Assembly (NCBI RefSeq): GCF_025345565.1 | Contig: NZ_CP054475.1 | Location: 3,062,006 to 3,126,005, forward strand | Direction of reading: 5' to 3' | From: Thalassolituus hydrocarboniclasticus | GTDB taxonomy: Bacteria; Pseudomonadota; Gammaproteobacteria; Pseudomonadales; Oceanobacteraceae | Length of the DNA stretch: 64,000 bases | In this document: positions 1-64,000 of the stretch, piece after piece | Layout: every line of letters starts with the position of its first letter | Position numbering within the stretch: position 1 is the first letter of the stretch | Translations under genes and position numbers: made by a program | The notes under the pieces: model-generated | Told to the model about the DNA's origin: nothing | Seen by the model: the letters and a program-made list of their open reading frames with translations, nothing else | Databases searched by the model: none

Positions 1-986
1 GCGAGACTGAAGCCCTGCCATTATCCAGCAGCGAATTTATTGAGAAGGCTTCCGGCATCAAGGCACGCTACGCCATGTACAAAGACGGCATCGTCAATCC
101 GGACATCATGCATCCTGTATTTCCGATGACACAGGAAGGCGCTACTCCGGAAATGGTTACTATGGGCGTTGCCGCAGCACGCGAAGCCATGGAGCAGGCC
201 GGCAAGACCGCTGACGATATCGACATGATCATTGTATCCAGCACTTTCCGTCAGCGCGATTATCCGGGTATGTCGGTTGAGATTCAGCGCGAACTGGGCG
301 TCAAAGGCTTTGCTTACGACATGGGCATTGCCTGCTCATCCGCAACCTTCGGTCTGATCAATGCCTACACTGCACTGAAAGCCGGCACAGCAAAATGTGT
401 GTTATTTATAAACCCGGAATTCACCACCCCGGGACTTGATTTCCGCGATCGCGACAGCCATTTTATTTTTGGTGATGTTGCTACCGCAGCGATTCTGGAA
501 CCTGAAGAAACAGCCACATCCAAGCACGCTTTCCGCATTCTGAGCACCAGGCAGTTCACCCAGTACTCAGACAATATCCGTTGTGATGCATCCTATGCTG
601 ACCATTGTTTTGAAAATGTGCCGGACAACCGTTACGCCTTCAAACAACAGGGACGTAAAGTATTCAAAGAGCTGCTGCCACTGGTGACAAACTTTATTGA
701 AAGCGAACTGGCAGACAATAAAGTAGAAGCCTCTGCGCTGAAACGTATGTGGCTGCACCAGGCGAATATCAACATGAATTTATTCGCCGTTAAAAAGCTC
801 CTTGGCCGTCTGCCCGAAGGCGATGAAGCACCAGTGGTACTGGACGAATTTGCCAACACAGCGTCATCCGGTTCGGTGATTGCTTTCCACCGCTATAAAG
901 ATGATTTTAAGACTGGCGACAAAGGCCTGATCTGTTCTTTTGGCGCAGGATATTCCATCGGCAGCCTGCTGGTCGAAAAACTCTGA
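1..986 (+). CDS. Beta-ketoacyl-ACP synthase III family protein (5' end outside window)
   Basis: The reading frame is open to the window's left edge (codons begin at base 3), so the N-terminus is missing. Thiolase-fold condensing enzyme that in this family joins an acyl-CoA or acyl primer to malonyl-ACP in fatty acid synthesis. The Cys-His-Asn triad is visible: Cys in GIACSSATFG (about base 333), His in WLHQANINMN and Asn in FANTASSGS, with the C-terminal glycine-rich FGAGYSIGS. The sequence resembles the long KAS III homologues of Pseudomonas (PA3286-like) more than canonical FabH. It ends 149 bp before fabA on the same strand, which suggests a role in making or extending primers for the same pathway. 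Substrate specificity cannot be read from sequence. Confidence 0.9.
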   Translation, partial: ETEALPLSSSEFIEKASGIKARYAMYKDGIVNPDIMHPVFPMTQEGATPEMVTMGVAAAREAMEQAGKTADDIDMIIVSSTFRQRDYPGMSVEIQRELGVKGFAYDMGIACSSATFGLINAYTALKAGTAKCVLFINPEFTTPGLDFRDRDSHFIFGDVATAAILEPEETATSKHAFRILSTRQFTQYSDNIRCDASYADHCFENVPDNRYAFKQQGRKVFKELLPLVTNFIESELADNKVEASALKRMWLHQANINMNLFAVKKLLGRLPEGDEAPVVLDEFANTASSGSVIAFHRYKDDFKTGDKGLICSFGAGYSIGSLLVEKL

Positions 987-1001
987 TCAGAAACCGGTTT
1001 C

Positions 1002-1020
1002 CCGGCGCAACCTGCGCCGG
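1002..1020. other. GC-rich hairpin after the KAS III gene
   Basis: Perfect 8-bp stem CCGGCGCA/TGCGCCGG with a 3-nt loop, 16 bp after the KAS III stop. No U-tract follows, so it is not a classical intrinsic terminator; it may stabilise the 3' end or assist Rho-dependent termination. Confidence 0.5.
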
Positions 1021-1135
1021 AAATACTGGCCATTAATTCCTTTTATTCAAAAAACCTTCATTGGCTATCATGCTGTAAATATGTCAGTGTACCGGCATAC
1101 TTATAACGACCCTAAAGACCAGAAGAGGAAACTGC

Positions 1136-1651
1136 ATGACTCACCCAAACTCCTTTAACCGTGAACAACTGCTGGCCTGCGGCCACGGTGAATTGTTTGG
1201 TGAAGGCAATGCACGGCTGCCACTGCCTAACATGCTGATGATGGATCGCATCGTGCACATCAGCAGTGAAGGTGGCGCTTACGGCAAAGGCGAAATTATT
1301 GCCGAACTGGATATTGATCCATCACTGTGGTTTTTTGACTGCCACTTTGAAAGCGACCCGGTAATGCCTGGCTGTCTGGGTCTGGATGCCATGTGGCAGC
1401 TGGTTGGTTTCTTCCTTGGCTGGCGCGGCAATCCTGGCCGTGGCCGCGCACTGGGCTGTGGCGAAGTTAAATTCCGTGGCCAGGTTTTACCAACCGCGAA
1501 AAAAGTGACTTACCGTATCGACATTAAGCGCGTGATGGAACAGAAACTGGTGATGGGTATTGCTGACGCTTCTATGGAAGTGGATGGCCGTGAGATTTAC
1601 ACCGCCAAAGATCTGCGTGTTGGTTTATTTACCTCCACCGAAAACTTCTGA
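1136..1651 (+). CDS. fabA: 3-hydroxydecanoyl-ACP dehydratase/isomerase FabA
   Basis: 171 aa, the usual FabA length. Cytosolic hot-dog-fold enzyme that dehydrates 3-hydroxydecanoyl-ACP and isomerises trans-2- to cis-3-decenoyl-ACP, the branch point to unsaturated fatty acids. Catalytic His70 lies in [13 protein letters not shown] and Asp84 in GLDAMWQL, at exactly the E. coli positions; the PNMLMMDR and [16 protein letters not shown] blocks are also typical. A purine-rich site (AGAGGAAAC) precedes ATG 1136. In many gammaproteobacteria fabA is followed by fabB; here no fabB is adjacent and the upstream neighbour is a KAS III. Confidence 0.97.
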
Positions 1652-1680
1652 CCACTGAGCTTTCTCCAAAGCATCCGCAA

Positions 1681-1710
1681 TCAGACTCTGTCATTGTTGA
1701 CAGAGTCTGA
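1681..1710. other. Perfect 12-bp hairpin downstream of fabA
   Basis: TCAGACTCTGTC and GACAGAGTCTGA flank a 6-nt loop, 30 bp after the fabA stop. A T-run occurs only about 20 bp further on (about 1730), so termination is possible but not typical. Confidence 0.5.
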
Positions 1711-1784
1711 GCTCAGCAACACTCCCCCATTTTTTCCGCACCGATTTCCGCTAAACTGGCAGTATCATTCAGTGAGGAATCCCT

Positions 1785-2306
1785 GTGGGACAGATCATAC
1801 AAACCGAGATGACCGTTCTGGTTACTCCGGACATGGCCAACTTCTCCGGCAATATGCACGGTGGCGAGTTACTCAAACTGCTGGATAAGGTTGCCTACAC
1901 CTGCGCCATGCGCTACAGCGGTCATTACGCCGTCACCCTGTCCGTCGATAATGTGCTGTTTAAAGAGCCCATATTAATCGGCGAATTAATTACCTGCCTG
2001 GCGACTATTAACTATACCGGCCGAACGTCGATGGAAATCGGCATCAAGGTCGTTGCCGAAGATATTAAACAGCGCACCGTACGTCATACTCATACCTGTT
2101 TTTTCACCATGGTCGCCATGGGCGACGACAACAAGCCGACTCCGGTACCTGAACTTGAATTAAAAAACGAAGTTCAGATCCGCCGCTGGAACAAAGCCCT
2201 GAAACGCCGCGAAGCGCAGAAGAAACTGCAGGCAATGATGCGTGCGATTGAGAGGGATGATGGCTCAGATGATTTCGATGATTTACCGCTGATTCCCTGC
2301 CCCTGA
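1785..2306 (+). CDS. Acyl-CoA thioesterase, YciA/BACH-type hot-dog family
   Basis: 173 aa with a GTG start, chosen because GAGGA (1774-1778) lies just upstream and the protein then opens directly into the hot-dog domain. Members hydrolyse acyl-CoA to free acid and CoA in the cytosol. Family blocks seen: NFSGNMHGGELLKLLDKVAY near residue 20, with the catalytic-type Asp, then a VDNVLFKEPI strand and a charged C-terminal tail with KRREAQKK. It stands 133 bp after fabA on the same strand and ends at a bidirectional terminator. Substrate chain length cannot be told. Confidence 0.88.
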   Translation: MGQIIQTEMTVLVTPDMANFSGNMHGGELLKLLDKVAYTCAMRYSGHYAVTLSVDNVLFKEPILIGELITCLATINYTGRTSMEIGIKVVAEDIKQRTVRHTHTCFFTMVAMGDDNKPTPVPELELKNEVQIRRWNKALKRREAQKKLQAMMRAIERDDGSDDFDDLPLIPCP

Positions 2307-2324
2307 GCAGTTACTGATCAGACA

Positions 2325-2354
2325 TAAAAAAACCGCGCATTGCGCGGTTTTTTT
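2325..2354. terminator. Bidirectional intrinsic terminator (thioesterase / greA)
   Basis: AACCGCGCA/TGCGCGGTT stem with an A-tract on the left and T-tract on the right, lying between convergent genes ending at 2306 (+) and 2374 (-). Works in both directions. Confidence 0.9.
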
Positions 2355-2373
2355 ATGGACTGAAAAGCAGAAA

Positions 2374-2850
2374 TCAGGCGTGTCTTACTTCGTCAATTTC
2401 ATACTCTACAGTACCACTGGGAATCTGAACGGTAACCACATCCCCTTCTTCTTTACCGATCAGCGCACGCGCAATCGGTGAAGAAATGGAAATACGGTTC
2501 GCTTTAATATCCGCCTCGTCTTCACCAACAATGCGGTATTCCACTTCAGCATCGGTATCCACATTAATGATGCGCACCGTGGTACCGAACAAAACCTTTC
2601 CGGTATGCGGAATGGTTTTAATATCGATAACCTGAGCATTAGACAGCTTACCTTCGATATCCTGAATACGGCCTTCAATAAAGCCCTGCTGCTCACGGGC
2701 AGCATGATATTCAGCGTTTTCTTTCAGGTCGCCGTGCTCGCGCGCCTCTGCAATCGCCGCAATAACGCGCGGACGATCAACTGTTTTCAGACGCTGAAGC
2801 TCTTCACGCAGTGAGGCTTCGCCTTCAACAGTCATTGGATACTTTTGCAT
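2374..2850 (-). CDS. greA: Transcription elongation factor GreA
   Basis: 158 aa, full length. GreA enters the RNA polymerase secondary channel and stimulates cleavage of backtracked RNA. The N-terminal coiled coil (residues 1-75: [17 protein letters not shown], then the loop tip with acidic residues in [17 protein letters not shown]) and the C-terminal FKBP-like domain ([39 protein letters not shown]) are both intact. Last gene of carA-carB-greA, 30 bp after carB, the same order as in Pseudomonas. In Pseudomonas the block continues with yhbY/ftsJ/ftsH, but here it ends at a terminator shared with fatty-acid genes. Confidence 0.97.
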
Positions 2851-2880
2851 ATATTCTGACTCCCTAATTGAATGCGACCA

Positions 2881-5800
2881 TTAAATGGTCGCATGCAGTT
2901 CCTGCAGACGACGAACTTCTTTCAGACCTTCTGAACGCAGCGCTTCAACCACCGCTTCAGCACCGGCCAGAGTCGTTGTGTAATACACTTTGTGCTGCAG
3001 CGCGCTGCGACGGATGTCGGCAGAATCTGCAATGGCCTGCGGGCCATCGGTGGTATTCACAATCAGAGAAATCTCGTCATTTTTAATCATATCCACAATA
3101 TGTGGACGACCTTCGGTCACCTTGCTCACGCGCTCAACGGCCACACCAGCAGCCTGCAGCACTTTGCAGGTACCTTCGGTAGAGACCAGTTTAAAGCCGC
3201 GCTCAATCAGACCTTCAGCAACGGCAACCACACCGGCTTTATCGGCATCACGTACCGATACAAAAGCCACACCGCTGTCCGGCAGTTTGGCACCGGCACC
3301 CAGCTGTGCCTTAAAGAAGGCTTCGCCGAAGGTTTTACCGGCACCCATGACTTCACCGGTAGATTTCATTTCCGGTCCAAGAATCGGGTCAACACCCTGG
3401 AATTTATTGAACGGGAATACCGCTTCTTTTACTGAGAAATACGGTGGAATAATTTCCTTGGTAAAGCCCAGCTCAGACAGCTTCTTGCCGGTCATAACTT
3501 TGGCCGCAACCGCCGCCAGAGAGGTGCCAATACACTTGGACACAAACGGCACGGTACGGGAAGCACGCGGGTTAACTTCGATCACGTAGATCTCGCCATC
3601 CTGCCATGCCAGCTGAGTATTCATCAGACCAACCACACCCAGCTCCAGCGCCATCGCGGCAACCTGCTTGCGCATTTCATCCTGCACATCAGCCGGCAGG
3701 CTGTATGGCGGCAGAGAACAGGCGGAGTCACCGGAGTGAATACCGGCCTGTTCGATGTGCTGCATGATACCGCCAATCACAACCTGCTCACCGTCACAGA
3801 TAGCGTCGATATCAACTTCTACTGCACGATCCAGGAAGTAATCCAGCAGTACCGGAGAATCGTTGGATACTTTTACCGCTTCAGTCATGTAACGACGCAG
3901 CGAGGCTTCGTTGTTGACGATTTCCATCGCCCGGCCACCCAGAACATAGGATGGGCGAACCACCAGCGGGTAACCGATTTCTGCAGCTTTAATTACCGCT
4001 TCTTCAGCCGAAGTAACAGTAGCGTTAACCGGCTGCTTCAGACCCAGACGCTGAATCATCTGCTGGAAGCGCTCACGGTCTTCGGCACGGTCGATCGCTT
4101 CCGGAGAAGTACCGATGATCGGCACACCCGCAGCTTCCAGCTCGTCGGCCAGTTTCAGCGGCGTCTGACCACCGTACTGTACGATTACGCCTTTTGGCTT
4201 TTCACGATCGACGATTTCCAGTACGTCTTCCAGAGTCACAGGCTCAAAGTACAGACGGTCGGAGGTGTCGTAGTCGGTAGAAACGGTTTCCGGGTTACAG
4301 TTAACCATGATGGCTTCGTAACCTTCTTCTTTTGCTGCCAGTGCGGCGTGCACACAGCAGTAATCGAATTCGATACCCTGACCAATACGGTTCGGGCCAC
4401 CACCGAGAACGATGATTTTCTCGCGATCAGACGGATTCGCTTCACACTCTTCTTCGTACGTGGAGTACATATAAGCCGTGTCGGTGGCGAATTCAGCCGC
4501 ACAGGTATCCACACGCTTGTACACCGGACGGATGCCCAGCTTCTGGCGCTGCTTGCGGAAGGTTTTTTCGGTCACGCCCAGCAGTGCTGACAGGCGCGCA
4601 TCGGAGAAACCTTTACGCTTCAGACGGAAGATGCGGTCGGCATCCATTGACGTCAGGCTGCTCTGCGCAACATTGCTTTCTTCTTTGATCAGATCTTCGA
4701 TCTGCACCAGGAACCACGGATCGATACCGGAGTGCTGGTAAATTTCGTCAACGCTCATACCGGCACGGAAGGCATCACCCACGTACCAGATACGGTCGGC
4801 ACCAGGTACACGCAGTTCAGAGATAATTTTGTCTTTGCTGCCGGCATCGTTCAGATCCACTTTCGGATCAAAACCGGTAGAACCGACTTCCAGACCGCGC
4901 AGTGCTTTCTGCAGAGATTCCTGCTGAGTACGGCCAATCGCCATTACCTCGCCCACAGATTTCATCTGCGTGGTCAGACGACCATCGGCTTGTGGGAATT
5001 TCTCGAAGGTGAAACGTGGAATTTTGGTAACCACGTAGTCGATCGACGGCTCAAACGATGCCGGCGTGCGACCACCGGTAATATCGTTCTGCAGTTCATC
5101 CAGGGTGTAACCCACAGCCAGCTTGGCCGCCACTTTAGCAATCGGGAAACCGGTTGCTTTGGAAGCCAGCGCCGAGGAACGGGATACACGCGGGTTCATC
5201 TCGATCACGACCATACGGCCGGTTTTCGGATCCATACCGAACTGCACGTTAGAACCACCGGTTTCCACACCGATTTCACGCAGCACCGCCAAAGAGGCGT
5301 CACGCATGATCTGATATTCTTTATCGGTCAGGGTCTGTGCCGGAGCAACGGTGATGGAGTCACCGGTGTGCACACCCATAGCGTCGAAGTTTTCGATGGA
5401 ACAGATGATGATGCAGTTGTCGTTTTTATCACGCACAACTTCCATCTCATATTCTTTCCAGCCGATCAGGGATTCGTCGATCAAAAGCTCGTTGGTTGGC
5501 GACAGGTCCAGACCACGGGTACAGATTTCTTCGAATTCTTCTTTGTTGTAAGCAATACCGCCACCGGTGCCGCCCATGGTGAAGGACGGACGGATGATGC
5601 ACGGGAAGCCCAGAGTTTTCTGGACTTCGCGGGCTTCTTCCATGCTGTGCGCAATACCGGCGCGCGGACACTCGAGGCCGATTTTTTTCATCGCCTTATC
5701 AAAGCGGTTACGGTCTTCGGCTTTGTCGATGGTGTCGGCATTGGCACCGATCATTTCCACGCCGAATTTTTCCAGTACACCAGCCGCTTCCAGACCCAGC

Positions 5801-6096
5801 GCACAGTTCAGTGCAGTCTGGCCACCCATGGTTGGCAGCAGTGCATCCGGACGCTCTTTCTCGATGATTTTGGCAACCGCTTCAACGGTAATCGGTTCGA
5901 TATAGGTTGCATCCGCCATCGACGGATCGGTCATGATGGTCGCCGGGTTAGAGTTCACCAGAATTACACGGTAGCCCTCTTCACGCAGAGCCTTACAGGC
6001 CTGAGCGCCGGAGTAGTCAAATTCACAGGCCTGGCCGATAACGATAGGGCCGGCGCCAATGATCAAAATACTTTTTATGTCAGTACGTTTTGGCAT
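2881..6096 (-). CDS. carB: Carbamoyl-phosphate synthase large subunit
   Basis: 1071 aa, matching the roughly 1073 aa of E. coli CarB. It makes carbamoyl phosphate from bicarbonate, ATP and ammonia channelled from CarA, for pyrimidines and arginine. Two homologous ATP-grasp halves are visible, each opening with a nucleotide-binding loop ([19 protein letters not shown] near residue 12; [19 protein letters not shown] near 560), with [18 protein letters not shown] and [18 protein letters not shown] marking the metal-binding ends. The C-terminal allosteric MGS-like domain ([18 protein letters not shown] onward) binds effectors such as UMP and ornithine in relatives. Follows carA by 16 bp, so one transcript is very likely. 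Confidence 0.98.
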
Positions 6097-6112
6097 AACT
6101 CAGTCTGTCCTG

Positions 6113-7261
6113 TTATTGGGCGGCCTTGGCAGCAACAATCAAATCAATAAAGTGGTCGAACAACGGCGCGACATCGCGCGGGCCAGGACTGGCTTCCGGG
6201 TGACCCTGGAAACTGAAGGCAGGCTTATCAGTGCGGGCGATACCCTGCAGCGTGCCATCGAACAGCGACTTATGGGTCGCCTTCAGGTTGGCTGGCAGCG
6301 TGCTCTCTTCTACCGCAAAACCATGGTTCTGTGAGGTAATCATCACCTTGCCGGATTCAAGATCCTGCACCGGGTGGTTACCACCGTGGTGACCATGACC
6401 CATCTTCATGGTTTTGGCACCGGAGGCCAGAGCCAGCAGCTGGTGACCCAGACAGATACCGAACACCGGGATATTGGTTTCCAGAATCTCCTGAATCGCT
6501 TTGATGGCGTAATCACAAGGCTCCGGATCGCCAGGGCCGTTGGACAGGAAAACACCGTCCGGATTCATCGCCAGCACTTCAGCAGCCGGAGTCTGTGCCG
6601 GAACAACCGTCAGCTCACAACCACGCTCAGCCAGCAGACGCAGGATATTGCGCTTAACGCCGAAGTCGTACGCCACGACTTTGAATTTTGGTTCGCTCAG
6701 CTCGCCATAACCCTTGCCCAGCGTCCAGTCAGTCTGAGTCCAGCGGTAAGCTTCTTTAACAGTCACTTCTTTCGCCAGATCCATACCTTTCAGGCCCGGG
6801 AAAGCTTTGGCTTCGGCCAGTGCCTTCGCCACATTCTCTTCAGAATGCGCATCTGCAGCCGCCAGAATGGCGCCATTAAGGGAGCCTTTTTCACGCAGAA
6901 TACGGGTCAGGCGGCGGGTATCGATATCGGCAATGCCCAGCACATTGCGCTCTTTCAGGTAAACATCCAGTGCCTGTTCACTGCGGAAGTTGGATGCGAT
7001 CAGCGGCAGGTCGCGGATCACCAGACCTTTGGCATAAATGCCATTGGATTCTTCATCTTCGCTGTTGGTACCGTAGTTACCAATATGTGGATAGGTCAGA
7101 GTGACGATCTGGTTGGCGTAGGAAGGGTCGGTCAGAATCTCCTGATAACCGGTCATGGAGGTGTTGAAAACAACTTCTCCCACTGACAGGCCTTCGGCAC
7201 CGATGCTGGTACCTTTGAAGATACTGCCGTCCTCAAGAGCTAGAATGGCTGGCGTAGACAA
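6113..7261 (-). CDS. carA: Carbamoyl-phosphate synthase small (glutaminase) subunit
   Basis: 382 aa from a TTG at 7261-7259, chosen because CGGGGAT (7270-7275, minus strand GGGG) sits 8 nt upstream and the protein then begins [13 protein letters not shown], aligning with known CarA starts; E. coli carA also uses TTG. A second in-frame TTG at 7279 would add six residues. CarA hydrolyses glutamine and passes ammonia to CarB. The C-terminal class I amidotransferase domain carries the nucleophile Cys in [10 protein letters not shown] and the His/Glu pair in [11 protein letters not shown]. The leader upstream carries a candidate attenuator. Confidence 0.96.
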
Positions 7262-7339
7262 GGCTAAATCCCCGAACAAAGAATAAACTTGCAGACTACC
7301 GCACCGGGCCGGAGGAGGTCTGAACCAGAATCTGCAGTC

Positions 7340-7380
7340 GTAAAAAAGCGGAATGGCGACAAATCGACTCCATCCCGCTT
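7340..7380 (-). terminator. Intrinsic terminator within the carA leader (candidate attenuator)
   Basis: Read on the minus strand, AAGCGGGATGG (7380-7370) pairs with CCATTCCGCTT (7356-7346) with one mismatch around a 13-nt loop, followed directly by a T-tract (7346-7341). It lies about 80 nt upstream of the carA start and points into carA, with no gene ending on this strand just before it; a terminator there makes sense only as an attenuator. Seen directly: stem and U-tract. Inferred: regulation. Confidence 0.65.
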
Positions 7381-7482
7381 ATGACTCGCTATGGACTGAT
7401 AGCGGATTCCGGTGACAAAAAACGATCACCGCAGTGCGTGTATAAACTAACCCTAAATGATACTGAAAACAGGGTCTTGTGT
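7375..7482 (-). other. Possible carA leader ORF with two leader hairpins
   Basis: On the minus strand an ORF of 35 codons starts ATGGACACAAGACCC at 7482 and ends TAA overlapping the left edge of the attenuator stem (about 7377). It contains a T6 stretch (7415-7420) and two small stems: GGTGA/TCACC (7411-7430) and perfect CGCTAT/ATAGCG (7387-7404). A leader ORF that stops at a terminator, with a U-rich pause-like stretch, resembles pyrBI attenuation in enteric bacteria. No convincing ribosome-binding site precedes the ATG, and a possible promoter (TTTTCA then TTTATA, 17-bp spacing, 7437-7465) lies inside it, so translation is unproven; a shorter GTG-started ORF (GTG at 7429) is an alternative. 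Confidence 0.3.
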
Positions 7483-7860
7483 CCATTAAAGGTGGTCGAT
7501 TGTGCACTAACAGTGCATTGACAGATCACCCCCTGTCTTCACACGACAGCTGCACTGCTTTCCGGCTGATATCTGGGTGGCCATATCCGGCAAAACGCCA
7601 CTCACTGAAGCGGAAAAATAAATGACAAGCCTCACACCAAATCATCAGTTACACAAAGTTACATTATGTAACATACAAATATACACTTAATATTACTTCA
7701 CTCAGAATCAAATGAATCATTTCATTGTTATCTATTGAGAGGGAAAACTACTGTCTGACTCATTAACAGTTAAAGATATTTTTAAATAATTAAATATCTG
7801 ACTGATAAGTCAAGAAACTAAGGACACTACAATTAAAACCATAATGAAGAGGTCTGCCCC
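7483..7860. promoter_or_regulatory. AT-rich divergent control region between carA and the LuxR/HapR-type regulator
   Basis: No gene seen in about 380 bp. From 7620 the region is strongly AT-rich and carries two perfect inverted repeats: GTTACAT-T-ATGTAAC (7658-7672), and AGATATTT/AAATATCT with a 10-nt spacer (7774-7799), the second about 60 bp ahead of the regulator's ATG. These are plausible operators for autoregulation by the TetR-fold protein or others, but no factor can be assigned from sequence alone. Confidence 0.45.
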
Positions 7861-8469
7861 ATGCCTGTAGCCGTAGATGGTCGTCGTCGCCTGCAACCGG
7901 AAGAGCGCAAACGCTTACTGTTAACTAATGCCGTTCAGGTATTCGCACGTCGCGGAATCGGTCGTGGCGGTCATACAGAAATCGCGGAAATCGGTGGAGT
8001 ATCCGTAGCAACAGTATTTAATTACTTTAAAACCCGCGAAGCTCTGGTTGAAGCTGTTCTGGAAGAAGTAGAAAACTTTCTGCTGAATCTGGCTGAGTCC
8101 GTTTACGCAGAAGAGGACAATCCTCTGGAAGCCATCCGTTCGCATGTAAAGGCATTTATGAACGCCTGCGAAGAAAATCCGGATTACATTAAGGTCTGGC
8201 TGGAATGGAGCGCTTCGGTACGTGATGAAATCTGGCCACAGTATCTGGAATTCCAGAATAAATTACTGGAGCTGATTGCCAAGCAAATCGACAAAGGCAT
8301 CAAGAAAGGCATTCTGGAACAGGGTCTGGCGCCGAAAGAACGTGCCCGCTGGGCGCTTGGTAATGCTCAGATGCTGGTATCCATGGTGTTTGATCCGAAC
8401 GGCAAACCGCGCGGCATGGAAAAAATGGTCGAACGCGGTTTCGATCATATGCTGGGCGTTAAAGCCTGA
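7861..8469 (+). CDS. TetR-family regulator of the LuxR/HapR/SmcR type
   Basis: 202 aa. The N-terminal DNA-binding domain (residues about 12-62) contains VFARRGIGRGGH, then EIAEIGGVSVATVFNYFKTR, very close to the Vibrio quorum-sensing master regulators LuxR/HapR/SmcR. The ligand domain also matches at VWLEWSASVRDEIWPQYLEF. A homodimeric cytosolic DNA-binding protein is expected. An AAGAGG site lies about 10 nt before the ATG. It sits alone on the plus strand inside the otherwise conserved dapB-carA junction, divergent from carA. No autoinducer synthase, LuxO or LuxU is visible here, so a quorum-sensing role is not shown; the homology supports family membership only. Confidence 0.85.
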   Translation: MPVAVDGRRRLQPEERKRLLLTNAVQVFARRGIGRGGHTEIAEIGGVSVATVFNYFKTREALVEAVLEEVENFLLNLAESVYAEEDNPLEAIRSHVKAFMNACEENPDYIKVWLEWSASVRDEIWPQYLEFQNKLLELIAKQIDKGIKKGILEQGLAPKERARWALGNAQMLVSMVFDPNGKPRGMEKMVERGFDHMLGVKA

Positions 8470-8487
8470 AGCCTGCCCCGCAGCCAC

Positions 8488-8516
8488 AAAAAAGCCGCTC
8501 AGTGAGCGGCTTTTTT
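8488..8516. terminator. Bidirectional intrinsic terminator (regulator / dapB)
   Basis: GCCGCTCA/TGAGCGGC stem flanked by A6 and T6, between convergent genes ending at 8469 (+) and 8532 (-). Confidence 0.93.
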
Positions 8517-8531
8517 GTACTCAGGAAAATA

Positions 8532-9368
<837 letters not shown>

Positions 9369-9400
9369 CTAAGGATATAGCGATTCGGCAGGAGATGCGA

Positions 9401-9422
9401 GGCGCAGCCCTAAGGCTGCGCC
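9401..9422. other. Strong hairpin in the dnaJ-dapB spacer
   Basis: Perfect 9-bp stem GGCGCAGCC/GGCTGCGCC with a 4-nt loop, 18 bp downstream of the dnaJ stop. No U-tract on either strand; likely an mRNA-stabilising or processing structure, or a weak terminator. Confidence 0.55.
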
Positions 9423-9440
9423 TGCAGGGTTTAAAGCCGC

Positions 9441-10559
9441 TCAGATTTCTTCAAAGAACTTCTTCACGCCTTCAAACCAGCTTTTCTTCTGTGGCGAGTG
9501 TTTCTCACCGGTCAGAGAAGCCTGGAACTTCATCAGCAGATCTTTCTGCTCAGCGTTAAGGCTGACCGGAGTTTCGACCTGCACACGGCAGAGCAAATCA
9601 CCCGCCGGGCCACCGCGAACCGGCAACACACCTTTACCGCGCAGACGGAACTGCTTGCCGCTCTGGGTCTCTGCCGGAATTTTCAGTTTTACCCGGCCAT
9701 CCAGCGTTGGCACTTCCAGTTCAGCACCCAGCGCCGCATCGACGATACTGATCGGTACTTCGCAATACAGGTTACGGCCATCTCGATGGAACAGCTTATG
9801 CTCCAGTACACTGACCTGCACATACAGATCACCGGCCGGACCACCCATGGCTCCCGCTTCACCTTCACCGGATAAACGGATACGGTCGCCGGTATCCACG
9901 CCTGCAGGAATTTTTACCGACAGTGTCTTGGTTTCTTCTTTTACGCCACGGCCATGACAGCTGGTGCAGGGATCATCGATCTGCGTACCCTGACCACGAC
10001 AGCTCGGACAGGTCTGCTGCACCGAGAAGAAGCCCTGTTGCATACGCACCTGACCGGCACCATGACAGGTATTACAGGTTTTTGGTTTGGTGCCTGGCTT
10101 GGCGCCACTGCCGTCACAGGTGGTACAGGCGGTCAGGGTTGGAATGCGGATCTTCTTCTCTACACCACGCACCGCTTCTTCCAGTGTCAGCTCCATGGTG
10201 TAACGCAGGTCGGAACCACGCTGTGGACCACCACGCGGGCCACGGCCACCACCGCCAAAAATATCGCCAAATACATCACCGAAAATATCGCTGAAGTTAG
10301 CACCGCCACCGCCAAAGCCGCCGCCGGCCTGACCATCCACCCCGGCATGACCGTACTGGTCATAGGCACGGCGCTTCTGTTCATCGCCCAGCACTTCGTA
10401 AGCTTCGGTTGCTTCTTTGAATTTGGCATCCGCATCTTTATCGTCCGGATTACGGTCCGGGTGATATTTCATCGCCAGCTTACGGTAAGCTTTTTTCAGT
10501 GTTGGTCCATCGACGTCCTTACTGACGCCCAGAACCTCGTAATAATCTCGCTTAGACAT
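9441..10559 (-). CDS. dnaJ: Chaperone DnaJ (Hsp40)
   Basis: 372 aa. J domain (1-70) with YHPDRNPDD carrying the HPD tripeptide that triggers DnaK ATP hydrolysis; Gly/Phe-rich linker (about 75-115); four zinc-binding CxxCxGxG repeats ([32 protein letters not shown]); then the two-lobed substrate-binding C-terminus. Third gene of the heat-shock block after grpE and dnaK. The 163-bp spacer from dnaK holds a possible partial terminator, which would lower dnaJ relative to dnaK. Confidence 0.98.
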
Positions 10560-10659
10560 ACTTCACCTGTTTTTTTGTCTGCCGCCACAAGCTGATTAAC
10601 GCTGGCGACAGGAACAAACCCAGCACGCGCACAGGCGTTTCTGAGGTGTGATAACAAAG

Positions 10660-10698
10660 CAAAACGCGACAGCTTCCGAAAGAAAACTGCCGCGTCCG
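10660..10698 (-). terminator. Possible partial terminator between dnaK and dnaJ
   Basis: On the minus strand ACGCGGCAG (10695-10687) pairs with CTGTCGCGT (10672-10664) with one mismatch, and TTTTG follows. It lies 28 bp after the dnaK stop and ahead of dnaJ. The loop is long and the T-tract short, so any termination is probably incomplete. Confidence 0.4.
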
Positions 10699-10722
10699 CT
10701 TAACGACTGATGCAGCCGTTAA

Positions 10723-12630
10723 TTACTTGTCTTTAACTTCTTCGAACTCGGCGTCAACAACGTCATCGTCCTGATTGCCGGACTGAGCTTCTGCACCACC
10801 CTGCTGGGCCTGAGCCTGCTCGGCATACAGACGCTGAGCCAGAGAGCTGGACGCTTCAGTCAGAGCCTGAGTCTTGGCTTCGATTTCTTCTTTATCGGTG
10901 CCTTTGATCACAGCTTCCAGATCGGCAATGGCTTTTTCGATGGCGGTTTTCTCGTCATCGGTTACCTTGTCTTTCGCGTCTTCCAGAGTCTTCTTGGTTG
11001 CGTGAATCAGACCATCGGCGGTGTTGCGCACCTGCACCAGCTCTTCGAACTGGCGGTCAGCATCGGCATTCGCTTCTGCATCAGCAACCATTTTTTCGAT
11101 CTCTTCATCGCTCAGACCAGAAGAAGCCTTAATGACGATCGACTGCTCTTTACCGGTAGCCTTGTCTTTCGCGCTCACGTTCAGAATACCGTTGGCATCG
11201 ATATCGAAGGTTACTTCGATCTGTGGCATACCGCGTGGTGCCGGCGGAATATCGGCCAGGTCAAAACGACCCAGTGATTTATTCTGCGCAGCCTGCTTAC
11301 GCTCGCCCTGAACCACGTGAATGGTTACCGCAGTCTGGTTGTCATCCGCCGTTGAGAACACCTGAGATTTCTTGGTCGGAATCGTGGTGTTTTTCTCAAT
11401 AACCGCCGTTGCAACGCCACCCATGGTTTCAATACCCAGAGTCAGCGGCGTTACGTCGAGCAGCAGAACGTCTTTTACATCACCGGACAGAACGGCGCCC
11501 TGAATCGCAGCACCAACAGCCACCGCTTCATCCGGGTTCACATCTTTACGTGGTTCTTTACCGAAGAAGTCAGCAACGCTCTTCTGTACCAGTGGCATAC
11601 GGGTCTGACCGCCCACCAGAATTACTTCGTCAATTTCACCAGAGCTCAGGCCGGCATCTTTCAGTGCGATACGGCAAGGCTCCAGCGAGCGGGTTACCAG
11701 CTCTTCAACCAGAGACTCCAGCTTGGCACGGGTCACTTTCACGTTTAAGTGCTTAGGACCAGTCGCATCGGCCGTGATGTACGGCAGGTTGACGTCAGTC
11801 TGCTGAGAAGAAGACAGCTCAACCTTGGCTTTTTCTGCAGCTTCTTTCAGACGCTGCAGAGCCAGTGGATCGTTGTGCAGATCGATGCCGCTTTCTTTCT
11901 TGAATTCAGCCGCTAAATATTCGATCAGACGCAGGTCAAAGTCTTCACCACCAAGGAACGTGTCACCGTTGGTTGCCAATACTTCGAACTGTTTTTCACC
12001 GTCAACGTCAGCCACTTCGATAATGGAAATATCGAAGGTACCACCACCCAGGTCATAGACTGCGATGGTACGGTCACCGCCTTCTTTATCCATACCATAA
12101 GCCAGAGCCGCTGCGGTTGGCTCGTTGATGATACGCTTAACTTCCAGACCAGCGATTTTACCGGCGTCTTTGGTTGCCTGACGCTGGGAATCGTTAAAGT
12201 AAGCCGGTACGGTAATAACCGCTTCGGTTACTTTCTCGCCCAGATAATCTTCTGCGGTTTTCTTCATTTTCTTCAGAATTTCAGCAGAGATTTGTGGTGG
12301 CGCGTATTTTTCGCCTTTTACTTCTACCCAGGCATCACCGTTATCCGCTTCCATGATTTTGTAAGGAACCATGGAGATATCTTTCTGTACTACGTCGTCT
12401 TTGAAACGACGACCGATCAGACGTTTAACCGCAAACAGGGTGTTGTTCGGGTTGGTGACGGCCTGACGCTTGGCTGACTGGCCAACCAGCACTTCGTCGT
12501 CAGCATAAGCAACGACGGAAGGAGTGGTGCGATCGCCTTCAGCGTTTTCAATCACTTTGGTTTTGTCGCCATCCAGGATTGCCACACAGGAGTTGGTGGT
12601 GCCCAGGTCGATACCGATAATCTTACCCAT
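10723..12630 (-). CDS. dnaK: Chaperone DnaK (Hsp70)
   Basis: 635 aa. ATP-driven protein-folding chaperone partnered by DnaJ and GrpE. Nucleotide-binding domain (1-385) with phosphate loops [12 protein letters not shown] and [12 protein letters not shown] and adenosine motif [13 protein letters not shown]; the conserved linker [19 protein letters not shown]; substrate-binding beta-domain and helical lid; Gln-rich tail and acidic terminus [15 protein letters not shown], typical of proteobacterial DnaK. Second gene after grpE, with a possible promoter of its own in the 116-bp spacer. Confidence 0.99.
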
Positions 12631-12696
12631 TTTTCAATTCTCCATTCATGGCAGCTTACGCTGCGTGAACTATTAACCGTTGTATTTGTGTTGCTT

Positions 12697-12726
12697 TCTA
12701 TATAAGTCCGGGAAACAGGCTTTCAA
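12697..12726 (-). promoter_or_regulatory. Possible internal promoter before dnaK
   Basis: Minus strand TTGAAA (12726-12721), 18-bp spacer, TATAGA (12702-12697), about 65 bp ahead of the dnaK ATG. Fits sigma-70 moderately; the GC-rich sigma-32 -10 element is lacking. Confidence 0.35.
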
Positions 12727-12746
12727 GGCCCCCGGTAACAATAAAA

Positions 12747-13322
12747 TCAGGCGCTTTCGTCGATTTGTGGTGCGCCTTTACTCACCACCACCATTGCCGG
12801 ACGCAACAGACGTCCCTGCAGGGTGTAACCTTTCTGCATCACTGCAATAACGGTATTCGGTGCGGCATCCGGATTCTCAACCATGGCCATTGCCTGATGG
12901 AATTCCGGATTAAACGCAGAGCCAACCGGATCTACACTTTCCACCTTGAATTTTTCCAGACCGGCAACCAGGCCGCTCAGGGTCATTTCCACGCCTTCGC
13001 GGATCGCTTTTGTTGCTTCATCATCGGCAACAGCCGCAGCCAGCGCGCGTTCCAGATTATCGACGGTCGCCAGCATTTCGTTGGCAAACTTCTCAACGCC
13101 AAACTTATGGGCTTTTTCCACATCCAGCTCAGCACGACGGCGTACGTTCTGCATCTCTGCCTGAACACGCAATACCTGTTCTTTCAGCTCAGCCACTTCC
13201 TGCAGTGCGCTGGCAAGCTGATCATCAGCAGATTCTGTGGCAGTGGCATCCGCCGCATCCACCGGAGTTTCAGCCTCCAGTTGCTCCTGGAGTTCTTCTT
13301 GAACCTTCTGCTCTTCCGACAT
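12747..13322 (-). CDS. grpE: Nucleotide exchange factor GrpE
   Basis: 191 aa. Releases ADP from DnaK. N-terminal acidic, Ala-rich disordered stretch (1-40), long dimerising coiled coil (about 40-110: LKEQVLRVQAEMQNVRRRAELDVEKA split over two helices, then KFANEMLATVDNLERAL) and the C-terminal beta-domain with FNPEFHQAMAMV and KGYTLQGRLLRPAMVVVSK. First gene of the grpE-dnaK-dnaJ unit. GAGGAAAG precedes the ATG and a near-consensus sigma-32 promoter lies at 13360-13391, so heat-shock control is strongly suggested. Confidence 0.98.
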   Translation of the reverse strand: MSEEQKVQEELQEQLEAETPVDAADATATESADDQLASALQEVAELKEQVLRVQAEMQNVRRRAELDVEKAHKFGVEKFANEMLATVDNLERALAAAVADDEATKAIREGVEMTLSGLVAGLEKFKVESVDPVGSAFNPEFHQAMAMVENPDAAPNTVIAVMQKGYTLQGRLLRPAMVVVSKGAPQIDESA

Positions 13323-13359
13323 CTATCTTTCCTCGGTCACTGTTTTCGAAACTGTCGGC

Positions 13360-13391
13360 TATATGGGGGACGAACGGATGAGATTCAAGGG
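13360..13391 (-). promoter_or_regulatory. Sigma-32 heat-shock promoter of grpE
   Basis: On the minus strand CCCTTGAA (13391-13384), 15-nt spacer, then CCCCATATA (13368-13360). This is very close to the sigma-32 consensus (CTTGAA ... CCCCATNT). It lies about 40 bp upstream of the grpE start and only about 35 bp from the SOS boxes of the divergent recN. Confidence 0.85.
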
Positions 13392-13409
13392 CCAGCCTGC
13401 AACATTCTC

Positions 13410-13456
13410 TTGACAGAATCGAATACTGTATATAAAAACACTGTATATCCATTCAG
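13410..13456 (+). promoter_or_regulatory. recN promoter with tandem LexA (SOS) boxes
   Basis: TTGACA at 13410-13415 serves as -35. CTGTATATCCATTCAG (13441-13456) fits CTG-N10-CAG exactly. CTGTATATAAAAACAC (13426-13441) is one base from that pattern and shares its last base with the second box. Both overlap the -10/start region, as expected for repression by LexA. recN of E. coli also carries several boxes. Confidence 0.85.
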
Positions 13457-13471
13457 ATACGGAGCATCGCC

Positions 13472-15145
13472 ATGCTGGCTCATCTGTCCATTCATCAGTT
13501 TGCGTTAGTCGATCAGCTGGAACTTGAACTGCAACCCGGCATGTCGGTAATTACCGGCGAAACCGGTGCCGGTAAATCGATTCTGCTCGATGCGCTCGGG
13601 CTTACCCTTGGCGAGCGCGCCGATGCCGGCTGCGTGCGCAACAACGCCGAAAAAGCCGAAGTGTCCGCCTCGTTCACTCTGAACGAACAGGCACGGCTAT
13701 GGTTGCAACAGCGGGATATTCCCGCCGATGATGACTGGGTGATTCTGCGCCGTATTATTTCCGCCGAAGGCCGTTCACGCGGCTACATCAATGGTCGTCC
13801 CGCATCCGCCAACGACCTGAAAGACATCGGCCAGTATCTGATCGAAATTCACTCCCAGCATGCCCATCAGCGCCTGCTGCAGAAAGACACCCCGCGCCAG
13901 CTGCTGGATGCTTTTGGCGGACTGCAGCTGCAGGCAACCGAGGTAGCACTGGTCTGGTCAGAATGGCAGCAACACGCCAAACGCCTTGCCATGCTGCAGG
14001 AAGAAAGTGCCGAAATAACGGCCCAGCGCCAGCTGCTGACCTATCAGGTTGAAGAACTGCGCCAGCTGGCACCGGGAGAGACCGAGCTGGACGAGCTGGA
14101 AGCCGAACATAAACGTCTGGCCAATGCCGAAAACATGCTGCTTAACGGCCAGTATGCAATGGCCGCCTGTTATGGCGATGACAACGGCGAGCTGGCCGCA
14201 ACCCAGCTGACCTATCAGGCCATTACCCGCCTCGATAATATCGACGACCAGCATCCGCTGCTGAACGAAGCCCGTGATTTGCTGCAACAGGCACAAATCC
14301 AGCTGGAAGAAGCCGGTCGTTCGCTGCAGCACTACCTTGAGCTGGTCGATATTAATCCGCACCGGCTGCAACAGGTTGAGAGCCGCCTCAGCGACCTGTA
14401 CAGCATGGCGCGCAAGCATCAGATTCAGCCACAACAACTGCACTCATACTGGCAGGAGCAGGAAGAAGCGCTCGCCGGCCTGAATCTCAGCGACGAAGAT
14501 CTGGCTGAACTTGAACAGCAGGTGCAGGAGCTGCAGGCGGAATACAGCACACTGGCACAACAGCTCAGCAGTGCCCGTCAGGCCGCAGCAGCACGGATGG
14601 ACAGCGAAGTGGAAGCTCACTTCGAAGCACTGGCTCTGGGTCGCGCCCGCTTTATCACTCAGGTTGAAAGCGGCAGCGCCGAAAGTGGCAACAAACACGG
14701 TATCGACCAGATCGGCTTTTTTGTACAGACTAACCCGGGCATGCCCGGCGGCCCATTGGCCAAAGTCGCTTCTGGCGGTGAACTGGCCCGTATCAGTCTG
14801 GCCATTCAGGTAGTAACCGCTGCTGTCAGCGAAACACCTTGTCTGATTTTTGATGAGGTCGATGTCGGTATCGGTGGCGGTACCGCTGAACGTGTTGGCC
14901 GCCTGCTACGGACTTTGGGCAAAGACAGCCAGGTGCTCTGCGTTACCCACCAGCCGCAGGTCGCAGCCCAGGCACATCAGCATTATCAGGTAAGCAAAAT
15001 CAGTGGTGACAGCGCCACCCACACCCAGCTGCGTGAACTGAGTGAGAAACAGCGCTCAGAGGAAATTGCGCGGATGCTGGGCGGCGTCGATATCACCAAA
15101 CAAACCCTGGCCCATGCACAGGAAATGCTGGCTCTGGTCCGATAA
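13472..15145 (+). CDS. recN: DNA repair protein RecN
   Basis: 557 aa, full length. SMC-like ATPase acting in double-strand-break repair. Walker A GETGAGKS near residue 30, long central coiled coils (about 150-380, rich in Gln, Glu and Leu), and the C-terminal ABC half with signature VASGGELARISLAIQV and Walker B CLIFDEVDVGIGGG. GGAG (13461-13464) lies 7 nt before the ATG. Two tandem SOS boxes cover its promoter, so induction by DNA damage is expected. Divergent from grpE, convergent with fur. Confidence 0.98.
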   Translation: MLAHLSIHQFALVDQLELELQPGMSVITGETGAGKSILLDALGLTLGERADAGCVRNNAEKAEVSASFTLNEQARLWLQQRDIPADDDWVILRRIISAEGRSRGYINGRPASANDLKDIGQYLIEIHSQHAHQRLLQKDTPRQLLDAFGGLQLQATEVALVWSEWQQHAKRLAMLQEESAEITAQRQLLTYQVEELRQLAPGETELDELEAEHKRLANAENMLLNGQYAMAACYGDDNGELAATQLTYQAITRLDNIDDQHPLLNEARDLLQQAQIQLEEAGRSLQHYLELVDINPHRLQQVESRLSDLYSMARKHQIQPQQLHSYWQEQEEALAGLNLSDEDLAELEQQVQELQAEYSTLAQQLSSARQAAAARMDSEVEAHFEALALGRARFITQVESGSAESGNKHGIDQIGFFVQTNPGMPGGPLAKVASGGELARISLAIQVVTAAVSETPCLIFDEVDVGIGGGTAERVGRLLRTLGKDSQVLCVTHQPQVAAQAHQHYQVSKISGDSATHTQLRELSEKQRSEEIARMLGGVDITKQTLAHAQEMLALVR

Positions 15146-15167
15146 GCCGCAGCCGTCAGGCGGACAT

Positions 15168-15196
15168 AAAAAAAGCAGCCAATGGCTGCTTTTTTT
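15168..15196. terminator. Bidirectional intrinsic terminator (recN / fur)
   Basis: AGCAGCCA/TGGCTGCT stem between A7 and T7 tracts, separating genes ending at 15145 (+) and 15214 (-). Confidence 0.93.
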
Positions 15197-15213
15197 ATGT
15201 CTGTCGCGCAGGA

Positions 15214-15621
15214 TTACTTTTTCTTGCGTACGTACAGCACCAGACTGTGTTCAACCAGCTCAAAGCCATGTTCTTCGGCAATTTCATGCTGCAGGCGTTC
15301 AATCTGGGCGTTGGTAAATTCGATCACTGTGCCGTCATCAACGTTAACCATATGATCATGGTGCTCGCCACGCGCCAGTTCAAACACAGAATGACCACCA
15401 TCAAAGTTATGGCGGGTCACCAGACCAGCACTTTCAAACTGAGTCAGTACCCGATACACAGTCGCCAGACCAACATCCTCACCGGCTTCAATCAGAGATT
15501 TATAAACATCTTCCGCACTCATATGTGCATCGATATTGGTTTCCAGAATGCTCAGGATTTTCACCCGCGGCAAAGTGACTTTAAGGCCTGCTTTACGCAA
15601 CTCCACGTTCTGATCGGACAT
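15214..15621 (-). CDS. fur: Ferric uptake regulator Fur
   Basis: 135 aa from ATG 15621, which gives the family start MSDQNVELRKAGLKVTLPR; an in-frame ATG at 15642 would add seven residues. Dimeric metal-dependent repressor of iron uptake. Winged helix (1-83) with VGLATVYRVLTQFESAGLV, and metal sites in HNFDGGHSVFEL and GEHHDHMVNV. The protein contains no cysteine: the CxxC structural-zinc motif of E. coli Fur is replaced by VNVDDG. The C-terminus LYVRKKK matches Pseudomonas Fur. Divergent from omlA, as in Pseudomonas. Confidence 0.97.
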   Translation of the reverse strand: MSDQNVELRKAGLKVTLPRVKILSILETNIDAHMSAEDVYKSLIEAGEDVGLATVYRVLTQFESAGLVTRHNFDGGHSVFELARGEHHDHMVNVDDGTVIEFTNAQIERLQHEIAEEHGFELVEHSLVLYVRKKK

Positions 15622-15732
15622 TGCTTTCCTCGAATATTTCACAGCAACTTGAATTATCGGGTATTATCGCGGGTCTAAGTCACAACGCAACACCATGCAA
15701 CTACAACGCACTCAGAGACAACACCAATTATT

Positions 15733-16131
15733 ATGCGAATCCCAATTCTGACCCTTTTACTCGGTTTTGCAACCCTTTCCGGCTGTGTCTTCCCTGGCGT
15801 CTACAAACTGAACGTGCAGCAGGGCAATATTGTAACTGCCGATATGCTGGAACAGCTGAAGCCCGGTATGAACGCACGCCAGGTAGCATATGTCATGGGC
15901 AACCCGGTGGTTCGCAATCCTTTTGAACAACAACGCTGGGATTATCTGTACACCCTTGAACAGCGTGACAAGGTCATCAAAAACTACACCATCAGTGTCT
16001 ACTTTGATGCTCAGGGCAACTACACCCACTACACAGGTACATTGCCGGAGCAGGCTTTCAAAGAAGAAGACCAGCTGAAAACCCTGCCAACCGAGGAAAA
16101 ATCGGTTAACACTGTGCCAACCGACATCTGA
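15733..16131 (+). CDS. bamE: Outer membrane assembly lipoprotein OmlA/BamE
   Basis: 132 aa. BAM-complex accessory lipoprotein that helps insert outer-membrane proteins. Signal peptide with lipobox LSGC, lipidated Cys18. The SmpA/OmlA core contains LKPGMNARQVAYVMGNPVV followed by WDYLYTLEQ and a YFDAQGNYT strand. The tail (ALA/Glu-rich, from about residue 105) is variable in the family. Divergent from fur across 111 bp and ended by a bidirectional terminator, the same neighbourhood as Pseudomonas omlA. Confidence 0.95.
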   Translation: MRIPILTLLLGFATLSGCVFPGVYKLNVQQGNIVTADMLEQLKPGMNARQVAYVMGNPVVRNPFEQQRWDYLYTLEQRDKVIKNYTISVYFDAQGNYTHYTGTLPEQAFKEEDQLKTLPTEEKSVNTVPTDI

Positions 16132-16150
16132 GATGCAATCTGTTGAGCAT

Positions 16151-16179
16151 AAAAAAGCCAGGCAATGCCTGGCTTTTTT
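16151..16179. terminator. Bidirectional intrinsic terminator (omlA / rnfH)
   Basis: AGCCAGGCA/TGCCTGGCT stem with flanking A6 and T6 tracts, between genes ending at 16131 (+) and 16207 (-). Confidence 0.93.
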
Positions 16180-16206
16180 ATGTTTGCATTAATATCCGCA
16201 GACGTC

Positions 16207-16500
16207 TTACTTCTGCGCTTTTGCCGCCCGGTTAGCGCGGGCCTGCTTGGGGTCAATCAGCAGCGGGCGATAAATTTCTATACGATCACCATCCCGCACG
16301 ACATCCGTTTCCGGTGCACGCGATGCTTTGCCAAAAATACCGAATTTTGCCTCTGCTAATACCAACTCCGGAAACTCGGCTTCGATACCTGACTGCCGAA
16401 CAGCCTCCAGCATGCTGGTACCTTCTTCAACCTCAACACTGAGAATTTTCTGTTTATGTGGCAATGCATACGCCACTTCAACACGGATCATGTCAGCCAT
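16207..16500 (-). CDS. rnfH: RnfH family protein (ubiquitin-fold)
   Basis: 97 aa from ATG 16500, which overlaps the end of ratA by eight bases (ATGGCTGA); a longer frame from 16530 would run deep into ratA. Small beta-grasp protein of the RnfH/UPF0125 family: IRVEVAYALPHKQKILSVEV, then GIFGKASRAPETDVVRDGDR and EIYRPLLIDPK. Function is unsettled; the pairing with RatA is widely conserved and suggests a joint role in the toxin-like activity or membrane/electron-transfer maintenance. The Lys/Arg/Ala-rich tail is typical. Confidence 0.92.
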   Translation of the reverse strand: MADMIRVEVAYALPHKQKILSVEVEEGTSMLEAVRQSGIEAEFPELVLAEAKFGIFGKASRAPETDVVRDGDRIEIYRPLLIDPKQARANRAAKAQK

Positions 16501-16924
16501 AAATTTCTTTTGCTCGTTTAACAAAGGCATCCACCATCATATTGGCGACCTGTTTAAAAACCGCCCCCAAAGCAACACCGGCCAGTTTATTGCCGACATC
16601 AAAATCCATATCCAAAGATACCTTGCAGGCCTCATCGGACAGCGGATGAAAACGCCAGACACCATGAAAGTGCGTAAACGGGCCATCCACCAGCCGCATT
16701 TCCATACGTTCCGGACGCTGCAGTGTATTGCGGGTACTGAAGCTCTGATTAACACCGGCTTTGGCAATGGTCAGCCGGGCTTCGATAAAATCGTCACCCT
16801 CAGCCAATACTTCTGTCGCCTGGCAGCCCTGCAGAAACTCAGGGTAACGGCGCACATCGTTTACCAGATCAAACATCTGCTCTGCGGTATGCATCACCAA
16901 CGCACTGCGCGTAATACTGGTCAT
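16493..16924 (-). CDS. ratA: RatA, START/coenzyme Q-binding-like protein
   Basis: 143 aa, full length. Helix-grip (polyketide cyclase/COQ10) fold; the E. coli homologue inhibits 70S assembly as a toxin, while other relatives bind ubiquinone. Seen here: MTSITRSALVMHTAEQMFDLVNDV split at the usual first strand and helix, YPEFLQGC, then DMDFDVGNKLAGVALGAVF. Overlaps rnfH by eight bases, implying translational coupling. Convergence on both readings (toxin or Q-carrier chaperone) cannot be resolved from sequence. Confidence 0.92.
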   Translation of the reverse strand: MTSITRSALVMHTAEQMFDLVNDVRRYPEFLQGCQATEVLAEGDDFIEARLTIAKAGVNQSFSTRNTLQRPERMEMRLVDGPFTHFHGVWRFHPLSDEACKVSLDMDFDVGNKLAGVALGAVFKQVANMMVDAFVKRAKEIYG

Positions 16925-16945
16925 TTACACTCGCTCTCCGCCGTC

Positions 16946-18442
16946 TCAGGAAAGACCTTCAACAAAGATGATAAAAATCGCAGCCGGTGAAACATAGCGC
17001 ACCATAAACCGCCAGATATTAAACAGCAGCGGACTTTTAACCCGCGCTTCGGCAGCCACCGACTCACGCGACATAAACCAGCCGACGAAGATGGCGATAA
17101 AGACGCCACCCAGCGGCATCATGACGTTGGCCGTGATAAAGTCGAGCAGATCAAAGAAGGTCTTACCTTTCACGCTGCGCTCAGTTCCTTCCGCCAGTGG
17201 CTCTTCACTCAGTGCGGTGGTGTTGGCATACAGATGGAAGACAGACTCACTGCTCTGTGTTTCTTCACCGGTAGTCGCGTCAGTCACAGTCGTGGCGATG
17301 GTTTCGGTTACAAAGAATTGCTCATCACCCCAGTCATTGAATGACAGCACCGAACCAATCCCCAGCAACCAGGCCAGGAAACAGACACCAAAGGTTGCCT
17401 TCGCCCGGCTGAAGCCATTTTCCACCGCCCAGGCCACCGCCGGCTCGGCAATCGAGATGGCCGAACTCCAGGCCGCAATCACCACTAGAACAAAGAAAGC
17501 CGTACCAATTAAGGTTCCACCCGGCAGAGCACCGAAAGCGATAGGCAGTGTCTGGAATATCAGACCTGGGCCAGATGCCGGCTCCAGTCCATGCGAAAAC
17601 ACGATAGGGAAAATAATCAGGCCGGCAACCAGTGCCACCAGAGTGTCCAGAAAGGCAACCGCCAGAATGGTCTTACCCAGTGACGCCTGAGACGGCATAT
17701 AAGCGCCGTATGCCATAATCGCGCCCATACCCAAGCTCAGGGTAAAGAACGCGTGACCCAAAGCAACAACCACGCTATGGGTGGTCAGTTTGCTGAAATC
17801 AAAGATAAAGAGGAAATCCCAGCCCTGAACAAAACCCGGCGTCGTGATGCTGTAGCCCAGCAACAGAATCAGCATCAGGAACAGCATCGGCATGAGCAGG
17901 CGGACACTGTCTTCCAGTCCGTGCTTAACGCCACGGGCAATAACAAAGCCGGTCATCAGCATAAATAAGGTGTGCAGCCCAAGCAGCATCCATGGGTCAC
18001 CCAGCAACGCGCCAAAGGAGGCCTGAGCCAATTCCCCCGTTGCTCCGGCAAATTCACCTGATGCCATTTTGCCGACATAGGCCAGCGTCCAGCCGGCAAT
18101 CACGCTGTAAAACGACAGAATAAAGAAGCCAGATACCGCCCCCATCCAGCCGATACCGGAAAACAGCCGCGGAGCATTATTCTCGCGCGCCATCGCCTGC
18201 ATGGTATGAATCGGACTCATCCGGCCTTTGCGGCCCAGCAGTACCTCAGCCATCATCACCGGCACACCAGCGACCAGAATGCACACCAGGTACATCAGAA
18301 CAAAAGCGCCACCGCCGTTTTCACCTGTAATATATGGAAACTTCCAGATATTCCCCAACCCGACAGCCGATCCGGTGGCGGCCAGAATAAATGTCCAGCG
18401 GCTACCCCAGATACCGTGCACTCCGCGTTTGTCTGCGCTCAT
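16946..18442 (-). CDS. Sodium-dependent transporter, NSS (SNF) family
   Basis: 498 aa from ATG 18442; a longer frame from 18502 adds a basic, non-conserved leader. Inner-membrane Na+-coupled symporter of the LeuT fold. The family opening [26 protein letters not shown] is split by the usual unwound TM1, with [13 protein letters not shown] in TM2; about eleven to twelve hydrophobic segments follow. An extracytoplasmic or loop insertion (about residues 385-425, with [19 protein letters not shown]) lies before the last pair of helices. Substrate, likely an amino acid, cannot be assigned. Shares a short gap with ratA on the same strand and is divergent from smpB. Confidence 0.92.
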
Positions 18443-18560
18443 CGTTCTTTTTACCCAATCTTCAGTTCGGCGTATTGTCCGGGATTTGCCCCCTCGCCTC
18501 AACCCAAAGCAGCGCGACAGCTACTGCCTTTTCTACACTTCGTCAGTTATACTCGCCGCC

Positions 18561-19043
18561 ATGAGCACCAAGAAAAAACCCAAAACAAATGGCGGCACGA
18601 TCGCCCTCAACAAAAAAGCCCGTCACGATTACTTCCTGGAAGACAAACTGGAAGTCGGACTGGTGCTGACCGGTTGGGAAGTAAAAGCCCTGCGCGAAGG
18701 CAAATGTCAGCTGGTCGATTCCTATATCGTCATGCATAAAGGCGAAGCCTGGCTGAGTGGCGCACTGATCACACCGCTGAAACAGGCGTCGACCCACATC
18801 GTTACCGAACCGCGGCGTGAGCGTAAACTGCTGATGCACCGCCGTGAAATCGACCGTCTGAATCAGAAAATTCAGGCCAAGGGTTACACCTGCGTCTGCA
18901 CCGCGATTTACTGGAAAGGCCCCAACGTCAAAGCAGAAATCGCTCTGGCCAAAGGTAAGCAAAGCCACGATAAACGCGATGCTTCCAAAGATCGTGACTG
19001 GGCCAAGCAGAAAGAACGGATCATGAAGCACACCACCCGCTGA
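18561..19043 (+). CDS. smpB: SsrA-binding protein SmpB
   Basis: 160 aa from ATG 18561; the frame extends upstream but without family similarity. Binds the tRNA-like domain of tmRNA and brings it to stalled ribosomes. Typical blocks: [33 protein letters not shown], and the basic tail [20 protein letters not shown] that enters the empty mRNA channel. It lies 121 bp before ssrA in the same direction, a frequent arrangement. Confidence 0.98.
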
Positions 19044-19098
19044 CAGATGTCAGACAACTGTGGTAAGCTGACTCATCTTGTTTGCAGGCAGGCAGGGG

Positions 19099-19128
19099 TT
19101 GAAAAACACCAGACTGCCCTCATATAAG
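19099..19128 (+). promoter_or_regulatory. Likely ssrA promoter
   Basis: TTGAAA (19099-19104), 18-bp spacer, TATAAG (19123-19128), about 37 bp before the mature tmRNA 5' end, leaving a short precursor leader for RNase P removal. Confidence 0.6.
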
Positions 19129-19164
19129 ACACTAAGACCTGAGCAAGTAGCAGGCGACGAATTC

Positions 19165-19520
19165 GGGGATGATTAGGATTCGACGTTGATTACAAAGCTA
19201 TGGGTGCATGCCGAGAGTGTATAGCGATCTCGTAAATAAACGTTATACATAGTTATAGTCGCAAACGACGAAACTTACGCACTAGCGGCTTAAGCCCGCT
19301 TACCTCCGAACTCGGGTTCCTGTAGCCGGGGGACGAGGGCGACGTCTTACAGGATCGCCCGGATGCTTCGCTCGGAGCTGAAAGGTTAAACTTAATCGAG
19401 CTCGTTCTGAACGGCCTGCCCCTCGGCCCGTGACGAACTAAATCAATAGAGACGGCTAAGCATGTAGATCCTCTAGTGGAGGATTGGCGGACGCGGGTTC
19501 AAATCCCGCCATCTCCACCA
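19165..19520 (+). ncRNA. ssrA: Transfer-messenger RNA (tmRNA)
   Basis: About 356 nt. The 5' GGGGATG pairs with CATCTCC before the encoded 3' ACCA (ending 19520), and GACGCGGGTTCAAATCCCGC forms the T arm. The tag frame starts at the resume codon GCA (19261) and reads ANDETYALAA, stop TAA at 19291-19293; the degradation signal ends in LAA/ALAA as expected. Works with SmpB, encoded just upstream, to rescue stalled ribosomes and mark products for proteolysis. Confidence 0.98.
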
Positions 19521-19530
19521 TACAAACAGA

Positions 19531-19565
19531 AAAGCCCTGACCAGAAATGGCCAGGGCTTTTTTGT
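19531..19565 (+). terminator. ssrA intrinsic terminator
   Basis: AAAGCCCTG pairs with CAGGGCTTT, with an inner CCA/TGG pair and a GAAA loop, followed by T6, 11 bp after the tmRNA 3' end. Confidence 0.9.
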
Positions 19566-19641
19566 TTCTTCCGCACCACAGAGATCGCTGCCATAGGTAA
19601 CGATAACAGCACCATGCACTCCTGAGACTTTTGTCTACAAT

Positions 19642-19674
19642 AAAAGCATCTTCTAATACTGAATGGATGCTTTT
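19642..19674 (+). other. Inverted repeat at the chemoreceptor start
   Basis: AAAAGCATC and GATGCTTTT are perfect 9-bp arms around a 15-nt loop, ending five bases before the preferred ATG at 19679. It could hide the ribosome-binding region or act as a weak terminator. Confidence 0.4.
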
Positions 19675-19678
19675 TGCT

Positions 19679-20965
19679 ATGACAGTACAACGCAAGCTGG
19701 TAATTGCAGCAGCCCTGCCGGCTATCCTCACTATTATTCTGGTAATGGGCAAAGCCATTGCCGATATGCAGACACAGCGTGATTATCTTATTGAACAAAC
19801 CGCCCTCTACCTTACAAAGCAGAGCAGTGTGCCTGAAAGACAGGAGCTGCAACGCTTTATGGCCGAACAATGGCAGGAGATTTTCAGCCAACAGGCCAGC
19901 ATTGCCATTCCCGTTCTCACCGCTATGTCCATTGTGCTGATTATTTTTGCTCTGCTTACCGTGCGCCGAATCACCAATGGTTTTACCCATCTGACCGCCT
20001 CCGTTGAAACCCTGTCCAGACCGGAAACACCACTTTCTTACCGTGTTCCGCTACAGGATATGAATGAATTGCGCCCTCTGGCCGTACGCCTGAACGATTT
20101 CATGCAGCGTGTTGATAATATGGTGGCGGGCATGGCCGAAGCTTCGCAGGCACTGAATCAAAGCTCTGCGGTACTCAATTCAAACTCCAGCGAAAATACC
20201 CATCATGCGCAGAATATGTCACGTATTATGGACAGCGTGTCCGGCGCCATGAGTGAACTTATTTCTGCGTCTGCCGAGATTACCCGCAACGTTCATCAGG
20301 CCCACACTCAGGTATCTGAAGTCAACAGTACCGGCCGCGCACTCAGCAGCGATATTAAAGCGCTGAATAATCAGTTCGGAGAGCTGGGTAATATTATTAA
20401 CAGCAGCTCTTCCGATGTCGCCGAGCTGAGCAATCAGGTCGACGGTATTTACGGCATCCTGCAGACCATCCGTGGCATTGCAGAACAAACCAATCTGCTG
20501 GCCCTTAACGCCGCCATCGAAGCGGCACGGGCCGGAGAGCAAGGCCGCGGTTTTGCTGTAGTTGCTGATGAAGTACGCAACCTGGCCAGTAAAACCCAGA
20601 GCAGTACCGGAGAAATTCAGGGGCTGATTGAAAACCTCAAACAAAGTGCCAGTCGTTCAATTGAGGCCATGACCAACAGCACCGAGGCCAGCGCATCCAT
20701 GGCGGTATCCTTTGCCAAAGCCAACGAGCAGATTCTGGGGTTATTCGGCAGCCTCAACACCGTTAACGACCTTAACTCTGAAATTGCTGCCGCCAGTGAA
20801 GAGCAAAGCACCGTTATCAGCGGTATTAACCAAAACCTGCAGGAAGCCAAAGAAATTGCGGTCTACACCCGTGAGGCTGCCCAATCTACCGGCAGTAAAT
20901 CGTCGGAACTGGCCGGTATTGCCAACAAATTAAAAACCATGATTCAGGGCTTTCGCCTGAGCTGA
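19679..20965 (+). CDS. Methyl-accepting chemotaxis protein with minimal periplasmic domain
   Basis: 428 aa from ATG 19679 (19667 and the TTG at 19631 are also in frame). The start was chosen because the basic N-terminus MTVQRK then runs straight into TM1 (about 7-27). A periplasmic loop of only about 50 residues is followed by TM2 (about 75-97), a HAMP-like linker, and the cytoplasmic signalling helix bundle whose tip reads [20 protein letters not shown] and [17 protein letters not shown]. The short loop is too small for a common dCache or 4-helix sensor, so it may sense through the membrane or HAMP region. No che genes are near. Confidence 0.9.
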
Positions 20966-20973
20966 ATATCAGG

Positions 20974-21008
20974 CCGCTGCAATACGCAGGTGAGGCGCAT
21001 TGCAGTGG
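20974..21008. other. Long imperfect hairpin in a 312-bp gene-free stretch
   Basis: CCGCTGCAATACGC pairs with GCGCATTGCAGTGG (two mismatches) around a 7-nt loop, ten bases after the chemoreceptor stop. No T-tract. The rest of 20966-21277 holds a C8 run near 21056 and AGGAAAGG ahead of the cyclase gene; no other feature was recognised. Confidence 0.5.
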
Positions 21009-21277
21009 CGCTAATACTTCTCAGCTATCAGGCTATACAGCGTTACCATCCCTCAGCCCCCCCCAGGATCACCCACAAGATCACCGGCCTTAACAACCTT
21101 TCCGCTGAACCTGAACACCCTCTCTTTCTTCATCTTCTGCCTGTACCATAAAAAACCTGACCAGAGTTGCATCAGATCCGGACTATTTCGCTCAGGGACA
21201 GAATTATTTTTATGTAATACCATCATGCATCATTATCAGAACGACAGCATGAACGATAAAACATCAGGAAAGGTATT

Positions 21278-21877
21278 ATGCGGGTTAATGATCATTCACC
21301 GCTGGCAGAATTACTGCAGCAGCATCACTTAAATCATAACTGTCCGGATTCAGCGCAGGCGGTGTGGCAAACCTATGGTACAACAGCAGCGGTATTGATT
21401 ACCGATATGAGCCGTTTTTCGGCCATAACCAAGGAAAAGGGTATTGTCTATTATCTGGCATTAATTCAGCGTATGCAGGACATCGTTGAAGCCGTTACCC
21501 AAAAATTTAACGGCACCCTGATCAAATACGTGGCCGACGATGCTTTTGTATTATTTGCCGACAGTGCTTCTGCCCTGAATGCATTACGCGAAATACGCGG
21601 GCTATTACATCAGGATAACCAGCAATTTCCCCATCATCACAATATCGAAATTGCCGCAGGTATCGCCTTTGGTGAATTACTTAATTTTCACGACCGTGAA
21701 ATCTTCGGCGACCCGGTCAATGAAGCCAGCAAGCTGGGTGAAGACACCGCAGCCGCCTGGGAAATCCTGCTGACGGAATCTGCCTATCTGAACCTGCCGG
21801 CCGAGATGCGCGAATATGACAAAGTCTGTGATCATACCTTCGGTGATCTGAGTATCCGCACCTATTATCTGAAGTGA
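21278..21877 (+). CDS. Stand-alone class III adenylate/guanylate cyclase domain protein
   Basis: 199 aa, a soluble protein made almost entirely of one class III cyclase domain (about 35-175). Metal Asp43 in ITDMSRFS, second metal Asp87 in KYVADDAF, purine-selecting Lys83 and Asp145 (IFGDPVN), which fit ATP as substrate, and catalytic Asn148. The Arg that usually stabilises the transition state four residues after that Asn is Lys152 here (VNEASKL). Activity is therefore uncertain. The first 30 residues are polar, His/Gln-rich and unassigned. AGGAAAGG precedes the ATG. Isolated gene; no cAMP-binding protein is adjacent. Confidence 0.85.
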   Translation: MRVNDHSPLAELLQQHHLNHNCPDSAQAVWQTYGTTAAVLITDMSRFSAITKEKGIVYYLALIQRMQDIVEAVTQKFNGTLIKYVADDAFVLFADSASALNALREIRGLLHQDNQQFPHHHNIEIAAGIAFGELLNFHDREIFGDPVNEASKLGEDTAAAWEILLTESAYLNLPAEMREYDKVCDHTFGDLSIRTYYLK

Positions 21878-22054
21878 AGTTCCGGAACAGGATAAAAGCA
21901 GCTCTGGCGGCTTTGCATCTTTAGGTTTAAAGCTGCCTGTTCAGCACTACCGGTGAACAGGCCCGCCAATGCTGTAACAGGCAAAGGCAACTTCTCAAAT
22001 CCGGCAAAGCTATTTATGCTTGCCGCAACGATTTACAGGGAAAGGAAAACAACC

Positions 22055-23002
22055 ATGCAGAAGCAGTCTTTATGCTGTATCCACCCGGTTGTACTGGTGT
22101 TACTGCTTCTGCCTATGGCGATGCTTCAGGCAAATGAAGACAACAGTGGTTATGCGGGTTTGCAAAGTCATGAACCTATTTACATCGGCTACACCTGGGA
22201 TGAAGACGATGTCGGTTTTATGGACTTCAAACTCTCGCTGAAATACCCCATCTGGCACGATGCCAAACCCAAAGCCGCTGCTTTTGGTTTTCTGCCACAC
22301 CCCTACTTTGATTTCAGTGGTCGTTTTGGTCAGTACATCGGCACGCGGGAATCATCACCGGTGATTTCCAAACGCTTTAATCCAGAGCTGATCGGCCGCT
22401 ACTGGCTGTTACCGGAAGCCGGAAGCAATCTGCCCGCCAGCAGTTTTGATCTGATGTACGGTCACGAATCCAACGGTCAGAACGTCGGTGATTACAACAG
22501 CTATCTGGCAATGAAGCTCGAACTGGCGCTACAGGGGGAAGATTTAAAATACGCGGATGATTACATCAGCCGTGGCTGGGATTATGTCGGCGCCCTGTGG
22601 AGCCAGAACTGGTCAGCAGACAGTGGCCATCGGGTGACGACATTTCTGAAGCTGCACTATTTTCTGGATGATGGTTTACTGCAGGGACCAGCAGAAGAAT
22701 ACAACAGCTGGGAAAATGACCGTGATGGAAAAAACCGGCGAAAAGTCGATGGCATCAGTCTGTCGTATAAGCGCAATATAAGTTTGGGCAATGCTCTGCT
22801 CAGAGGCGAAAAAATATTTCTGCAGTATGTTACCGGAACAGAAAACACTTTCCGCTTTAACACTGTACGTGCCGAGTTTTCATTTATCATGGGCAACATG
22901 CCGCTGATGTTCTGGATCAGTCACGGCTATAACAGTGATCTGGCCGATTATTACCGCGAGTTAAGCTCCGGCGGTATCGCTATTGAATTTCTCAGTATGT
23001 AG
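22055..23002 (+). CDS. Outer membrane phospholipase A family protein
   Basis: 315 aa from ATG 22055, with AAAGGA eight bases upstream and a clear signal peptide (1-26, cleavage near LQA). Upstream in-frame ATG 21953 gives a non-signal leader. OMPLA-like beta-barrel that would hydrolyse phospholipids in the outer leaflet. The active-site block YGHESNGQ gives His137 and Ser139. After an insertion of about 22 residues the SRGWD block replaces the usual SRSWN, so the third triad member would be Asp176 instead of Asn. Aromatic-rich alternating strands reach the C-terminus, which ends FLSM and lacks the terminal Phe common in barrels. Confidence 0.82.
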   Translation: MQKQSLCCIHPVVLVLLLLPMAMLQANEDNSGYAGLQSHEPIYIGYTWDEDDVGFMDFKLSLKYPIWHDAKPKAAAFGFLPHPYFDFSGRFGQYIGTRESSPVISKRFNPELIGRYWLLPEAGSNLPASSFDLMYGHESNGQNVGDYNSYLAMKLELALQGEDLKYADDYISRGWDYVGALWSQNWSADSGHRVTTFLKLHYFLDDGLLQGPAEEYNSWENDRDGKNRRKVDGISLSYKRNISLGNALLRGEKIFLQYVTGTENTFRFNTVRAEFSFIMGNMPLMFWISHGYNSDLADYYRELSSGGIAIEFLSM

Positions 23003-23034
23003 CTGCTATAAAAAACTGGCATAAAAAACAGATA

Positions 23035-23063
23035 TAAAAAAAGCTGCCGAAGCAGCTTTTTTT
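23035..23063. terminator. Bidirectional intrinsic terminator (phospholipase / efp)
   Basis: AGCTGC-CGAA-GCAGCT stem between A7 and T7 tracts, between genes ending at 23002 (+) and 23082 (-). Confidence 0.93.
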
Positions 23064-23081
23064 ATGCACGCAAAAAAACAA

Positions 23082-23648
23082 TCAGCTTTTTGCACGGCCT
23101 TTGAATTCACCGGTACGGGTGTCGATTTCGATGGCATCACCGATTTCAACGAACGCAGCAACCTGCAGTTCATAACCGTTTTCCAGAGTGGCCATTTTCA
23201 TCACTTTACCAGAGGTATCACCACGAACCGCAGGCTCGGTGTAAGACACGGTACGGACGATGGTGGTAGGCAGTTCGATGCTGATGGCTTTGCCTTCGTA
23301 GAAAACCGCTTCACACACGTCGGTCATACCGTCGGTCATAAAGTTCAGGGTGTCACCCAGGTTTTCTTTTTCTACTTCGATCTGGTTGTACTCTTCATCC
23401 ATAAACACGTACAGCGGGTCTGCGAAGTAAGAGTAGGTTACCTGGCTGCGTTCCAGAATGATGGGTTCCAGCTTGTCATCAGCCTTGAAAACCGGCTCCT
23501 GCGACGCACCGGTCAGCAGGTTCTTCAGTTTCATTTTTACAACAGCGGCGTTACGGCCGGATTTGTTGAATTCAGCTTTCAGGACAACCCATGCCTGACC
23601 ATTCAGGCTCAGTACCTGACCGGCACGAAATTCGTTAGCAGTTTTCAT
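23082..23648 (-). CDS. efp: Elongation factor P (Arg32 type)
   Basis: 188 aa. Three beta-barrel domains shaped like tRNA; relieves stalling at proline runs. The loop tip KSGRNAA carries Arg32, the residue that is rhamnosylated in Pseudomonas-type EF-P, in place of the Lys34 lysylated in E. coli. C-terminal signature [17 protein letters not shown] is present. The modifying enzyme EarP is encoded 39 bp upstream on the same strand, which settles the modification route. Confidence 0.98.
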
Positions 23649-23687
23649 AGAGAATTACCGGATATCAGTCGTTAAAAATGCGCTGCA

Positions 23688-24884
23688 CTATACCCGATCC
23701 GTGGCGTAATGCACGAGATTTGATGCAAGGTCGCCGAGTGCCTGTAGCTGCTGTTGCCAGGCCCCGGCATGGGTCTGCCATGCTGGCAGCTGTTGCAGCA
23801 GTCCGTGCCAGTGTTCATGCGCCTCAGCGCCTGCTGCCAACGCACTCTCCGGGGCCTGATTCCAGTGCCGGAATGCCCCCGCCAGATGCTCCGCCAGCAC
23901 GCGGTCTGACAGGTTATTCCGGTCACAATACAGGCCAAGAAAGGCTTCCAGTTTCTCCAGATGCGCGTCCTCTTCCTGGCGGTAGATATGCCACAACATA
24001 GGCTTGCCCAGCATCTGCGCACGGACAAAGGATTCCTCTCCGCGCACAAGATTCAGATCACACATGGCCAGCAGCTGGTCGTATTGTGGCTGTGACATAA
24101 ATGGCAGCACCGAAATACTCAGCCTGCCGCGCTGATAGGTGTGCCCGGCCTGCGTCGTTTCGCCCAGCCAGTCATCCAGCCCTGCCGATACCCTTCCTGC
24201 CGGAACCAGCAGGTGCACCGTCTGCCGCCAGGTCTGCAGCGCATCCAGCAAACCGGCCAGGGCCGGATTTTCGTAGGCAAACAGGCTGATCTGCAGCGCA
24301 CAATCTGCCAGAGCCGGAGCCAGACCAAAGCTGCTCAGAAAGGTCCGGCGTGCCGCTGGTTCGGCCATCTGCTGCGGCAGCTGTGCCAGTTCCGGTTCAC
24401 ACAACAGACCGCCGGTACCGCTGACAAAGCCCGGAAAGAAGAAGGTTTTGCTCAGCCCGTGTACCGGCGACTGACTGAGGTGAAAACCGGGCACCCAGTC
24501 TTCGGCGCTCAGGTATTCCAGATTAATCCAGCAAGCTGCGTGTTCACGCTGCTGCATGGCAGCGATATAACTTTGCGGTAACTCACAGGCGAAAGCTTCA
24601 ACCACCACATCACCGGTCTGCAGCGGGCTGAGCTGTGGAAAATCTTCAGCCCAGTGCCGGATCACAATCCCCTGCTGTTGCTGCTCTGCCAGAGAGCAAT
24701 CCAGCGCCGGGCATAACGCGCGGAAACTGCTCAGATCATCCACCCAGAGCGTTACCTGCTGACCATGTTGCTGGAGCAGTTGCCGCGCCAGACGCCAGCA
24801 CACGCCAATATCGCCAAAGTTATCAATCACCCGGCAGAACAGGTGCCAGTGGCGTTGTGAAGTCAGGTCGGGCATTGAACTCAT
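23688..24884 (-). CDS. earP: EF-P arginine rhamnosyltransferase EarP
   Basis: 398 aa. Inverting GT-B glycosyltransferase that transfers rhamnose from dTDP-beta-L-rhamnose to Arg32 of EF-P. N-terminal acceptor domain opens with LFCRVIDNFGDIGVCWRLAR, including the conserved Asp of FGDIGV. The C-terminal donor domain holds MCDLNLVRGEESFVRAQML and the MLWHIYRQEEDAHLEKLEAF stretch with nucleotide-binding residues. Precedes efp by 39 bp on the same strand. dTDP-rhamnose synthesis genes must lie elsewhere. Confidence 0.96.
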   Translation of the reverse strand: MSSMPDLTSQRHWHLFCRVIDNFGDIGVCWRLARQLLQQHGQQVTLWVDDLSSFRALCPALDCSLAEQQQQGIVIRHWAEDFPQLSPLQTGDVVVEAFACELPQSYIAAMQQREHAACWINLEYLSAEDWVPGFHLSQSPVHGLSKTFFFPGFVSGTGGLLCEPELAQLPQQMAEPAARRTFLSSFGLAPALADCALQISLFAYENPALAGLLDALQTWRQTVHLLVPAGRVSAGLDDWLGETTQAGHTYQRGRLSISVLPFMSQPQYDQLLAMCDLNLVRGEESFVRAQMLGKPMLWHIYRQEEDAHLEKLEAFLGLYCDRNNLSDRVLAEHLAGAFRHWNQAPESALAAGAEAHEHWHGLLQQLPAWQTHAGAWQQQLQALGDLASNLVHYATDRV

Positions 24885-25054
24885 GCAAGGGTATCCGGCA
24901 GGAAAAAGGCCAGCATCATAAAAGGCCGCACAGGGTGAGGAAAGTCAGTAAGTACAGACGGTGGCGATTAACGGATTAAAGTCATGCTCAGTTATGAGTC
25001 CGGACACATATTTCTGCTAATCTTTTGATACATTGGCTAACAAATAACCAATAT

Positions 25055-25828
25055 ATGAATACTGTTTTGCATCTGTACCTGCTCATACTGAGCTGCCTGA
25101 CACTGACCGCTGCCGCAGAACCGCTGGCAGGCAATCAGGCGTTCGCGCCGGTATCGGCAAATGCAGTACCGGACACCCTGCTGATTGGCGTAGAAACCAC
25201 CGACTACGCACCCTATTACCATATGCAGGATGAGCGCTACAGCGGCATGGCGCGTGATCTGCTGGATGCTTTTCTGGCCGATGCACACCTGCTGGGCGAT
25301 TATCACCCGTTACCGGTACCACGCCTGTTTCTGCAGTTCACTCATAACCAGCTCGACTTCAAATTCCCTGATAACCCGCAGTGGTCAGAAAACCTGAAAG
25401 CCGGCCTGACCATTCACTATAGCCAGCCGGTATTCCAGATCAGTGAAGCCGTGATGATACTCAACGATCATCAGGGAGCGGTGCGCAATGTCGGCACCAT
25501 CATGGGATTTACCACACCGGGCATCAGCTCTGCCCTGAGTCGCGGCGAAATCACTCTGACCCAAGTCACGGGTATGGAGCAGCTGCTGAAAATGCTCGAA
25601 TCCGGTCGCATTGACGGTATCTACTTCAATGTCCGGGTAGCACAGGAAGCCGCGGCAAAACACAACCAGCCACTGCAACTGGCCATACTGAAAGACATTG
25701 CCCCCTACCGTTATGCATACCACCTTTCAAGTATCCGCCACCCCCGCCTGATTGAACGCTTCGACCGTTTTATGCGCGAAAATCCGGAAGTCATCAGGGC
25801 TATCCACCAGAGTTACGATTTGCCCTGA
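25055..25828 (+). CDS. Periplasmic solute-binding protein, family 3-like
   Basis: 257 aa from ATG 25055, where the protein begins with a signal peptide (MNTVLHLYLLILSCLTLTAAA, cleaved near AAA-EP); an ATG at 25025 in the same frame would add ten polar residues. Two-lobe type II binding-protein pattern: LLIGVETTDYAPYYHMQ, GMARDLLDAFLADA, a hinge near residue 120 and MLESGRIDGIYFN. No permease or ATPase gene is adjacent; it may be an orphan binding protein or sensor partner. Ligand unknown. It ends 14 bp before the inverted-repeat element. Confidence 0.75.
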   Translation: MNTVLHLYLLILSCLTLTAAAEPLAGNQAFAPVSANAVPDTLLIGVETTDYAPYYHMQDERYSGMARDLLDAFLADAHLLGDYHPLPVPRLFLQFTHNQLDFKFPDNPQWSENLKAGLTIHYSQPVFQISEAVMILNDHQGAVRNVGTIMGFTTPGISSALSRGEITLTQVTGMEQLLKMLESGRIDGIYFNVRVAQEAAAKHNQPLQLAILKDIAPYRYAYHLSSIRHPRLIERFDRFMRENPEVIRAIHQSYDLP

Positions 25829-25842
25829 TGACTGTCGGTTCA

Positions 25843-26238
25843 TAGGGCCTGTCGACACTAAGTAAATCCGGCCTGCTGATAGCCAGTTTTTCTCAGAACA
25901 AGGAGAGAGGAGTGATATTGTCAGGAACATCCATGTTCCTGACCCTGCGGGCTTCGCGCCCATCTGCTCCTGCAGATGGGTAGCGGGCTAAATGAATGAC
26001 GAACGACGAAGTTGATGGGGAAAACTGGCCTTAGCCCGAAGGGTTATGGCTAAAAATCCCTCATCCTGCATTGCTGTTCGCTCGCTTAACCCGTTACCAA
26101 TCTGTCTGGAACAGATTGGCGTGCCAACCCCGAAGGGGGGAAGCACAGGGATGTGCTGAACATCCCACACTCTCAGCGCCTTGCCTGAGAAATTTTTAGC
26201 CGATAACAGGTCTGTTTAATTAGTGTCGACAGGCCCTA
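25843..26238. mobile_element. Hairpin-rich MITE-like element with perfect terminal inverted repeats
   Basis: The ends are TAGGGCCTGTCGACACTAA (25843-25861) and its exact complement (26220-26238), extending to 23 of 24 bases with one mismatch. The outer TA pairs are a possible 2-bp target duplication. No transposase fits inside. The interior contains perfect stems: TCAGGAACAT/ATGTTCCTGA (25921-25942), CCCATCTGC/GCAGATGGG (25959-25980), CGGGCTAA/TTAGCCCG (25984-26038), CCAATCTGT/ACAGATTGG (26097-26119), GGGATGT/ACATCCC (26148-26166), and a long-range GGCTAAAAAT/ATTTTTAGCC (26048-26201). Most of the element is therefore paired. It supplies the last six codons and stop of the next gene. Family not identified. 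Confidence 0.75.
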
Positions 26239-26662
26239 GCAATGGGTCCAGTTCATCATTCAGTTCAAAACCTTCTTCTTTTAACCACGCCAAAGCGGCA
26301 TCAACACTGCTGAACGCCCGGCGCTGAAAGCCCTGATCCGATTCAGCGACCATATCCTCAAGCTGCAGTTTTTTCAGTAACGATGGTTGGTACACATGGG
26401 CTGCGCGCCGCAGACCATGCCCGATGCACCAATCCACCAGCGCCTCAATCACCGGCCCCATTTCCGGTACGCCTAACTGCCACTCATCGAGCAAAACCAT
26501 ATGCCCCCAGGGCGCTGAAGCCAGCGCGGCGGCATGTTCGCGGAAGTGCCGGTCAAAGGATCTTGCGGCCTCTTCATTCCAGCTGCCTGATATACGGGCA
26601 ACCAGAATATTGCCGTTGGTGCAGAGCACAAAATCACCGTGTTGAATACGTGTATTGAGCAT
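26216..26662 (-). CDS. STAS-like small protein of unknown function
   Basis: 148 aa from ATG 26662, with GGGGG seven bases upstream; the frame opens earlier (26713) without a site. Alternating strands and helices (ILVARISGSWNEEAARSFDRH, then GHMVLLDEWQLGVPEM and SSVDAALAWLKEE) resemble SpoIIAA/STAS-like folds, but this is a weak structural guess. No signal peptide. The final residues GPVDTN and the stop codon are read from the right terminal repeat of the adjacent element, so the native C-terminus was probably different. Divergent from the photolyase operon. Confidence 0.7.
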   Translation of the reverse strand: MLNTRIQHGDFVLCTNGNILVARISGSWNEEAARSFDRHFREHAAALASAPWGHMVLLDEWQLGVPEMGPVIEALVDWCIGHGLRRAAHVYQPSLLKKLQLEDMVAESDQGFQRRAFSSVDAALAWLKEEGFELNDELDPLLGPVDTN

Positions 26663-26792
26663 ATAAACCCCCGATATGCTGCCATCCGGTAAGCATAGTT
26701 GAGCCACCATCAAGCAGCTGCACAGCCTGTAAAAAATAACTGACTCTCAGCATTCTCTCAGTACTGGCAATAGCCGCAAAAAACTATACACT

Positions 26793-26822
26793 AGTTATAC
26801 AAGAAAAGAGACTTGTACAACT
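26793..26822. promoter_or_regulatory. Operator-like inverted repeat at the photolyase operon start
   Basis: AGTTATACAAG (26793-26803) and CTTGTACAACT (26812-26822) are near-perfect arms (10 of 11) with an 8-nt spacer, ending one base before the ATG at 26824. A further TATAC copy lies just upstream (26784-26788). The position fits a repressor or MerR-type site over the promoter and start. Confidence 0.5.
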
Positions 26823-26823
26823 A

Positions 26824-28386
26824 ATGAAATATCTGGGCCTTATTCTGGCCGACCAGTTAACCCCGTCACTGGCCAGCCTGCGTACACTGAATCCGCAGCG
26901 GGACGTGCTGTTAATGGCCGAGGTCGCTGAAGAAGCCACCTACGTTGCCCACCATGTGCAGAAAATTGCCCTGCTGTTTTCTGCCATGCGTCACTTTGCT
27001 GAAGAATTAAGGCGTGCCGGCTGGACCGTGATCTACCGTCCGCTGGATGCACCGGATAATGACTACAGCCTGCTCGATGTCGTTCGCCGAACCCTGCAGG
27101 AACAGCAATGCAGTGGCCTGATGCTGACCCGCTGCGGTGAATACCGCCTGCAAACAGCGATGGATAATCAGTGGTCAGCAACCCTTGGCGTCCCGGTAAG
27201 CGTATTTGAAGACGACCGTTTTATCTGCCCGCCCGCCGACTTCGCGCGCTGGGCTGCCGGCCGCAAACAGCTGCGTATGGAATACTTTTACCGCGATATG
27301 CGGCGCAAAACCGGCCTGCTGATGGACGGAGACAAACCCGTCGGCGGGCAATGGAATTTCGATGCCGATAACCGCGCGGCCTACAAGGGCGAAATACCGG
27401 TACCGGCGCCGCTCAGTTTTACTCGCGATGCCATTGATGAAGAGGTGCTGACGCTGGTAAGCACCCGCTTCGCCGGGCCAGACAAGCGCCACCCCGGCCA
27501 GCTTCAACCCTTCCGCTGGGCGACCACACGTGAGCAGGCACTTACTGCGCTGCAGCATTTTATTCAGTACCGGCTGGCGCACTTCGGCCGTTATCAGGAC
27601 GCCATGGTCAGCCACAACAGTCTGGGCGAACGCGCCGATTTTATGTTTCACAGCCTGCTGTCGCCTTACCTCAACTGCGGCCTGCTGACCCCGCTGGAAG
27701 TGTGCAAAGCCGCCGAAGCCGCTTATTACCATGGTCAGGCGCCGCTGGCGGCGGTGGAAGGCTTTATCCGCCAGATCATCGGCTGGCGCGAATACGTGCG
27801 CGGTATTTACTGGGCCTTTATGCCGGAGTACGCCGGGCGTAACAGCCAGCACAACGAGCGTGCGCTGCCCTGGTTTTACTGGAGCGGAAAAACGCAGATG
27901 CACTGCATGAGAGAGTGCTTCCGCACCACCTTCGCTAATGCCTACGCGCACCATATTCAGCGCTTAATGGTGACGGGCAATTTCGCCCTGCTCGCCGGAA
28001 TCCGCCCGCAGGAGATTTGCGACTGGTATCTGGCCGTCTACGCCGACGCCTACGACTGGGTGGAGCTACCGAATACGCTGGGCATGATGATGCACGCCGA
28101 CGGCGGCCTTTTGGGCAGCAAACCCTACTGCGCCTCCGGCAGTTACATTGCCCGTCAGTCCGACTACTGCGGCCATTGCCGCTACAACGTGAAAACCAGC
28201 GAGCAGCCCGACAGCTGCCCGTTCAACAGCCTGTACTGGCACTTTTTAATCCGCCACCGCGACAGCTTCGCACGTAATCCGCGCATGGCCATGATGTACC
28301 GCAGCTACGACCGTATGGCGCCAGCCAAACAGCAGGCAATTCTGGCTCGCGCAGAGCACTGTCTGATTCATCTGGAGACGCTGTAA
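26824..28386 (+). CDS. Iron-sulfur bacterial photolyase/cryptochrome (FeS-BCP, PhrB/CryB type)
   Basis: 520 aa. FAD-containing photolyase of the family that includes Agrobacterium PhrB, a (6-4) photolyase. N-terminal Rossmann-like antenna domain (1-130), linker, and C-terminal helical FAD domain with SHNSLGERADFMFHSLLSPYLN split across the usual helices and IGWREYVRGIYWAFMP. The four [4Fe-4S] ligands are readable as Cys361, Cys449, Cys452 and Cys465; each is exactly 11 residues beyond the PhrB ligands 350, 438, 441 and 454. First gene of a four-gene unit; 2 bp separate it from the DUF2256 gene. Confidence 0.93.
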   Translation: MKYLGLILADQLTPSLASLRTLNPQRDVLLMAEVAEEATYVAHHVQKIALLFSAMRHFAEELRRAGWTVIYRPLDAPDNDYSLLDVVRRTLQEQQCSGLMLTRCGEYRLQTAMDNQWSATLGVPVSVFEDDRFICPPADFARWAAGRKQLRMEYFYRDMRRKTGLLMDGDKPVGGQWNFDADNRAAYKGEIPVPAPLSFTRDAIDEEVLTLVSTRFAGPDKRHPGQLQPFRWATTREQALTALQHFIQYRLAHFGRYQDAMVSHNSLGERADFMFHSLLSPYLNCGLLTPLEVCKAAEAAYYHGQAPLAAVEGFIRQIIGWREYVRGIYWAFMPEYAGRNSQHNERALPWFYWSGKTQMHCMRECFRTTFANAYAHHIQRLMVTGNFALLAGIRPQEICDWYLAVYADAYDWVELPNTLGMMMHADGGLLGSKPYCASGSYIARQSDYCGHCRYNVKTSEQPDSCPFNSLYWHFLIRHRDSFARNPRMAMMYRSYDRMAPAKQQAILARAEHCLIHLETL

Positions 28387-28388
28387 CC

Positions 28389-28589
28389 ATGGGCCTGCTG
28401 AGTGGTTTCCGTAACCCCCATAACCTGCCGGTAAAAACCTGTGCGCACTGTGGCCGGCCGTTCTGCTGGCGGCGCAAATGGGCGCGCAGCTGGGACGAAG
28501 TGAAGTACTGCAGCAAAGGCTGCAAACACAGGGCACAAAAAACACCGGCCAATATATGCGCCGCCGCTTCCGTGGAGGATGAATTCTGA
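28389..28589 (+). CDS. DUF2256 small zinc-ribbon-like protein
   Basis: 66 aa. NLPVKTCAHCGRPFCWRRKW and WDEVKYCSKGC match DUF2256. Cys18-Cys21 and Cys41-Cys45 could bind one metal ion; Cys26 is extra. Basic and probably cytosolic. Function is not known for the family, but it commonly lies next to or is fused with photolyase/cryptochrome genes. Here it is locked between two of them, 2 bp after the first and overlapping the next by one base (TGATG), so it is translated with them. Confidence 0.9.
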   Translation: MGLLSGFRNPHNLPVKTCAHCGRPFCWRRKWARSWDEVKYCSKGCKHRAQKTPANICAAASVEDEF

Positions 28590-30013
28590 TGACGTCCCGC
28601 CCCATCAATCTGGTGTGGCTGCGCAACGATCTGCGCCTGCACGACCACCCCATTTTTCAGTACCTGGTTGCTCAGGGTGAATGCCCGGGTATGGCGGTGG
28701 TATTTATCCTGCCGCAACACTGGCAGCAGCCGACGACAGAATATCCGGGCCTGACCCGGCTGGGACTGGCCAAAGCACGCTTCCTGCGCGCCTGCCTGAT
28801 TGACGTGCAGCGCAGTCTGTATCAGCAGAATATCCGCCTCAGCCTGCTCGGCGGCGATCCGGTCAGTCTGCTGCGTGACTGGTATGCCCAACAGCCGTTT
28901 CACCTGCACACCAGCGCCGCTCAGGCGCCGGAAGAAGAACACTGGCTGAATGCCATTGCCGATTTTGCACCGGTCAGCACCTACGACACCCAGACCCTGT
29001 TCAGCCCGCAACAGCTGGCGGAATTGCTCAGCACAGAAAACTGGCCCGACAGCTACAGCGCCTTCGGCCGCTGGCTCGATAAGCATGGCTTACCCGTCGC
29101 AGCGCCGCTGCCACCCACCATACTCAGTGCCGATCCCCTCGAAGCGCCGCTCAAAGCCGCCGTACAGTGGCCGGATCATCAGCTGCATCAGGTGCCGTTC
29201 TGGGCCGGGCGCGTTCCGGCAACGACCTTTCATGGCGGCGAAGACGCCGGATTACGCCATCTGGCAGCCTATCTGGGGCGGGAAAATGCCATTCGTCACT
29301 ACCGTGATACACGTAATCAGCTCTGCACGGCGCCGCTCAGTCAGGCTGACAATCCTTACGCCGGCAGCCGCTTTGCCAGCCAGCTCAGCCCCTGGCTGGC
29401 CTGGGGCGCATTATCAGTACGTAAGGTATGGGCCGATATTGTGCACTGGGAGAGTCTGCATGGCGCAAGCGAACACAGTAGCTGGCTGAAAAAAGAACTG
29501 CTGTGGCGCGAGTATTTTCACTGGACGCTGCGCCTCAAAGGATCTGCGCTGTTCCGTAACCCCGCACCTCAGCCGTTCGCTGACACACGCTGGCAGGCCT
29601 GGTGTGAAGCGCGCACCGGCTATCCGGTAATTGATGCAGGCCTGCGTGAGCTGATCCACACCGGCTTCAGCTCCAACCGTATGCGTCAGTGGCTGGCGAG
29701 CTTTTTTATCCATGAACTGAAGCTCGACTGGCGCCTTGGCGCACGCTTCTTTGAGCAACACCTGATCGATGCTGATGTCGCCAGCAACTGGGGCAACTGG
29801 GCCTATATCGCCGGTTGCGGTCAGGACCCGCGCGGCGGGCGCTGTTTTAACCTCAACAAACAGCTGGAACGGTACGACCCGCACCTCACGCATCTGCAGC
29901 AATGGCTGCCGGAACTGGGCAGCGTCACCCTGAGTCAGGTGCAGCAACATCAGAGCAGTGGCCCGACGCTGCCTTTGTGGCCGGCACCGCTCCCCTTGCC
30001 AGCAGCAACCTGA
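28589..30013 (+). CDS. Cryptochrome DASH
   Basis: 474 aa. Blue-light FAD protein; DASH members repair cyclobutane dimers mainly in single-stranded DNA and may signal. Antenna domain opens LVWLRNDLRLHDHPIFQYL. The FAD domain has SQLSPWLAWGALSVRKVW and KELLWREYFHWTLRLKG, and the DASH signature NWGNWAYIAGCGQDPRGGR followed by FNLNKQ. GGAGG (28574-28578) lies ahead of the ATG, which overlaps the DUF2256 stop. Confidence 0.93.
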   Translation: MTSRPINLVWLRNDLRLHDHPIFQYLVAQGECPGMAVVFILPQHWQQPTTEYPGLTRLGLAKARFLRACLIDVQRSLYQQNIRLSLLGGDPVSLLRDWYAQQPFHLHTSAAQAPEEEHWLNAIADFAPVSTYDTQTLFSPQQLAELLSTENWPDSYSAFGRWLDKHGLPVAAPLPPTILSADPLEAPLKAAVQWPDHQLHQVPFWAGRVPATTFHGGEDAGLRHLAAYLGRENAIRHYRDTRNQLCTAPLSQADNPYAGSRFASQLSPWLAWGALSVRKVWADIVHWESLHGASEHSSWLKKELLWREYFHWTLRLKGSALFRNPAPQPFADTRWQAWCEARTGYPVIDAGLRELIHTGFSSNRMRQWLASFFIHELKLDWRLGARFFEQHLIDADVASNWGNWAYIAGCGQDPRGGRCFNLNKQLERYDPHLTHLQQWLPELGSVTLSQVQQHQSSGPTLPLWPAPLPLPAAT

Positions 30014-30023
30014 GGCGCCGTTG

Positions 30024-31583
30024 ATGCTGCATCTGGTTTGGTTAAAACGTGATCTTCGCCTGTACGACCATGCCGCGCTGACGGCTGCTATCAGCGCCGT
30101 ACACCAGCAGGGTGGCCGCCTTGCTTTGCTGTACGTCATCGAACCCGGCGTCTGGAGCCAGCCCGACAGCAGCCTGCGCCAGTGGCAGTTTGTGCGCGAG
30201 TCGCTGCTCGATCTGCAACAGCAGTTAGCGCAGAACTCGGCACTATGGTCAGTCGCCGGTAATATGCCCGATGTTCTTTCCGCACTGCTGCAGCAACTGG
30301 AGCCTCAGGGGCAATCCTTTACGCTCTACAGCCATGAAGAAACCGGTAACCTGTTCAGCTACCGCCGCGATCAGGCCGTCAGGCAGTGGTGCCGGAAACA
30401 CCAAATAACCTGGCATGAGTACGCCCAGAATGGCGTACGCCGTGCCAGCCGCAGCCGTCCCCACAGTCGCGATGACTGGGCTGCCCACTGGGCCGCGTTT
30501 ATGGAACAGGCGCAACACGCAATGCCGTTGCTCAGCGAGTGTCCGTGGCTGCCCTGCCCGCTGCCGGATGCATTGCCGGTAACAGCACTGCCCACCAACC
30601 TCGGTTACGATCAGACACCCTGCCCCGGTCGCCAACCCGGTGGGCGCAGTGCTGCACTGGCCCTACTCAGCAGTTTTCTGCACAGCCGCGGGCGTTTTTA
30701 CCGTGGCTCATTAGGCTCACCGCTGACGGCCGAACACCATGCTTCACGCTTAAGTCCTTATCTGGCCTGGGGCTGCCTGAGTGTGCGTGAAGTGCTGCAG
30801 GCGGTGCGCGCCGCCCAACAACAGGCACCGGATACACGCTGGCGCAACAGTCTGGCGGCATTCGAATCACGCTTATGGTGGCACTGCCATTTTATTCAGA
30901 AGCTGGAAGACGAACCGCTGCAGGAACAACAACCGCTGCATCCGGCCTGGGCCGGAGTACGGCAGTTTAACGCGGCGTGGTACGCCGCCTGGGCTAACGG
31001 CCAGACGGGCTGGCCACTGGCCGATGCCTGCATGAAGTACTTACAGCACTATGGCTGGCTCAACTTCCGCATGCGCGCGATGCTTATGTCACTGGCCAGC
31101 TACCCGCTGTGGCTGCCCTGGCAACAACCGGCGCTGCATCTGGCGCGCTGGTTTACCGACTATGAACCCGGCATTCATTACCCGCAGGTGCAGATGCAGT
31201 CAGGCACCACCGGCATTAACCCGCCACGTATGTACAACCCCACCCTGCAGGCACAGAAACAAGACCCGCAGGGCGTCTTTATCCGCCGCTGGCTGCCGCA
31301 ACTGGCACAGGTGCCGGACAGCTGGATTCATCAGCCCTGGGGCATGAGTCAGCGCTTACAGGCACAGTGTGGGGTGACGATTGGCCGCGATTACCCGGCG
31401 CCGCTGGTCGATTTTGAGCAGGCCACCCGGCTGGCACGCGAGCATATCCGCCAGTTACGCCAGCAACCGCAATATTTCAGCAATGCCGCCGACATTGGTC
31501 ATCAACATGGCTCGCGCAAACGCCGTGCCGCTGCCAGTAGCCGCAGAAGAACCATCAACCCCGACCAGCTCAGGCTGTTCTGA
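30024..31583 (+). CDS. Atypical photolyase/cryptochrome-like FAD protein
   Basis: 519 aa from ATG 30024, ten bases after the DASH stop; the frame is open further left inside that gene. N-terminal photolyase domain LVWLKRDLRLYDHAALTAA; the FAD domain has SRLSPYLAWGCLSVREVLQ and FESRLWWHCHFIQKLEDEP. Instead of the usual SNWGxW stretch it reads DYEPGIHYPQVQMQSGTTG followed by INPPRMYNP, a pattern typical of a separate photolyase-related branch whose substrate is poorly defined. The C-terminal 40 residues are basic (GSRKRRAAASSRRRT), possibly for DNA contact. Last gene of the light-repair unit. Confidence 0.85.
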   Translation: MLHLVWLKRDLRLYDHAALTAAISAVHQQGGRLALLYVIEPGVWSQPDSSLRQWQFVRESLLDLQQQLAQNSALWSVAGNMPDVLSALLQQLEPQGQSFTLYSHEETGNLFSYRRDQAVRQWCRKHQITWHEYAQNGVRRASRSRPHSRDDWAAHWAAFMEQAQHAMPLLSECPWLPCPLPDALPVTALPTNLGYDQTPCPGRQPGGRSAALALLSSFLHSRGRFYRGSLGSPLTAEHHASRLSPYLAWGCLSVREVLQAVRAAQQQAPDTRWRNSLAAFESRLWWHCHFIQKLEDEPLQEQQPLHPAWAGVRQFNAAWYAAWANGQTGWPLADACMKYLQHYGWLNFRMRAMLMSLASYPLWLPWQQPALHLARWFTDYEPGIHYPQVQMQSGTTGINPPRMYNPTLQAQKQDPQGVFIRRWLPQLAQVPDSWIHQPWGMSQRLQAQCGVTIGRDYPAPLVDFEQATRLAREHIRQLRQQPQYFSNAADIGHQHGSRKRRAAASSRRRTINPDQLRLF

Positions 31584-31704
31584 TTAAAGCACCCATTAAT
31601 AGTTAAAAACTTAAGAACTTATCGGCTTAATAAAATAGCTTCTATGAACAACCACTCTACAATGGATATATTCAAACAGCAGATCCCGGCTCAGTGAGGT
31701 TTTC

Positions 31705-32634
31705 ATGGACATAGGCCAAAGCTCCAACAACCAATGGCTGGCGATCTTCCGCCAGCATGTGATTGAGCACCCGTATATCGCCGCAGCACTGGCGGCGGCA
31801 CTGGCACTGGTCAGCGTGTTGCTGGTGCAGAGTCTGATCCATGTACTGACCACCGACAGCAGCCTGTTCAGCCGTTATGCCTTGCTGGGTGGCAGTGCCG
31901 GTTTTATCGCCACCGCGCTGGGCGCTTTACCCGCCCTAATGCTGAAAAGAATCCCACAGGCTGCGGAAGATGCCATGCTCGGCTTTGCCGCCGGAATGAT
32001 GCTCGCCGCTTCGGCTTTTTCGCTGCTGTTACCCGGCATTGAAGCCGGTACGGAGTTATTGCAAAGCGCCACTCAGGGCGGACTCATTGTGGTGTTCGGC
32101 ATGTTTATGGGCGTGGCGCTGATGCTCGGGCTGGATGAATTTACCCCGCATGAGCACGACAAAACCGGTCCCTGCGGCCCGGGCCATGAACGTTGCGGCA
32201 GAGCCTGGTTATTTGTGTTCGCCATTGCTCTGCACAATCTGCCGGAAGGCATGGCCGTAGGTGTCAGCTTTGCCCAGGGCGATTTAACCGTGGGTCTGCC
32301 ACTGGCGACGGCCATCGCCCTGCAGGATATTCCCGAAGGTCTGGCGGTTGCGCTCACACTGCGCGCCGCCGGCTTCAGCCCACTGTTTGCGGTATTGGTT
32401 GCCGCGGGCAGCGGTTTGCTGGAACCGGTCGGAGCATTATTGGGCGTAAGCCTGGGCGGCGGGTTATTACTCGCTTATCCGATCGGACTTGGACTGGCCG
32501 CTGGTGCTATGTTGTTTGTGGTGTCCCATGAAGTGATTCCGGAAACACACCGCAACGGCCACCAGACCGTCGCCACACTGGGATTAATGACCGGTTTTGC
32601 CTTAATGATGATTTTGGATACCACGCTCGGTTAA
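31705..32634 (+). CDS. ZIP family metal transporter
   Basis: 309 aa, about eight membrane spans. Imports or moves divalent metals such as zinc, iron or manganese; GufA/ZupT-like. TM4 and TM5 carry the metal-site motifs HNLPEGMAVGVSF and QDIPEGLAVALTL. A His/Cys loop (EFTPHEHDKTGPCGPGHERC, about 140-160) lies before TM4 and may bind metal. A 120-bp gap separates it from the photolyase unit, with GTGAGG just before the ATG. The direction (import or export) is not readable from sequence. Dps follows 50 bp later, which links both to metal or oxidative stress. Confidence 0.92.
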   Translation: MDIGQSSNNQWLAIFRQHVIEHPYIAAALAAALALVSVLLVQSLIHVLTTDSSLFSRYALLGGSAGFIATALGALPALMLKRIPQAAEDAMLGFAAGMMLAASAFSLLLPGIEAGTELLQSATQGGLIVVFGMFMGVALMLGLDEFTPHEHDKTGPCGPGHERCGRAWLFVFAIALHNLPEGMAVGVSFAQGDLTVGLPLATAIALQDIPEGLAVALTLRAAGFSPLFAVLVAAGSGLLEPVGALLGVSLGGGLLLAYPIGLGLAAGAMLFVVSHEVIPETHRNGHQTVATLGLMTGFALMMILDTTLG

Positions 32635-32684
32635 GAGCGATGCAGGAAAGATAACCTTTATCAAAGCAACCGCAGGAGCAGCTT

Positions 32685-33161
32685 ATGACGACTGTAAACA
32701 TTGGCATCAGTGCCGAACACCGTGAAGCCATCAGCCAGGGACTCGGCCGCTTACTGGCCGATACCTATACGCTGTACTTAACCACCCATAATTTTCACTG
32801 GAACATTACCGGGCCGATGTTCAACAGCCTGCACGCGATGTTTATGACCCAGTACACCGAACTGTGGAACGCCGTCGATCCGATTGCCGAACGCATCCGT
32901 TCGCTTGGCCATGTGGCACCGGGTTCCTACGCACAGTTTGCCAAGCTGGCATCATTACCGGATGCACCACAAGTGCCGCCAAAAGCCACCGAGATGATCC
33001 GCATTCTGGCCGATGGTCATGAAGCCACCGCCCGCACAGCACGCAGTCTGTTTAAACTGGTGGAAGAAGCATCCGACGAACCAACCGCTGATTTATTAAC
33101 CCAGCGGCTGGCCATTCACGAGCAGACCGCCTGGATGCTGCGCGCCCAGCTGGAAGAATAA
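32685..33161 (+). CDS. dps: Dps-family DNA-binding ferritin-like protein
   Basis: 158 aa. Twelve-subunit miniferritin that oxidises and stores iron with peroxide and may coat DNA. The ferroxidase site at the subunit interface is visible: THNFHWNITGPMF, then LHAMFMTQYTELWNAVD with DPIAERIRSLG. No long basic N-terminal tail, so direct DNA binding may be weak. GGAG precedes the ATG by eight bases. A perfect stem (33179-33202) lies after the stop. Confidence 0.94.
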   Translation: MTTVNIGISAEHREAISQGLGRLLADTYTLYLTTHNFHWNITGPMFNSLHAMFMTQYTELWNAVDPIAERIRSLGHVAPGSYAQFAKLASLPDAPQVPPKATEMIRILADGHEATARTARSLFKLVEEASDEPTADLLTQRLAIHEQTAWMLRAQLEE

Positions 33162-33178
33162 CCACTCAGGCCCATAAG

Positions 33179-33206
33179 GCTGGCTGTTTTATTGCAGCCA
33201 GCTTTC
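33179..33206 (+). terminator. Possible dps terminator
   Basis: Perfect GCTGGCTG/CAGCCAGC stem with an 8-nt loop, followed by TTTC. It overlaps the last codons of the convergent redox gene. Confidence 0.5.
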
Positions 33207-33422
33207 AATATCCTCACGGTGTGGAATCGAGCCGCTGTGTACCAGCTGCTCATCCACCACCACCGCCGGTGTACGCATAACGCCATAATTCATAATGGCT
33301 TCCGGGCTGGTTTCTTTAATCAATTCAATTTCTGTTTGTTTTTCTGCGGCAATAGCGCTGATCGATTGCGCTGTTTTTTCGCATTTACTGCATCCTGAGC
33401 CCAGCACTTTAATCACTTTCAT
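33189..33422 (-). CDS. Small thioredoxin-fold CxxC protein
   Basis: 77 aa. Glutaredoxin/thioredoxin-like minimal fold (MTH895/TM0996 type) with redox pair Cys11 and Cys14 in GSGCSKCEKT and the cis-proline strand MRTPAVVVDEQL. Cytosolic. Follows the ArsP-like permease gene by 29 bp on the same strand; this pairing recurs in bacteria, which suggests it reduces the permease cysteines or its substrate. Confidence 0.9.
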   Translation of the reverse strand: MKVIKVLGSGCSKCEKTAQSISAIAAEKQTEIELIKETSPEAIMNYGVMRTPAVVVDEQLVHSGSIPHREDIESWLQ

Positions 33423-33451
33423 TATTGCTCCTTAGCCACGACGATGACTTT

Positions 33452-34441
33452 TTACAGATAGGGAGTGAGCGCATTTAACACCCAGCCAATCAGGGTGAAA
33501 GCCACCAGCAGCATGATAAAAATCAGCGCCAGCAGACGGATTTTCATGACCTGTTTCAACAGAATAAATTCGGGAAAACTGGCGGCAACCGTGCTCATAC
33601 AAAACGCCAGCGTAGTACCCACCGGCAGGCCTTTGGTAATCAGACTCTCCATCACCGGAATCACCCCGGTGGCGTTGGAATACAGCGGAATACCCGCCAG
33701 TACCGCAGCCGGAACCGACCACCACTCGCCCTGCCCTAGGGTGTCAGACACCCACTGATCGGGCACAAAACCGTGCAGCCCGGCGCCCAGACCGACGCCT
33801 AAGATGACCCACTTCCATACGCGGGAAAAAATATCGGTCATTTCTTCTTTGGCAAATTCATGACGTTCTTTCAGAGTCATACTGCCGGTGCTTGCGGTTC
33901 CGGTATGACCGGCCTGTTGCGCCTGATTGTAAGCACGGGCAGCAAAAGGCTGCAGCCAGCGTTCGGCTTTTAACAGATGCAATGCCAGACCACCGGCTAC
34001 GCCGACGGCCATGCCAGTAACGATATACAGCAACGTGAATTTCCAGCCGAGCAGGCTCATCAGCAACAGTACGGCCACTTCATTAATCAGCGGTGACGTC
34101 AGCAGAAATGCCATGGTAATACCCACCGGAATACCGGCAGAAGTAAAGCCGAGAAAAACAGGAATACTGGAGCAGGAGCAAAACGGCGTAATAGCACCAA
34201 AGGCCGAGCCCAGTAATAAGCCCAGCCCGGTATGTTTGCGCGCCAGATAATCGCGCACCCGCTCAACATTCAGCGAGGCTCTGAGCAGGGCGATGATATA
34301 AATCATCAGCAGTAACAGGGCAAAGATTTTACTGACGTCTTCAACAAAGAAATGCAGCGCATCGCCCCACTTACTCTGGGCGGACAAGCCCGCTAAATCG
34401 AATACCAACCAGTCAGCCAGACGGGTGAAGATTTCCAACAT
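33452..34441 (-). CDS. ArsP/UPF0718-type permease
   Basis: 329 aa, about eight to ten membrane spans with a large cytosolic loop near residues 155-210. The family core ITPFCSCSSIPVFLGFTSAG carries Cys88 and Cys90; relatives such as ArsP export trivalent organoarsenicals and use these cysteines. The second half has GIPLYSNATGVIPVMESL and FCMSTVAASFPEFILLKQV. No ArsR regulator is adjacent, so an arsenic role is only possible. Forms a two-gene unit with the CxxC protein. Confidence 0.88.
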   Translation of the reverse strand: MLEIFTRLADWLVFDLAGLSAQSKWGDALHFFVEDVSKIFALLLLMIYIIALLRASLNVERVRDYLARKHTGLGLLLGSAFGAITPFCSCSSIPVFLGFTSAGIPVGITMAFLLTSPLINEVAVLLLMSLLGWKFTLLYIVTGMAVGVAGGLALHLLKAERWLQPFAARAYNQAQQAGHTGTASTGSMTLKERHEFAKEEMTDIFSRVWKWVILGVGLGAGLHGFVPDQWVSDTLGQGEWWSVPAAVLAGIPLYSNATGVIPVMESLITKGLPVGTTLAFCMSTVAASFPEFILLKQVMKIRLLALIFIMLLVAFTLIGWVLNALTPYL

Positions 34442-34596
34442 ATCAGTCTCCGCTTATCGTCAGCTAAGCTGTGCCCGACAGAGCACCACACCAGTAACGT
34501 TAAACGCAGTGTAGCGGAAAAGTGCTGCCGGCCTCTTGATCTGCGGCATCAGGATCAGGCAGCGGCGCGAAACAGACTGACAATGCAGAGCCAGCC

Positions 34597-35547
34597 TTAA
34601 TCAGCCATGGCCTGCTGCTTTTTCCGCGTTTGCTCCATGGCCTCGCACAACTGGCGGGTACCCAGTAAAAAACGCGGCGTCGGCCGGTGCAATAAGTCCG
34701 GATGAATATGATAAAGACTTCTGGTTTTAACCGCTGTCAGATTCTGGTACTGCCCCCAGGCATCTAACCAGTCGGGGCGGCTTTCGCCCATGCCACTGGC
34801 CACAATCACATCCGGGTTCATTTCCAGCACCGACTCGATACTGACCTGCGGCGCTTTAATATCCAGATCGGCGTACACGTTACGGCCACCGCAGAGTTCA
34901 ATGGCACGGGAAATAAAGGTATCGCCATTCTGGGTTAATAATGGCTGATGCCAGACCTGATAAAAAACCGTTAATGGTTTTTTATCAGAATATTCCGCCC
35001 GTAACTGCGCCACCTGACGGCGGAAATCGGCCGCTACCTTTTCGCCTTCTGCTTTATGGCCAGACGCCGTGGCAAAGTTTTCCAGATTACGGGCAATGGT
35101 TTCGTAGGTGTTCGGATCGCTGACAAAAATTTCATAACCCAGTTGTTTCAGGCGCGACAAATCACGGGTCGGATTGCCTTCCGGCCAGGCGATAATCAGA
35201 TCAGGTTCAAGAGCCACAATGGCTTCGATATTCAGGGCCGAATAACCGCCAACCCGGGGAATATTTTTTGCGGCTTCCGGGTAATCGGAATACTGCACGG
35301 CACCAACAATGGCATCGCCGCCGCCCACCGCAAACAACAGCTCGGTGCTGTGCGGAATCAGGCTGACAATACGCTGTGCCGGTTGTGAAAAATGATGCAC
35401 CGTACCGGCATCGTCGGTCAGACTGAATCCCTTGCTGTCTGTATCGGACTGGCTTTCCGGATTTTTTTCTGCCGCAGCAAACAGCACAGAGCTGCAGAAA
35501 GACAGCACGATCAATGCAGCTGGTATCCGTAATGCATTCAATATCAT
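34597..35547 (-). CDS. btuF: Periplasmic cobalamin-binding protein BtuF-like
   Basis: 316 aa with signal peptide (about 1-25) and a short polar linker. Class III substrate-binding fold: RIVSLIPHSTELLFAVGGGD, then GGYSALNIEAIVALEPDLIIAW and a long helix backbone linking the lobes. Delivers B12 to BtuCD, which is not in this window. Its start overlaps the end of the upstream decarboxylase by four bases (ATGA), tying it to the cobalamin unit and supporting BtuF over a heme or siderophore ligand. Confidence 0.88.
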   Translation of the reverse strand: MILNALRIPAALIVLSFCSSVLFAAAEKNPESQSDTDSKGFSLTDDAGTVHHFSQPAQRIVSLIPHSTELLFAVGGGDAIVGAVQYSDYPEAAKNIPRVGGYSALNIEAIVALEPDLIIAWPEGNPTRDLSRLKQLGYEIFVSDPNTYETIARNLENFATASGHKAEGEKVAADFRRQVAQLRAEYSDKKPLTVFYQVWHQPLLTQNGDTFISRAIELCGGRNVYADLDIKAPQVSIESVLEMNPDVIVASGMGESRPDWLDAWGQYQNLTAVKTRSLYHIHPDLLHRPTPRFLLGTRQLCEAMEQTRKKQQAMAD

Positions 35548-36593
35548 AAAAGGAATTCTCTCAGTTCATTCAGCGCTTGCTGTAGCTGTTGTTGTTTACA
35601 GGCATCGTCGCCCACCAATCCCAGGCGGATTAACTGCTGCTGTTTAAAGCAGCGGCTCCATATACAGCGTTCGGCTAAAAAAGTCTGTACCTGTTCGGCA
35701 TCGGAAAATTTCAGGGTAAAAAATAAATCACTTTCCCCTGCCAGATAAAATCCGTTCAGCCACTGCGCCATTAATTGATGATTTTTTTTCAGACGCACAC
35801 GCTGCTGTGCAATCCACTGATGATCACCCAGCGCCTGCTGTGCCAGCCACACACTGTGCCCGGCCACCGACCAGGGGCCGAGTCTGCTGGCCAGATTCTG
35901 CAGCACATCGGCCGCGGCAAACACCACACCAATACGCAGCCCCGCCAGACCAAAAAATTTTCCCAACGAGCGTAATACCAGCATATTATCCACCAGCGTC
36001 CCGGTTAACAGGCTGTCGTCTGGTGTGCAATCCATAAAGGCTTCATCGCACAACAACCAAGCCTGACGCTGTTTTAACTGTTCAGCCCAGCCGTGCAATT
36101 CAGCAGCACTGAAGCGTTCACCACCGGGGTTCCCCGGATTAACCAGCACCAGCATATCGGGTAATTCGCGCTCATTATCAGTAACCGCATTGAATACCTG
36201 ACGAATATCGGCTGCAGTTTTTTCATAAACAGAATGCCCGGCTTTTTTCCAGCATGATGCATGTTCGCCATAGGTACCGGCCAGAATCCACACCTTGCCA
36301 CGACTGAAACAGCCGGGTAATTCCGCAATGGCGCGCTGGCTGCCGGGAACCAGCATGCCGTCATGGCCATAATAGGCGCGGACTGCACGGTTTAAGTCAG
36401 GCTGAATGCCGGGCAAATCATGAATAAAAGACACTGGGCAGGATAGCTCCTTCCCCTGTTCAGACCACCAGCAGTAAGGGCTGACCGCACTGGATAAATC
36501 CAGCCACTGCTGTGGCTCACCGCCAAATTGTTTGATCGCGCGCTGCAGATCGGCACCATGAATAACGGTTTCGGCTACGTTAATTAATTGCAT
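35544..36593 (-). CDS. cobC: Threonine-phosphate decarboxylase (CobC in Pseudomonas naming, CobD in Salmonella)
   Basis: 349 aa. PLP-dependent fold-type I enzyme making aminopropanol phosphate, the linker of the cobalamin nucleotide loop. Opening IHGADLQRAIKQFGGEPQQW; NPGNPGGERFSAAEL contacts the substrate; LVLRSLGKFFGLAGLRIGVV carries the PLP Lys and phosphate-binding Arg. Middle gene of three on this strand: cbiB-type synthase upstream by 1 bp, btuF downstream overlapping by 4 bp. Symbol use differs between organisms; a separate phosphatase at 42038-42682 also carries the name cobC in enteric naming. Confidence 0.92.
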   Translation of the reverse strand: MQLINVAETVIHGADLQRAIKQFGGEPQQWLDLSSAVSPYCWWSEQGKELSCPVSFIHDLPGIQPDLNRAVRAYYGHDGMLVPGSQRAIAELPGCFSRGKVWILAGTYGEHASCWKKAGHSVYEKTAADIRQVFNAVTDNERELPDMLVLVNPGNPGGERFSAAELHGWAEQLKQRQAWLLCDEAFMDCTPDDSLLTGTLVDNMLVLRSLGKFFGLAGLRIGVVFAAADVLQNLASRLGPWSVAGHSVWLAQQALGDHQWIAQQRVRLKKNHQLMAQWLNGFYLAGESDLFFTLKFSDAEQVQTFLAERCIWSRCFKQQQLIRLGLVGDDACKQQQLQQALNELREFLL

Positions 36594-36594
36594 A

Positions 36595-37623
36595 TCAGCC
36601 GCCGAAAACCAGCTGAATAATGGCGTTCAGCAGCAGAGTGACAAACAGCCAGAACAGGAAAAACAGAGACAGACTGCGCTTAACCAGTTTCACCGCTGGT
36701 ACAATATGCTGTGGCGTTGCGGCGATACCACAACCCATCGGCGGTTTATTCTTCCACTCACCGTGATAACAGGCTCGCTCGCTTAAGCGGATATTTAATG
36801 CGCCGGCACCGGCGGTCATTACCGCACCGCCATTCGGGCTGGCACAGTGTTTTGCCTGTGTACGCCAGCAGCGCCAGGCATCTTTTCTGTTCGGCCCGGC
36901 GAGAATAAAACACAAGGCGGTAATACGCGCTGGCCAGTAAGCCAGTACATCATCCAACCGTGCGGCCGCACGGCCAAAATAATTAAAGCGCGGATTACGG
37001 TAGCCCCACATCGCATCCAGCGTATTCACCCAGCGATGCAGCAGAACCGGTAATGCACCACCCAGCGCAAACCAGAATAATGAGGCGAATAAGGCATCGG
37101 ATGAATTTTCCAGCAGGCTTTCAATATCGGCCTGAGCAATTTCATCGGCCGATAACTGCGCGGTATCACGGCTGACAATCCAGCCCAGTTTTTCCCGGGC
37201 AGAGGCAATATTGTTCTGTTCCAGCGCTGTGGCCACGGCCAGTACGTGTTGCTGCAGACTTTGCCAGCCGATACAGCTGTATAACACCAGCACCTGTACG
37301 ATTACCCACAGCAGCAGGGATTGCTGCGCCAGCCAGATAAATAATACTGCCAGCGGCAGCAATGGCGACAAAACAATAATGAGTGCCAGCAGTCCGCGTA
37401 CAGCAGTGGCAGGCTCTGTCATTTTTTCAGGAATATTAAAACGCCGCTCCAGCCAGGCGGCCCAACGGCCGAATGCCACCAGAGGATGAAAACGCGACGG
37501 TTCGCCGAACAGGCGGTCGCACGCCAGTGCCAGCAATATAAGCCCGCCCATAAAGAACAACAGCAACAACGGGGGAAGATGGCTGACGCCGGCGGGAAAA
37601 AATCCACTGAACAGGGGAATCAT
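36595..37623 (-). CDS. cbiB: Adenosylcobinamide-phosphate synthase (CbiB/CobD)
   Basis: 342 aa from ATG 37623; ATG 37551 would shorten it by 24 residues and also leave a typical start ([18 protein letters not shown]). Neither has a clear ribosome site. Membrane enzyme joining aminopropanol phosphate to adenosylcobyric acid. Signature blocks: [38 protein letters not shown] with [18 protein letters not shown], and [15 protein letters not shown] near residue 270. Divergent from cobQ with a very short gap, and followed by the CobC-type decarboxylase. Confidence 0.92.
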
Positions 37624-37665
37624 GTCATACAATGGCCGGTAAATTTCAGACGCCAAGTGTACCAG

Positions 37666-39171
37666 ATGTCCGACTTCTCCGCTGTTATGCCAATGCTGCC
37701 CACACACCAGACCCTGATGGTACAGGGCACCACGTCCGATGCCGGCAAGAGCACACTGGTCTGCGCGCTGGGGCGCATTCTGGCCGATGCACATATCCGC
37801 ACCGCACCCTTTAAACCGCAGAATATGGCACTCAACAGCGCAGTAACGGCCGACGGCGGAGAGATTGGTCGCGCGCAGGCATTACAGGCACAGGCCTGTC
37901 GTCTGGCACCCACCACCGATATGAACCCGGTATTACTTAAGCCCAACAGCGACACCGGCGCTCAGGTAATTATTCAGGGCAAAGCGGTCGGTAATCTGCC
38001 CGCGCAGGATTATCACGCCTATAAAAAAACCGCCATGAATGCGGTACTGGATTCGTACCAGCGTCTGCAGCAACACTATTCATGGGTGCTGGTCGAAGGT
38101 GCCGGCAGCCCCGCGGAAATTAATCTGCGCGCCAATGATATTGCCAATATGGGGTTTGCCGAAGCCGTCGATTGCCCGGTGATTCTGATTGCCGATATTG
38201 ATCGCGGCGGTGTCTTTGCACATTTACTGGGAACATTAGCCTGCCTCAGTGACAGCGAACGCGCACGTGTTGTTGGCTTTGTGATTAACCGTTTCCGCGG
38301 CGATATTGCCCTGCTGCAGGATGGCCTCGACTGGCTGGAAGAAAAAACCGGTAAACCGGTATTAGGGGTTCTGCCTTACCTGCACGGTTTATACCTGGAT
38401 GCCGAAGATGCCGTCAGCCAGCAACAGGTAGAGCAGGATAAAAATAAAGTCATTAATGTGGTGGTGCCGGTTTACCCGCGCACCAGCAACCACACCGATT
38501 TCGACGCATTGCGCGTACATCCGCAGGTCAATTTAATTCTGGTCGGCCCGGAACAAACACCACCGCCGGCGGATTTTGTTATTTTACCCGGCTCCAAAAA
38601 TACCCGCGCCGATCTTAACTGGCTGCAAACCCAGCCCGGTAACTGGCCACAATATCTGCAGCGTCACCTGCGTTATGGCGGCAAACTGCTGGGAATCTGC
38701 GGTGGCTTACAGATGCTGGGAGAAAGCATCAGTGATCCGCATGGCATTGAAGGAACAGCCGGCAGCAACACGGGTTTGGGTTATCTGCCATTAATCAGTG
38801 AATTAAAAGCCGATAAAACATTACGCCTCGTCAGTGGCGAATTACGCTTGCCGGATCAGCCGGTTGTTGCGGCTCGGGGTTATGAAATTCATGCCGGAAT
38901 TTCACTCAGCAACGACGATATTCAGGATATCGGCTGCGGCTGGCTCAGTAACGATGGCCAGATAATGGCCACTTACTGGCACGGTATATTTGATACGCCA
39001 GAAGCCCTGCAGCAAATATTACACTGGGCCGGATTGTCCGACGGTAAGACCATTGATTTTAACAGCATCCGTGAACAGCAAATCGATCGTCTGGCCCTCA
39101 GCGTAAAACAACACATCGACTGGCATAAATTAAGTACAACTCTGTATAACTTTAACGTCGCCAGAACGTAA
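37666..39171 (+). CDS. cobQ: Cobyric acid synthase CobQ
   Basis: 501 aa from ATG 37666; ATG 37687 is an alternative closer to [15 protein letters not shown]. Glutamine-dependent amidation of adenosylcobyrinic diamide to cobyric acid. N-terminal dethiobiotin-synthase-like ATP domain with P-loop [10 protein letters not shown] and [21 protein letters not shown]-terminal amidotransferase domain with nucleophile Cys in [13 protein letters not shown] and the His in YWHGIFD. Divergent from the cbiB gene across 42 bp. Its presence without ring-synthesis genes here suggests either distant loci or partial-corrinoid salvage. Confidence 0.95.
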
Positions 39172-39280
39172 CAAAGTGTCACAACATTAAGACTAAAGCG
39201 CCTTTGCAATTTGCGACAAAAATCCGTACTCTGCGCCGCCTTTTCAATCCATAACAGCGCTATCAACAAGGTACAGAATC

Positions 39281-39679
39281 ATGGGCGATGCCGATAAGGT
39301 TTTTCAAAGCTATGGCCGCAGCTGCAATAACCCTGTTTTTTACGAGGACTTTTACAACGCCTTCATGAACAAATCCGCCGATATCCGGGCCATGTTTATA
39401 AACACCGATATGGCAGCACAGCGCGGTTTATTACGCGGCGGTATTATGTGGCTGGTGATGTACGCACGGGGCATGTCTGACAATAAAATCCGCGCACTGG
39501 GCGAAAGCCACAGCCGTAAAAACATGAACATTAATCCAGCGCATTACAGCCTGTGGATGGATGCTCTGATGGAAACCCTGAGTAAGCATGACCCCCAGTT
39601 TGATGCAGAACTGGAACGGACCTGGCGCGCCACACTGCGTCCGGCAATTGAAATTATTCAGACTATGTATGATCAGTAA
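39281..39679 (+). CDS. Single-domain globin
   Basis: 132 aa. Helical heme protein of globin fold: SYGRSCNNPVFYEDFYNAF (helices A-B), RAMFINTDMAAQRGLLRGG around the distal side, and proximal His77 in RALGESHSRKNMNI, then PAHYSLWMDALMETL. No linked reductase or signalling domain; probably binds O2 or NO. Stands alone 109 bp after cobQ, probably not part of the cobalamin function. Confidence 0.85.
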   Translation: MGDADKVFQSYGRSCNNPVFYEDFYNAFMNKSADIRAMFINTDMAAQRGLLRGGIMWLVMYARGMSDNKIRALGESHSRKNMNINPAHYSLWMDALMETLSKHDPQFDAELERTWRATLRPAIEIIQTMYDQ

Positions 39680-39864
39680 ACACTGCGTTCCGGCAGAAAT
39701 ATAACGGTACAGCTAAAAATTAACTGATATATCAACAGTTAGCCTGATGTCTGTCAGACCAATAAAAACCGGCACTGACAGACAACAAAGCTTTCTGGCC
39801 TGCTGCGTCCATATTTACGCCTCGATATCTGATTACCTGATAAAAACTTTCGCGCTGAGAAATT

Positions 39865-40497
39865 ATGGATTTATTACAGGGTTTATTACTGATTACGTCC
39901 ATCCATCTGTTAGCCGCCGCATCGCCCGGCCCTGATTTTGTTCTGGTCAGTCAGCAAACCCTGCGTTACGGACGTAAAACCGGATTGCTTTGCAGCCTGG
40001 GAATTGCTCTGGGGCTATCTGTGCATATTTTATATTCGGCCGTTGGCCTGGCAGCGCTGATTGCCAACTCGGTATTCGCACTGTTGATACTGAAAATCGC
40101 CGGTGGTTGCTATCTGCTGTATCTGGGAATTCAGGGGCTGAAAAGCAAAGCCGGCAGCATGGACAATGTTCCCACAGAAGCAATAGCGACAAAACCCAAA
40201 ACGGCTGCACGCATTATCGCGGCCGGTTTTTTATGCAATGCGTTAAACCCTAAAGCACCGGTGTATTTCGTTGCATTATTTACGCTGGTTTTATCCGCCG
40301 ATATGCCGCTGTATCAGTTAGCGATTTATGGAGTATGGATCATGCTGATTCAGATGGCGTGGTTTTCGGCGGTAGTGATACTGCTGTCCCGTCCGGCGGT
40401 GTCAGCGTACTTTAAACGCTTCGGTCATTGGATTGACCGTATTTTAGGTGGAGCCATGATTGCACTGGGTATTAAGTTACTGGCCAGCCGTCAGTAA
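39865..40497 (+). CDS. LysE family amino-acid exporter
   Basis: 210 aa, six predicted membrane helices. LysE/RhtB exporter opening ITSIHLLAAASPGPDFVLVS with the conserved PGPD motif, followed by GRKTGLLCSLGIALGL and FLCNALNPKAPVYFVALF. Exports amino acids or related small molecules; substrate unknown. Isolated gene with a 185-bp upstream spacer in which nothing clear was seen. Confidence 0.93.
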   Translation: MDLLQGLLLITSIHLLAAASPGPDFVLVSQQTLRYGRKTGLLCSLGIALGLSVHILYSAVGLAALIANSVFALLILKIAGGCYLLYLGIQGLKSKAGSMDNVPTEAIATKPKTAARIIAAGFLCNALNPKAPVYFVALFTLVLSADMPLYQLAIYGVWIMLIQMAWFSAVVILLSRPAVSAYFKRFGHWIDRILGGAMIALGIKLLASRQ

Positions 40498-40529
40498 CTT
40501 AAATAATCACGCCCCTCTTCCGTTACCCT

Positions 40530-40841
40530 TTATTCCTTTTCACCCTGCTCCGGTGCAATCACAGGCTCAGACTTTTGCGCATCACGCGGAATATAAACGG
40601 AAGATCCCACAGGCTTACCGACATTACGGATAATGTCCTCAACCGAGGAATATTTTTCCATCCGGTAATAATTGCCAAATGCCAGAGAGTCCACTTCGTC
40701 TTTATGCGGGTCTGCAGCATTTTCTCTGTTGTCTGACAGTGCGTTGTCGCTTTCAGAAACAACATCATCATATCCATCGGCAACAGCAACAGCGGATAAC
40801 AGCGCAAACAAAGCAGCCGGCAGGCAGTGTTTATAGTTCAT
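40530..40841 (-). CDS. Small exported protein of unknown function
   Basis: 103 aa from ATG 40841, overlapping the stop of the lipoprotein gene by one base (TAATG), hence coupled to it. Signal peptide (1-21: CLPAALFALLSAVAVADG), then an acidic, polar chain (DDVVSESDNALSDNREN, then KDEVDSLAFGNYYRMEKY). No cysteine after cleavage and no known family recognised. Probably periplasmic. Confidence 0.65.
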   Translation of the reverse strand: MNYKHCLPAALFALLSAVAVADGYDDVVSESDNALSDNRENAADPHKDEVDSLAFGNYYRMEKYSSVEDIIRNVGKPVGSSVYIPRDAQKSEPVIAPEQGEKE

Positions 40842-41182
40842 TATTCCACCTTCCATACATAATCAAAGCCACAGTCAATCGGCACATCTTTCTGGATAAC
40901 CTCTGTCGCATCAGTACGAACCACTTTCAGCGTGTAGGTCTTTCCACACTCGACGCCACTGATCTTATAGCTCTGGCCGGTAGAAATAAATTTCCCCTCA
41001 ATCTGGTTCGGTCCGTAGCCAGAACCATCGGAAATATAAAAGGCATTTAAACTGGTAAAAGCTTTGTTATAGATAACAATCGACGAAGTAGTACTAACTG
41101 GCTGATCAGTATCTGAAACCTCCAGCCCACAACCAGACAAGAACAGCCCCAATAAAAGAATATATAAATTACGCACACACAT
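40841..41182 (-). CDS. Small lipoprotein of unknown function
   Basis: 113 aa. Signal peptide with lipobox LSGC (Cys18), Gly at +2, so outer-membrane sorting is likely. After lipidation the chain is beta-rich with four strands and a VECGKTYTLKVVRTDATEVI segment that looks like an immunoglobulin-like or fibronectin-like small domain; two cysteines (VECG and IDCGFD) could form a disulfide. First gene of a two-gene unit. No known family recognised. Confidence 0.7.
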   Translation of the reverse strand: MCVRNLYILLLGLFLSGCGLEVSDTDQPVSTTSSIVIYNKAFTSLNAFYISDGSGYGPNQIEGKFISTGQSYKISGVECGKTYTLKVVRTDATEVIQKDVPIDCGFDYVWKVE

Positions 41183-41255
41183 ACCTGATCATTTTTATAA
41201 TTATCAGCAGAATAACATTGCTTTCTGCCAGAAAAAACCGCTGTTACTGGCAGTA

Positions 41256-42041
41256 TTACAGAGCTATCGCCGCCAGCAACAGTGCTTCCTGAATCTCAAT
41301 GGTGGCGCCCAGAGTATCGCCGGTACAGCCCCCCAGACGTTTTATCATGGCCGCACGGGCCATCATCAGAATGGTCAGCCACAGAGCGAGAATAAACAGC
41401 GCCTGGGTCTGTAAAAACAAACCGGCCAGCAACGCCAGCAGCGTTCCGGTAATGCCCACCACGAACGGCGTCGCCCCCGCTACCAGTGCACTGGCCAGTC
41501 CTTTTTTACGCACATAAGGGGTGGTTGCCAGCAATCCCGGCACCGCGCCACGGGCCAGCATTGGCACCAGTATAAAACCGGCGATTAACAGCCAGATATT
41601 CCAGCTGCCACTGCCGCTCTGGGCTTTATCCAGCAGCGCATAAATGGCGGCGAATTTAACCAGCAGAATTACTGCAATAACAGTAACGCCCATCGGCCCG
41701 CTTTGCGGATCTTTCATAATCGCCAGCGTGCGTTCTTTATTGCCCAGTCCGCCCACCCAGGCGTCGGCGCTGTCAGCCAGACCATCCAGATGCAGAGCAC
41801 CGCTGAATACGACCCAGATAAATAATAACAATGCCGCCAGTAACAGCAGCGAAACCTGCGGATTATAAAAAACGCAGGCGGCAGTAAAGGCCAGCAGGCT
41901 GAGGCCGAGCAGGCAACCAATAAGCGGATAAAACACCAGTGAGCGGGCGGCTACAGCCTCATCCACACGTTTTAAATACGGCGTCGGCAGACGCGTCAGA
42001 AAAGCCATGGCATACCAGAATGCCCACCAGTGCAGATTCAC
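41256..42041 (-). CDS. cobS: Adenosylcobinamide-GDP ribazoletransferase (cobalamin synthase) CobS
   Basis: 261 aa integral membrane enzyme, the last step of nucleotide-loop assembly. Family motifs FLTRLPTPY at the N-terminus and GALHLDGLADSADAWVGG with the catalytic acidic residues, then MKDPQSGPMGV and a C-terminal LGGCTGDTLGATIEIQEAL. Five to six hydrophobic segments. Its start overlaps the phosphatase stop by four bases (ATGA) at the end of the cobU-cobT-cobC-cobS run. Confidence 0.96.
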   Translation of the reverse strand: MNLHWWAFWYAMAFLTRLPTPYLKRVDEAVAARSLVFYPLIGCLLGLSLLAFTAACVFYNPQVSLLLLAALLLFIWVVFSGALHLDGLADSADAWVGGLGNKERTLAIMKDPQSGPMGVTVIAVILLVKFAAIYALLDKAQSGSGSWNIWLLIAGFILVPMLARGAVPGLLATTPYVRKKGLASALVAGATPFVVGITGTLLALLAGLFLQTQALFILALWLTILMMARAAMIKRLGGCTGDTLGATIEIQEALLLAAIAL

Positions 42042-42682
42042 ACAGCCTCCTGGTCGTCGGGATGTAAGACCGAGCCGTCCATACCTTCGAGGCTGACCCA
42101 GACCTGTTCTTTACCCTGATATTCGCTGTGATCAATTTTAAACCGCAGCAAACCGGCGTAAGGAATGGCCAGCCGGTTCATGGCTTCCGGCGCCAGGCTC
42201 AGCAGCTGCTGCGCCAGCACCCGCATCACACCACCGTGGCTGACCAGCAGCAGATGTTCACCACGGTGATCCTGCAGCAGCTCCTGCCAGGCAGCACCGA
42301 CCCGCTGCTGCAACTGCGGTACCGGCTCACCATTCGGCGCACAGAAATTCAGCGGATCGGCCCACAAACGGCGCGAGTCATCGGCATATTCAGCCATCAC
42401 TTCGCTGACATCGCGATTTTCCCAGTCGCCATAATCAATCTCCGCCCAGCGCTCATCACACGCCAGCGGCAAATTACGGGCGCTGGCCAGTTGTTCTGCC
42501 GCGCTGTGGCAGCGGCTTAACGGCGAGCTGATAATCCGTGTCCAGCGGCTGTCAAAGCGGCGCACCCGTTCGGCAAACTGCCAGCGGCCAAGCTCTGTCA
42601 GGGCATGGTCGGTACGACCACGGAAGACATTGCCACCTTCCGGTTCGCCATGGCGGATAAGATCGATACGGGTGGTGCTCAT
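42038..42682 (-). CDS. Alpha-ribazole phosphatase, histidine phosphatase family (CobC in enteric naming)
   Basis: 214 aa from ATG 42682; the frame runs upstream into cobT but without family similarity. Phosphoglycerate-mutase-like fold: RHGEPEGGN with catalytic His11, RIISSPLSRCHSAAEQLA, EIDYGDWENRD and the second His in LLLVSHGGVMRV. Removes phosphate from alpha-ribazole phosphate (or cobalamin 5'-phosphate). Sixteen bases after cobT and overlapping cobS, so the role is well supported by context. Confidence 0.92.
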   Translation of the reverse strand: MSTTRIDLIRHGEPEGGNVFRGRTDHALTELGRWQFAERVRRFDSRWTRIISSPLSRCHSAAEQLASARNLPLACDERWAEIDYGDWENRDVSEVMAEYADDSRRLWADPLNFCAPNGEPVPQLQQRVGAAWQELLQDHRGEHLLLVSHGGVMRVLAQQLLSLAPEAMNRLAIPYAGLLRFKIDHSEYQGKEQVWVSLEGMDGSVLHPDDQEAV

Positions 42683-42698
42683 CAGCGGCTTCCTTATT

Positions 42699-43754
42699 TC
42701 AGTTACCGGACTGTACCGCGGCTTCAGCAAAGGTCGCCATCTGGTTATGCAGCGCCAGCGCCTGTTGCACCAGACCCACCGCCACCGCCGCACCGGAACC
42801 TTCGCCCAGACGTAAACCCAGCTGCACCAGCGGCTTGCCATCCAGCGCGGTCAGTAAGGCGCGGTGGCCCGGTTCGGCTGAACTGTGACCAAACAGCATC
42901 CAGTCACGGGCGCCGGCATTCAGCTGCACCGCCAGCAAGGCTGCAGAGCTGGCAATAAAACCGTCCACCAGCACCGGTATACCGAGCTGTGCAGCACGCA
43001 GATAAGCGCCGGCCATGGCGGCAATTTCCAGTCCGCCCACCTGCTCCAGTGCCGCCAGCGGCGAATCCACCAGCGCCCGGGCACGCTCACAGCTTTGCGC
43101 CAGAATCTGTTGTTTATGGCTGAGGGCTTCGCCCTGAACACCGGTGCCCGGGCCAACCAGCGCATTCACATCCTGTTTGAGTAACAGCGCGCTCAGGCAG
43201 CTGGCCGCCGAGGTGTTCCCAATGCCCATTTCACCGGCCATAAACAGGTCACAACCTTCGGCCTGCAGACGCTCAATCTGTTCAGCGCCAATCTGTAGAG
43301 CCTGCAGCGCCTGAGCGTTGCTCATCGCGGCCTGCTGTGAAAAATCGTTGGTGCCCGGCATCACCGCGCGCTGAATCACGCCGCTGAGCTGATCGGCCGG
43401 AAACGCCGTGCCACAGTTCACCACCGACAGGCCCATGGTATGGAAACGTGCCAGTACCGAAATCGCCGCGCCGCCGGCAACAAAGTTTTTCAGCATCTCA
43501 ACCGTAACCGCCTGCGGAAACGCCGATACACCCTGCGCGACCACGCCATGATCACCAGCAAACACCACGCACTGCGGGTTATTAATCTGCGGTTTAACCT
43601 GCCCCTGCCAGGCGGCAAAAGCCACAGCAACGTCTTCCAGCTGGCCCAGAGAACCCGGTGGCTTGGTTAATTGTGACTGACGCTCCAGCGCCTGTTGTTG
43701 GGTTTCAGCAGAAAGAGGAGCGGTGGCCTGTTGCCACCAGAATTCAACGGTCAT
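42699..43754 (-). CDS. cobT: Nicotinate-nucleotide:dimethylbenzimidazole phosphoribosyltransferase CobT
   Basis: 351 aa. Makes alpha-ribazole phosphate from the lower base. TKPPGSLGQLEDVA at the start, VFAGDHGVVAQGVSAFP and MGIGNTSAASCLSALLL at the nucleotide site, and the catalytic Glu in GLRLGEGSGAAVAVGL near residue 317. Preceded by cobU (52 bp) and followed by the phosphatase (16 bp). Confidence 0.97.
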   Translation of the reverse strand: MTVEFWWQQATAPLSAETQQQALERQSQLTKPPGSLGQLEDVAVAFAAWQGQVKPQINNPQCVVFAGDHGVVAQGVSAFPQAVTVEMLKNFVAGGAAISVLARFHTMGLSVVNCGTAFPADQLSGVIQRAVMPGTNDFSQQAAMSNAQALQALQIGAEQIERLQAEGCDLFMAGEMGIGNTSAASCLSALLLKQDVNALVGPGTGVQGEALSHKQQILAQSCERARALVDSPLAALEQVGGLEIAAMAGAYLRAAQLGIPVLVDGFIASSAALLAVQLNAGARDWMLFGHSSAEPGHRALLTALDGKPLVQLGLRLGEGSGAAVAVGLVQQALALHNQMATFAEAAVQSGN

Positions 43755-43806
43755 AACACCTGTCTTAATTTATTGATAAATCGTTCATTGTAAAAAGGCG
43801 TGCACC

Positions 43807-44343
43807 TTAACTGCGCTTAACCGCCATGGGAATACCCGCAACCACCAGCGTTACATCATGCGCCAGCCGGGCAATGTCCTGATGCAGCCGTCCGGCTTCA
43901 TCAACAAAGCGCCGGCTCAGCTCGCCCATCGGCACAATGCCATAGCCCACTTCGTTGGACACCAGCAGCAGCGGCTGCTGTAACTGTTGCAGCTCATCCA
44001 TTAACGCCGCTTTCTGCCGTTCCCAGTAATCGTTCTGATCACTGAGCAGGCAGTTGGTCAGCCACAGGGTCAGGCAGTCGACCAGAATCACCGCCGCCGG
44101 ATGCTCTTTACGCACACGCTGCAGCGCTGCTGCCAGCTGCAAAGGCTCTTCCAGCGTCAGCCAGTGCGCCGGGCGCTGCTCGCGGTGGTGGATAATGCGT
44201 TGCTGCATTTCGCCGTCCAGCGCCTGTGCGGTGGCAATATACACCACCTCCGCAGCCTCTCCGGCCAGCTGCTCAGCCTGGGTCTCGCCGTAACGGCTTT
44301 TGCCTGAACGCGCACCGCCCAGAATCAGTTCAAGCCTGTTCAT
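43807..44343 (-). CDS. cobU: Adenosylcobinamide kinase/guanylyltransferase CobU (CobP)
   Basis: 178 aa from ATG 44343; the longer frame to 44460 runs into the divergent PilZ gene. Bifunctional enzyme that phosphorylates adenosylcobinamide and then adds GMP. Walker A GGARSGKS near residues 8-15, LVDCLTLWLTNCLL as the Walker B region, and VSNEVGYGIVPMGELSRRF with the GTP-site residues. First gene of the cobU-cobT-phosphatase-cobS run, divergent from the PilZ gene across 58 bp. Confidence 0.96.
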   Translation of the reverse strand: MNRLELILGGARSGKSRYGETQAEQLAGEAAEVVYIATAQALDGEMQQRIIHHREQRPAHWLTLEEPLQLAAALQRVRKEHPAAVILVDCLTLWLTNCLLSDQNDYWERQKAALMDELQQLQQPLLLVSNEVGYGIVPMGELSRRFVDEAGRLHQDIARLAHDVTLVVAGIPMAVKRS

Positions 44344-44401
44344 GTTGTTTACGAACCTTGGGTCTACACTAAAAAAATGGAAACTTACCAGAGAAAGATC
44401 A

Positions 44402-44752
44402 ATGAGTACGAACTCTGACCACGAACAACGCATGCATCCACGCTGGATTCTGAAAAGCAACGTCAGTGTATTCGAACGGCAAAGTAAGGAATACCTTGGC
44501 CTGCTGGTCGATTGCTCTGAACAGGGGGTGATGATTTCAACTTATGAACAGCTGCAACCCGGCACCCAATTGCTGCTCGATCTGGTCGATATCGCCCCTA
44601 ATGTGAACACCCGCCGCACCGGCCAGTGCAGCGCTGAAGTCGTCTGGTGCGACAAAATCACCCCCAGCCTCTACGGCAACGGCTGCCGCATCAGCCAGCA
44701 GGACGACATTCTCGGTATGATGCTGAAAAGCTACCGCCACGCGCACGATTAA
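44402..44752 (+). CDS. PilZ-domain cyclic-di-GMP-binding protein
   Basis: 116 aa from ATG 44402; the frame is open upstream but the PilZ fold starts after this Met. Single PilZ domain: RxxxR in QRMHPRW (Arg10, Arg14) and DCSEQG match the (D/N)xSxxG motif, so c-di-GMP binding is expected. No effector domain is attached. Divergent from cobU and unrelated in function; partner protein not visible. Confidence 0.9.
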   Translation: MSTNSDHEQRMHPRWILKSNVSVFERQSKEYLGLLVDCSEQGVMISTYEQLQPGTQLLLDLVDIAPNVNTRRTGQCSAEVVWCDKITPSLYGNGCRISQQDDILGMMLKSYRHAHD

Positions 44753-44831
44753 TTCTTCCTCCTGACAGTCTGTTGGCCTGCGCCTGCAGACTGTTACACT
44801 GCCGCCAGTTTCTTTCTGATGAGCCTTCACC

Positions 44832-45749
44832 ATGCTGCAATTCGGCATCGACCTGGGTGGCACCAAAACCGAAATCATTGTTCTCGATCCGCAGGGTAAC
44901 AGCCTGCTGCGTGAGCGCAGTGCTACTCCGGCACAAAGTTATGACGCCATAGTCGCCAATATCGCTGCCATGGTGGAAAGTGCGGCTAGTCGTCTCGGCT
45001 GCCATGACTTTTCTCTGGGTATCGGTATTCCCGGCGCGGTCAGCCCCGCCAGCGGACTGATCAAGAACGCCAACACCACCTGCCTGATCGGCCGTGATTT
45101 ACAGGGCGATCTGCAAAAGCGACTCCAGCTTCTGCTGCAACGCCCACTGGTTCTGGCCAACGACGCCGACTGTTTTGCCCTGTCCGAAGCCAGCGATGGC
45201 AGCGGCGCCGGTTTTGCCTCAGTGTTTGCGGTGATTATCGGCACCGGTTGTGGCGGCGGCTGGGTGATCAACGGCCGCCTGCTCAGCGGCCCCAATGCCA
45301 TCGCCGGCGAATGGGGGCACAACCCGTTGCTGTGGCGCGACGCCTCTGACAGTGAAATCGACTGTTACTGCGGCCAGAAAGGCTGCCTCGAAACCCTGTT
45401 ATCCGGCCCCGGACTGCGTCAGCAGGCCGCACAGGAAACCGGCCTCAGCCTCAGCGCGCAGGAGTGGAACACGCTGGCTGAACAACAGGACCCACAGGCG
45501 CAGGCGGTGCTTGCACGCTACTACCGCCGTCTGGCCAAAGCCCTGGCTGGTGTCATCAACCTGATCGACCCGCACGTGATTGTACTGGGCGGTGGTGTCT
45601 CCAACCTGCCCGGCATTTATCAGGAAGTGCCTGCGCTCTGGGCCGACTATGTATTCTCCGATACCGTCAGCACACCACTGAAACAGGCACTGCACGGTGA
45701 TTCCAGCGGTGTACGCGGTGCTGCCTGGCTGGGAGCGGCGGCATGCTGA
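44832..45749 (+). CDS. ROK-family sugar kinase (Mak-like fructokinase)
   Basis: 305 aa. ATP-dependent sugar kinase: phosphate loop FGIDLGGTKTEI, catalytic Asp in ANDADCFALSEA, ROK zinc motif EIDCYCGQKGCLE, and IVLGGGVSNLP plus HGDSSGVRGAAWL at the end. The sequence is close to E. coli manno(fructo)kinase Mak. Substrate inferred only. Overlaps the next gene, a MerR-type regulator, by seven bases. Confidence 0.9.
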   Translation: MLQFGIDLGGTKTEIIVLDPQGNSLLRERSATPAQSYDAIVANIAAMVESAASRLGCHDFSLGIGIPGAVSPASGLIKNANTTCLIGRDLQGDLQKRLQLLLQRPLVLANDADCFALSEASDGSGAGFASVFAVIIGTGCGGGWVINGRLLSGPNAIAGEWGHNPLLWRDASDSEIDCYCGQKGCLETLLSGPGLRQQAAQETGLSLSAQEWNTLAEQQDPQAQAVLARYYRRLAKALAGVINLIDPHVIVLGGGVSNLPGIYQEVPALWADYVFSDTVSTPLKQALHGDSSGVRGAAWLGAAAC

Positions 45750-46105
45750 TCGGCGCGGCATCAAAACAGACCGGGCTGAGCCAGAAAGCCATCCGCCTGT
45801 ACGAACAGCAGGGCCTGATCCGGCCGCAGCGGATCGGCCGTTACCGCCACTTTTCGGCGGCCGATATCGATCTGTTGCTGCTGATTCGCGAAGCCCGCGC
45901 TCTGGGGATTCCGCTGCAACGGCTGAAAGCCGCCATCCGTTATCAGAATCAGCAGCCTGACTGGAGCACACTGCGCACGTTTTTGCTGCAGTTCCGTGGC
46001 GAAGTCGAAGCCGAAGTGATGCGCCAGCAACAACGCCTGCAGCAGCTCGACCATTGTTTGCACAGCATCAGCGATTGTCCGCTGGTGCCGGCAGAAAAAA
46101 TATGA
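45743..46105 (+). CDS. MerR-family transcriptional regulator
   Basis: 120 aa. Winged-helix DNA-binding domain (SKQTGLSQKAIRLYEQQGLI, then GRYRHFSAADIDLLLLIREARALG), followed by the dimer helix and a short C-terminal end with Cys105 and Cys112. The pair resembles metal or thiol sensing but the usual CueR/ZntR ligand positions are not clear. The overlap with the ROK kinase couples translation. The flavoprotein gene 93 bp downstream is a possible target. Confidence 0.87.
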   Translation: MLIGAASKQTGLSQKAIRLYEQQGLIRPQRIGRYRHFSAADIDLLLLIREARALGIPLQRLKAAIRYQNQQPDWSTLRTFLLQFRGEVEAEVMRQQQRLQQLDHCLHSISDCPLVPAEKI

Positions 46106-46198
46106 CGCTGCCGCTTAATCCGGCCCGGTCTTGACTCTGCCCTTAGGGGCAGACCCGATACTTGAAAACCCAACCATACACACCGGAGTTTTCTTCTT

Positions 46199-46828
46199 AT
46201 GCCTAAACACATTCTGATCCTCAACGGCCACCCGGACCGTAACCGCCTGTGCGGCGCGCTGGCTGACGCTTACCAGAACGCGGCGGCTAAGGGGGCTAAG
46301 GGGGCTGAGAGGGCTGAGATTCAGCGCTTTGATCTGGCCGACATGCAGTTCAATGCCAACCTCAGTCAGGGTTATGCCGAACAAGCTCCGCTGGAGCCCG
46401 ATCTGCTCAGCTTTCAGCAGGCATTGCGTGATTGCGATCATCTGCTGCTGGTCGCTCCCGTCTGGTGGGGCAGTGTTCCGGCCCGCCTGAAAGGCCTGTT
46501 TGACCGCACCTTACTGCCCGGTTTTGCCTTCCGCTATGAAGCCGGACAAACGCTGCAGGAAAAGCTGCTGCGCGGCAAAAGTGCCGAAGTCTTTCTGACG
46601 CTGGATACCCCGCCCTGGTATTTCCGCTGGTTTCAAAAAGCTCCGGCGGTGTATCAGCTGAACCATGCCACCCTGGGATTCTGTGGTTTCAAACCGGTCA
46701 AAACCACGCTGTTCGGGCCGGTGATCAAATCCAGCGCCGAACAGCGCCAGCAGTGGCTGCAACAGGCTGCCAGCAAAGGCGGGAAAATCGCATCTGCAAG
46801 CAGGCGGACAGCCGCTCACTCTATGTAG
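46199..46828 (+). CDS. NAD(P)H-dependent oxidoreductase, flavodoxin-like fold
   Basis: 209 aa. Quinone reductase/NQO1-like fold: HILILNGHPDRNRLCGALAD at the FMN phosphate site, LLLVAPVWWGSVPARLKGLFD, and LDTPPWYFRWF near the isoalloxazine. A run of four 9-nt units (46286-46321) encodes an Ala-Lys/Glu-rich stretch (residues 30-41). Substrate unknown. Poor match to KefF-type partner genes in context; no kef nearby. Confidence 0.88.
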   Translation: MPKHILILNGHPDRNRLCGALADAYQNAAAKGAKGAERAEIQRFDLADMQFNANLSQGYAEQAPLEPDLLSFQQALRDCDHLLLVAPVWWGSVPARLKGLFDRTLLPGFAFRYEAGQTLQEKLLRGKSAEVFLTLDTPPWYFRWFQKAPAVYQLNHATLGFCGFKPVKTTLFGPVIKSSAEQRQQWLQQAASKGGKIASASRRTAAHSM

Positions 46829-46893
46829 ACCTTGTCGCGGCAGCGCCGGGCTGATAGAACTGAGGCATACACCCGTTTCAGGAGGAAGCCATC

Positions 46894-47340
46894 ATGACCA
46901 GCCCGGATACCATTCACAGCAATACCCACCACGGCCATTGCCTGTGCAAGGCCGTGACCTTCAGCGCCAGAAATCCCAGTGAACATATCGGCGTCTGCCA
47001 TTGCACCACCTGCCGGCGCTGGGGCGGCGGCCCGTTTATGTCGGTCGACTGCGGTCAGGATATTGAATTTCAGGGGCAGGAACATATTGGCGTGTACCAG
47101 TCATCCGACTGGGCTGAGCGCGGTTTCTGCAAAGAATGCGGCAGCCATCTGTTTTACCGCCTGAAGCACAATCAGCAATATATTGTGCCGGCGGGTTTAT
47201 TCGACAGCGGCCCGGAAGCGACCTTCGATCATCAGGTGTTTATTGACGAAAAACCGCACTATTACTCCTTCGCCAACGACACCAAAAACATGACCGCAGC
47301 GGAGATGTACGCGCTGTTTAACAGCAGCTCAGACAGCTGA
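46894..47340 (+). CDS. GFA/CENP-V family zinc protein
   Basis: 148 aa. Two zinc sites of the GFA family can be read: Cys16, Cys18 (GHCLCKAV), Cys35, Cys37 and Cys40 (GVCHCTTCRRW), and Cys79/Cys82 (GFCKECGSHLF). Relatives include glutathione-dependent formaldehyde-activating enzyme, but most members have no proven activity. Cytosolic. GGAGG precedes the ATG. Single gene. Confidence 0.92.
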   Translation: MTSPDTIHSNTHHGHCLCKAVTFSARNPSEHIGVCHCTTCRRWGGGPFMSVDCGQDIEFQGQEHIGVYQSSDWAERGFCKECGSHLFYRLKHNQQYIVPAGLFDSGPEATFDHQVFIDEKPHYYSFANDTKNMTAAEMYALFNSSSDS

Positions 47341-47360
47341 TAAGAAGAGAGCCGGAAGCG

Positions 47361-48764
47361 TCAGGGCGCTTCCGGTATTGATTCAGAATCCTGCTGCTCG
47401 CGTTTATGATGGCGCATCAGCACCAGTACCAGCACAATCGCCGGCAGGCCCAGCGCTGCCGCCAGCACGAAGAACTCGGCGTAACCTGCAACATCCACCA
47501 CCCAGCCGGAAAAGCCGGAGATAAATTTACCCGGCAAGGTCATCAGTGAACTGAATAACGCATATTGCGTGGCGGTGTAGTTTTTATTGGCCAGGCTCGA
47601 CAGATACGCAATAAAGGCCGTACTGGCGATACCACCGCTGAGGTTGTCAGCACTGATCACCAGCGCCAGAGCAGGCAGTGGCGGCGTTCCCAGATCACCG
47701 ACCATGGCCAGTGTGGCAAACAGCAGATTGGTAACCGCCACCATCACCGCGCCCAGCAACAAAGGCCGGAAAATACCGTACTTCACCACCAGCACGCCGC
47801 ACAGCACCGAACCGAAAATCGTCAGAAAGAAGCCGAACACCTTGGCCACACTGGCGATCTCGGGTTTGCTGTAACCCAGATCCAGATAAAAGGGGTTGGC
47901 CATAATGCCCATGGTGATATCACTGAGACGGTACAGCGCAATAAAGCCCAGAATCAGCAACGCAAAACGGCCGTTACGCTGGAAGAACTCCAGCACCGGG
48001 CAGATCACCGCACTCAGCAGCCAGCGCTGCCAGCGCGGCCGCTGCTGCAGATGCATCGGCCGGCCCATGATGTCATCAACCAGCAGAAGTTCGTTACGCA
48101 TCCGCTCGGCATCACTCTGATGCGGCGGTTCATCGGCCCAGAGAATGGCCAGCATGCCGACCACCATCAGCAACGCCATCACCAGATAGGTGATATGCCA
48201 GTTGGTGAATTCGGCGAGATACAAGGCCCCGGCCCCGGTAACCAGCAAAGCCAGGCGATAGCCAAAAACATAGGCAGCCGACATCGCGCCCTGTTGTTCA
48301 TCGGCGGCGGACTCGATGCGCAGTGCATCCAGTGCCACGTCCTGCGTGGCTGCCGAAAACGCCACCAGCAAGGCAGCCAGGGCAATCAGTAATAAGGAAT
48401 TCTGCGGGTGGGCGATGCTCATCAGCATCAGGCCGGCGGCGATGCCGCACTGGCCGAGTAAAATCCAGCTGCGGCGCTGCCCCAGCCGGTTCAGTAACGG
48501 CAGGCGCAGGCGGTCGACCACCGGCGCCCAGAACACTTTGACCGAATAGGTAATACCGACCCAGGCAAAGAAACCGATGGTTGTACGTTCTATTCCTTCA
48601 TCCCGCAGCCAGGCCGTCAGCGTGGTAAACACCAGCAGATAGGGCAATCCGGCACTGAAGCCCAGCAAGGCAATGACCAGAACCGGCTTCTGCCGGTAAA
48701 TGTCCCAGGCCTCTTTCAGCCAGCGCCGGACCTCCGGCGGGATGTAGAAATAGTGAATCAGCAT
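47361..48764 (-). CDS. ampG: AmpG-like muropeptide permease (MFS)
   Basis: 467 aa, about twelve to fourteen membrane helices of major facilitator type. AmpG family marks: LLGFSAGLPYLLVFTTLTAW, VFWAPVVDRLRLPLL and ATQDVALDALRIE, and ISADNLSGGIASTAFIAYL in the second half. Imports anhydro-muropeptides for cell-wall recycling and thereby affects beta-lactamase induction in relatives. Its start overlaps the yajQ stop by one base; whether this is functional is not known. Confidence 0.9.
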   Translation of the reverse strand: MLIHYFYIPPEVRRWLKEAWDIYRQKPVLVIALLGFSAGLPYLLVFTTLTAWLRDEGIERTTIGFFAWVGITYSVKVFWAPVVDRLRLPLLNRLGQRRSWILLGQCGIAAGLMLMSIAHPQNSLLLIALAALLVAFSAATQDVALDALRIESAADEQQGAMSAAYVFGYRLALLVTGAGALYLAEFTNWHITYLVMALLMVVGMLAILWADEPPHQSDAERMRNELLLVDDIMGRPMHLQQRPRWQRWLLSAVICPVLEFFQRNGRFALLILGFIALYRLSDITMGIMANPFYLDLGYSKPEIASVAKVFGFFLTIFGSVLCGVLVVKYGIFRPLLLGAVMVAVTNLLFATLAMVGDLGTPPLPALALVISADNLSGGIASTAFIAYLSSLANKNYTATQYALFSSLMTLPGKFISGFSGWVVDVAGYAEFFVLAAALGLPAIVLVLVLMRHHKREQQDSESIPEAP

Positions 48765-49249
48765 CAGTCTTTAAAGTTCTTGAATGCCAGCGGCATATCA
48801 ATGCTTTCGTCGCTGCGGAACATGGCCATCACGGCCTGCAGGTCGTCGCGGGCCTTGCCCTGTACGCGCACGGTTTCGCCCTGCACAGAGGCCTGCACTT
48901 TGATTTTGCTGTCTTTCACCATCTTCACCATCTTACGCGCCAGATCGCTGTCGATGCCCTGGCGCATAGTGGCTTTCACCTTAACCTGCTTACCCGCACC
49001 TTCGAGCTTACCGAACTCCAGACAGGTGACTTTAATGCCACGTTTGGTCATGGCGCCGGTCAGCATGGATTTCATCTGATCAATCTGGAATTCATGGTCA
49101 GCGGTCATGGTGACCACCAGTTCTTTCAGCTCGAAACTGGCGCTTACGCCACGGAAATCGAAACGGGTACTCAGCTCACGGTTAGCCTGATCGACCGCAT
49201 TCTGGGCTTCGTGCTTATCGACTTCAGATACGACGTCAAATGAAGGCAT
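48764..49249 (-). CDS. yajQ: YajQ-family nucleotide-binding protein
   Basis: 161 aa, full length. Two ferredoxin-like domains: PSFDVVSEVDKHEAQNAVDQ with NRELSTRFDFRG at the start, then VRVQGKARDDLQAVMAMFR near the end. Some homologues bind c-di-GMP and affect transcription. Precedes ampG with a one-base overlap. GGAG lies ahead of the start. Confidence 0.95.
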   Translation of the reverse strand: MPSFDVVSEVDKHEAQNAVDQANRELSTRFDFRGVSASFELKELVVTMTADHEFQIDQMKSMLTGAMTKRGIKVTCLEFGKLEGAGKQVKVKATMRQGIDSDLARKMVKMVKDSKIKVQASVQGETVRVQGKARDDLQAVMAMFRSDESIDMPLAFKNFKD

Positions 49250-49436
49250 AGAAAATTCTCCTGCTTATGGCCTGACGGCGGCCGCTAAAAAATCTGTGTC
49301 CGGTATATCGCTACCGGCATAACGAAAGAGCGGCATTGTATACCGTCCGCCGCCGATAAAGCCAAAGTCTCGGCAGCGCAGTGCTGGCGGCGTGTCCTCA
49401 CTGGCGACTATACAAAAGTCAGCTAAAATTTTTGCT

Positions 49437-50486
49437 ATGCAAACCAAAATGACCCTGCACGGCGCCGGAGTGTATTACTTCGCAGTGACCGGAGCGAAAG
49501 ACCAGCCCATTTTCAACTCGGTATTCGAGTATGAATATGGCCTCAGAATTCTGTCCAGTGTGGCCGGAACCCGCCTGCTTGCCTACGTACTGGACGAGCG
49601 GCAGATGCAGTTTGTGCTGCGCTGCCAGCGCGACTGGACCGAGGTGATGGACGATATCCAGACCGCCTTCGACAGCATGCACGAACGCTGCTGGCACAAG
49701 CGCCGTCAGGTGTTATCGGATCAGGGCGTGGTCCTGCTGGTCGATGAGCGTGCCGCACTGACTGAGCTGATATTGCAGTTACACCACTCACCGGTACACG
49801 ATGGCAAAGTGGCCGATGCCAGCCTCTGGCCCTGGAGCAGTGATCGTTATTACCGTGAGCCGACTCCACCGGCCTGGCTGGATACCGAATCCATGCTCAA
49901 TCTGCTGGTAAATGGCCGCCGTAACCGCGCCCAGCATTATATTGACGTAATGAAGGCGCCGTTCAGCCCTAAGCTTGATCTGAGCCACGGCAGCCACCCG
50001 CTGTATCAGGCGCTGGCCCGCGATCAGTGGGTGGATCAGCACCTGAAAAGAGAAGCTTTAACTCAATCTGCCTACTCACGCAGTGATGTGCAGCGCCTGT
50101 TCGACGATGCCTGCCAGCTGGTTGCCCGGCAATTTAATCTAACCAGCGCCGAGCTTTGTGACAAACATAACCGTCGCCGTTTTCATCACCTGATGCCTTT
50201 GGTTATCTGGCTGCTGCGTGAACGCGGTGTGCATCTGGATGCCATGACCAAACTGGTCGACGAAGACGAAGTACGGCTGCAACTCTGGTTACGCAACCTG
50301 CCTGCTGACCATACCCGCAATATCCGTGACAAACTGGCCCGCCAGTGGTCACCAGCGGCGCCCGGACTGGCTGCAATGCCAGCGGTGACAGACAGTACAG
50401 TCACGGAAGAGCCAGAAGCGCAAAATCCGGAGCCTGATAACCTGAACGCCGCCGAGACCGAAGCCGCCAGCGTCACGCCGCATTAA
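49437..50486 (+). CDS. RAYT-like (Y1 transposase-derived) protein with DnaA-C-like tail
   Basis: 349 aa from ATG 49437. Residues 1-150 align with IS200/REP-associated transposase layout: GAGVYYFAVTGAKDQPIFNS, LAYVLDERQMQFVLRC at the place of the metal-binding HUH motif, and LHHSPVHDGKVADASLWPWS followed by SDRYYRE. The HUH pair is lost (QMQFVL instead of NHYHLL), so strand cleavage looks unlikely. Residues about 240-310 (VARQFNLTSAELCDKHNRR onward) resemble a DnaA C-terminal helical DNA-binding domain. The tail after 310 is acidic and low in complexity. Probably domesticated; role unknown. No flanking REP repeats were noticed. Confidence 0.65.
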   Translation: MQTKMTLHGAGVYYFAVTGAKDQPIFNSVFEYEYGLRILSSVAGTRLLAYVLDERQMQFVLRCQRDWTEVMDDIQTAFDSMHERCWHKRRQVLSDQGVVLLVDERAALTELILQLHHSPVHDGKVADASLWPWSSDRYYREPTPPAWLDTESMLNLLVNGRRNRAQHYIDVMKAPFSPKLDLSHGSHPLYQALARDQWVDQHLKREALTQSAYSRSDVQRLFDDACQLVARQFNLTSAELCDKHNRRRFHHLMPLVIWLLRERGVHLDAMTKLVDEDEVRLQLWLRNLPADHTRNIRDKLARQWSPAAPGLAAMPAVTDSTVTEEPEAQNPEPDNLNAAETEAASVTPH

Positions 50487-50543
50487 TCTTCGCACCTGCA
50501 GGCTGAGGCTGCTTTCCGCGCCCGGCCTGCCTATAATCGCGCG

Positions 50544-51473
50544 ATGACGATTTCATCCCCTTCTGCTCAGAACATATCCCGGCAATCCCCGCTCAGCATT
50601 GGTCTGCTGGGTACAGGGGCGGTTGGCACACTGATGGCCAGCCACTGGCGCCAGCACAGGGTATTTGCCCTGCCGCGCGATAAGGCGTCTGCAGTAACCC
50701 TCAACCTTTATCTCCCCAACAACGAAGCGGGAGAACAACAGCGGCAATGGGCGCTGCCGTGCTGGCAGGGAGAACCCCTCGACTGGCTGGTAGTCACCAC
50801 CAAAGCCGCCGATACCCTGAACGCTCTGCAACCCTGGCTGAGTTATTTGCCGCAGGTGAACAATCTGCTGTTACTGCAGAATGGCATGGGCCAGCAGCAG
50901 CAATGCGCCGACTGGCTGGCACAGCAGCAGCTGCCGGTCAGACTCTGGGCCGGCATCTCCACCGCCGGAGGTTACCGGCGCGAAGCCGATAACGCTCAGG
51001 GCAGCGAAGTGGTGTATGCCGGAGCCGGACAAACCATTGCCGGGCGCTGGAGCGAAGACGATAGCGAAGACACACAGCTGCCGCCGGAAATAGAAGCCGT
51101 CAGCGATATCCACAACAGAATGCGCGAAAAGCTTGCCGTCAACGCCGTGATCAATCCGCTGACAGCGATTCTGCGTTGCCATAACGGCGAGCTGGTCAGT
51201 AACCCGCTTTATCTGCCACAGTTACAGGCACTGGCAGCAGAAGTGGACAACCTGTATCAGCAGCTGCACTGGCCGTTGTCACAGGATCTGACCGGCCGGG
51301 TAGAACAGGTCGCCCTGGCGACCGCCGCTAACCGCTCCTCGACCCTGCAGGATATTCTGGCCGGCAGAACAACCGAGCTGCCCTATATTTGTGGCTACCT
51401 GCAGCAACAGGCGCACAATCTCGGCCTGCCTTTACCGCTGACCGACCGGCTGATGCAACAGCTGCAGGTCTGA
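50544..51473 (+). CDS. panE: 2-dehydropantoate 2-reductase family protein (PanE-like)
   Basis: 309 aa. NADPH-dependent reductase of the pantothenate pathway. Dinucleotide loop GLLGTGAVGTLMASHW near residue 20, LLLQNGMG at the cofactor site, catalytic Lys in EKLAVNAVINPLTAIL, and the C-terminal NRSSTLQDILAGRTTELPY signature. The first 17 residues are polar and not part of the fold. Single gene, 45 bp ahead of the histidine kinase. Confidence 0.9.
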   Translation: MTISSPSAQNISRQSPLSIGLLGTGAVGTLMASHWRQHRVFALPRDKASAVTLNLYLPNNEAGEQQRQWALPCWQGEPLDWLVVTTKAADTLNALQPWLSYLPQVNNLLLLQNGMGQQQQCADWLAQQQLPVRLWAGISTAGGYRREADNAQGSEVVYAGAGQTIAGRWSEDDSEDTQLPPEIEAVSDIHNRMREKLAVNAVINPLTAILRCHNGELVSNPLYLPQLQALAAEVDNLYQQLHWPLSQDLTGRVEQVALATAANRSSTLQDILAGRTTELPYICGYLQQQAHNLGLPLPLTDRLMQQLQV

Positions 51474-51517
51474 AACAGGAGTAATAGGATGTATCCGCAC
51501 AGGAGGTTGCAGTCACC

Positions 51518-53458
51518 ATGTTATTAGCACGGCAAAAAACCATGCTCGCCACTGTGACAGTCTGTGCGCTGATTATTATCCTCACCACACTGGCCTACAT
51601 TGCCGCCGCTGACCGTGTCGGACGCGAACAACTGGCCCCCGAAATCAGCGATGCCTTTGCCGATATCCTGCAGATTCAGCTGACCCATAACATCACTGAC
51701 CTGCCGACCCTGCAGTCAATGCTGGAGCGTTTTACCCGCCACTTCCAGATCCGTGAAGCCGCTTTATACAACAACCACGGAGAACGCCTGAGCCACAGTT
51801 ATCGCAATTCGCCACTCTTGTCGGCACGTCTCGAAGACAGCTTGCTGATCGACAAACTGCACAAGTACCGGCTCAGCAGTCCGCGCGGGGAACTGCAATT
51901 ATTAGTGATCAGCGACCGTTCCCTGCCAGGCTTTTTTATCCTCGATACATTAACCACCACGCTGTTTGTGGTCAGTATTTCTGCCCTGCTGATTTTTGCA
52001 CTCTATGCCCTGACCCGGCGCTGGCAGAAACGCCCTTACCTGCAGCTGTTAAACAACGTGCGCCGTGCCACCCGCGATGGCGAGAAAGAAGAAGCCGTCA
52101 CCATTCACAGCGACGACCCGGATATTCAGCCGCTGACCAGCGCTCTGAACGACCTGCTCTGGCAATATGACCAGCGCACCCTGAATTTACGTAATGCTCA
52201 TCAGCAGGCCGAAAGCGCCCGCTTGCGGGCGACACGTCTGTCGACTGAAACCCGTCAGATTAACGAAAACCTGGCGCAGGAAATTTCGGTGCGGCGCGGT
52301 ATCGAAACCCAGCTTAAAAATACCCAGACCCTGCTCGACGGTATTATTAATGCCATGCCGTCTGCTTTATTTACTCTGGATGCCCAGCTGCGCATCGTAC
52401 AGTGCAATCAGCAGGCCGGAGACTGGCTGGGTAAGCAACGCCAGCAATTAACCGGTCGCCATTTGCTGCAACTGATACCCGAGCTTGCTCCCCATGCCGA
52501 TCTGCTGAATGCCGCCGAACAGAACAGTGCCGTCCATAAACTGGAAAGACTGGCGATTAACAGTTTTATGCAGCCGCTGATGACCGACACCATGATCTAT
52601 CCGCTGCCAGAGCAACAACAGGCCAAACTGGTACTGCGTATTGATGACGTATCACAGCGCCTGCAGCTGGAAGAAATTATGGTGCACAGCGAAAAGATGA
52701 TGACGGTTGCCGGACTGGCGACCGGCATCGCCCATGAAATTAATAATCCTCTGGGAGCCATTCTGCAGAACCTGCAGAATATCCGCCGTCGCCTGCAGCC
52801 AGGCCTGAGTGCCAATGAGCGCATAGCAGCAGAAACCGGACTGCCGCTGGAGAATCTCGGCCGGTACCTGCAGCAACGCGATATCCTGCAATTTATGGAT
52901 AATATCCAGCAGGCCGGCGAACGTGCCGCCAATATTATTGCCAATATGCTGCAATTTTCACGCAGCGATCAGCAGCAGAAACAGCGTACCGACCTTAATG
53001 CACTGATTAACAACACCCTGAGCATTGCCCGGGGTGATTTCGGCTTGCGTCATATTCAGCTGCAGTTTCACACAACCGAGCAACCCGCCTGGGTCGAATG
53101 TCTGCCCGGTGAAATAGAACAGGTGCTGCTGAATTTGCTGAAAAACTCAGTACAGGCACTGAGCGAGTATCAGCCTGACGACGCTCAGTGGCAGCCCAAT
53201 ATTCATCTCAGCATCGAACAGCGCGACCAACAGCAGGTCATTGTGCTGGAAGATAACGGCCCGGGAATTTCTGCCGCCAGTGCCGCGCATATTTTTGAAC
53301 CTTTTTACACCACCAAAGACGTCGGTGAAGGCACCGGACTCGGCCTGTTTGTGTCTTACCTGATTATTACCAGCCACCATCACGGCCAGTTGCGCTATCG
53401 GGCAAGCACGCAATACGGTGGTGCCTGTTTTGAAATTGCCCTGCCTGCCGGTGATTGA
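51518..53458 (+). CDS. Orphan membrane sensor histidine kinase
   Basis: 646 aa. TM1 (about 9-30), a periplasmic domain of about 115 residues, TM2 (about 147-168), a HAMP-like or coiled region, a PAS-like domain (about 275-385: LDGIINAMPSALFTLDAQLR, then VQCNQQAGDWLG), the dimerisation helix with phosphoacceptor His406 in TGIAHEINNPLGAI, and an HATPase domain with LLNLLKNSVQAL, LEDNGPGIS and GTGLGLFVSY. Resembles the kinases that act with NtrC-type regulators. No response regulator lies nearby. Confidence 0.92.
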   Translation: MLLARQKTMLATVTVCALIIILTTLAYIAAADRVGREQLAPEISDAFADILQIQLTHNITDLPTLQSMLERFTRHFQIREAALYNNHGERLSHSYRNSPLLSARLEDSLLIDKLHKYRLSSPRGELQLLVISDRSLPGFFILDTLTTTLFVVSISALLIFALYALTRRWQKRPYLQLLNNVRRATRDGEKEEAVTIHSDDPDIQPLTSALNDLLWQYDQRTLNLRNAHQQAESARLRATRLSTETRQINENLAQEISVRRGIETQLKNTQTLLDGIINAMPSALFTLDAQLRIVQCNQQAGDWLGKQRQQLTGRHLLQLIPELAPHADLLNAAEQNSAVHKLERLAINSFMQPLMTDTMIYPLPEQQQAKLVLRIDDVSQRLQLEEIMVHSEKMMTVAGLATGIAHEINNPLGAILQNLQNIRRRLQPGLSANERIAAETGLPLENLGRYLQQRDILQFMDNIQQAGERAANIIANMLQFSRSDQQQKQRTDLNALINNTLSIARGDFGLRHIQLQFHTTEQPAWVECLPGEIEQVLLNLLKNSVQALSEYQPDDAQWQPNIHLSIEQRDQQQVIVLEDNGPGISAASAAHIFEPFYTTKDVGEGTGLGLFVSYLIITSHHHGQLRYRASTQYGGACFEIALPAGD

Positions 53459-53587
53459 ATCCGGTATGCAACCGCCAGCCTCCAAACCCTAAATGAATTA
53501 TTTTCAAACCAACCATGTGGATAATTCACTGCCTTTTGTACCAGCGCTATTGACCCATCGCACAGGGGTCTATACCCTTCGCGCTTT

Positions 53588-53778
53588 CAGGTGCCCTCAG
53601 CCTTTTTACTGACGAGGGTTAAACGGGAAGTCTGGTGTCGTGTGTTGTTACCGCCAATCCAGCGCTGCCCCCGCAACGGTGATCGACCATACTGACAGCG
53701 TTATGCCACTGTGCTCTGCATGGGAAGGTGTTGTCAGCGAGCTAATGCTCAGGTCGTAAGCCCGGATACCGGCCTGAA
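53588..53778 (+). promoter_or_regulatory. Cobalamin (adenosylcobalamin) riboswitch
   Basis: About 190 nt ahead of btuB. Core elements in order: AGGTGCCC and GAGGGTTAAACGGGAA, then CTGCCCCCGCAACGGTGAT and the B12 box AGCCCGGATACCGGCCTG (53759-53776). Complementary stems and the order match the class I cobalamin riboswitch. Binding of coenzyme B12 would shut off btuB expression. The 43-base region before it (from 53545) and the 110 bases to the btuB start include the promoter and the expression platform. Confidence 0.95.
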
Positions 53779-53891
53779 TAACGATACTGACGTTGCGGTG
53801 GGCGACGGAGGGTGATCGCAAACCGTTGCCTTACTGCAGCGCACCTTGCTTTTTACGCCTCCGCCACTGCAACCCTGTTTTGGGTTTGCGG

Positions 53892-55898
53892 GTGAGCACT
53901 CTGAATACTGTTTTATTACAACGCTGCACATTGAATTCCCTGATTACACTGACTTTTCTGTTCAGTGGCTTTGCTATGCCCGCCTTTTCGACGACCGAAC
54001 TGAACACCGTTGCTGTCTACGGACACAACGATTCCGGTTTTTCTCCTGATTTTCTCAGTGGCCACCATCAGCGGATAGAAAGAGAAGAATTTACCCGAAA
54101 ATTTATTCTGTTACCTGAACTACTCGGGCAGCAAAGCGGAATAGACATTCAGAGCATCGGTGGCATAGGTCAATATTCCAGCCCGGTAATCCGCGGCTCG
54201 AGTGGACAGCAGGTACTGGTATTCTGGGATGGCCTGCAGATTAACTCACTCAACGGCGGCGGTGCTGATTTAAGTAAAATCTCGCTATCACAGGCCGAAA
54301 CTGTCGATATATACCGCAGCATTGCCCCGGTAGAACTCTCATCGTCGGCCGTCGGCGGAATTATCCATATCCGCAGTCGCAGTCTTGCCGGAGAAATAAT
54401 AAATCAGGGAGAAGTCCACGCGACCCACGGCAGTTACGGAACCCGACAGTACGCACTCAGCCAGAATTTTGGCAGCACAGAGTCTCAGTGGCTGCTCAGT
54501 GGTGATTTACTGCAGGCAGATAATGATTTTACCTATCTCGAACCACAACCTGTCGATAACCCGCAACAACCGGGATATGAAAAACGTTACAACAACGAAA
54601 GTCAGCAATATCAGTGGCTGATTAAAGGAAGACAGGCTCTGGGAGACAGCTACCTGAACATTGCTGTTCAGTCTGGCCGGGGAAAACGTGGATTAACATC
54701 ACGCATCAACTTTCCAGCCAACCATGCGCAATTAAAAACAGATTCCGACAGCCTGCAATTAAACTGGCAAAAAACATGGGGCAAAGAGCAAAAAACAGAA
54801 ATATCCGGCAACATTTATCGTCAGGATCAGCTTTATGATGATCGTGACTCTAATATCGGTCTGGGTGCACAGCTGAATCGCTATATTACCGATGGCCAGA
54901 AATTTCAGATTAACCACTATATGTGTGGCGACAATTTCAATGCCGTTTTTACCAGCCGGTTACAACAGGAAGAAACAGCAACAGATTTCCGCTTACTGAA
55001 TGAAAGCGAGAAAGAACAGCAATGTCTGAATGGTAACGGTTGCGAAACAGCTTATAAGCGGCAACAGCTGGATAATGGCGGTCGTTTACAATACACACTG
55101 AATAACCGCGAGTTAACTGCTCAGTTCAGCCATATACGTCTATCCGATAAAGATCTTCAGAGTCTGGAAAATAACCGTCAGGATAATGTTAATACCTGGT
55201 CTGTGGGCATCGACCAGCGCCTGCCATCCGGCATTATTATCTACGCTAATATTGCCCATCAGGTGCGCCTGCCAACCACTAACGAATTATTCGGTGATCG
55301 TGGTACCAGCATGGGAAACCCAACCCTTCTGCCCGAACAGGCTGAGCACTATGAAACAGGCCTGCGCTTCCAGAACAGTAAGATAGAGCTGACGACCAGT
55401 TTGTATCTGCGTAATATCAGCGACGCTATTATTTCCGAAAGTGACAGCCGGGGCGTTATTCATTTTGACAACCTTGGGCGAACACGCCACACCGGACTTG
55501 AGCAGGATATCCGCTGGAATATCTGGTCAGCATTATCGCTTTCGGCAAGCATTACTCTGCAATCAAACGAAATTATCGAGTACACCCCAATACCCTATTA
55601 CGAAGGGAATCAGGCCGCCGGGTATAGTCAGTTCTCAGGCTATTTCAGTGCGTCCTGGACAAAAAACCACTGGGATTTTTCTGTCGGAAACTATCGCCAG
55701 AGTGATGGTTACTACAACAATTCCAACCTTCTCGAAAAAGATGCTGAAAACAGCTGGAATGCATCCGCAGGCTACCAGAAAAAAAGCTGGCGGGTCAGCA
55801 TGAACGTAACAGATGCAACCAGCAATTCCGCCCGTGACTACCCTTACTATCCTGAACCTGGCCGCATGTTCTTTCTGCGCGCCCACTACCAATGGTAA
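53892..55898 (+). CDS. btuB: TonB-dependent vitamin B12 receptor BtuB
   Basis: 668 aa from GTG 53892, the first start that yields a signal peptide (hydrophobic LNSLITLTFLFSGFAMPAFS); the frame is open back to 53793 inside the riboswitch region. Outer membrane receptor: a Ton-box-like ELNTVAVYG after the signal peptide, plug domain with SSPVIRGSSGQQVLVFWDGL and SSSAVGGIIHIRS, then a barrel ending AHYQW with terminal Trp. The riboswitch upstream identifies B12 as ligand. Followed 9 bp later by the lipoprotein gene. Confidence 0.94.
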   Translation: MSTLNTVLLQRCTLNSLITLTFLFSGFAMPAFSTTELNTVAVYGHNDSGFSPDFLSGHHQRIEREEFTRKFILLPELLGQQSGIDIQSIGGIGQYSSPVIRGSSGQQVLVFWDGLQINSLNGGGADLSKISLSQAETVDIYRSIAPVELSSSAVGGIIHIRSRSLAGEIINQGEVHATHGSYGTRQYALSQNFGSTESQWLLSGDLLQADNDFTYLEPQPVDNPQQPGYEKRYNNESQQYQWLIKGRQALGDSYLNIAVQSGRGKRGLTSRINFPANHAQLKTDSDSLQLNWQKTWGKEQKTEISGNIYRQDQLYDDRDSNIGLGAQLNRYITDGQKFQINHYMCGDNFNAVFTSRLQQEETATDFRLLNESEKEQQCLNGNGCETAYKRQQLDNGGRLQYTLNNRELTAQFSHIRLSDKDLQSLENNRQDNVNTWSVGIDQRLPSGIIIYANIAHQVRLPTTNELFGDRGTSMGNPTLLPEQAEHYETGLRFQNSKIELTTSLYLRNISDAIISESDSRGVIHFDNLGRTRHTGLEQDIRWNIWSALSLSASITLQSNEIIEYTPIPYYEGNQAAGYSQFSGYFSASWTKNHWDFSVGNYRQSDGYYNNSNLLEKDAENSWNASAGYQKKSWRVSMNVTDATSNSARDYPYYPEPGRMFFLRAHYQW

Positions 55899-55907
55899 AT
55901 ATTAATA

Positions 55908-57089
55908 ATGACGATTAAAACCTCTGCCATCACAGCATGTATCTCTTCTGCGTTACTGCTGAGCGGCTGTAATGACAATGATAATAAAGCGGAAGCCATT
56001 ACATTCAACGATATTGCCGTTGTGCAATCGGTAGCCTCTGGCGAAAGCATGATTGAATTCACTGATGGCATTACCGATGTTGCCAGCAACTATAATTCAA
56101 AAACAGCAACCGATTACGGTATCGCAACAAGAGGCGAATACATCTACCATATTGGGCGCTACAACATTGATACCATTCAGAAGTATCACATAGATAACCC
56201 GCAGCTCGGCTACTACCCGGGTGAAGGCTACTCACTGCGTTCAGCCGGTGAAACAACATCTGCCAATCCATACAACATCAGTTTCATCACGGATGATACC
56301 GCCGTGATCACACGCTACGGTTCTGCCAAAGCCTGGGTTATCAATCTTGCGGCAAAAAACTCTGATGATTTTCTTATCCGTGAACTTGATTTAAGCCATC
56401 ACACCACGGGGGCAGATGATACTGTGCCTGAAATGGATATGGTATTTACCCATAACAACAGAGTGTATATTACTTTGCAGAATCTGACCGAATGGGTTTC
56501 ATCCGGTAATGAAAAAGTGGTTGTTTTTGATGCTACCAGCTGGGAAGAAATTGATACCGATTCAGTAACCCCTGGTACACAGGCCATTGAGCTTAGCCTT
56601 GCCAATCATCAGAGCGGCGTAGTCTATGGCGATACAATGTACCTTGGATCACTCGTTTACGGCCCACTTTCCGGTGGTATTGAGGCCGTTAACCTGAATG
56701 ATTTTTCAACGGAAGTATTAACTGATGAATATGCTGTTAATCGTGTAACAGCAACGGAAAGCGGCAAGATTTTTTTCACATCCTATGAAGGCTGGAGCAG
56801 TGAAAAAGGCTCTTCTATCGATACGCTGTACAAGCTGAATAGTGATAACTCGGCCAGCAAAGTCAGCACCGAACTTGCATCTGGTAATATCTCAGCACTG
56901 GCCAGCAAAGGCGAAGTACTCTGGCTGGGCCTTCCCGGAACATCGAACAAGATCATCCGTATTAATGCAGCTGCTGATTTTTCGGCACCGAAGCCACTGA
57001 ACGAAATACAATTAAGTTCTGTTGAAACGGCATTAAAACCAGTTCAGATTGAGTTTCTGACTATTGAACAGAACATCGGTGACTTCTGA
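55908..57089 (+). CDS. Predicted beta-propeller lipoprotein in the B12 uptake operon
   Basis: 393 aa. Signal peptide with lipobox LSGC (Cys20), then Asn at +2, so the mature lipoprotein should sit in the outer membrane. The chain has at least six repeats of the form V/IY-xxx-(hydrophobic)-D/N ... (for example ATRGEYIYHIGRYNIDTIQ, THNNRVYITLQN, VYGDTMYLGSLVYG, TESGKIFFTSYEGWSSEK, SKGEVLWLGLPGTSNKIIRI), consistent with a six- to seven-bladed propeller. Set 9 bp after btuB and 38 bp before the adenosyltransferase, under the B12 riboswitch. Bacteroides uses a propeller lipoprotein, BtuG, on BtuB; similarity of role is inferred. Ligand unproven. Confidence 0.8.
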   Translation: MTIKTSAITACISSALLLSGCNDNDNKAEAITFNDIAVVQSVASGESMIEFTDGITDVASNYNSKTATDYGIATRGEYIYHIGRYNIDTIQKYHIDNPQLGYYPGEGYSLRSAGETTSANPYNISFITDDTAVITRYGSAKAWVINLAAKNSDDFLIRELDLSHHTTGADDTVPEMDMVFTHNNRVYITLQNLTEWVSSGNEKVVVFDATSWEEIDTDSVTPGTQAIELSLANHQSGVVYGDTMYLGSLVYGPLSGGIEAVNLNDFSTEVLTDEYAVNRVTATESGKIFFTSYEGWSSEKGSSIDTLYKLNSDNSASKVSTELASGNISALASKGEVLWLGLPGTSNKIIRINAAADFSAPKPLNEIQLSSVETALKPVQIEFLTIEQNIGDF

Positions 57090-57127
57090 AAAGTCGCTGG
57101 TACGTCAACATCTAACGTGGTGACTTT

Positions 57128-57697
57128 ATGGGCAACCGCTTATCAAAAATCGTAACCAAAACAGGTGACGGTGGTGAAACCGGTCTGGGTGATGGTTCAC
57201 GCGTCAGCAAAAGCAGCGAACGTATCCACGCTATTGGTGATGTGGATGAGCTGAATTCCTGGATGGGATTACTGCGCGCCGAACTGAGCGCTGATGACGA
57301 CCTGCAGCCATTGCTGCACCAGATTCAGCATGATCTGTTCGACCTTGGCGGTGAGCTGTCGGTACCTGGGTTTTACGCCCTGAGCGAAGAGTTGCTGCAG
57401 GATATTGAAGATAATCTGGAAGCACTGAACGATTCTCTGCCAGCGCTGAAAGATTTTATTCTTCCCGGCGGCAACCGTTGCGCCGCCTGCGCGCATATGG
57501 CACGTACCGTTTGTCGCCGTGCTGAGCGCTCTCTGGTTGAAATGGCCCGCACTGAAACTGTCAGCTCGCTGGCACTGCGTTATCTCAACCGTTTATCCGA
57601 CCTGCTGTTTATTCTCGCCCGGGTTCTCGCCCGGCGCGATAATGGTCAGGAGGTTATCTGGCAAAGCCGGCATAAGCGCAACGACAATAATTCCTGA
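57128..57697 (+). CDS. ATP:cob(I)alamin adenosyltransferase, PduO/MMAB type
   Basis: 189 aa. Converts cob(I)alamin to coenzyme B12. The family opening SKIVTKTGDGGETGLGDGSR binds ATP and the later signature FILPGGNRCAACAHMARTVCRRAERSLV contains the Arg residues of the active site, presented here in two parts; then ETVSSLALRYLNRLSDLLFILAR. Third gene after the riboswitch, ended by a strong terminator. A corrinoid brought in through BtuB would be adenosylated here. Confidence 0.95.
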   Translation: MGNRLSKIVTKTGDGGETGLGDGSRVSKSSERIHAIGDVDELNSWMGLLRAELSADDDLQPLLHQIQHDLFDLGGELSVPGFYALSEELLQDIEDNLEALNDSLPALKDFILPGGNRCAACAHMARTVCRRAERSLVEMARTETVSSLALRYLNRLSDLLFILARVLARRDNGQEVIWQSRHKRNDNNS

Positions 57698-57720
57698 TGC
57701 CGTCAGTCTGATAAACTATA

Positions 57721-57752
57721 AAAAAACGCCCACTGTATCGTGGGCGTTTTTT
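57721..57752 (+). terminator. Intrinsic terminator of the btuB operon (bidirectional)
   Basis: Perfect CGCCCAC/GTGGGCG stem with a 6-nt loop, A6 before and T6 after. Also positioned to stop transcription from the chemoreceptor gene ending at 57774 on the opposite strand. Confidence 0.94.
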
Positions 57753-57773
57753 ATGACATATCGCTGATATTTA

Positions 57774-59789
57774 TCAGACCTTAAATTGCTCAACCCGCTG
57801 CGCAAGTGAATCGGTAATCGCCTGAGTCTGACGTACGGCCTGCACGGTTCCTTCAGCATTACTGGAGGTTTGCTGGCCACTGTCACGGATTGCTTCCAGA
57901 TTATGTTCAAGATCAGCCGCGCTGCGTTTTTGCTCATTGGCAGTCACGACGATATCCGTCGTCTTCTTCTGAATATCACCCATGCTGATCTGAATTTCAT
58001 TCAGCGTGGTGCTGACCTGTTCAGAGTGAGAGACCGTGCTTTCTACCATTTTACGGTTCACTTCCATGGTATCCACTGCACTGACAATATTTTTCTGCAC
58101 TTCGCTGATCAGGCCTTCAATTTCCTGCGCAGATCCCTGTGTACGGCTGGCTAGGGTCCGTACTTCGTCGGCAACCACCGCAAACCCCCGCCCCTGCTCA
58201 CCGGCCCGGGCTGCTTCAATGGCCGCATTCAGTGCCAGTAAATTGGTCTGCTCAGCAATGCCTTTAATAGTCGCCAGAATACTGCTGATGCTGGAAGAAT
58301 TCTCTGCCAGACGGTTAACCGCCTCCATTGAGTTGGCCATTTCATCGGCCAGACTGCGCACCTGATCCATCACCCGGGTAACAACCTGTCCGGCTTCATC
58401 GGATTTTTTATGGCCACTGTGCGCCGCTTCTTCTGCCTCTTCAGCCAGATGGGTAACGGTTACCGCACGGTCGGCCATATCACTGATAATCTGTGAAACC
58501 TGATTGGTTTGTTCCAGCTGAATCTGCACGGCCTGACGGCTGCGGTTGGCAATGCTTTCGACTTCATTCACATTGACACTGACCGAACCGGCACTGTCTT
58601 TTACTGCAGCCAGGGTATTGCGGATATTGCTGATCATTTCATTGAATGCATCGCGCAACTGTCCCATTTCATCACGGCCACTGAAGCTGATTTCATGGGT
58701 CAGGTCACCATTGGCAATATCACGGGCCGTACCGGAAAAACGCTTAATGGTGTAACGGATAGACATAAAAAATGCGAGATACAGATAGACAATAATGGTC
58801 AGTGCTGACAGCAGAACCAGAGCCAGTATTCCGATGCGTTTTTGCTGCCCATCGAGACGCGACTGTAATTTACGGCCGATCAGCGGAAAAGCTTTATTTT
58901 CTATGTCTTTTAATACCTGTAGCTGACTCTGATAGAACTTATCATAATCCTGCCAGCTGGATTCGATGGTGGCTGCCGCAATAATTTCTTCATCTATTTT
59001 CATGCGAATACTGTCAATCGCTTTAACAGCAGCCTGAGCTGCAGTCAGCAAGTCAGCATCACCTACCGCTTCTGCACTACTGACCATCAGCTGCATATTG
59101 GGTTGGGCGGCCAGCAGCTGGTCGTAAACAACATTCATCAGATCATAGGTGGCTGATTGCAGATACTGTTCTACAAAAGCATACACCCCTGCCGCATGCC
59201 CCATACCGCCGACCAGATGAGCTTCAGGCAATGTCATCACAATGCCGACAAGGCGCTGAATATCACCATCCGAATCCAGTGAAATACCGGAAGACTGGGT
59301 GTACTGACGAATAACCAGATACAGTTCATCAATGACAATCTGATAATATTTATACTGATCACGGAAGGTCGGCTGACGATGCTCACCGCTCATTTTCAGG
59401 CGATGGGCATACTTTTTCTCCCAGCCTTTTAATAGTGTAAGCAGCTCTTCATCATCAGTGCTTTGCAGTAACGCCTGAATTTGCTGGGGAATTTCGTTCA
59501 TGCGCTGTTCTGCACGGGCGCGGAGTTCTTCATTATTCTGATGCGGCACCACCGCAGCCAGATCACGGAATGCTTCAAGCTCGTGGGCAAAATTGAATAA
59601 TTGCTGGGTGCTCTGCAGCCCGCTCAGCTCCAGCTCTGTTTTCTTCATCGATTCAAATGCAGCAAGAAATACCTGCCCGCTCAGAACCACCAGAGGCACC
59701 ATAAACAAAAAACTGATCAGGCCGAACTTGGCAGCATAATTCAGCTGACCCATAAATTTGATTGCCGGCCACATTAGTGCTTTCAGCAT
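57774..59789 (-). CDS. Methyl-accepting chemotaxis protein with large periplasmic helical domain
   Basis: 671 aa. TM1 about residues 20-42; periplasmic region of about 270 residues, all helical and rich in Leu/Glu/Gln, suggesting a double four-helix or related bundle (nitrate-sensor NIT-like organisation possible: [24 protein letters not shown]); TM2 about 318-340; HAMP; signalling bundle with tip [20 protein letters not shown] and [16 protein letters not shown]. Ligand unknown. Single gene. Confidence 0.9.
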
Positions 59790-59937
59790 AGACTCCTCAC
59801 ACCCTTACTTATGCTTGTTATCTGAGATCTCTCGGCGCAGGAAAACCTTTCACCGGTGACTCTCCGGGTACTCTTAATTTATACAATATTGCCTGTATGC
59901 AACGCCTTACTCTGGCAACGCCTGACTGTTCGCATCG

Positions 59938-61590
59938 CTACATCAGAACATCACGCAAATCCTGCAGGTACATCACCAGACGCTGGCTGAACCGTGCAGC
60001 CTCAGCGCCATCAATCACCCGGTGATCGTAAGACAGCGATAAAGGCAGCATCAGACGCGGTACAAAAGCCGTACCATCCCATACCGGTTGCATCGATGCT
60101 TTCGATAATCCGAGAATGGCAACTTCCGGGGGATTCACAATGGGGGTAAACGCTGTACCTCCAATACCACCGAGGCTGGACAAACTGAAACAGCCGCCCT
60201 GCATGTCTGCTAATGGTAGCTTACCCAATCGGGCCAATTCGGCCTTATCGGTAAGCTCTTGTGTGATTTGTGTAACCGACTTCTGATTCACGTCGCGAAT
60301 GACAGGCACCAGTAATCCTTTCGGCGTATCAACCGCCACACCAACATGCACATAGTGCTTCAGAATCAGCTTTTCGCCATCGGCACTGAGCGAGGCATTA
60401 AAAGATGGAAAATCTTCCAGCGCTCTGGCAATGGCTTTCAGCACGAAGGGAACAATAGAAAACTTTATTCCCTGCCGCGCATAACGTTCATTCTGCTGTT
60501 TGCGATAATTTTCCAGGTCAGTGATATCGGCCTGATCAAATTGCGTGACTTGTGGCACATTCAGCCAGGCTGTTGTCATCGCCCGCGCGGTTGCCCGTTT
60601 AATATTATTCAGCGGACTTTCACTGACTTCACCGAATCTGGCAAAGTCCACCACAGGCACCGCAGGAATACCTGAGCCACCCGGCACAGAAGCTGGCACA
60701 CTGCTCAGCCGCTGTTTTACGTGGCGCTGGATATCGTCTTTGGTGATACGCTGTTTTGGCCCGCTGCCGCTGACCTGTGCCAGATCGACACCAAATTCGC
60801 GCGCCAGTTTGCGTACCGCCGGACCGGCATGAACTTCAGTAGTGGAAGAACGCACATCAGCAGCAGTCGTTGTAGCCACAGTTGCAACTGTTGTTTTTGG
60901 CGTTGTTACCTGTGCTGCTGTCTTTTCTGTTGGCGCCACCTCAGCCGCTGCAGATGCAGAAGCGTTTTTTCCCGCATATACAGCATTACCAGCAGCCGGC
61001 TGTAATTTAAGTATCACATCACCGTTACTGACTTTATCACCGGTTTTAACGGCGACACTGATTACAGTACCAGCCTGACCGGCCGGAATTTCCATCGACG
61101 CTTTATCCGATTCCAGCACCAGCACGGTTTGTTCGGCACCAATCTCATCACCGGCACTGACCTGTACTTCAATCACTTCCACCTGTTCAGAACCGCCTAG
61201 ATCCGGGATCACAATATCAACGGCTGCAGCAGGTTCAGTTGTTTGTGGCGGAGCACTTTCTACAGCATTGTTTGCCTGAGCTTCTGTCGTTTTCTGTTCT
61301 TCAGCAGGAGCGTTTTCAGCGTTTTTTTCTTCAGCGGCATTTTCTTCAGTACCTGAAGCATCGCTATCCAGTTCACCGAATACATCACCACTGCTGACTT
61401 TATCGCCCACTTTAACACTCAGGTTTTTAATCACGCCGGCGGCTTCGGCCGGAATTTCCATTGTTGCTTTATCGGTTTCCAGAACAATTAATGCCTGTTC
61501 CATTTCGACCGTATCGCCGGGGCTGACCAGAATTTCGATCACTTCAACCTGACTGGCACCACCGAGATCCGGGATTTTTAAAGTCGTCAT
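59938..61590 (-). CDS. aceF: Pyruvate dehydrogenase E2, dihydrolipoamide acetyltransferase
   Basis: 550 aa from ATG 61590, ten bases after the aceE stop and the start of the lipoyl domain MTTLKIPDLGG. Two lipoyl domains with lipoylated Lys41 (TDKATMEIP) and Lys164 (SDKASMEIP), an Ala/Pro/Glu-rich linker between them, an E1/E3-binding domain (AGPAVRKLAREFGVDLAQVS, about 275-310) and a CoA-dependent acyltransferase core ending in the HRVIDGAEAARF active-site motif. Core of the pyruvate dehydrogenase complex. Confidence 0.97.
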   Translation of the reverse strand: MTTLKIPDLGGASQVEVIEILVSPGDTVEMEQALIVLETDKATMEIPAEAAGVIKNLSVKVGDKVSSGDVFGELDSDASGTEENAAEEKNAENAPAEEQKTTEAQANNAVESAPPQTTEPAAAVDIVIPDLGGSEQVEVIEVQVSAGDEIGAEQTVLVLESDKASMEIPAGQAGTVISVAVKTGDKVSNGDVILKLQPAAGNAVYAGKNASASAAAEVAPTEKTAAQVTTPKTTVATVATTTAADVRSSTTEVHAGPAVRKLAREFGVDLAQVSGSGPKQRITKDDIQRHVKQRLSSVPASVPGGSGIPAVPVVDFARFGEVSESPLNNIKRATARAMTTAWLNVPQVTQFDQADITDLENYRKQQNERYARQGIKFSIVPFVLKAIARALEDFPSFNASLSADGEKLILKHYVHVGVAVDTPKGLLVPVIRDVNQKSVTQITQELTDKAELARLGKLPLADMQGGCFSLSSLGGIGGTAFTPIVNPPEVAILGLSKASMQPVWDGTAFVPRLMLPLSLSYDHRVIDGAEAARFSQRLVMYLQDLRDVLM

Positions 61591-61600
61591 GCATCCATCC

Positions 61601-64000
61601 TCAGCTGTACAGTGGGTCAGGTTTGGCGGCATCGATATTCAGTTCGCTGCGCCACTGTTCGAGATCAGCGGCTTTTAACGCACCACTTTTTACCAGCTCG
61701 GTGCCGGCAGCCCAGGCTACGTGTTGCCAATCCACTTCAAAGAAGCGGCGTAAATTTTCACGCGAATCGCTGCGGCCAAAACCATCGGTACCCAGCGTGC
61801 GGTAACGCCGTCCTTCAGGAATAAAGGCGCGTATCTGTTCGGCGTAGGTTTTCATATGGTCGGTTGTGGCAACGATTGGGCCTTCGCTGTCTGCCAGCTG
61901 ACGGGTAACCCAGGGAACCGGAGGCTGCTCAGTCGCGGACAATAACGCTGTCCGCTCACAGGCCAGACCATCGCGGCGTAATTCATTAAAGGACGTTACG
62001 CTCCAGACATCGGCAGCAATGCCCTTGCCTTCCAGCCACTGCGCCGCCTGTTCAACCTGGCGTAAAATAGAGCCGCTGCCCAGCAGCTGAATACGCGCCG
62101 GCTTCTTGTTTTTCGCGCCTTTAATTGCCGATTTTTTCAGGCGATACAGCCCGCGTTTAATCCCCTCTTCCACCCCTTCCGGCATCGGCGGATGAACGTA
62201 GTTTTCATTCAGGCTGGTGATGTAATAGAAGACTTTTTCTTTCTTCTCATACATGCGCTTCAGGCCATCCTGAATAATAACGGCCAGCTCATAAGCATAA
62301 GTCGGATCGTAGCTGACACAGTTGGGAATGGTGGATGCCAGGATATGACTGTGACCATCCTGATGCTGTAAACCTTCACCATTCAGGGTTGTCCGCCCTG
62401 AAGTTGCACCAATCAGAAATCCCTGACACTGCATATCGCCAGCTGCCCAGGCCAGATCACCGATGCGCTGGAAGCCAAACATCGAGTAATAAATATAAAA
62501 CGGAATCATCGCCAGACCGTTGGTACTGTACGAACTGCCCGCTGACATCCAGGCGGCAAAAGCACCGGCTTCGTTAATACCTTCTTCCAGAATGCGGCCT
62601 TTTTTATCCTCGCGGTAATACATCACCTGGCCCTGATCAACCGGTTCGTATAACTGACCTTCGGATGAATAAATACCCAACTGGCGGAATAAACCTTCCA
62701 TACCAAAGGTACGCGCTTCATCCGGCACGATTGGTACCACGCGGTCGCCCATGATTTTATCTTTCACCAGCTGCGACATAATGCGCACAAAGGCCATGGT
62801 GGTGGATATTTCACGTTCACCGCTGCCTTCGGTCTGGGCTTTAAAAAACTCCAGATCCGGTGCGGTTAATGCCGTCCAGTTTTCTGTACGCTGCGGTAAA
62901 TAGCCGCCAAGTTTTTCCCGCTGTTTACGCATATAGGTCAGCTCCGGACTGTCTGCCGGTGGCCGGTAAAAGGGCATATGCGGAAGATCTTCATCACGTA
63001 CCGGAATATCAAAACGGTCGCGGAACGCTTTAATGCTTTCTATATCGAGTTTTTTAACCGAATGCGCCTGATTCTGCCCTTCAGCTTCGGCCCCCATGCC
63101 GTAGCCTTTAATGGTATGAGCCAGAATAACCGTTGGCTGTCCTTTATGATTTACCGCCGCGTGATAGGCGGCATAAACTTTATAAGGATCATGGCCGCCA
63201 CGGTTCAGGCGGAAAATATCTTCATCGGATAAATCTTTAATTAATTCCGTCAGCTCCGGATATTTATCAAAGAAATGCTCGCGGGTGTATTTCCCACCTT
63301 TGGCTTTGTAATTCTGGTATTCACCGTCAACGGTTTCGTCCATGCGCTTCTGCAGCACGCCTTTACGGTCTTTCGCCAGCAGTGGGTCCCAGTGCCGCCC
63401 CCACACGACTTTAATCACATTCCAGCCGGCACCCCGGAACTGACTTTCAAGCTCCTGAATAATTTTGCCATTACCCCGCACAGGACCATCAAGGCGCTGC
63501 AGATTGCAGTTAACCACGAAGATTAAATTCTCTAATTTTTCCCGTCCGGCCAGACCAATAGCCCCCAGGGTTTCCGGCTCGTCACATTCGCCATCACCGA
63601 GGAAAGCCCAGACCTTACGGCCTTTGCGCGGCACCAGTCCGCGCGCGGACATATAACGCATAAAATGCGCCTGATAAATCGCCTGCAGTGGACCAAGGCC
63701 CATAGACACCGTCGGGAACTGCCAGTAATCCGGCATCAGTTTCGGGTGAGGGTAAGAGGATAACCCCGGAGCCAAAGCTTCACGGCGAAAGCGCTCCAGA
63801 TCAGATTCCTGAAAACGCCCTTCCAGATAAGAACGGGCATAAATACCCGGCGCCACATGGCCCTGATAATAAATCAGGTCGCCCAGTGGTGATTCGTCAC
63901 TGTTGGCATTAGGCGCACGGAAAAAATGGTTAAAGGCCACATCATAGAGTGTGGCACTGGAAGCAAAACTGGAGATATGGCCACCTAAATCGCCCGCGCC
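61601..64000 (-). CDS. aceE: Pyruvate dehydrogenase E1 (homodimeric type); 5' end outside window
   Basis: The frame is open to the right edge, so the N-terminus is missing (799 codons seen of about 885). Thiamine-diphosphate enzyme decarboxylating pyruvate and reductively acetylating E2. Matches E. coli AceE throughout: GDLGGHISSFASSATLYDV at the edge, TPP fold GDGECDEPETLGAIGLAGRE, then IVVILAHTIKGYGMGAEAEGQN-like segment (here VILAHTIKGYGMGAEAEG) and GTSGRTTLNGEGLQHQDGHS. Ten bases ahead of aceF on the same strand. Confidence 0.97.
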   Translation of the reverse strand, partial: GAGDLGGHISSFASSATLYDVAFNHFFRAPNANSDESPLGDLIYYQGHVAPGIYARSYLEGRFQESDLERFRREALAPGLSSYPHPKLMPDYWQFPTVSMGLGPLQAIYQAHFMRYMSARGLVPRKGRKVWAFLGDGECDEPETLGAIGLAGREKLENLIFVVNCNLQRLDGPVRGNGKIIQELESQFRGAGWNVIKVVWGRHWDPLLAKDRKGVLQKRMDETVDGEYQNYKAKGGKYTREHFFDKYPELTELIKDLSDEDIFRLNRGGHDPYKVYAAYHAAVNHKGQPTVILAHTIKGYGMGAEAEGQNQAHSVKKLDIESIKAFRDRFDIPVRDEDLPHMPFYRPPADSPELTYMRKQREKLGGYLPQRTENWTALTAPDLEFFKAQTEGSGEREISTTMAFVRIMSQLVKDKIMGDRVVPIVPDEARTFGMEGLFRQLGIYSSEGQLYEPVDQGQVMYYREDKKGRILEEGINEAGAFAAWMSAGSSYSTNGLAMIPFYIYYSMFGFQRIGDLAWAAGDMQCQGFLIGATSGRTTLNGEGLQHQDGHSHILASTIPNCVSYDPTYAYELAVIIQDGLKRMYEKKEKVFYYITSLNENYVHPPMPEGVEEGIKRGLYRLKKSAIKGAKNKKPARIQLLGSGSILRQVEQAAQWLEGKGIAADVWSVTSFNELRRDGLACERTALLSATEQPPVPWVTRQLADSEGPIVATTDHMKTYAEQIRAFIPEGRRYRTLGTDGFGRSDSRENLRRFFEVDWQHVAWAAGTELVKSGALKAADLEQWRSELNIDAAKPDPLYS

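Follow-up and report, generated by a model that had tools for sequence, protein, structure and literature searches.

The insertion described here (Table 1) lies in a window of Thalassolituus hydrocarboniclasticus DNA, by which we mean the whole stretch of 64,000 bp that was analysed, and is one copy of a gene-free MITE family that extends across the order and occurs in many relatives of Pseudomonas. Members of this family differ in their letters but agree in the shape of the element and in the pairing of its ends, so that folding may be a precondition of the jump. The reading that we favour, with modest confidence, is of a MITE of an order-wide family that is moved in trans by IS427-like transposases and that needs to fold for its transposition. 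In DDE transposons, the two inverted ends are generally taken to be separate binding sites in double-stranded DNA, for which pairing with one another is not needed. In this element, the pairing of the ends is better conserved than their sequence. If folding is indeed required, the strong folds of bacterial MITEs would have an explanation that is open to test, and the persistence of a gene-free element across the order could be put down to changes of its ends.

The insertion is 396 bp long with both TAs and 392 bp between them. The 19-mer TAGGGCCTGTCGACACTAA is found at 25843-25861 (+) and at 26220-26238 (-) with 0 mismatches. These are its only two matches in the 64-kb window at up to 3 mismatches, and 100 shuffles gave none, which bears out the perfect terminal inverted repeats seen in the initial annotation of this DNA. 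The stems it named are also all present. An inverted-repeat search returned 25920-25930/25933-25943, 25959-25967/25972-25980, 25984-25991/26031-26038, 26097-26105/26111-26119 and the long-range pair 26048-26063/26186-26201, and a GGGATGT...ACATCCC stem at 26148-26166 was read from the sequence by eye. A transcript of either strand had been expected to be highly folded, and the window copy does fold far better than its shuffles (z of -12.95 on the plus strand and -11.21 on the minus strand, with 0 of 100 shuffles as good).

No ORF of at least 80 aa lies inside the element. It is flanked by two convergent ORFs, and only the minus-strand ORF 26216-26713 extends into it, terminating within the right end. 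This ORF has no Pfam match, and its last codons and stop are supplied by the element; the C-terminus of the protein may have been altered through the insertion. Adjoining the element, at 26824-31580 (+), are three neighbouring photolyase-superfamily genes (PF04244; PF00875+PF03441 twice). A tmRNA gene (19165-19520) and a cobalamin riboswitch (53571-53791) are located elsewhere in the window.

Table 1. Parts of the element, with positions in the window.
Feature	Position	Strand	Basis or remark
Whole insertion, both TA copies included	25843..26238	+	oriented as family alignment
Left target TA copy	25843..25844	.	empty site L208 with single TA
Right target TA copy	26237..26238	.	empty site L208 with single TA
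Terminal stem P1, left side	25845..25872	+	order-wide 28-column alignment; conserved block is the outer 9 positions
Terminal stem P1, right side	26209..26236	+	order-wide alignment
Arm A-B, 5' side (A)	25882..25895	+	inverted repeat I5; conserved fold
Arm A-B, 3' side (B)	26016..26029	+	inverted repeat and conserved fold
Optional cassette 1, 62 bp, three hairpins	25920..25981	+	comparison of copies
Mini-hairpin CCCGAAGGG, between the two arms	26035..26043	+	
Arm C-D, 5' side (C)	26048..26063	+	inverted repeat I3; covariation
Arm C-D, 3' side (D)	26186..26201	+	inverted repeat; covariation
Optional cassette 2, 68 bp, three hairpins, replaces core GG	26097..26164	+	

The host genome (G000, 4.07 Mb in one contig) contains 13 full copies, none of them within a long ORF by a simple ORF reading. 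Nine are 268 bp long with the TAs included, three are 329-334 bp, and the window copy is 396 bp. Matches to the element were found in 13 of 55 related genomes. A 25-base core pattern run against one genome each for 84,980 species matched 54 stretches, and the species with matches include Thalassolituus alkanivorans, T. marinus, Oceanobacter mangrovi and an Oleibacter MAG. The search for further copies that had been proposed thus shows that the element is no single-copy sequence. Viral contigs held no exact match to the pattern. The window element had no match in the plasmids searched, nor did the copy from G322, and the copy from G085 had none in phages; the G186 copy matched three plasmid records. 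Copies of 265 bp flanked by TA are found on Azotobacter chroococcum and Pseudomonas aeruginosa plasmid DNA.

The element inserted at a TA and duplicated it. For each of the 13 host copies, the two flanks (~70 bp per side) were joined and sought in nine genomes, the host's own among them. A single TA stands at the junction in 12 of 20 candidate empty sites, which cover 8 of the 13 host insertions, and the window copy's own site is empty in the sister genome G008 (L208), again with a single TA. This is the type of empty site that the initial annotation had suggested looking for. Seven of the other eight candidates have GA, CA or CG, and one (L212) is poorly aligned. The insertion target is CTAG-like: the base before the TA is C in 59 cases, T in 33, A in 6 and G in 2, and the base after it is G in 58, A in 49, C in 4 and T in 2. 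The left TA is often CA (the right TA being TG) in host copies, among them L004, L011, L012 and L013. Three of these (L004, L011, L012) carry CA for the left TA, and their empty sites have TA. At L089 (G006:C20) the element landed in the TA of another element's end, and a remnant of that end is left beside it.

A covariance model of the right arm was built from 26 sequences (123 columns). At E <= 1e-4 it was matched in 52 of 293 sampled genomes and in 32 of the 118 genera of the order. The same model also matches the left arm on the opposite strand (L356 379-500 (-)), so that the arms may have arisen by an old inverted duplication. We examined 68 distant loci, 28 from the search of the order with the right-arm model and 40 further ones, and elements with matched ends are present in 57. 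The limit of 15 set for the end search was attained by 2 of 162 decoy windows and a value of 17 by none; all 57 elements reach 17. The 11 loci that failed the end search are L231, L239, L241, L245, L253, L259, L264, L290, L291, L295 and L296, and three of them (L231, L241, L253) match at 14 of 14 end bases under a looser search. From the genus set, 5 of 87 extracted candidates were left out: three were false, one was cut by a contig end, and one was L033 at 1017, which resembles a degenerate or composite copy.

The conserved fold is that of a 268-bp core, and consists of the terminal stem P1 and two arms (A-B and C-D). RNAalifold folds both the Thalassolituus set (82 rows, 15 with Oceanobacter-type ends) and the order-wide set (72 rows, of which 57 are distant) into the two-arm structure. 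Order-wide pairing is higher than in shuffled alignments, which leave relatedness in place and whose figures are not probabilities: 93.0% (shuffled 70.0%) in P1, where boundaries located by complementarity partly select for or raise the pairing, and, unaffected by this, 87.2% (66.0%) in A-B and 92.1% (73.9%) in C-D. Two-sided changes are seen at 25 of 28 pairs in P1 (shuffled mean 18.8, maximum 23), 20 of 20 in A-B (15.7, 18) and 24 of 26 in C-D (15.5, 19). The covariation score of the arm alignment is 0.248, against 0.135 when shuffled and at most 0.110 when slid; further pair types are fewer than in the shuffles (28 vs. 32.3). The covarying stem changes that had been suggested as a check are thus found in both arms, order-wide. 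Not all of the stems named in the initial annotation belong to this fold. The long-range pair 26048/26201 does, as part of C-D, the stem 25984/26038 lies outside it, and four of the six lie in optional cassettes. Stem loss in other copies had been named as a point against the annotation's proposal, and such loss is the case for those four in most copies; the long-range C-D pair, in contrast, is retained.

At lowest energy, the window copy forms one long branched hairpin instead of the two arms, as do cassette-free Thalassolituus copies folded singly. For the Thalassolituus consensus, the long hairpin has -131.4 kcal/mol vs. -109.6 kcal/mol for the two arms. The two-arm fold is lowest in two Oceanobacter-type copies folded singly and in the Azotobacter copy. 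We rejected the long hairpin as the conserved fold: 9 of 71 hairpin-only pairs have double changes (shuffled mean 7.4, maximum 12), as compared with 20 of 67 pairs of the two-arm fold (shuffled mean 4.3, maximum 10). Order-wide, the best cross-arm stretches are 73-80% paired, and the long hairpin may form as an alternative.

The window copy is the 268-bp core with both cassettes added. One or both are missing from most copies, and cassette 1 is matched in the host genome by the window copy alone. By eye, the cassettes are inverted relatives of each other at symmetric places in the two arms. Cassette content differs in four of eight orthologous insertion pairs (L003/L044, L006/L079, L008/L075 and L034/L132), in which there are 4, 14, 6 and 5 other differences, respectively. 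An optional cassette that is homologous by eye stands at the cassette 2 place in G246, a member of another family of the order. Element lengths read in that genome, TA included, are 57, 243, 267, 282, 332 and 347 bp. The 57-bp forms (TA included; G246:C1:366529-366581 and 1797434-1797486) are nearly just the two ends. The three-hairpin cassettes would be optional modules, probably transferred between copies by recombination.

Beyond its outer 9 bp, P1 varies among copies, yet it stays paired within each. Order-wide identity is 0.94 in P1 columns 1-9 and 0.63 in columns 10-28, and the latter are paired at 90% (G.U counted) vs. the 59% expected for independent ends. Within 15 genomes, P1 positions 10-28 have on average 2.95 mismatches between a copy's own ends (40 copies) vs. 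6.47 between copies (74 comparisons). Identical 16-bp ends are found in 47 of 65 GGGCCTG-type copies of the genus set, and in 24% when different copies are compared. The family also has the alternative end sequences GGGGGCGTTCTCAATT and GGGCGTGTTGAACATTC, the first of which is on Oceanobacter copies and on L270. In G147, L270 and L238 share 78% of the interior and 53-56% of each end. Well-supported branches of a tree of the interior, in which the bootstrap is not settled, require the CG end type to have changed at least 4 times. A bolder reading, which we consider possible but less likely than not, is of an order-wide, gene-free transposon family that a DDE transposase can move only if the element folds on itself. 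Its ends would pair over ~28 bp, with stem sequences that differ among copies and match within each, and could be swapped wholesale (L270 vs. L238) while the folded core persists.

In the mechanism that we propose, the outer ~9 bp would be recognised by IS427-like transposases acting in trans. The remainder of the terminal stem and the arms would need to be folded, as extruded or single-stranded DNA, during transposition. Folding would bring both ends together, or would allow correction of one end by reference to its partner. The same ends could belong to an ordinary MITE in which just the outer ends matter, template switching in replication repairs P1, and the fold is functionless; we regard this as possible but doubtful. 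Template-switch correction of quasipalindromes occurs in bacteria, and the near strand symmetry of the mismatches suits a process at the DNA level. A two-arm topology that is kept order-wide, with covariation in both arms, argues against a functionless fold. So do the eight orthologous insertion pairs (one of them from Oceanobacter), which have 25 one-sided changes at paired positions (3 in P1) and 0 compensatory changes, though only about 3 would be expected at the ratios seen in other pairs of copies. Those other pairs (1295, with up to 25 differences, and not independent of one another) have means of 7.15 for one-sided changes (1.65 in P1) and of 1.38 for compensatory ones (1.07 in P1). The comparison of orthologues is a weak test because only 3 of the 25 changes are in P1, the site of most compensatory changes elsewhere. 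Since orthologues are without compensatory changes and different insertions have them, there is a hint, from a small sample, that pairing is kept at transposition, as the folding requirement would have it.

The initial annotation had suggested that the element carries a structured RNA. A plus-strand transcript with a selected role (3'-end stabiliser, terminator or regulator), spread by transposition, is in our view unlikely. The strong RNA folding of the window copy would suit such a role, as would the closeness of 7 of the 13 host copies to an ORF's 3' end (20 bp at most, by a simple ORF reading) and the 91:32 ratio of G.U to A.C in arm A-B. A selected RNA is expected to show a strong excess of G.U over A.C. 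This ratio is 66:49 in P1 and 86:92 in C-D, so that two of the three stems have little or no excess, and for the core pairs in 67 rows of the genus set it is 61:54; these figures speak, if not firmly, against an RNA cargo. At paired positions overall, the ratio is 243:173 (share 0.58); a tRNA control gave 5:0 in 72 cells, too small a sample. By the same simple reading, 5 host copies have tandem ORFs as neighbours, 4 have convergent and 4 divergent ones, which also speaks against a transcript with a selected role. No Rfam family reached its gathering score over the element. A known RNA family was rejected, the sole weak match, PhotoRC-I, being at 13.7 bits, far under the 45 needed. A DNA-level fold fits better than RNA because G.U is only slightly favoured over A.C, with arm A-B as a reservation.

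The element has the same type of ends as an IS427-like insertion sequence of the IS5 family. A PF01609 search of three Thalassolituus genomes gave 0, 0 and 1 hits, the one without matching ends, and by this search no IS with matching ends is present in the host or the two sister genomes. Six of ten relatives had PF01609 hits. Among the 30 PF01609 loci fetched from relatives, one (L343 in G230) has both matching ends. It is an 808-bp IS between TAs with GGGCCTGTTCACACTAATT at both ends. Its two overlapping ORFs match PF13340 and PF01609, and an NCBIfam IS5 model was matched below the cut-off. Similar ends, e.g., GGGCGTGTTCACACTAA and GGGCCTGTTAACGCTAA, are found in 5 of 5 plasmid IS relatives of L343 that were read (60-69% identity). 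The accessible text of PMC3281130 describes IS427-group elements in which two ORFs overlap and the duplications are mostly of 2 bp. The element is like this group, as described there, and like L343 in its ends, TA flanks and 2-bp duplication, and differs from them in having no transposase gene and another interior. The interior of L343, the one IS compared, has no resemblance to 142 element copies (best blastn E of 0.98), and an origin of the element by internal deletion of an IS5/IS427 IS finds no support there. An IS630-type partner was also rejected; PF13358 was found in 1 of 10 genomes (G169, 6 hits) with unmatched ends, and is absent from the host. No pair spaced like an IS is present among the 100 of 111 end matches listed for G246. 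The window copy is probably immobile now, because PF01609 and PF13358, the families searched, are both absent from the host.

Movement of a folded single-stranded DNA by a site-specific recombinase, in the manner of attC and with the TA as a 2-bp crossover core, is highly improbable. The step from one TA in empty sites to two in occupied ones would agree with it, and integron attC sites also conserve structure over sequence. The ends, the TA and the CTAG-like target instead match an IS5-family transposon.

The initial annotation had described a non-autonomous element with TA-flanked inverted ends and structure beyond that of a plain MITE, and the copies, empty sites and covarying stems agree with this. 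Its view that the element does not match a MITE does not hold. Inverted ends, TA duplication, no genes and strong folds are the hallmarks of bacterial MITEs in the portions of PMC2229807 and PMC10969869 available to us. The element has inverted ends, a TA duplication, no transposase gene and many dispersed copies, and its ends are in common with an autonomous element in the G230 relative, not in the host or the two sister genomes. Its size (268-396 bp) is above the <200 bp given for bacterial MITEs in the available part of PMC2229807, and within the range of about 50-600 bp allowed in that of PMC6382973. The literature covered, mostly outside subscription journals, has among the matches listed neither this element nor a MITE with an order-wide interior fold and terminal stems that change in matched pairs.

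Several known elements are similar in part. As with ERIC, Correia/NEMIS and RUP elements, so far as the available text of PMC2229807 describes them, the element has inverted ends, TA, target duplication, no gene, a stable fold and dispersed copies. It is unlike them in its length of 268-396 bp, order-wide fold, matched-pair stem changes and optional cassettes. Pneumococcal BOX elements, likened here by their description in an excerpt of PMC3049150, are also composite, and contain a dispensable inner module whose fold is separate from that of the outer stem; in contrast to these, the three-hairpin cassettes are at symmetric places in the two arms and not in tandem arrays. TIMEs, the Tn3-derived 262-bp MITEs of Pseudomonas, share a near-constant length, variable core and stable fold, but Tn3-type ends are their own feature, according to the portion of PMC4133298 at hand. 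We rejected identity with a TIME, as the two copies that plasmid QKH54 carries take another fold and gave no model hit.

The element also has a likeness to REP/REPIN palindromes, as these are presented in the accessible part of PMC3116915, in that its end is also dispersed on its own; the whole element is far larger than these and has inverted ends with a TA duplication. Solitary 29-bp palindromes like GGGCCTGTTAACACTNATTAAACAGGCCC (<=3 mismatches), which corresponds to a folding of the element's right end onto itself, are scattered through Thalassolituus genomes. They are found at G000:C1:2759558-2759586 and eight other locations, and also at L131, L133, L140 and L153. Short forms that bear the end are 53 bp (L134, L140) and about 161 bp (L147) long.
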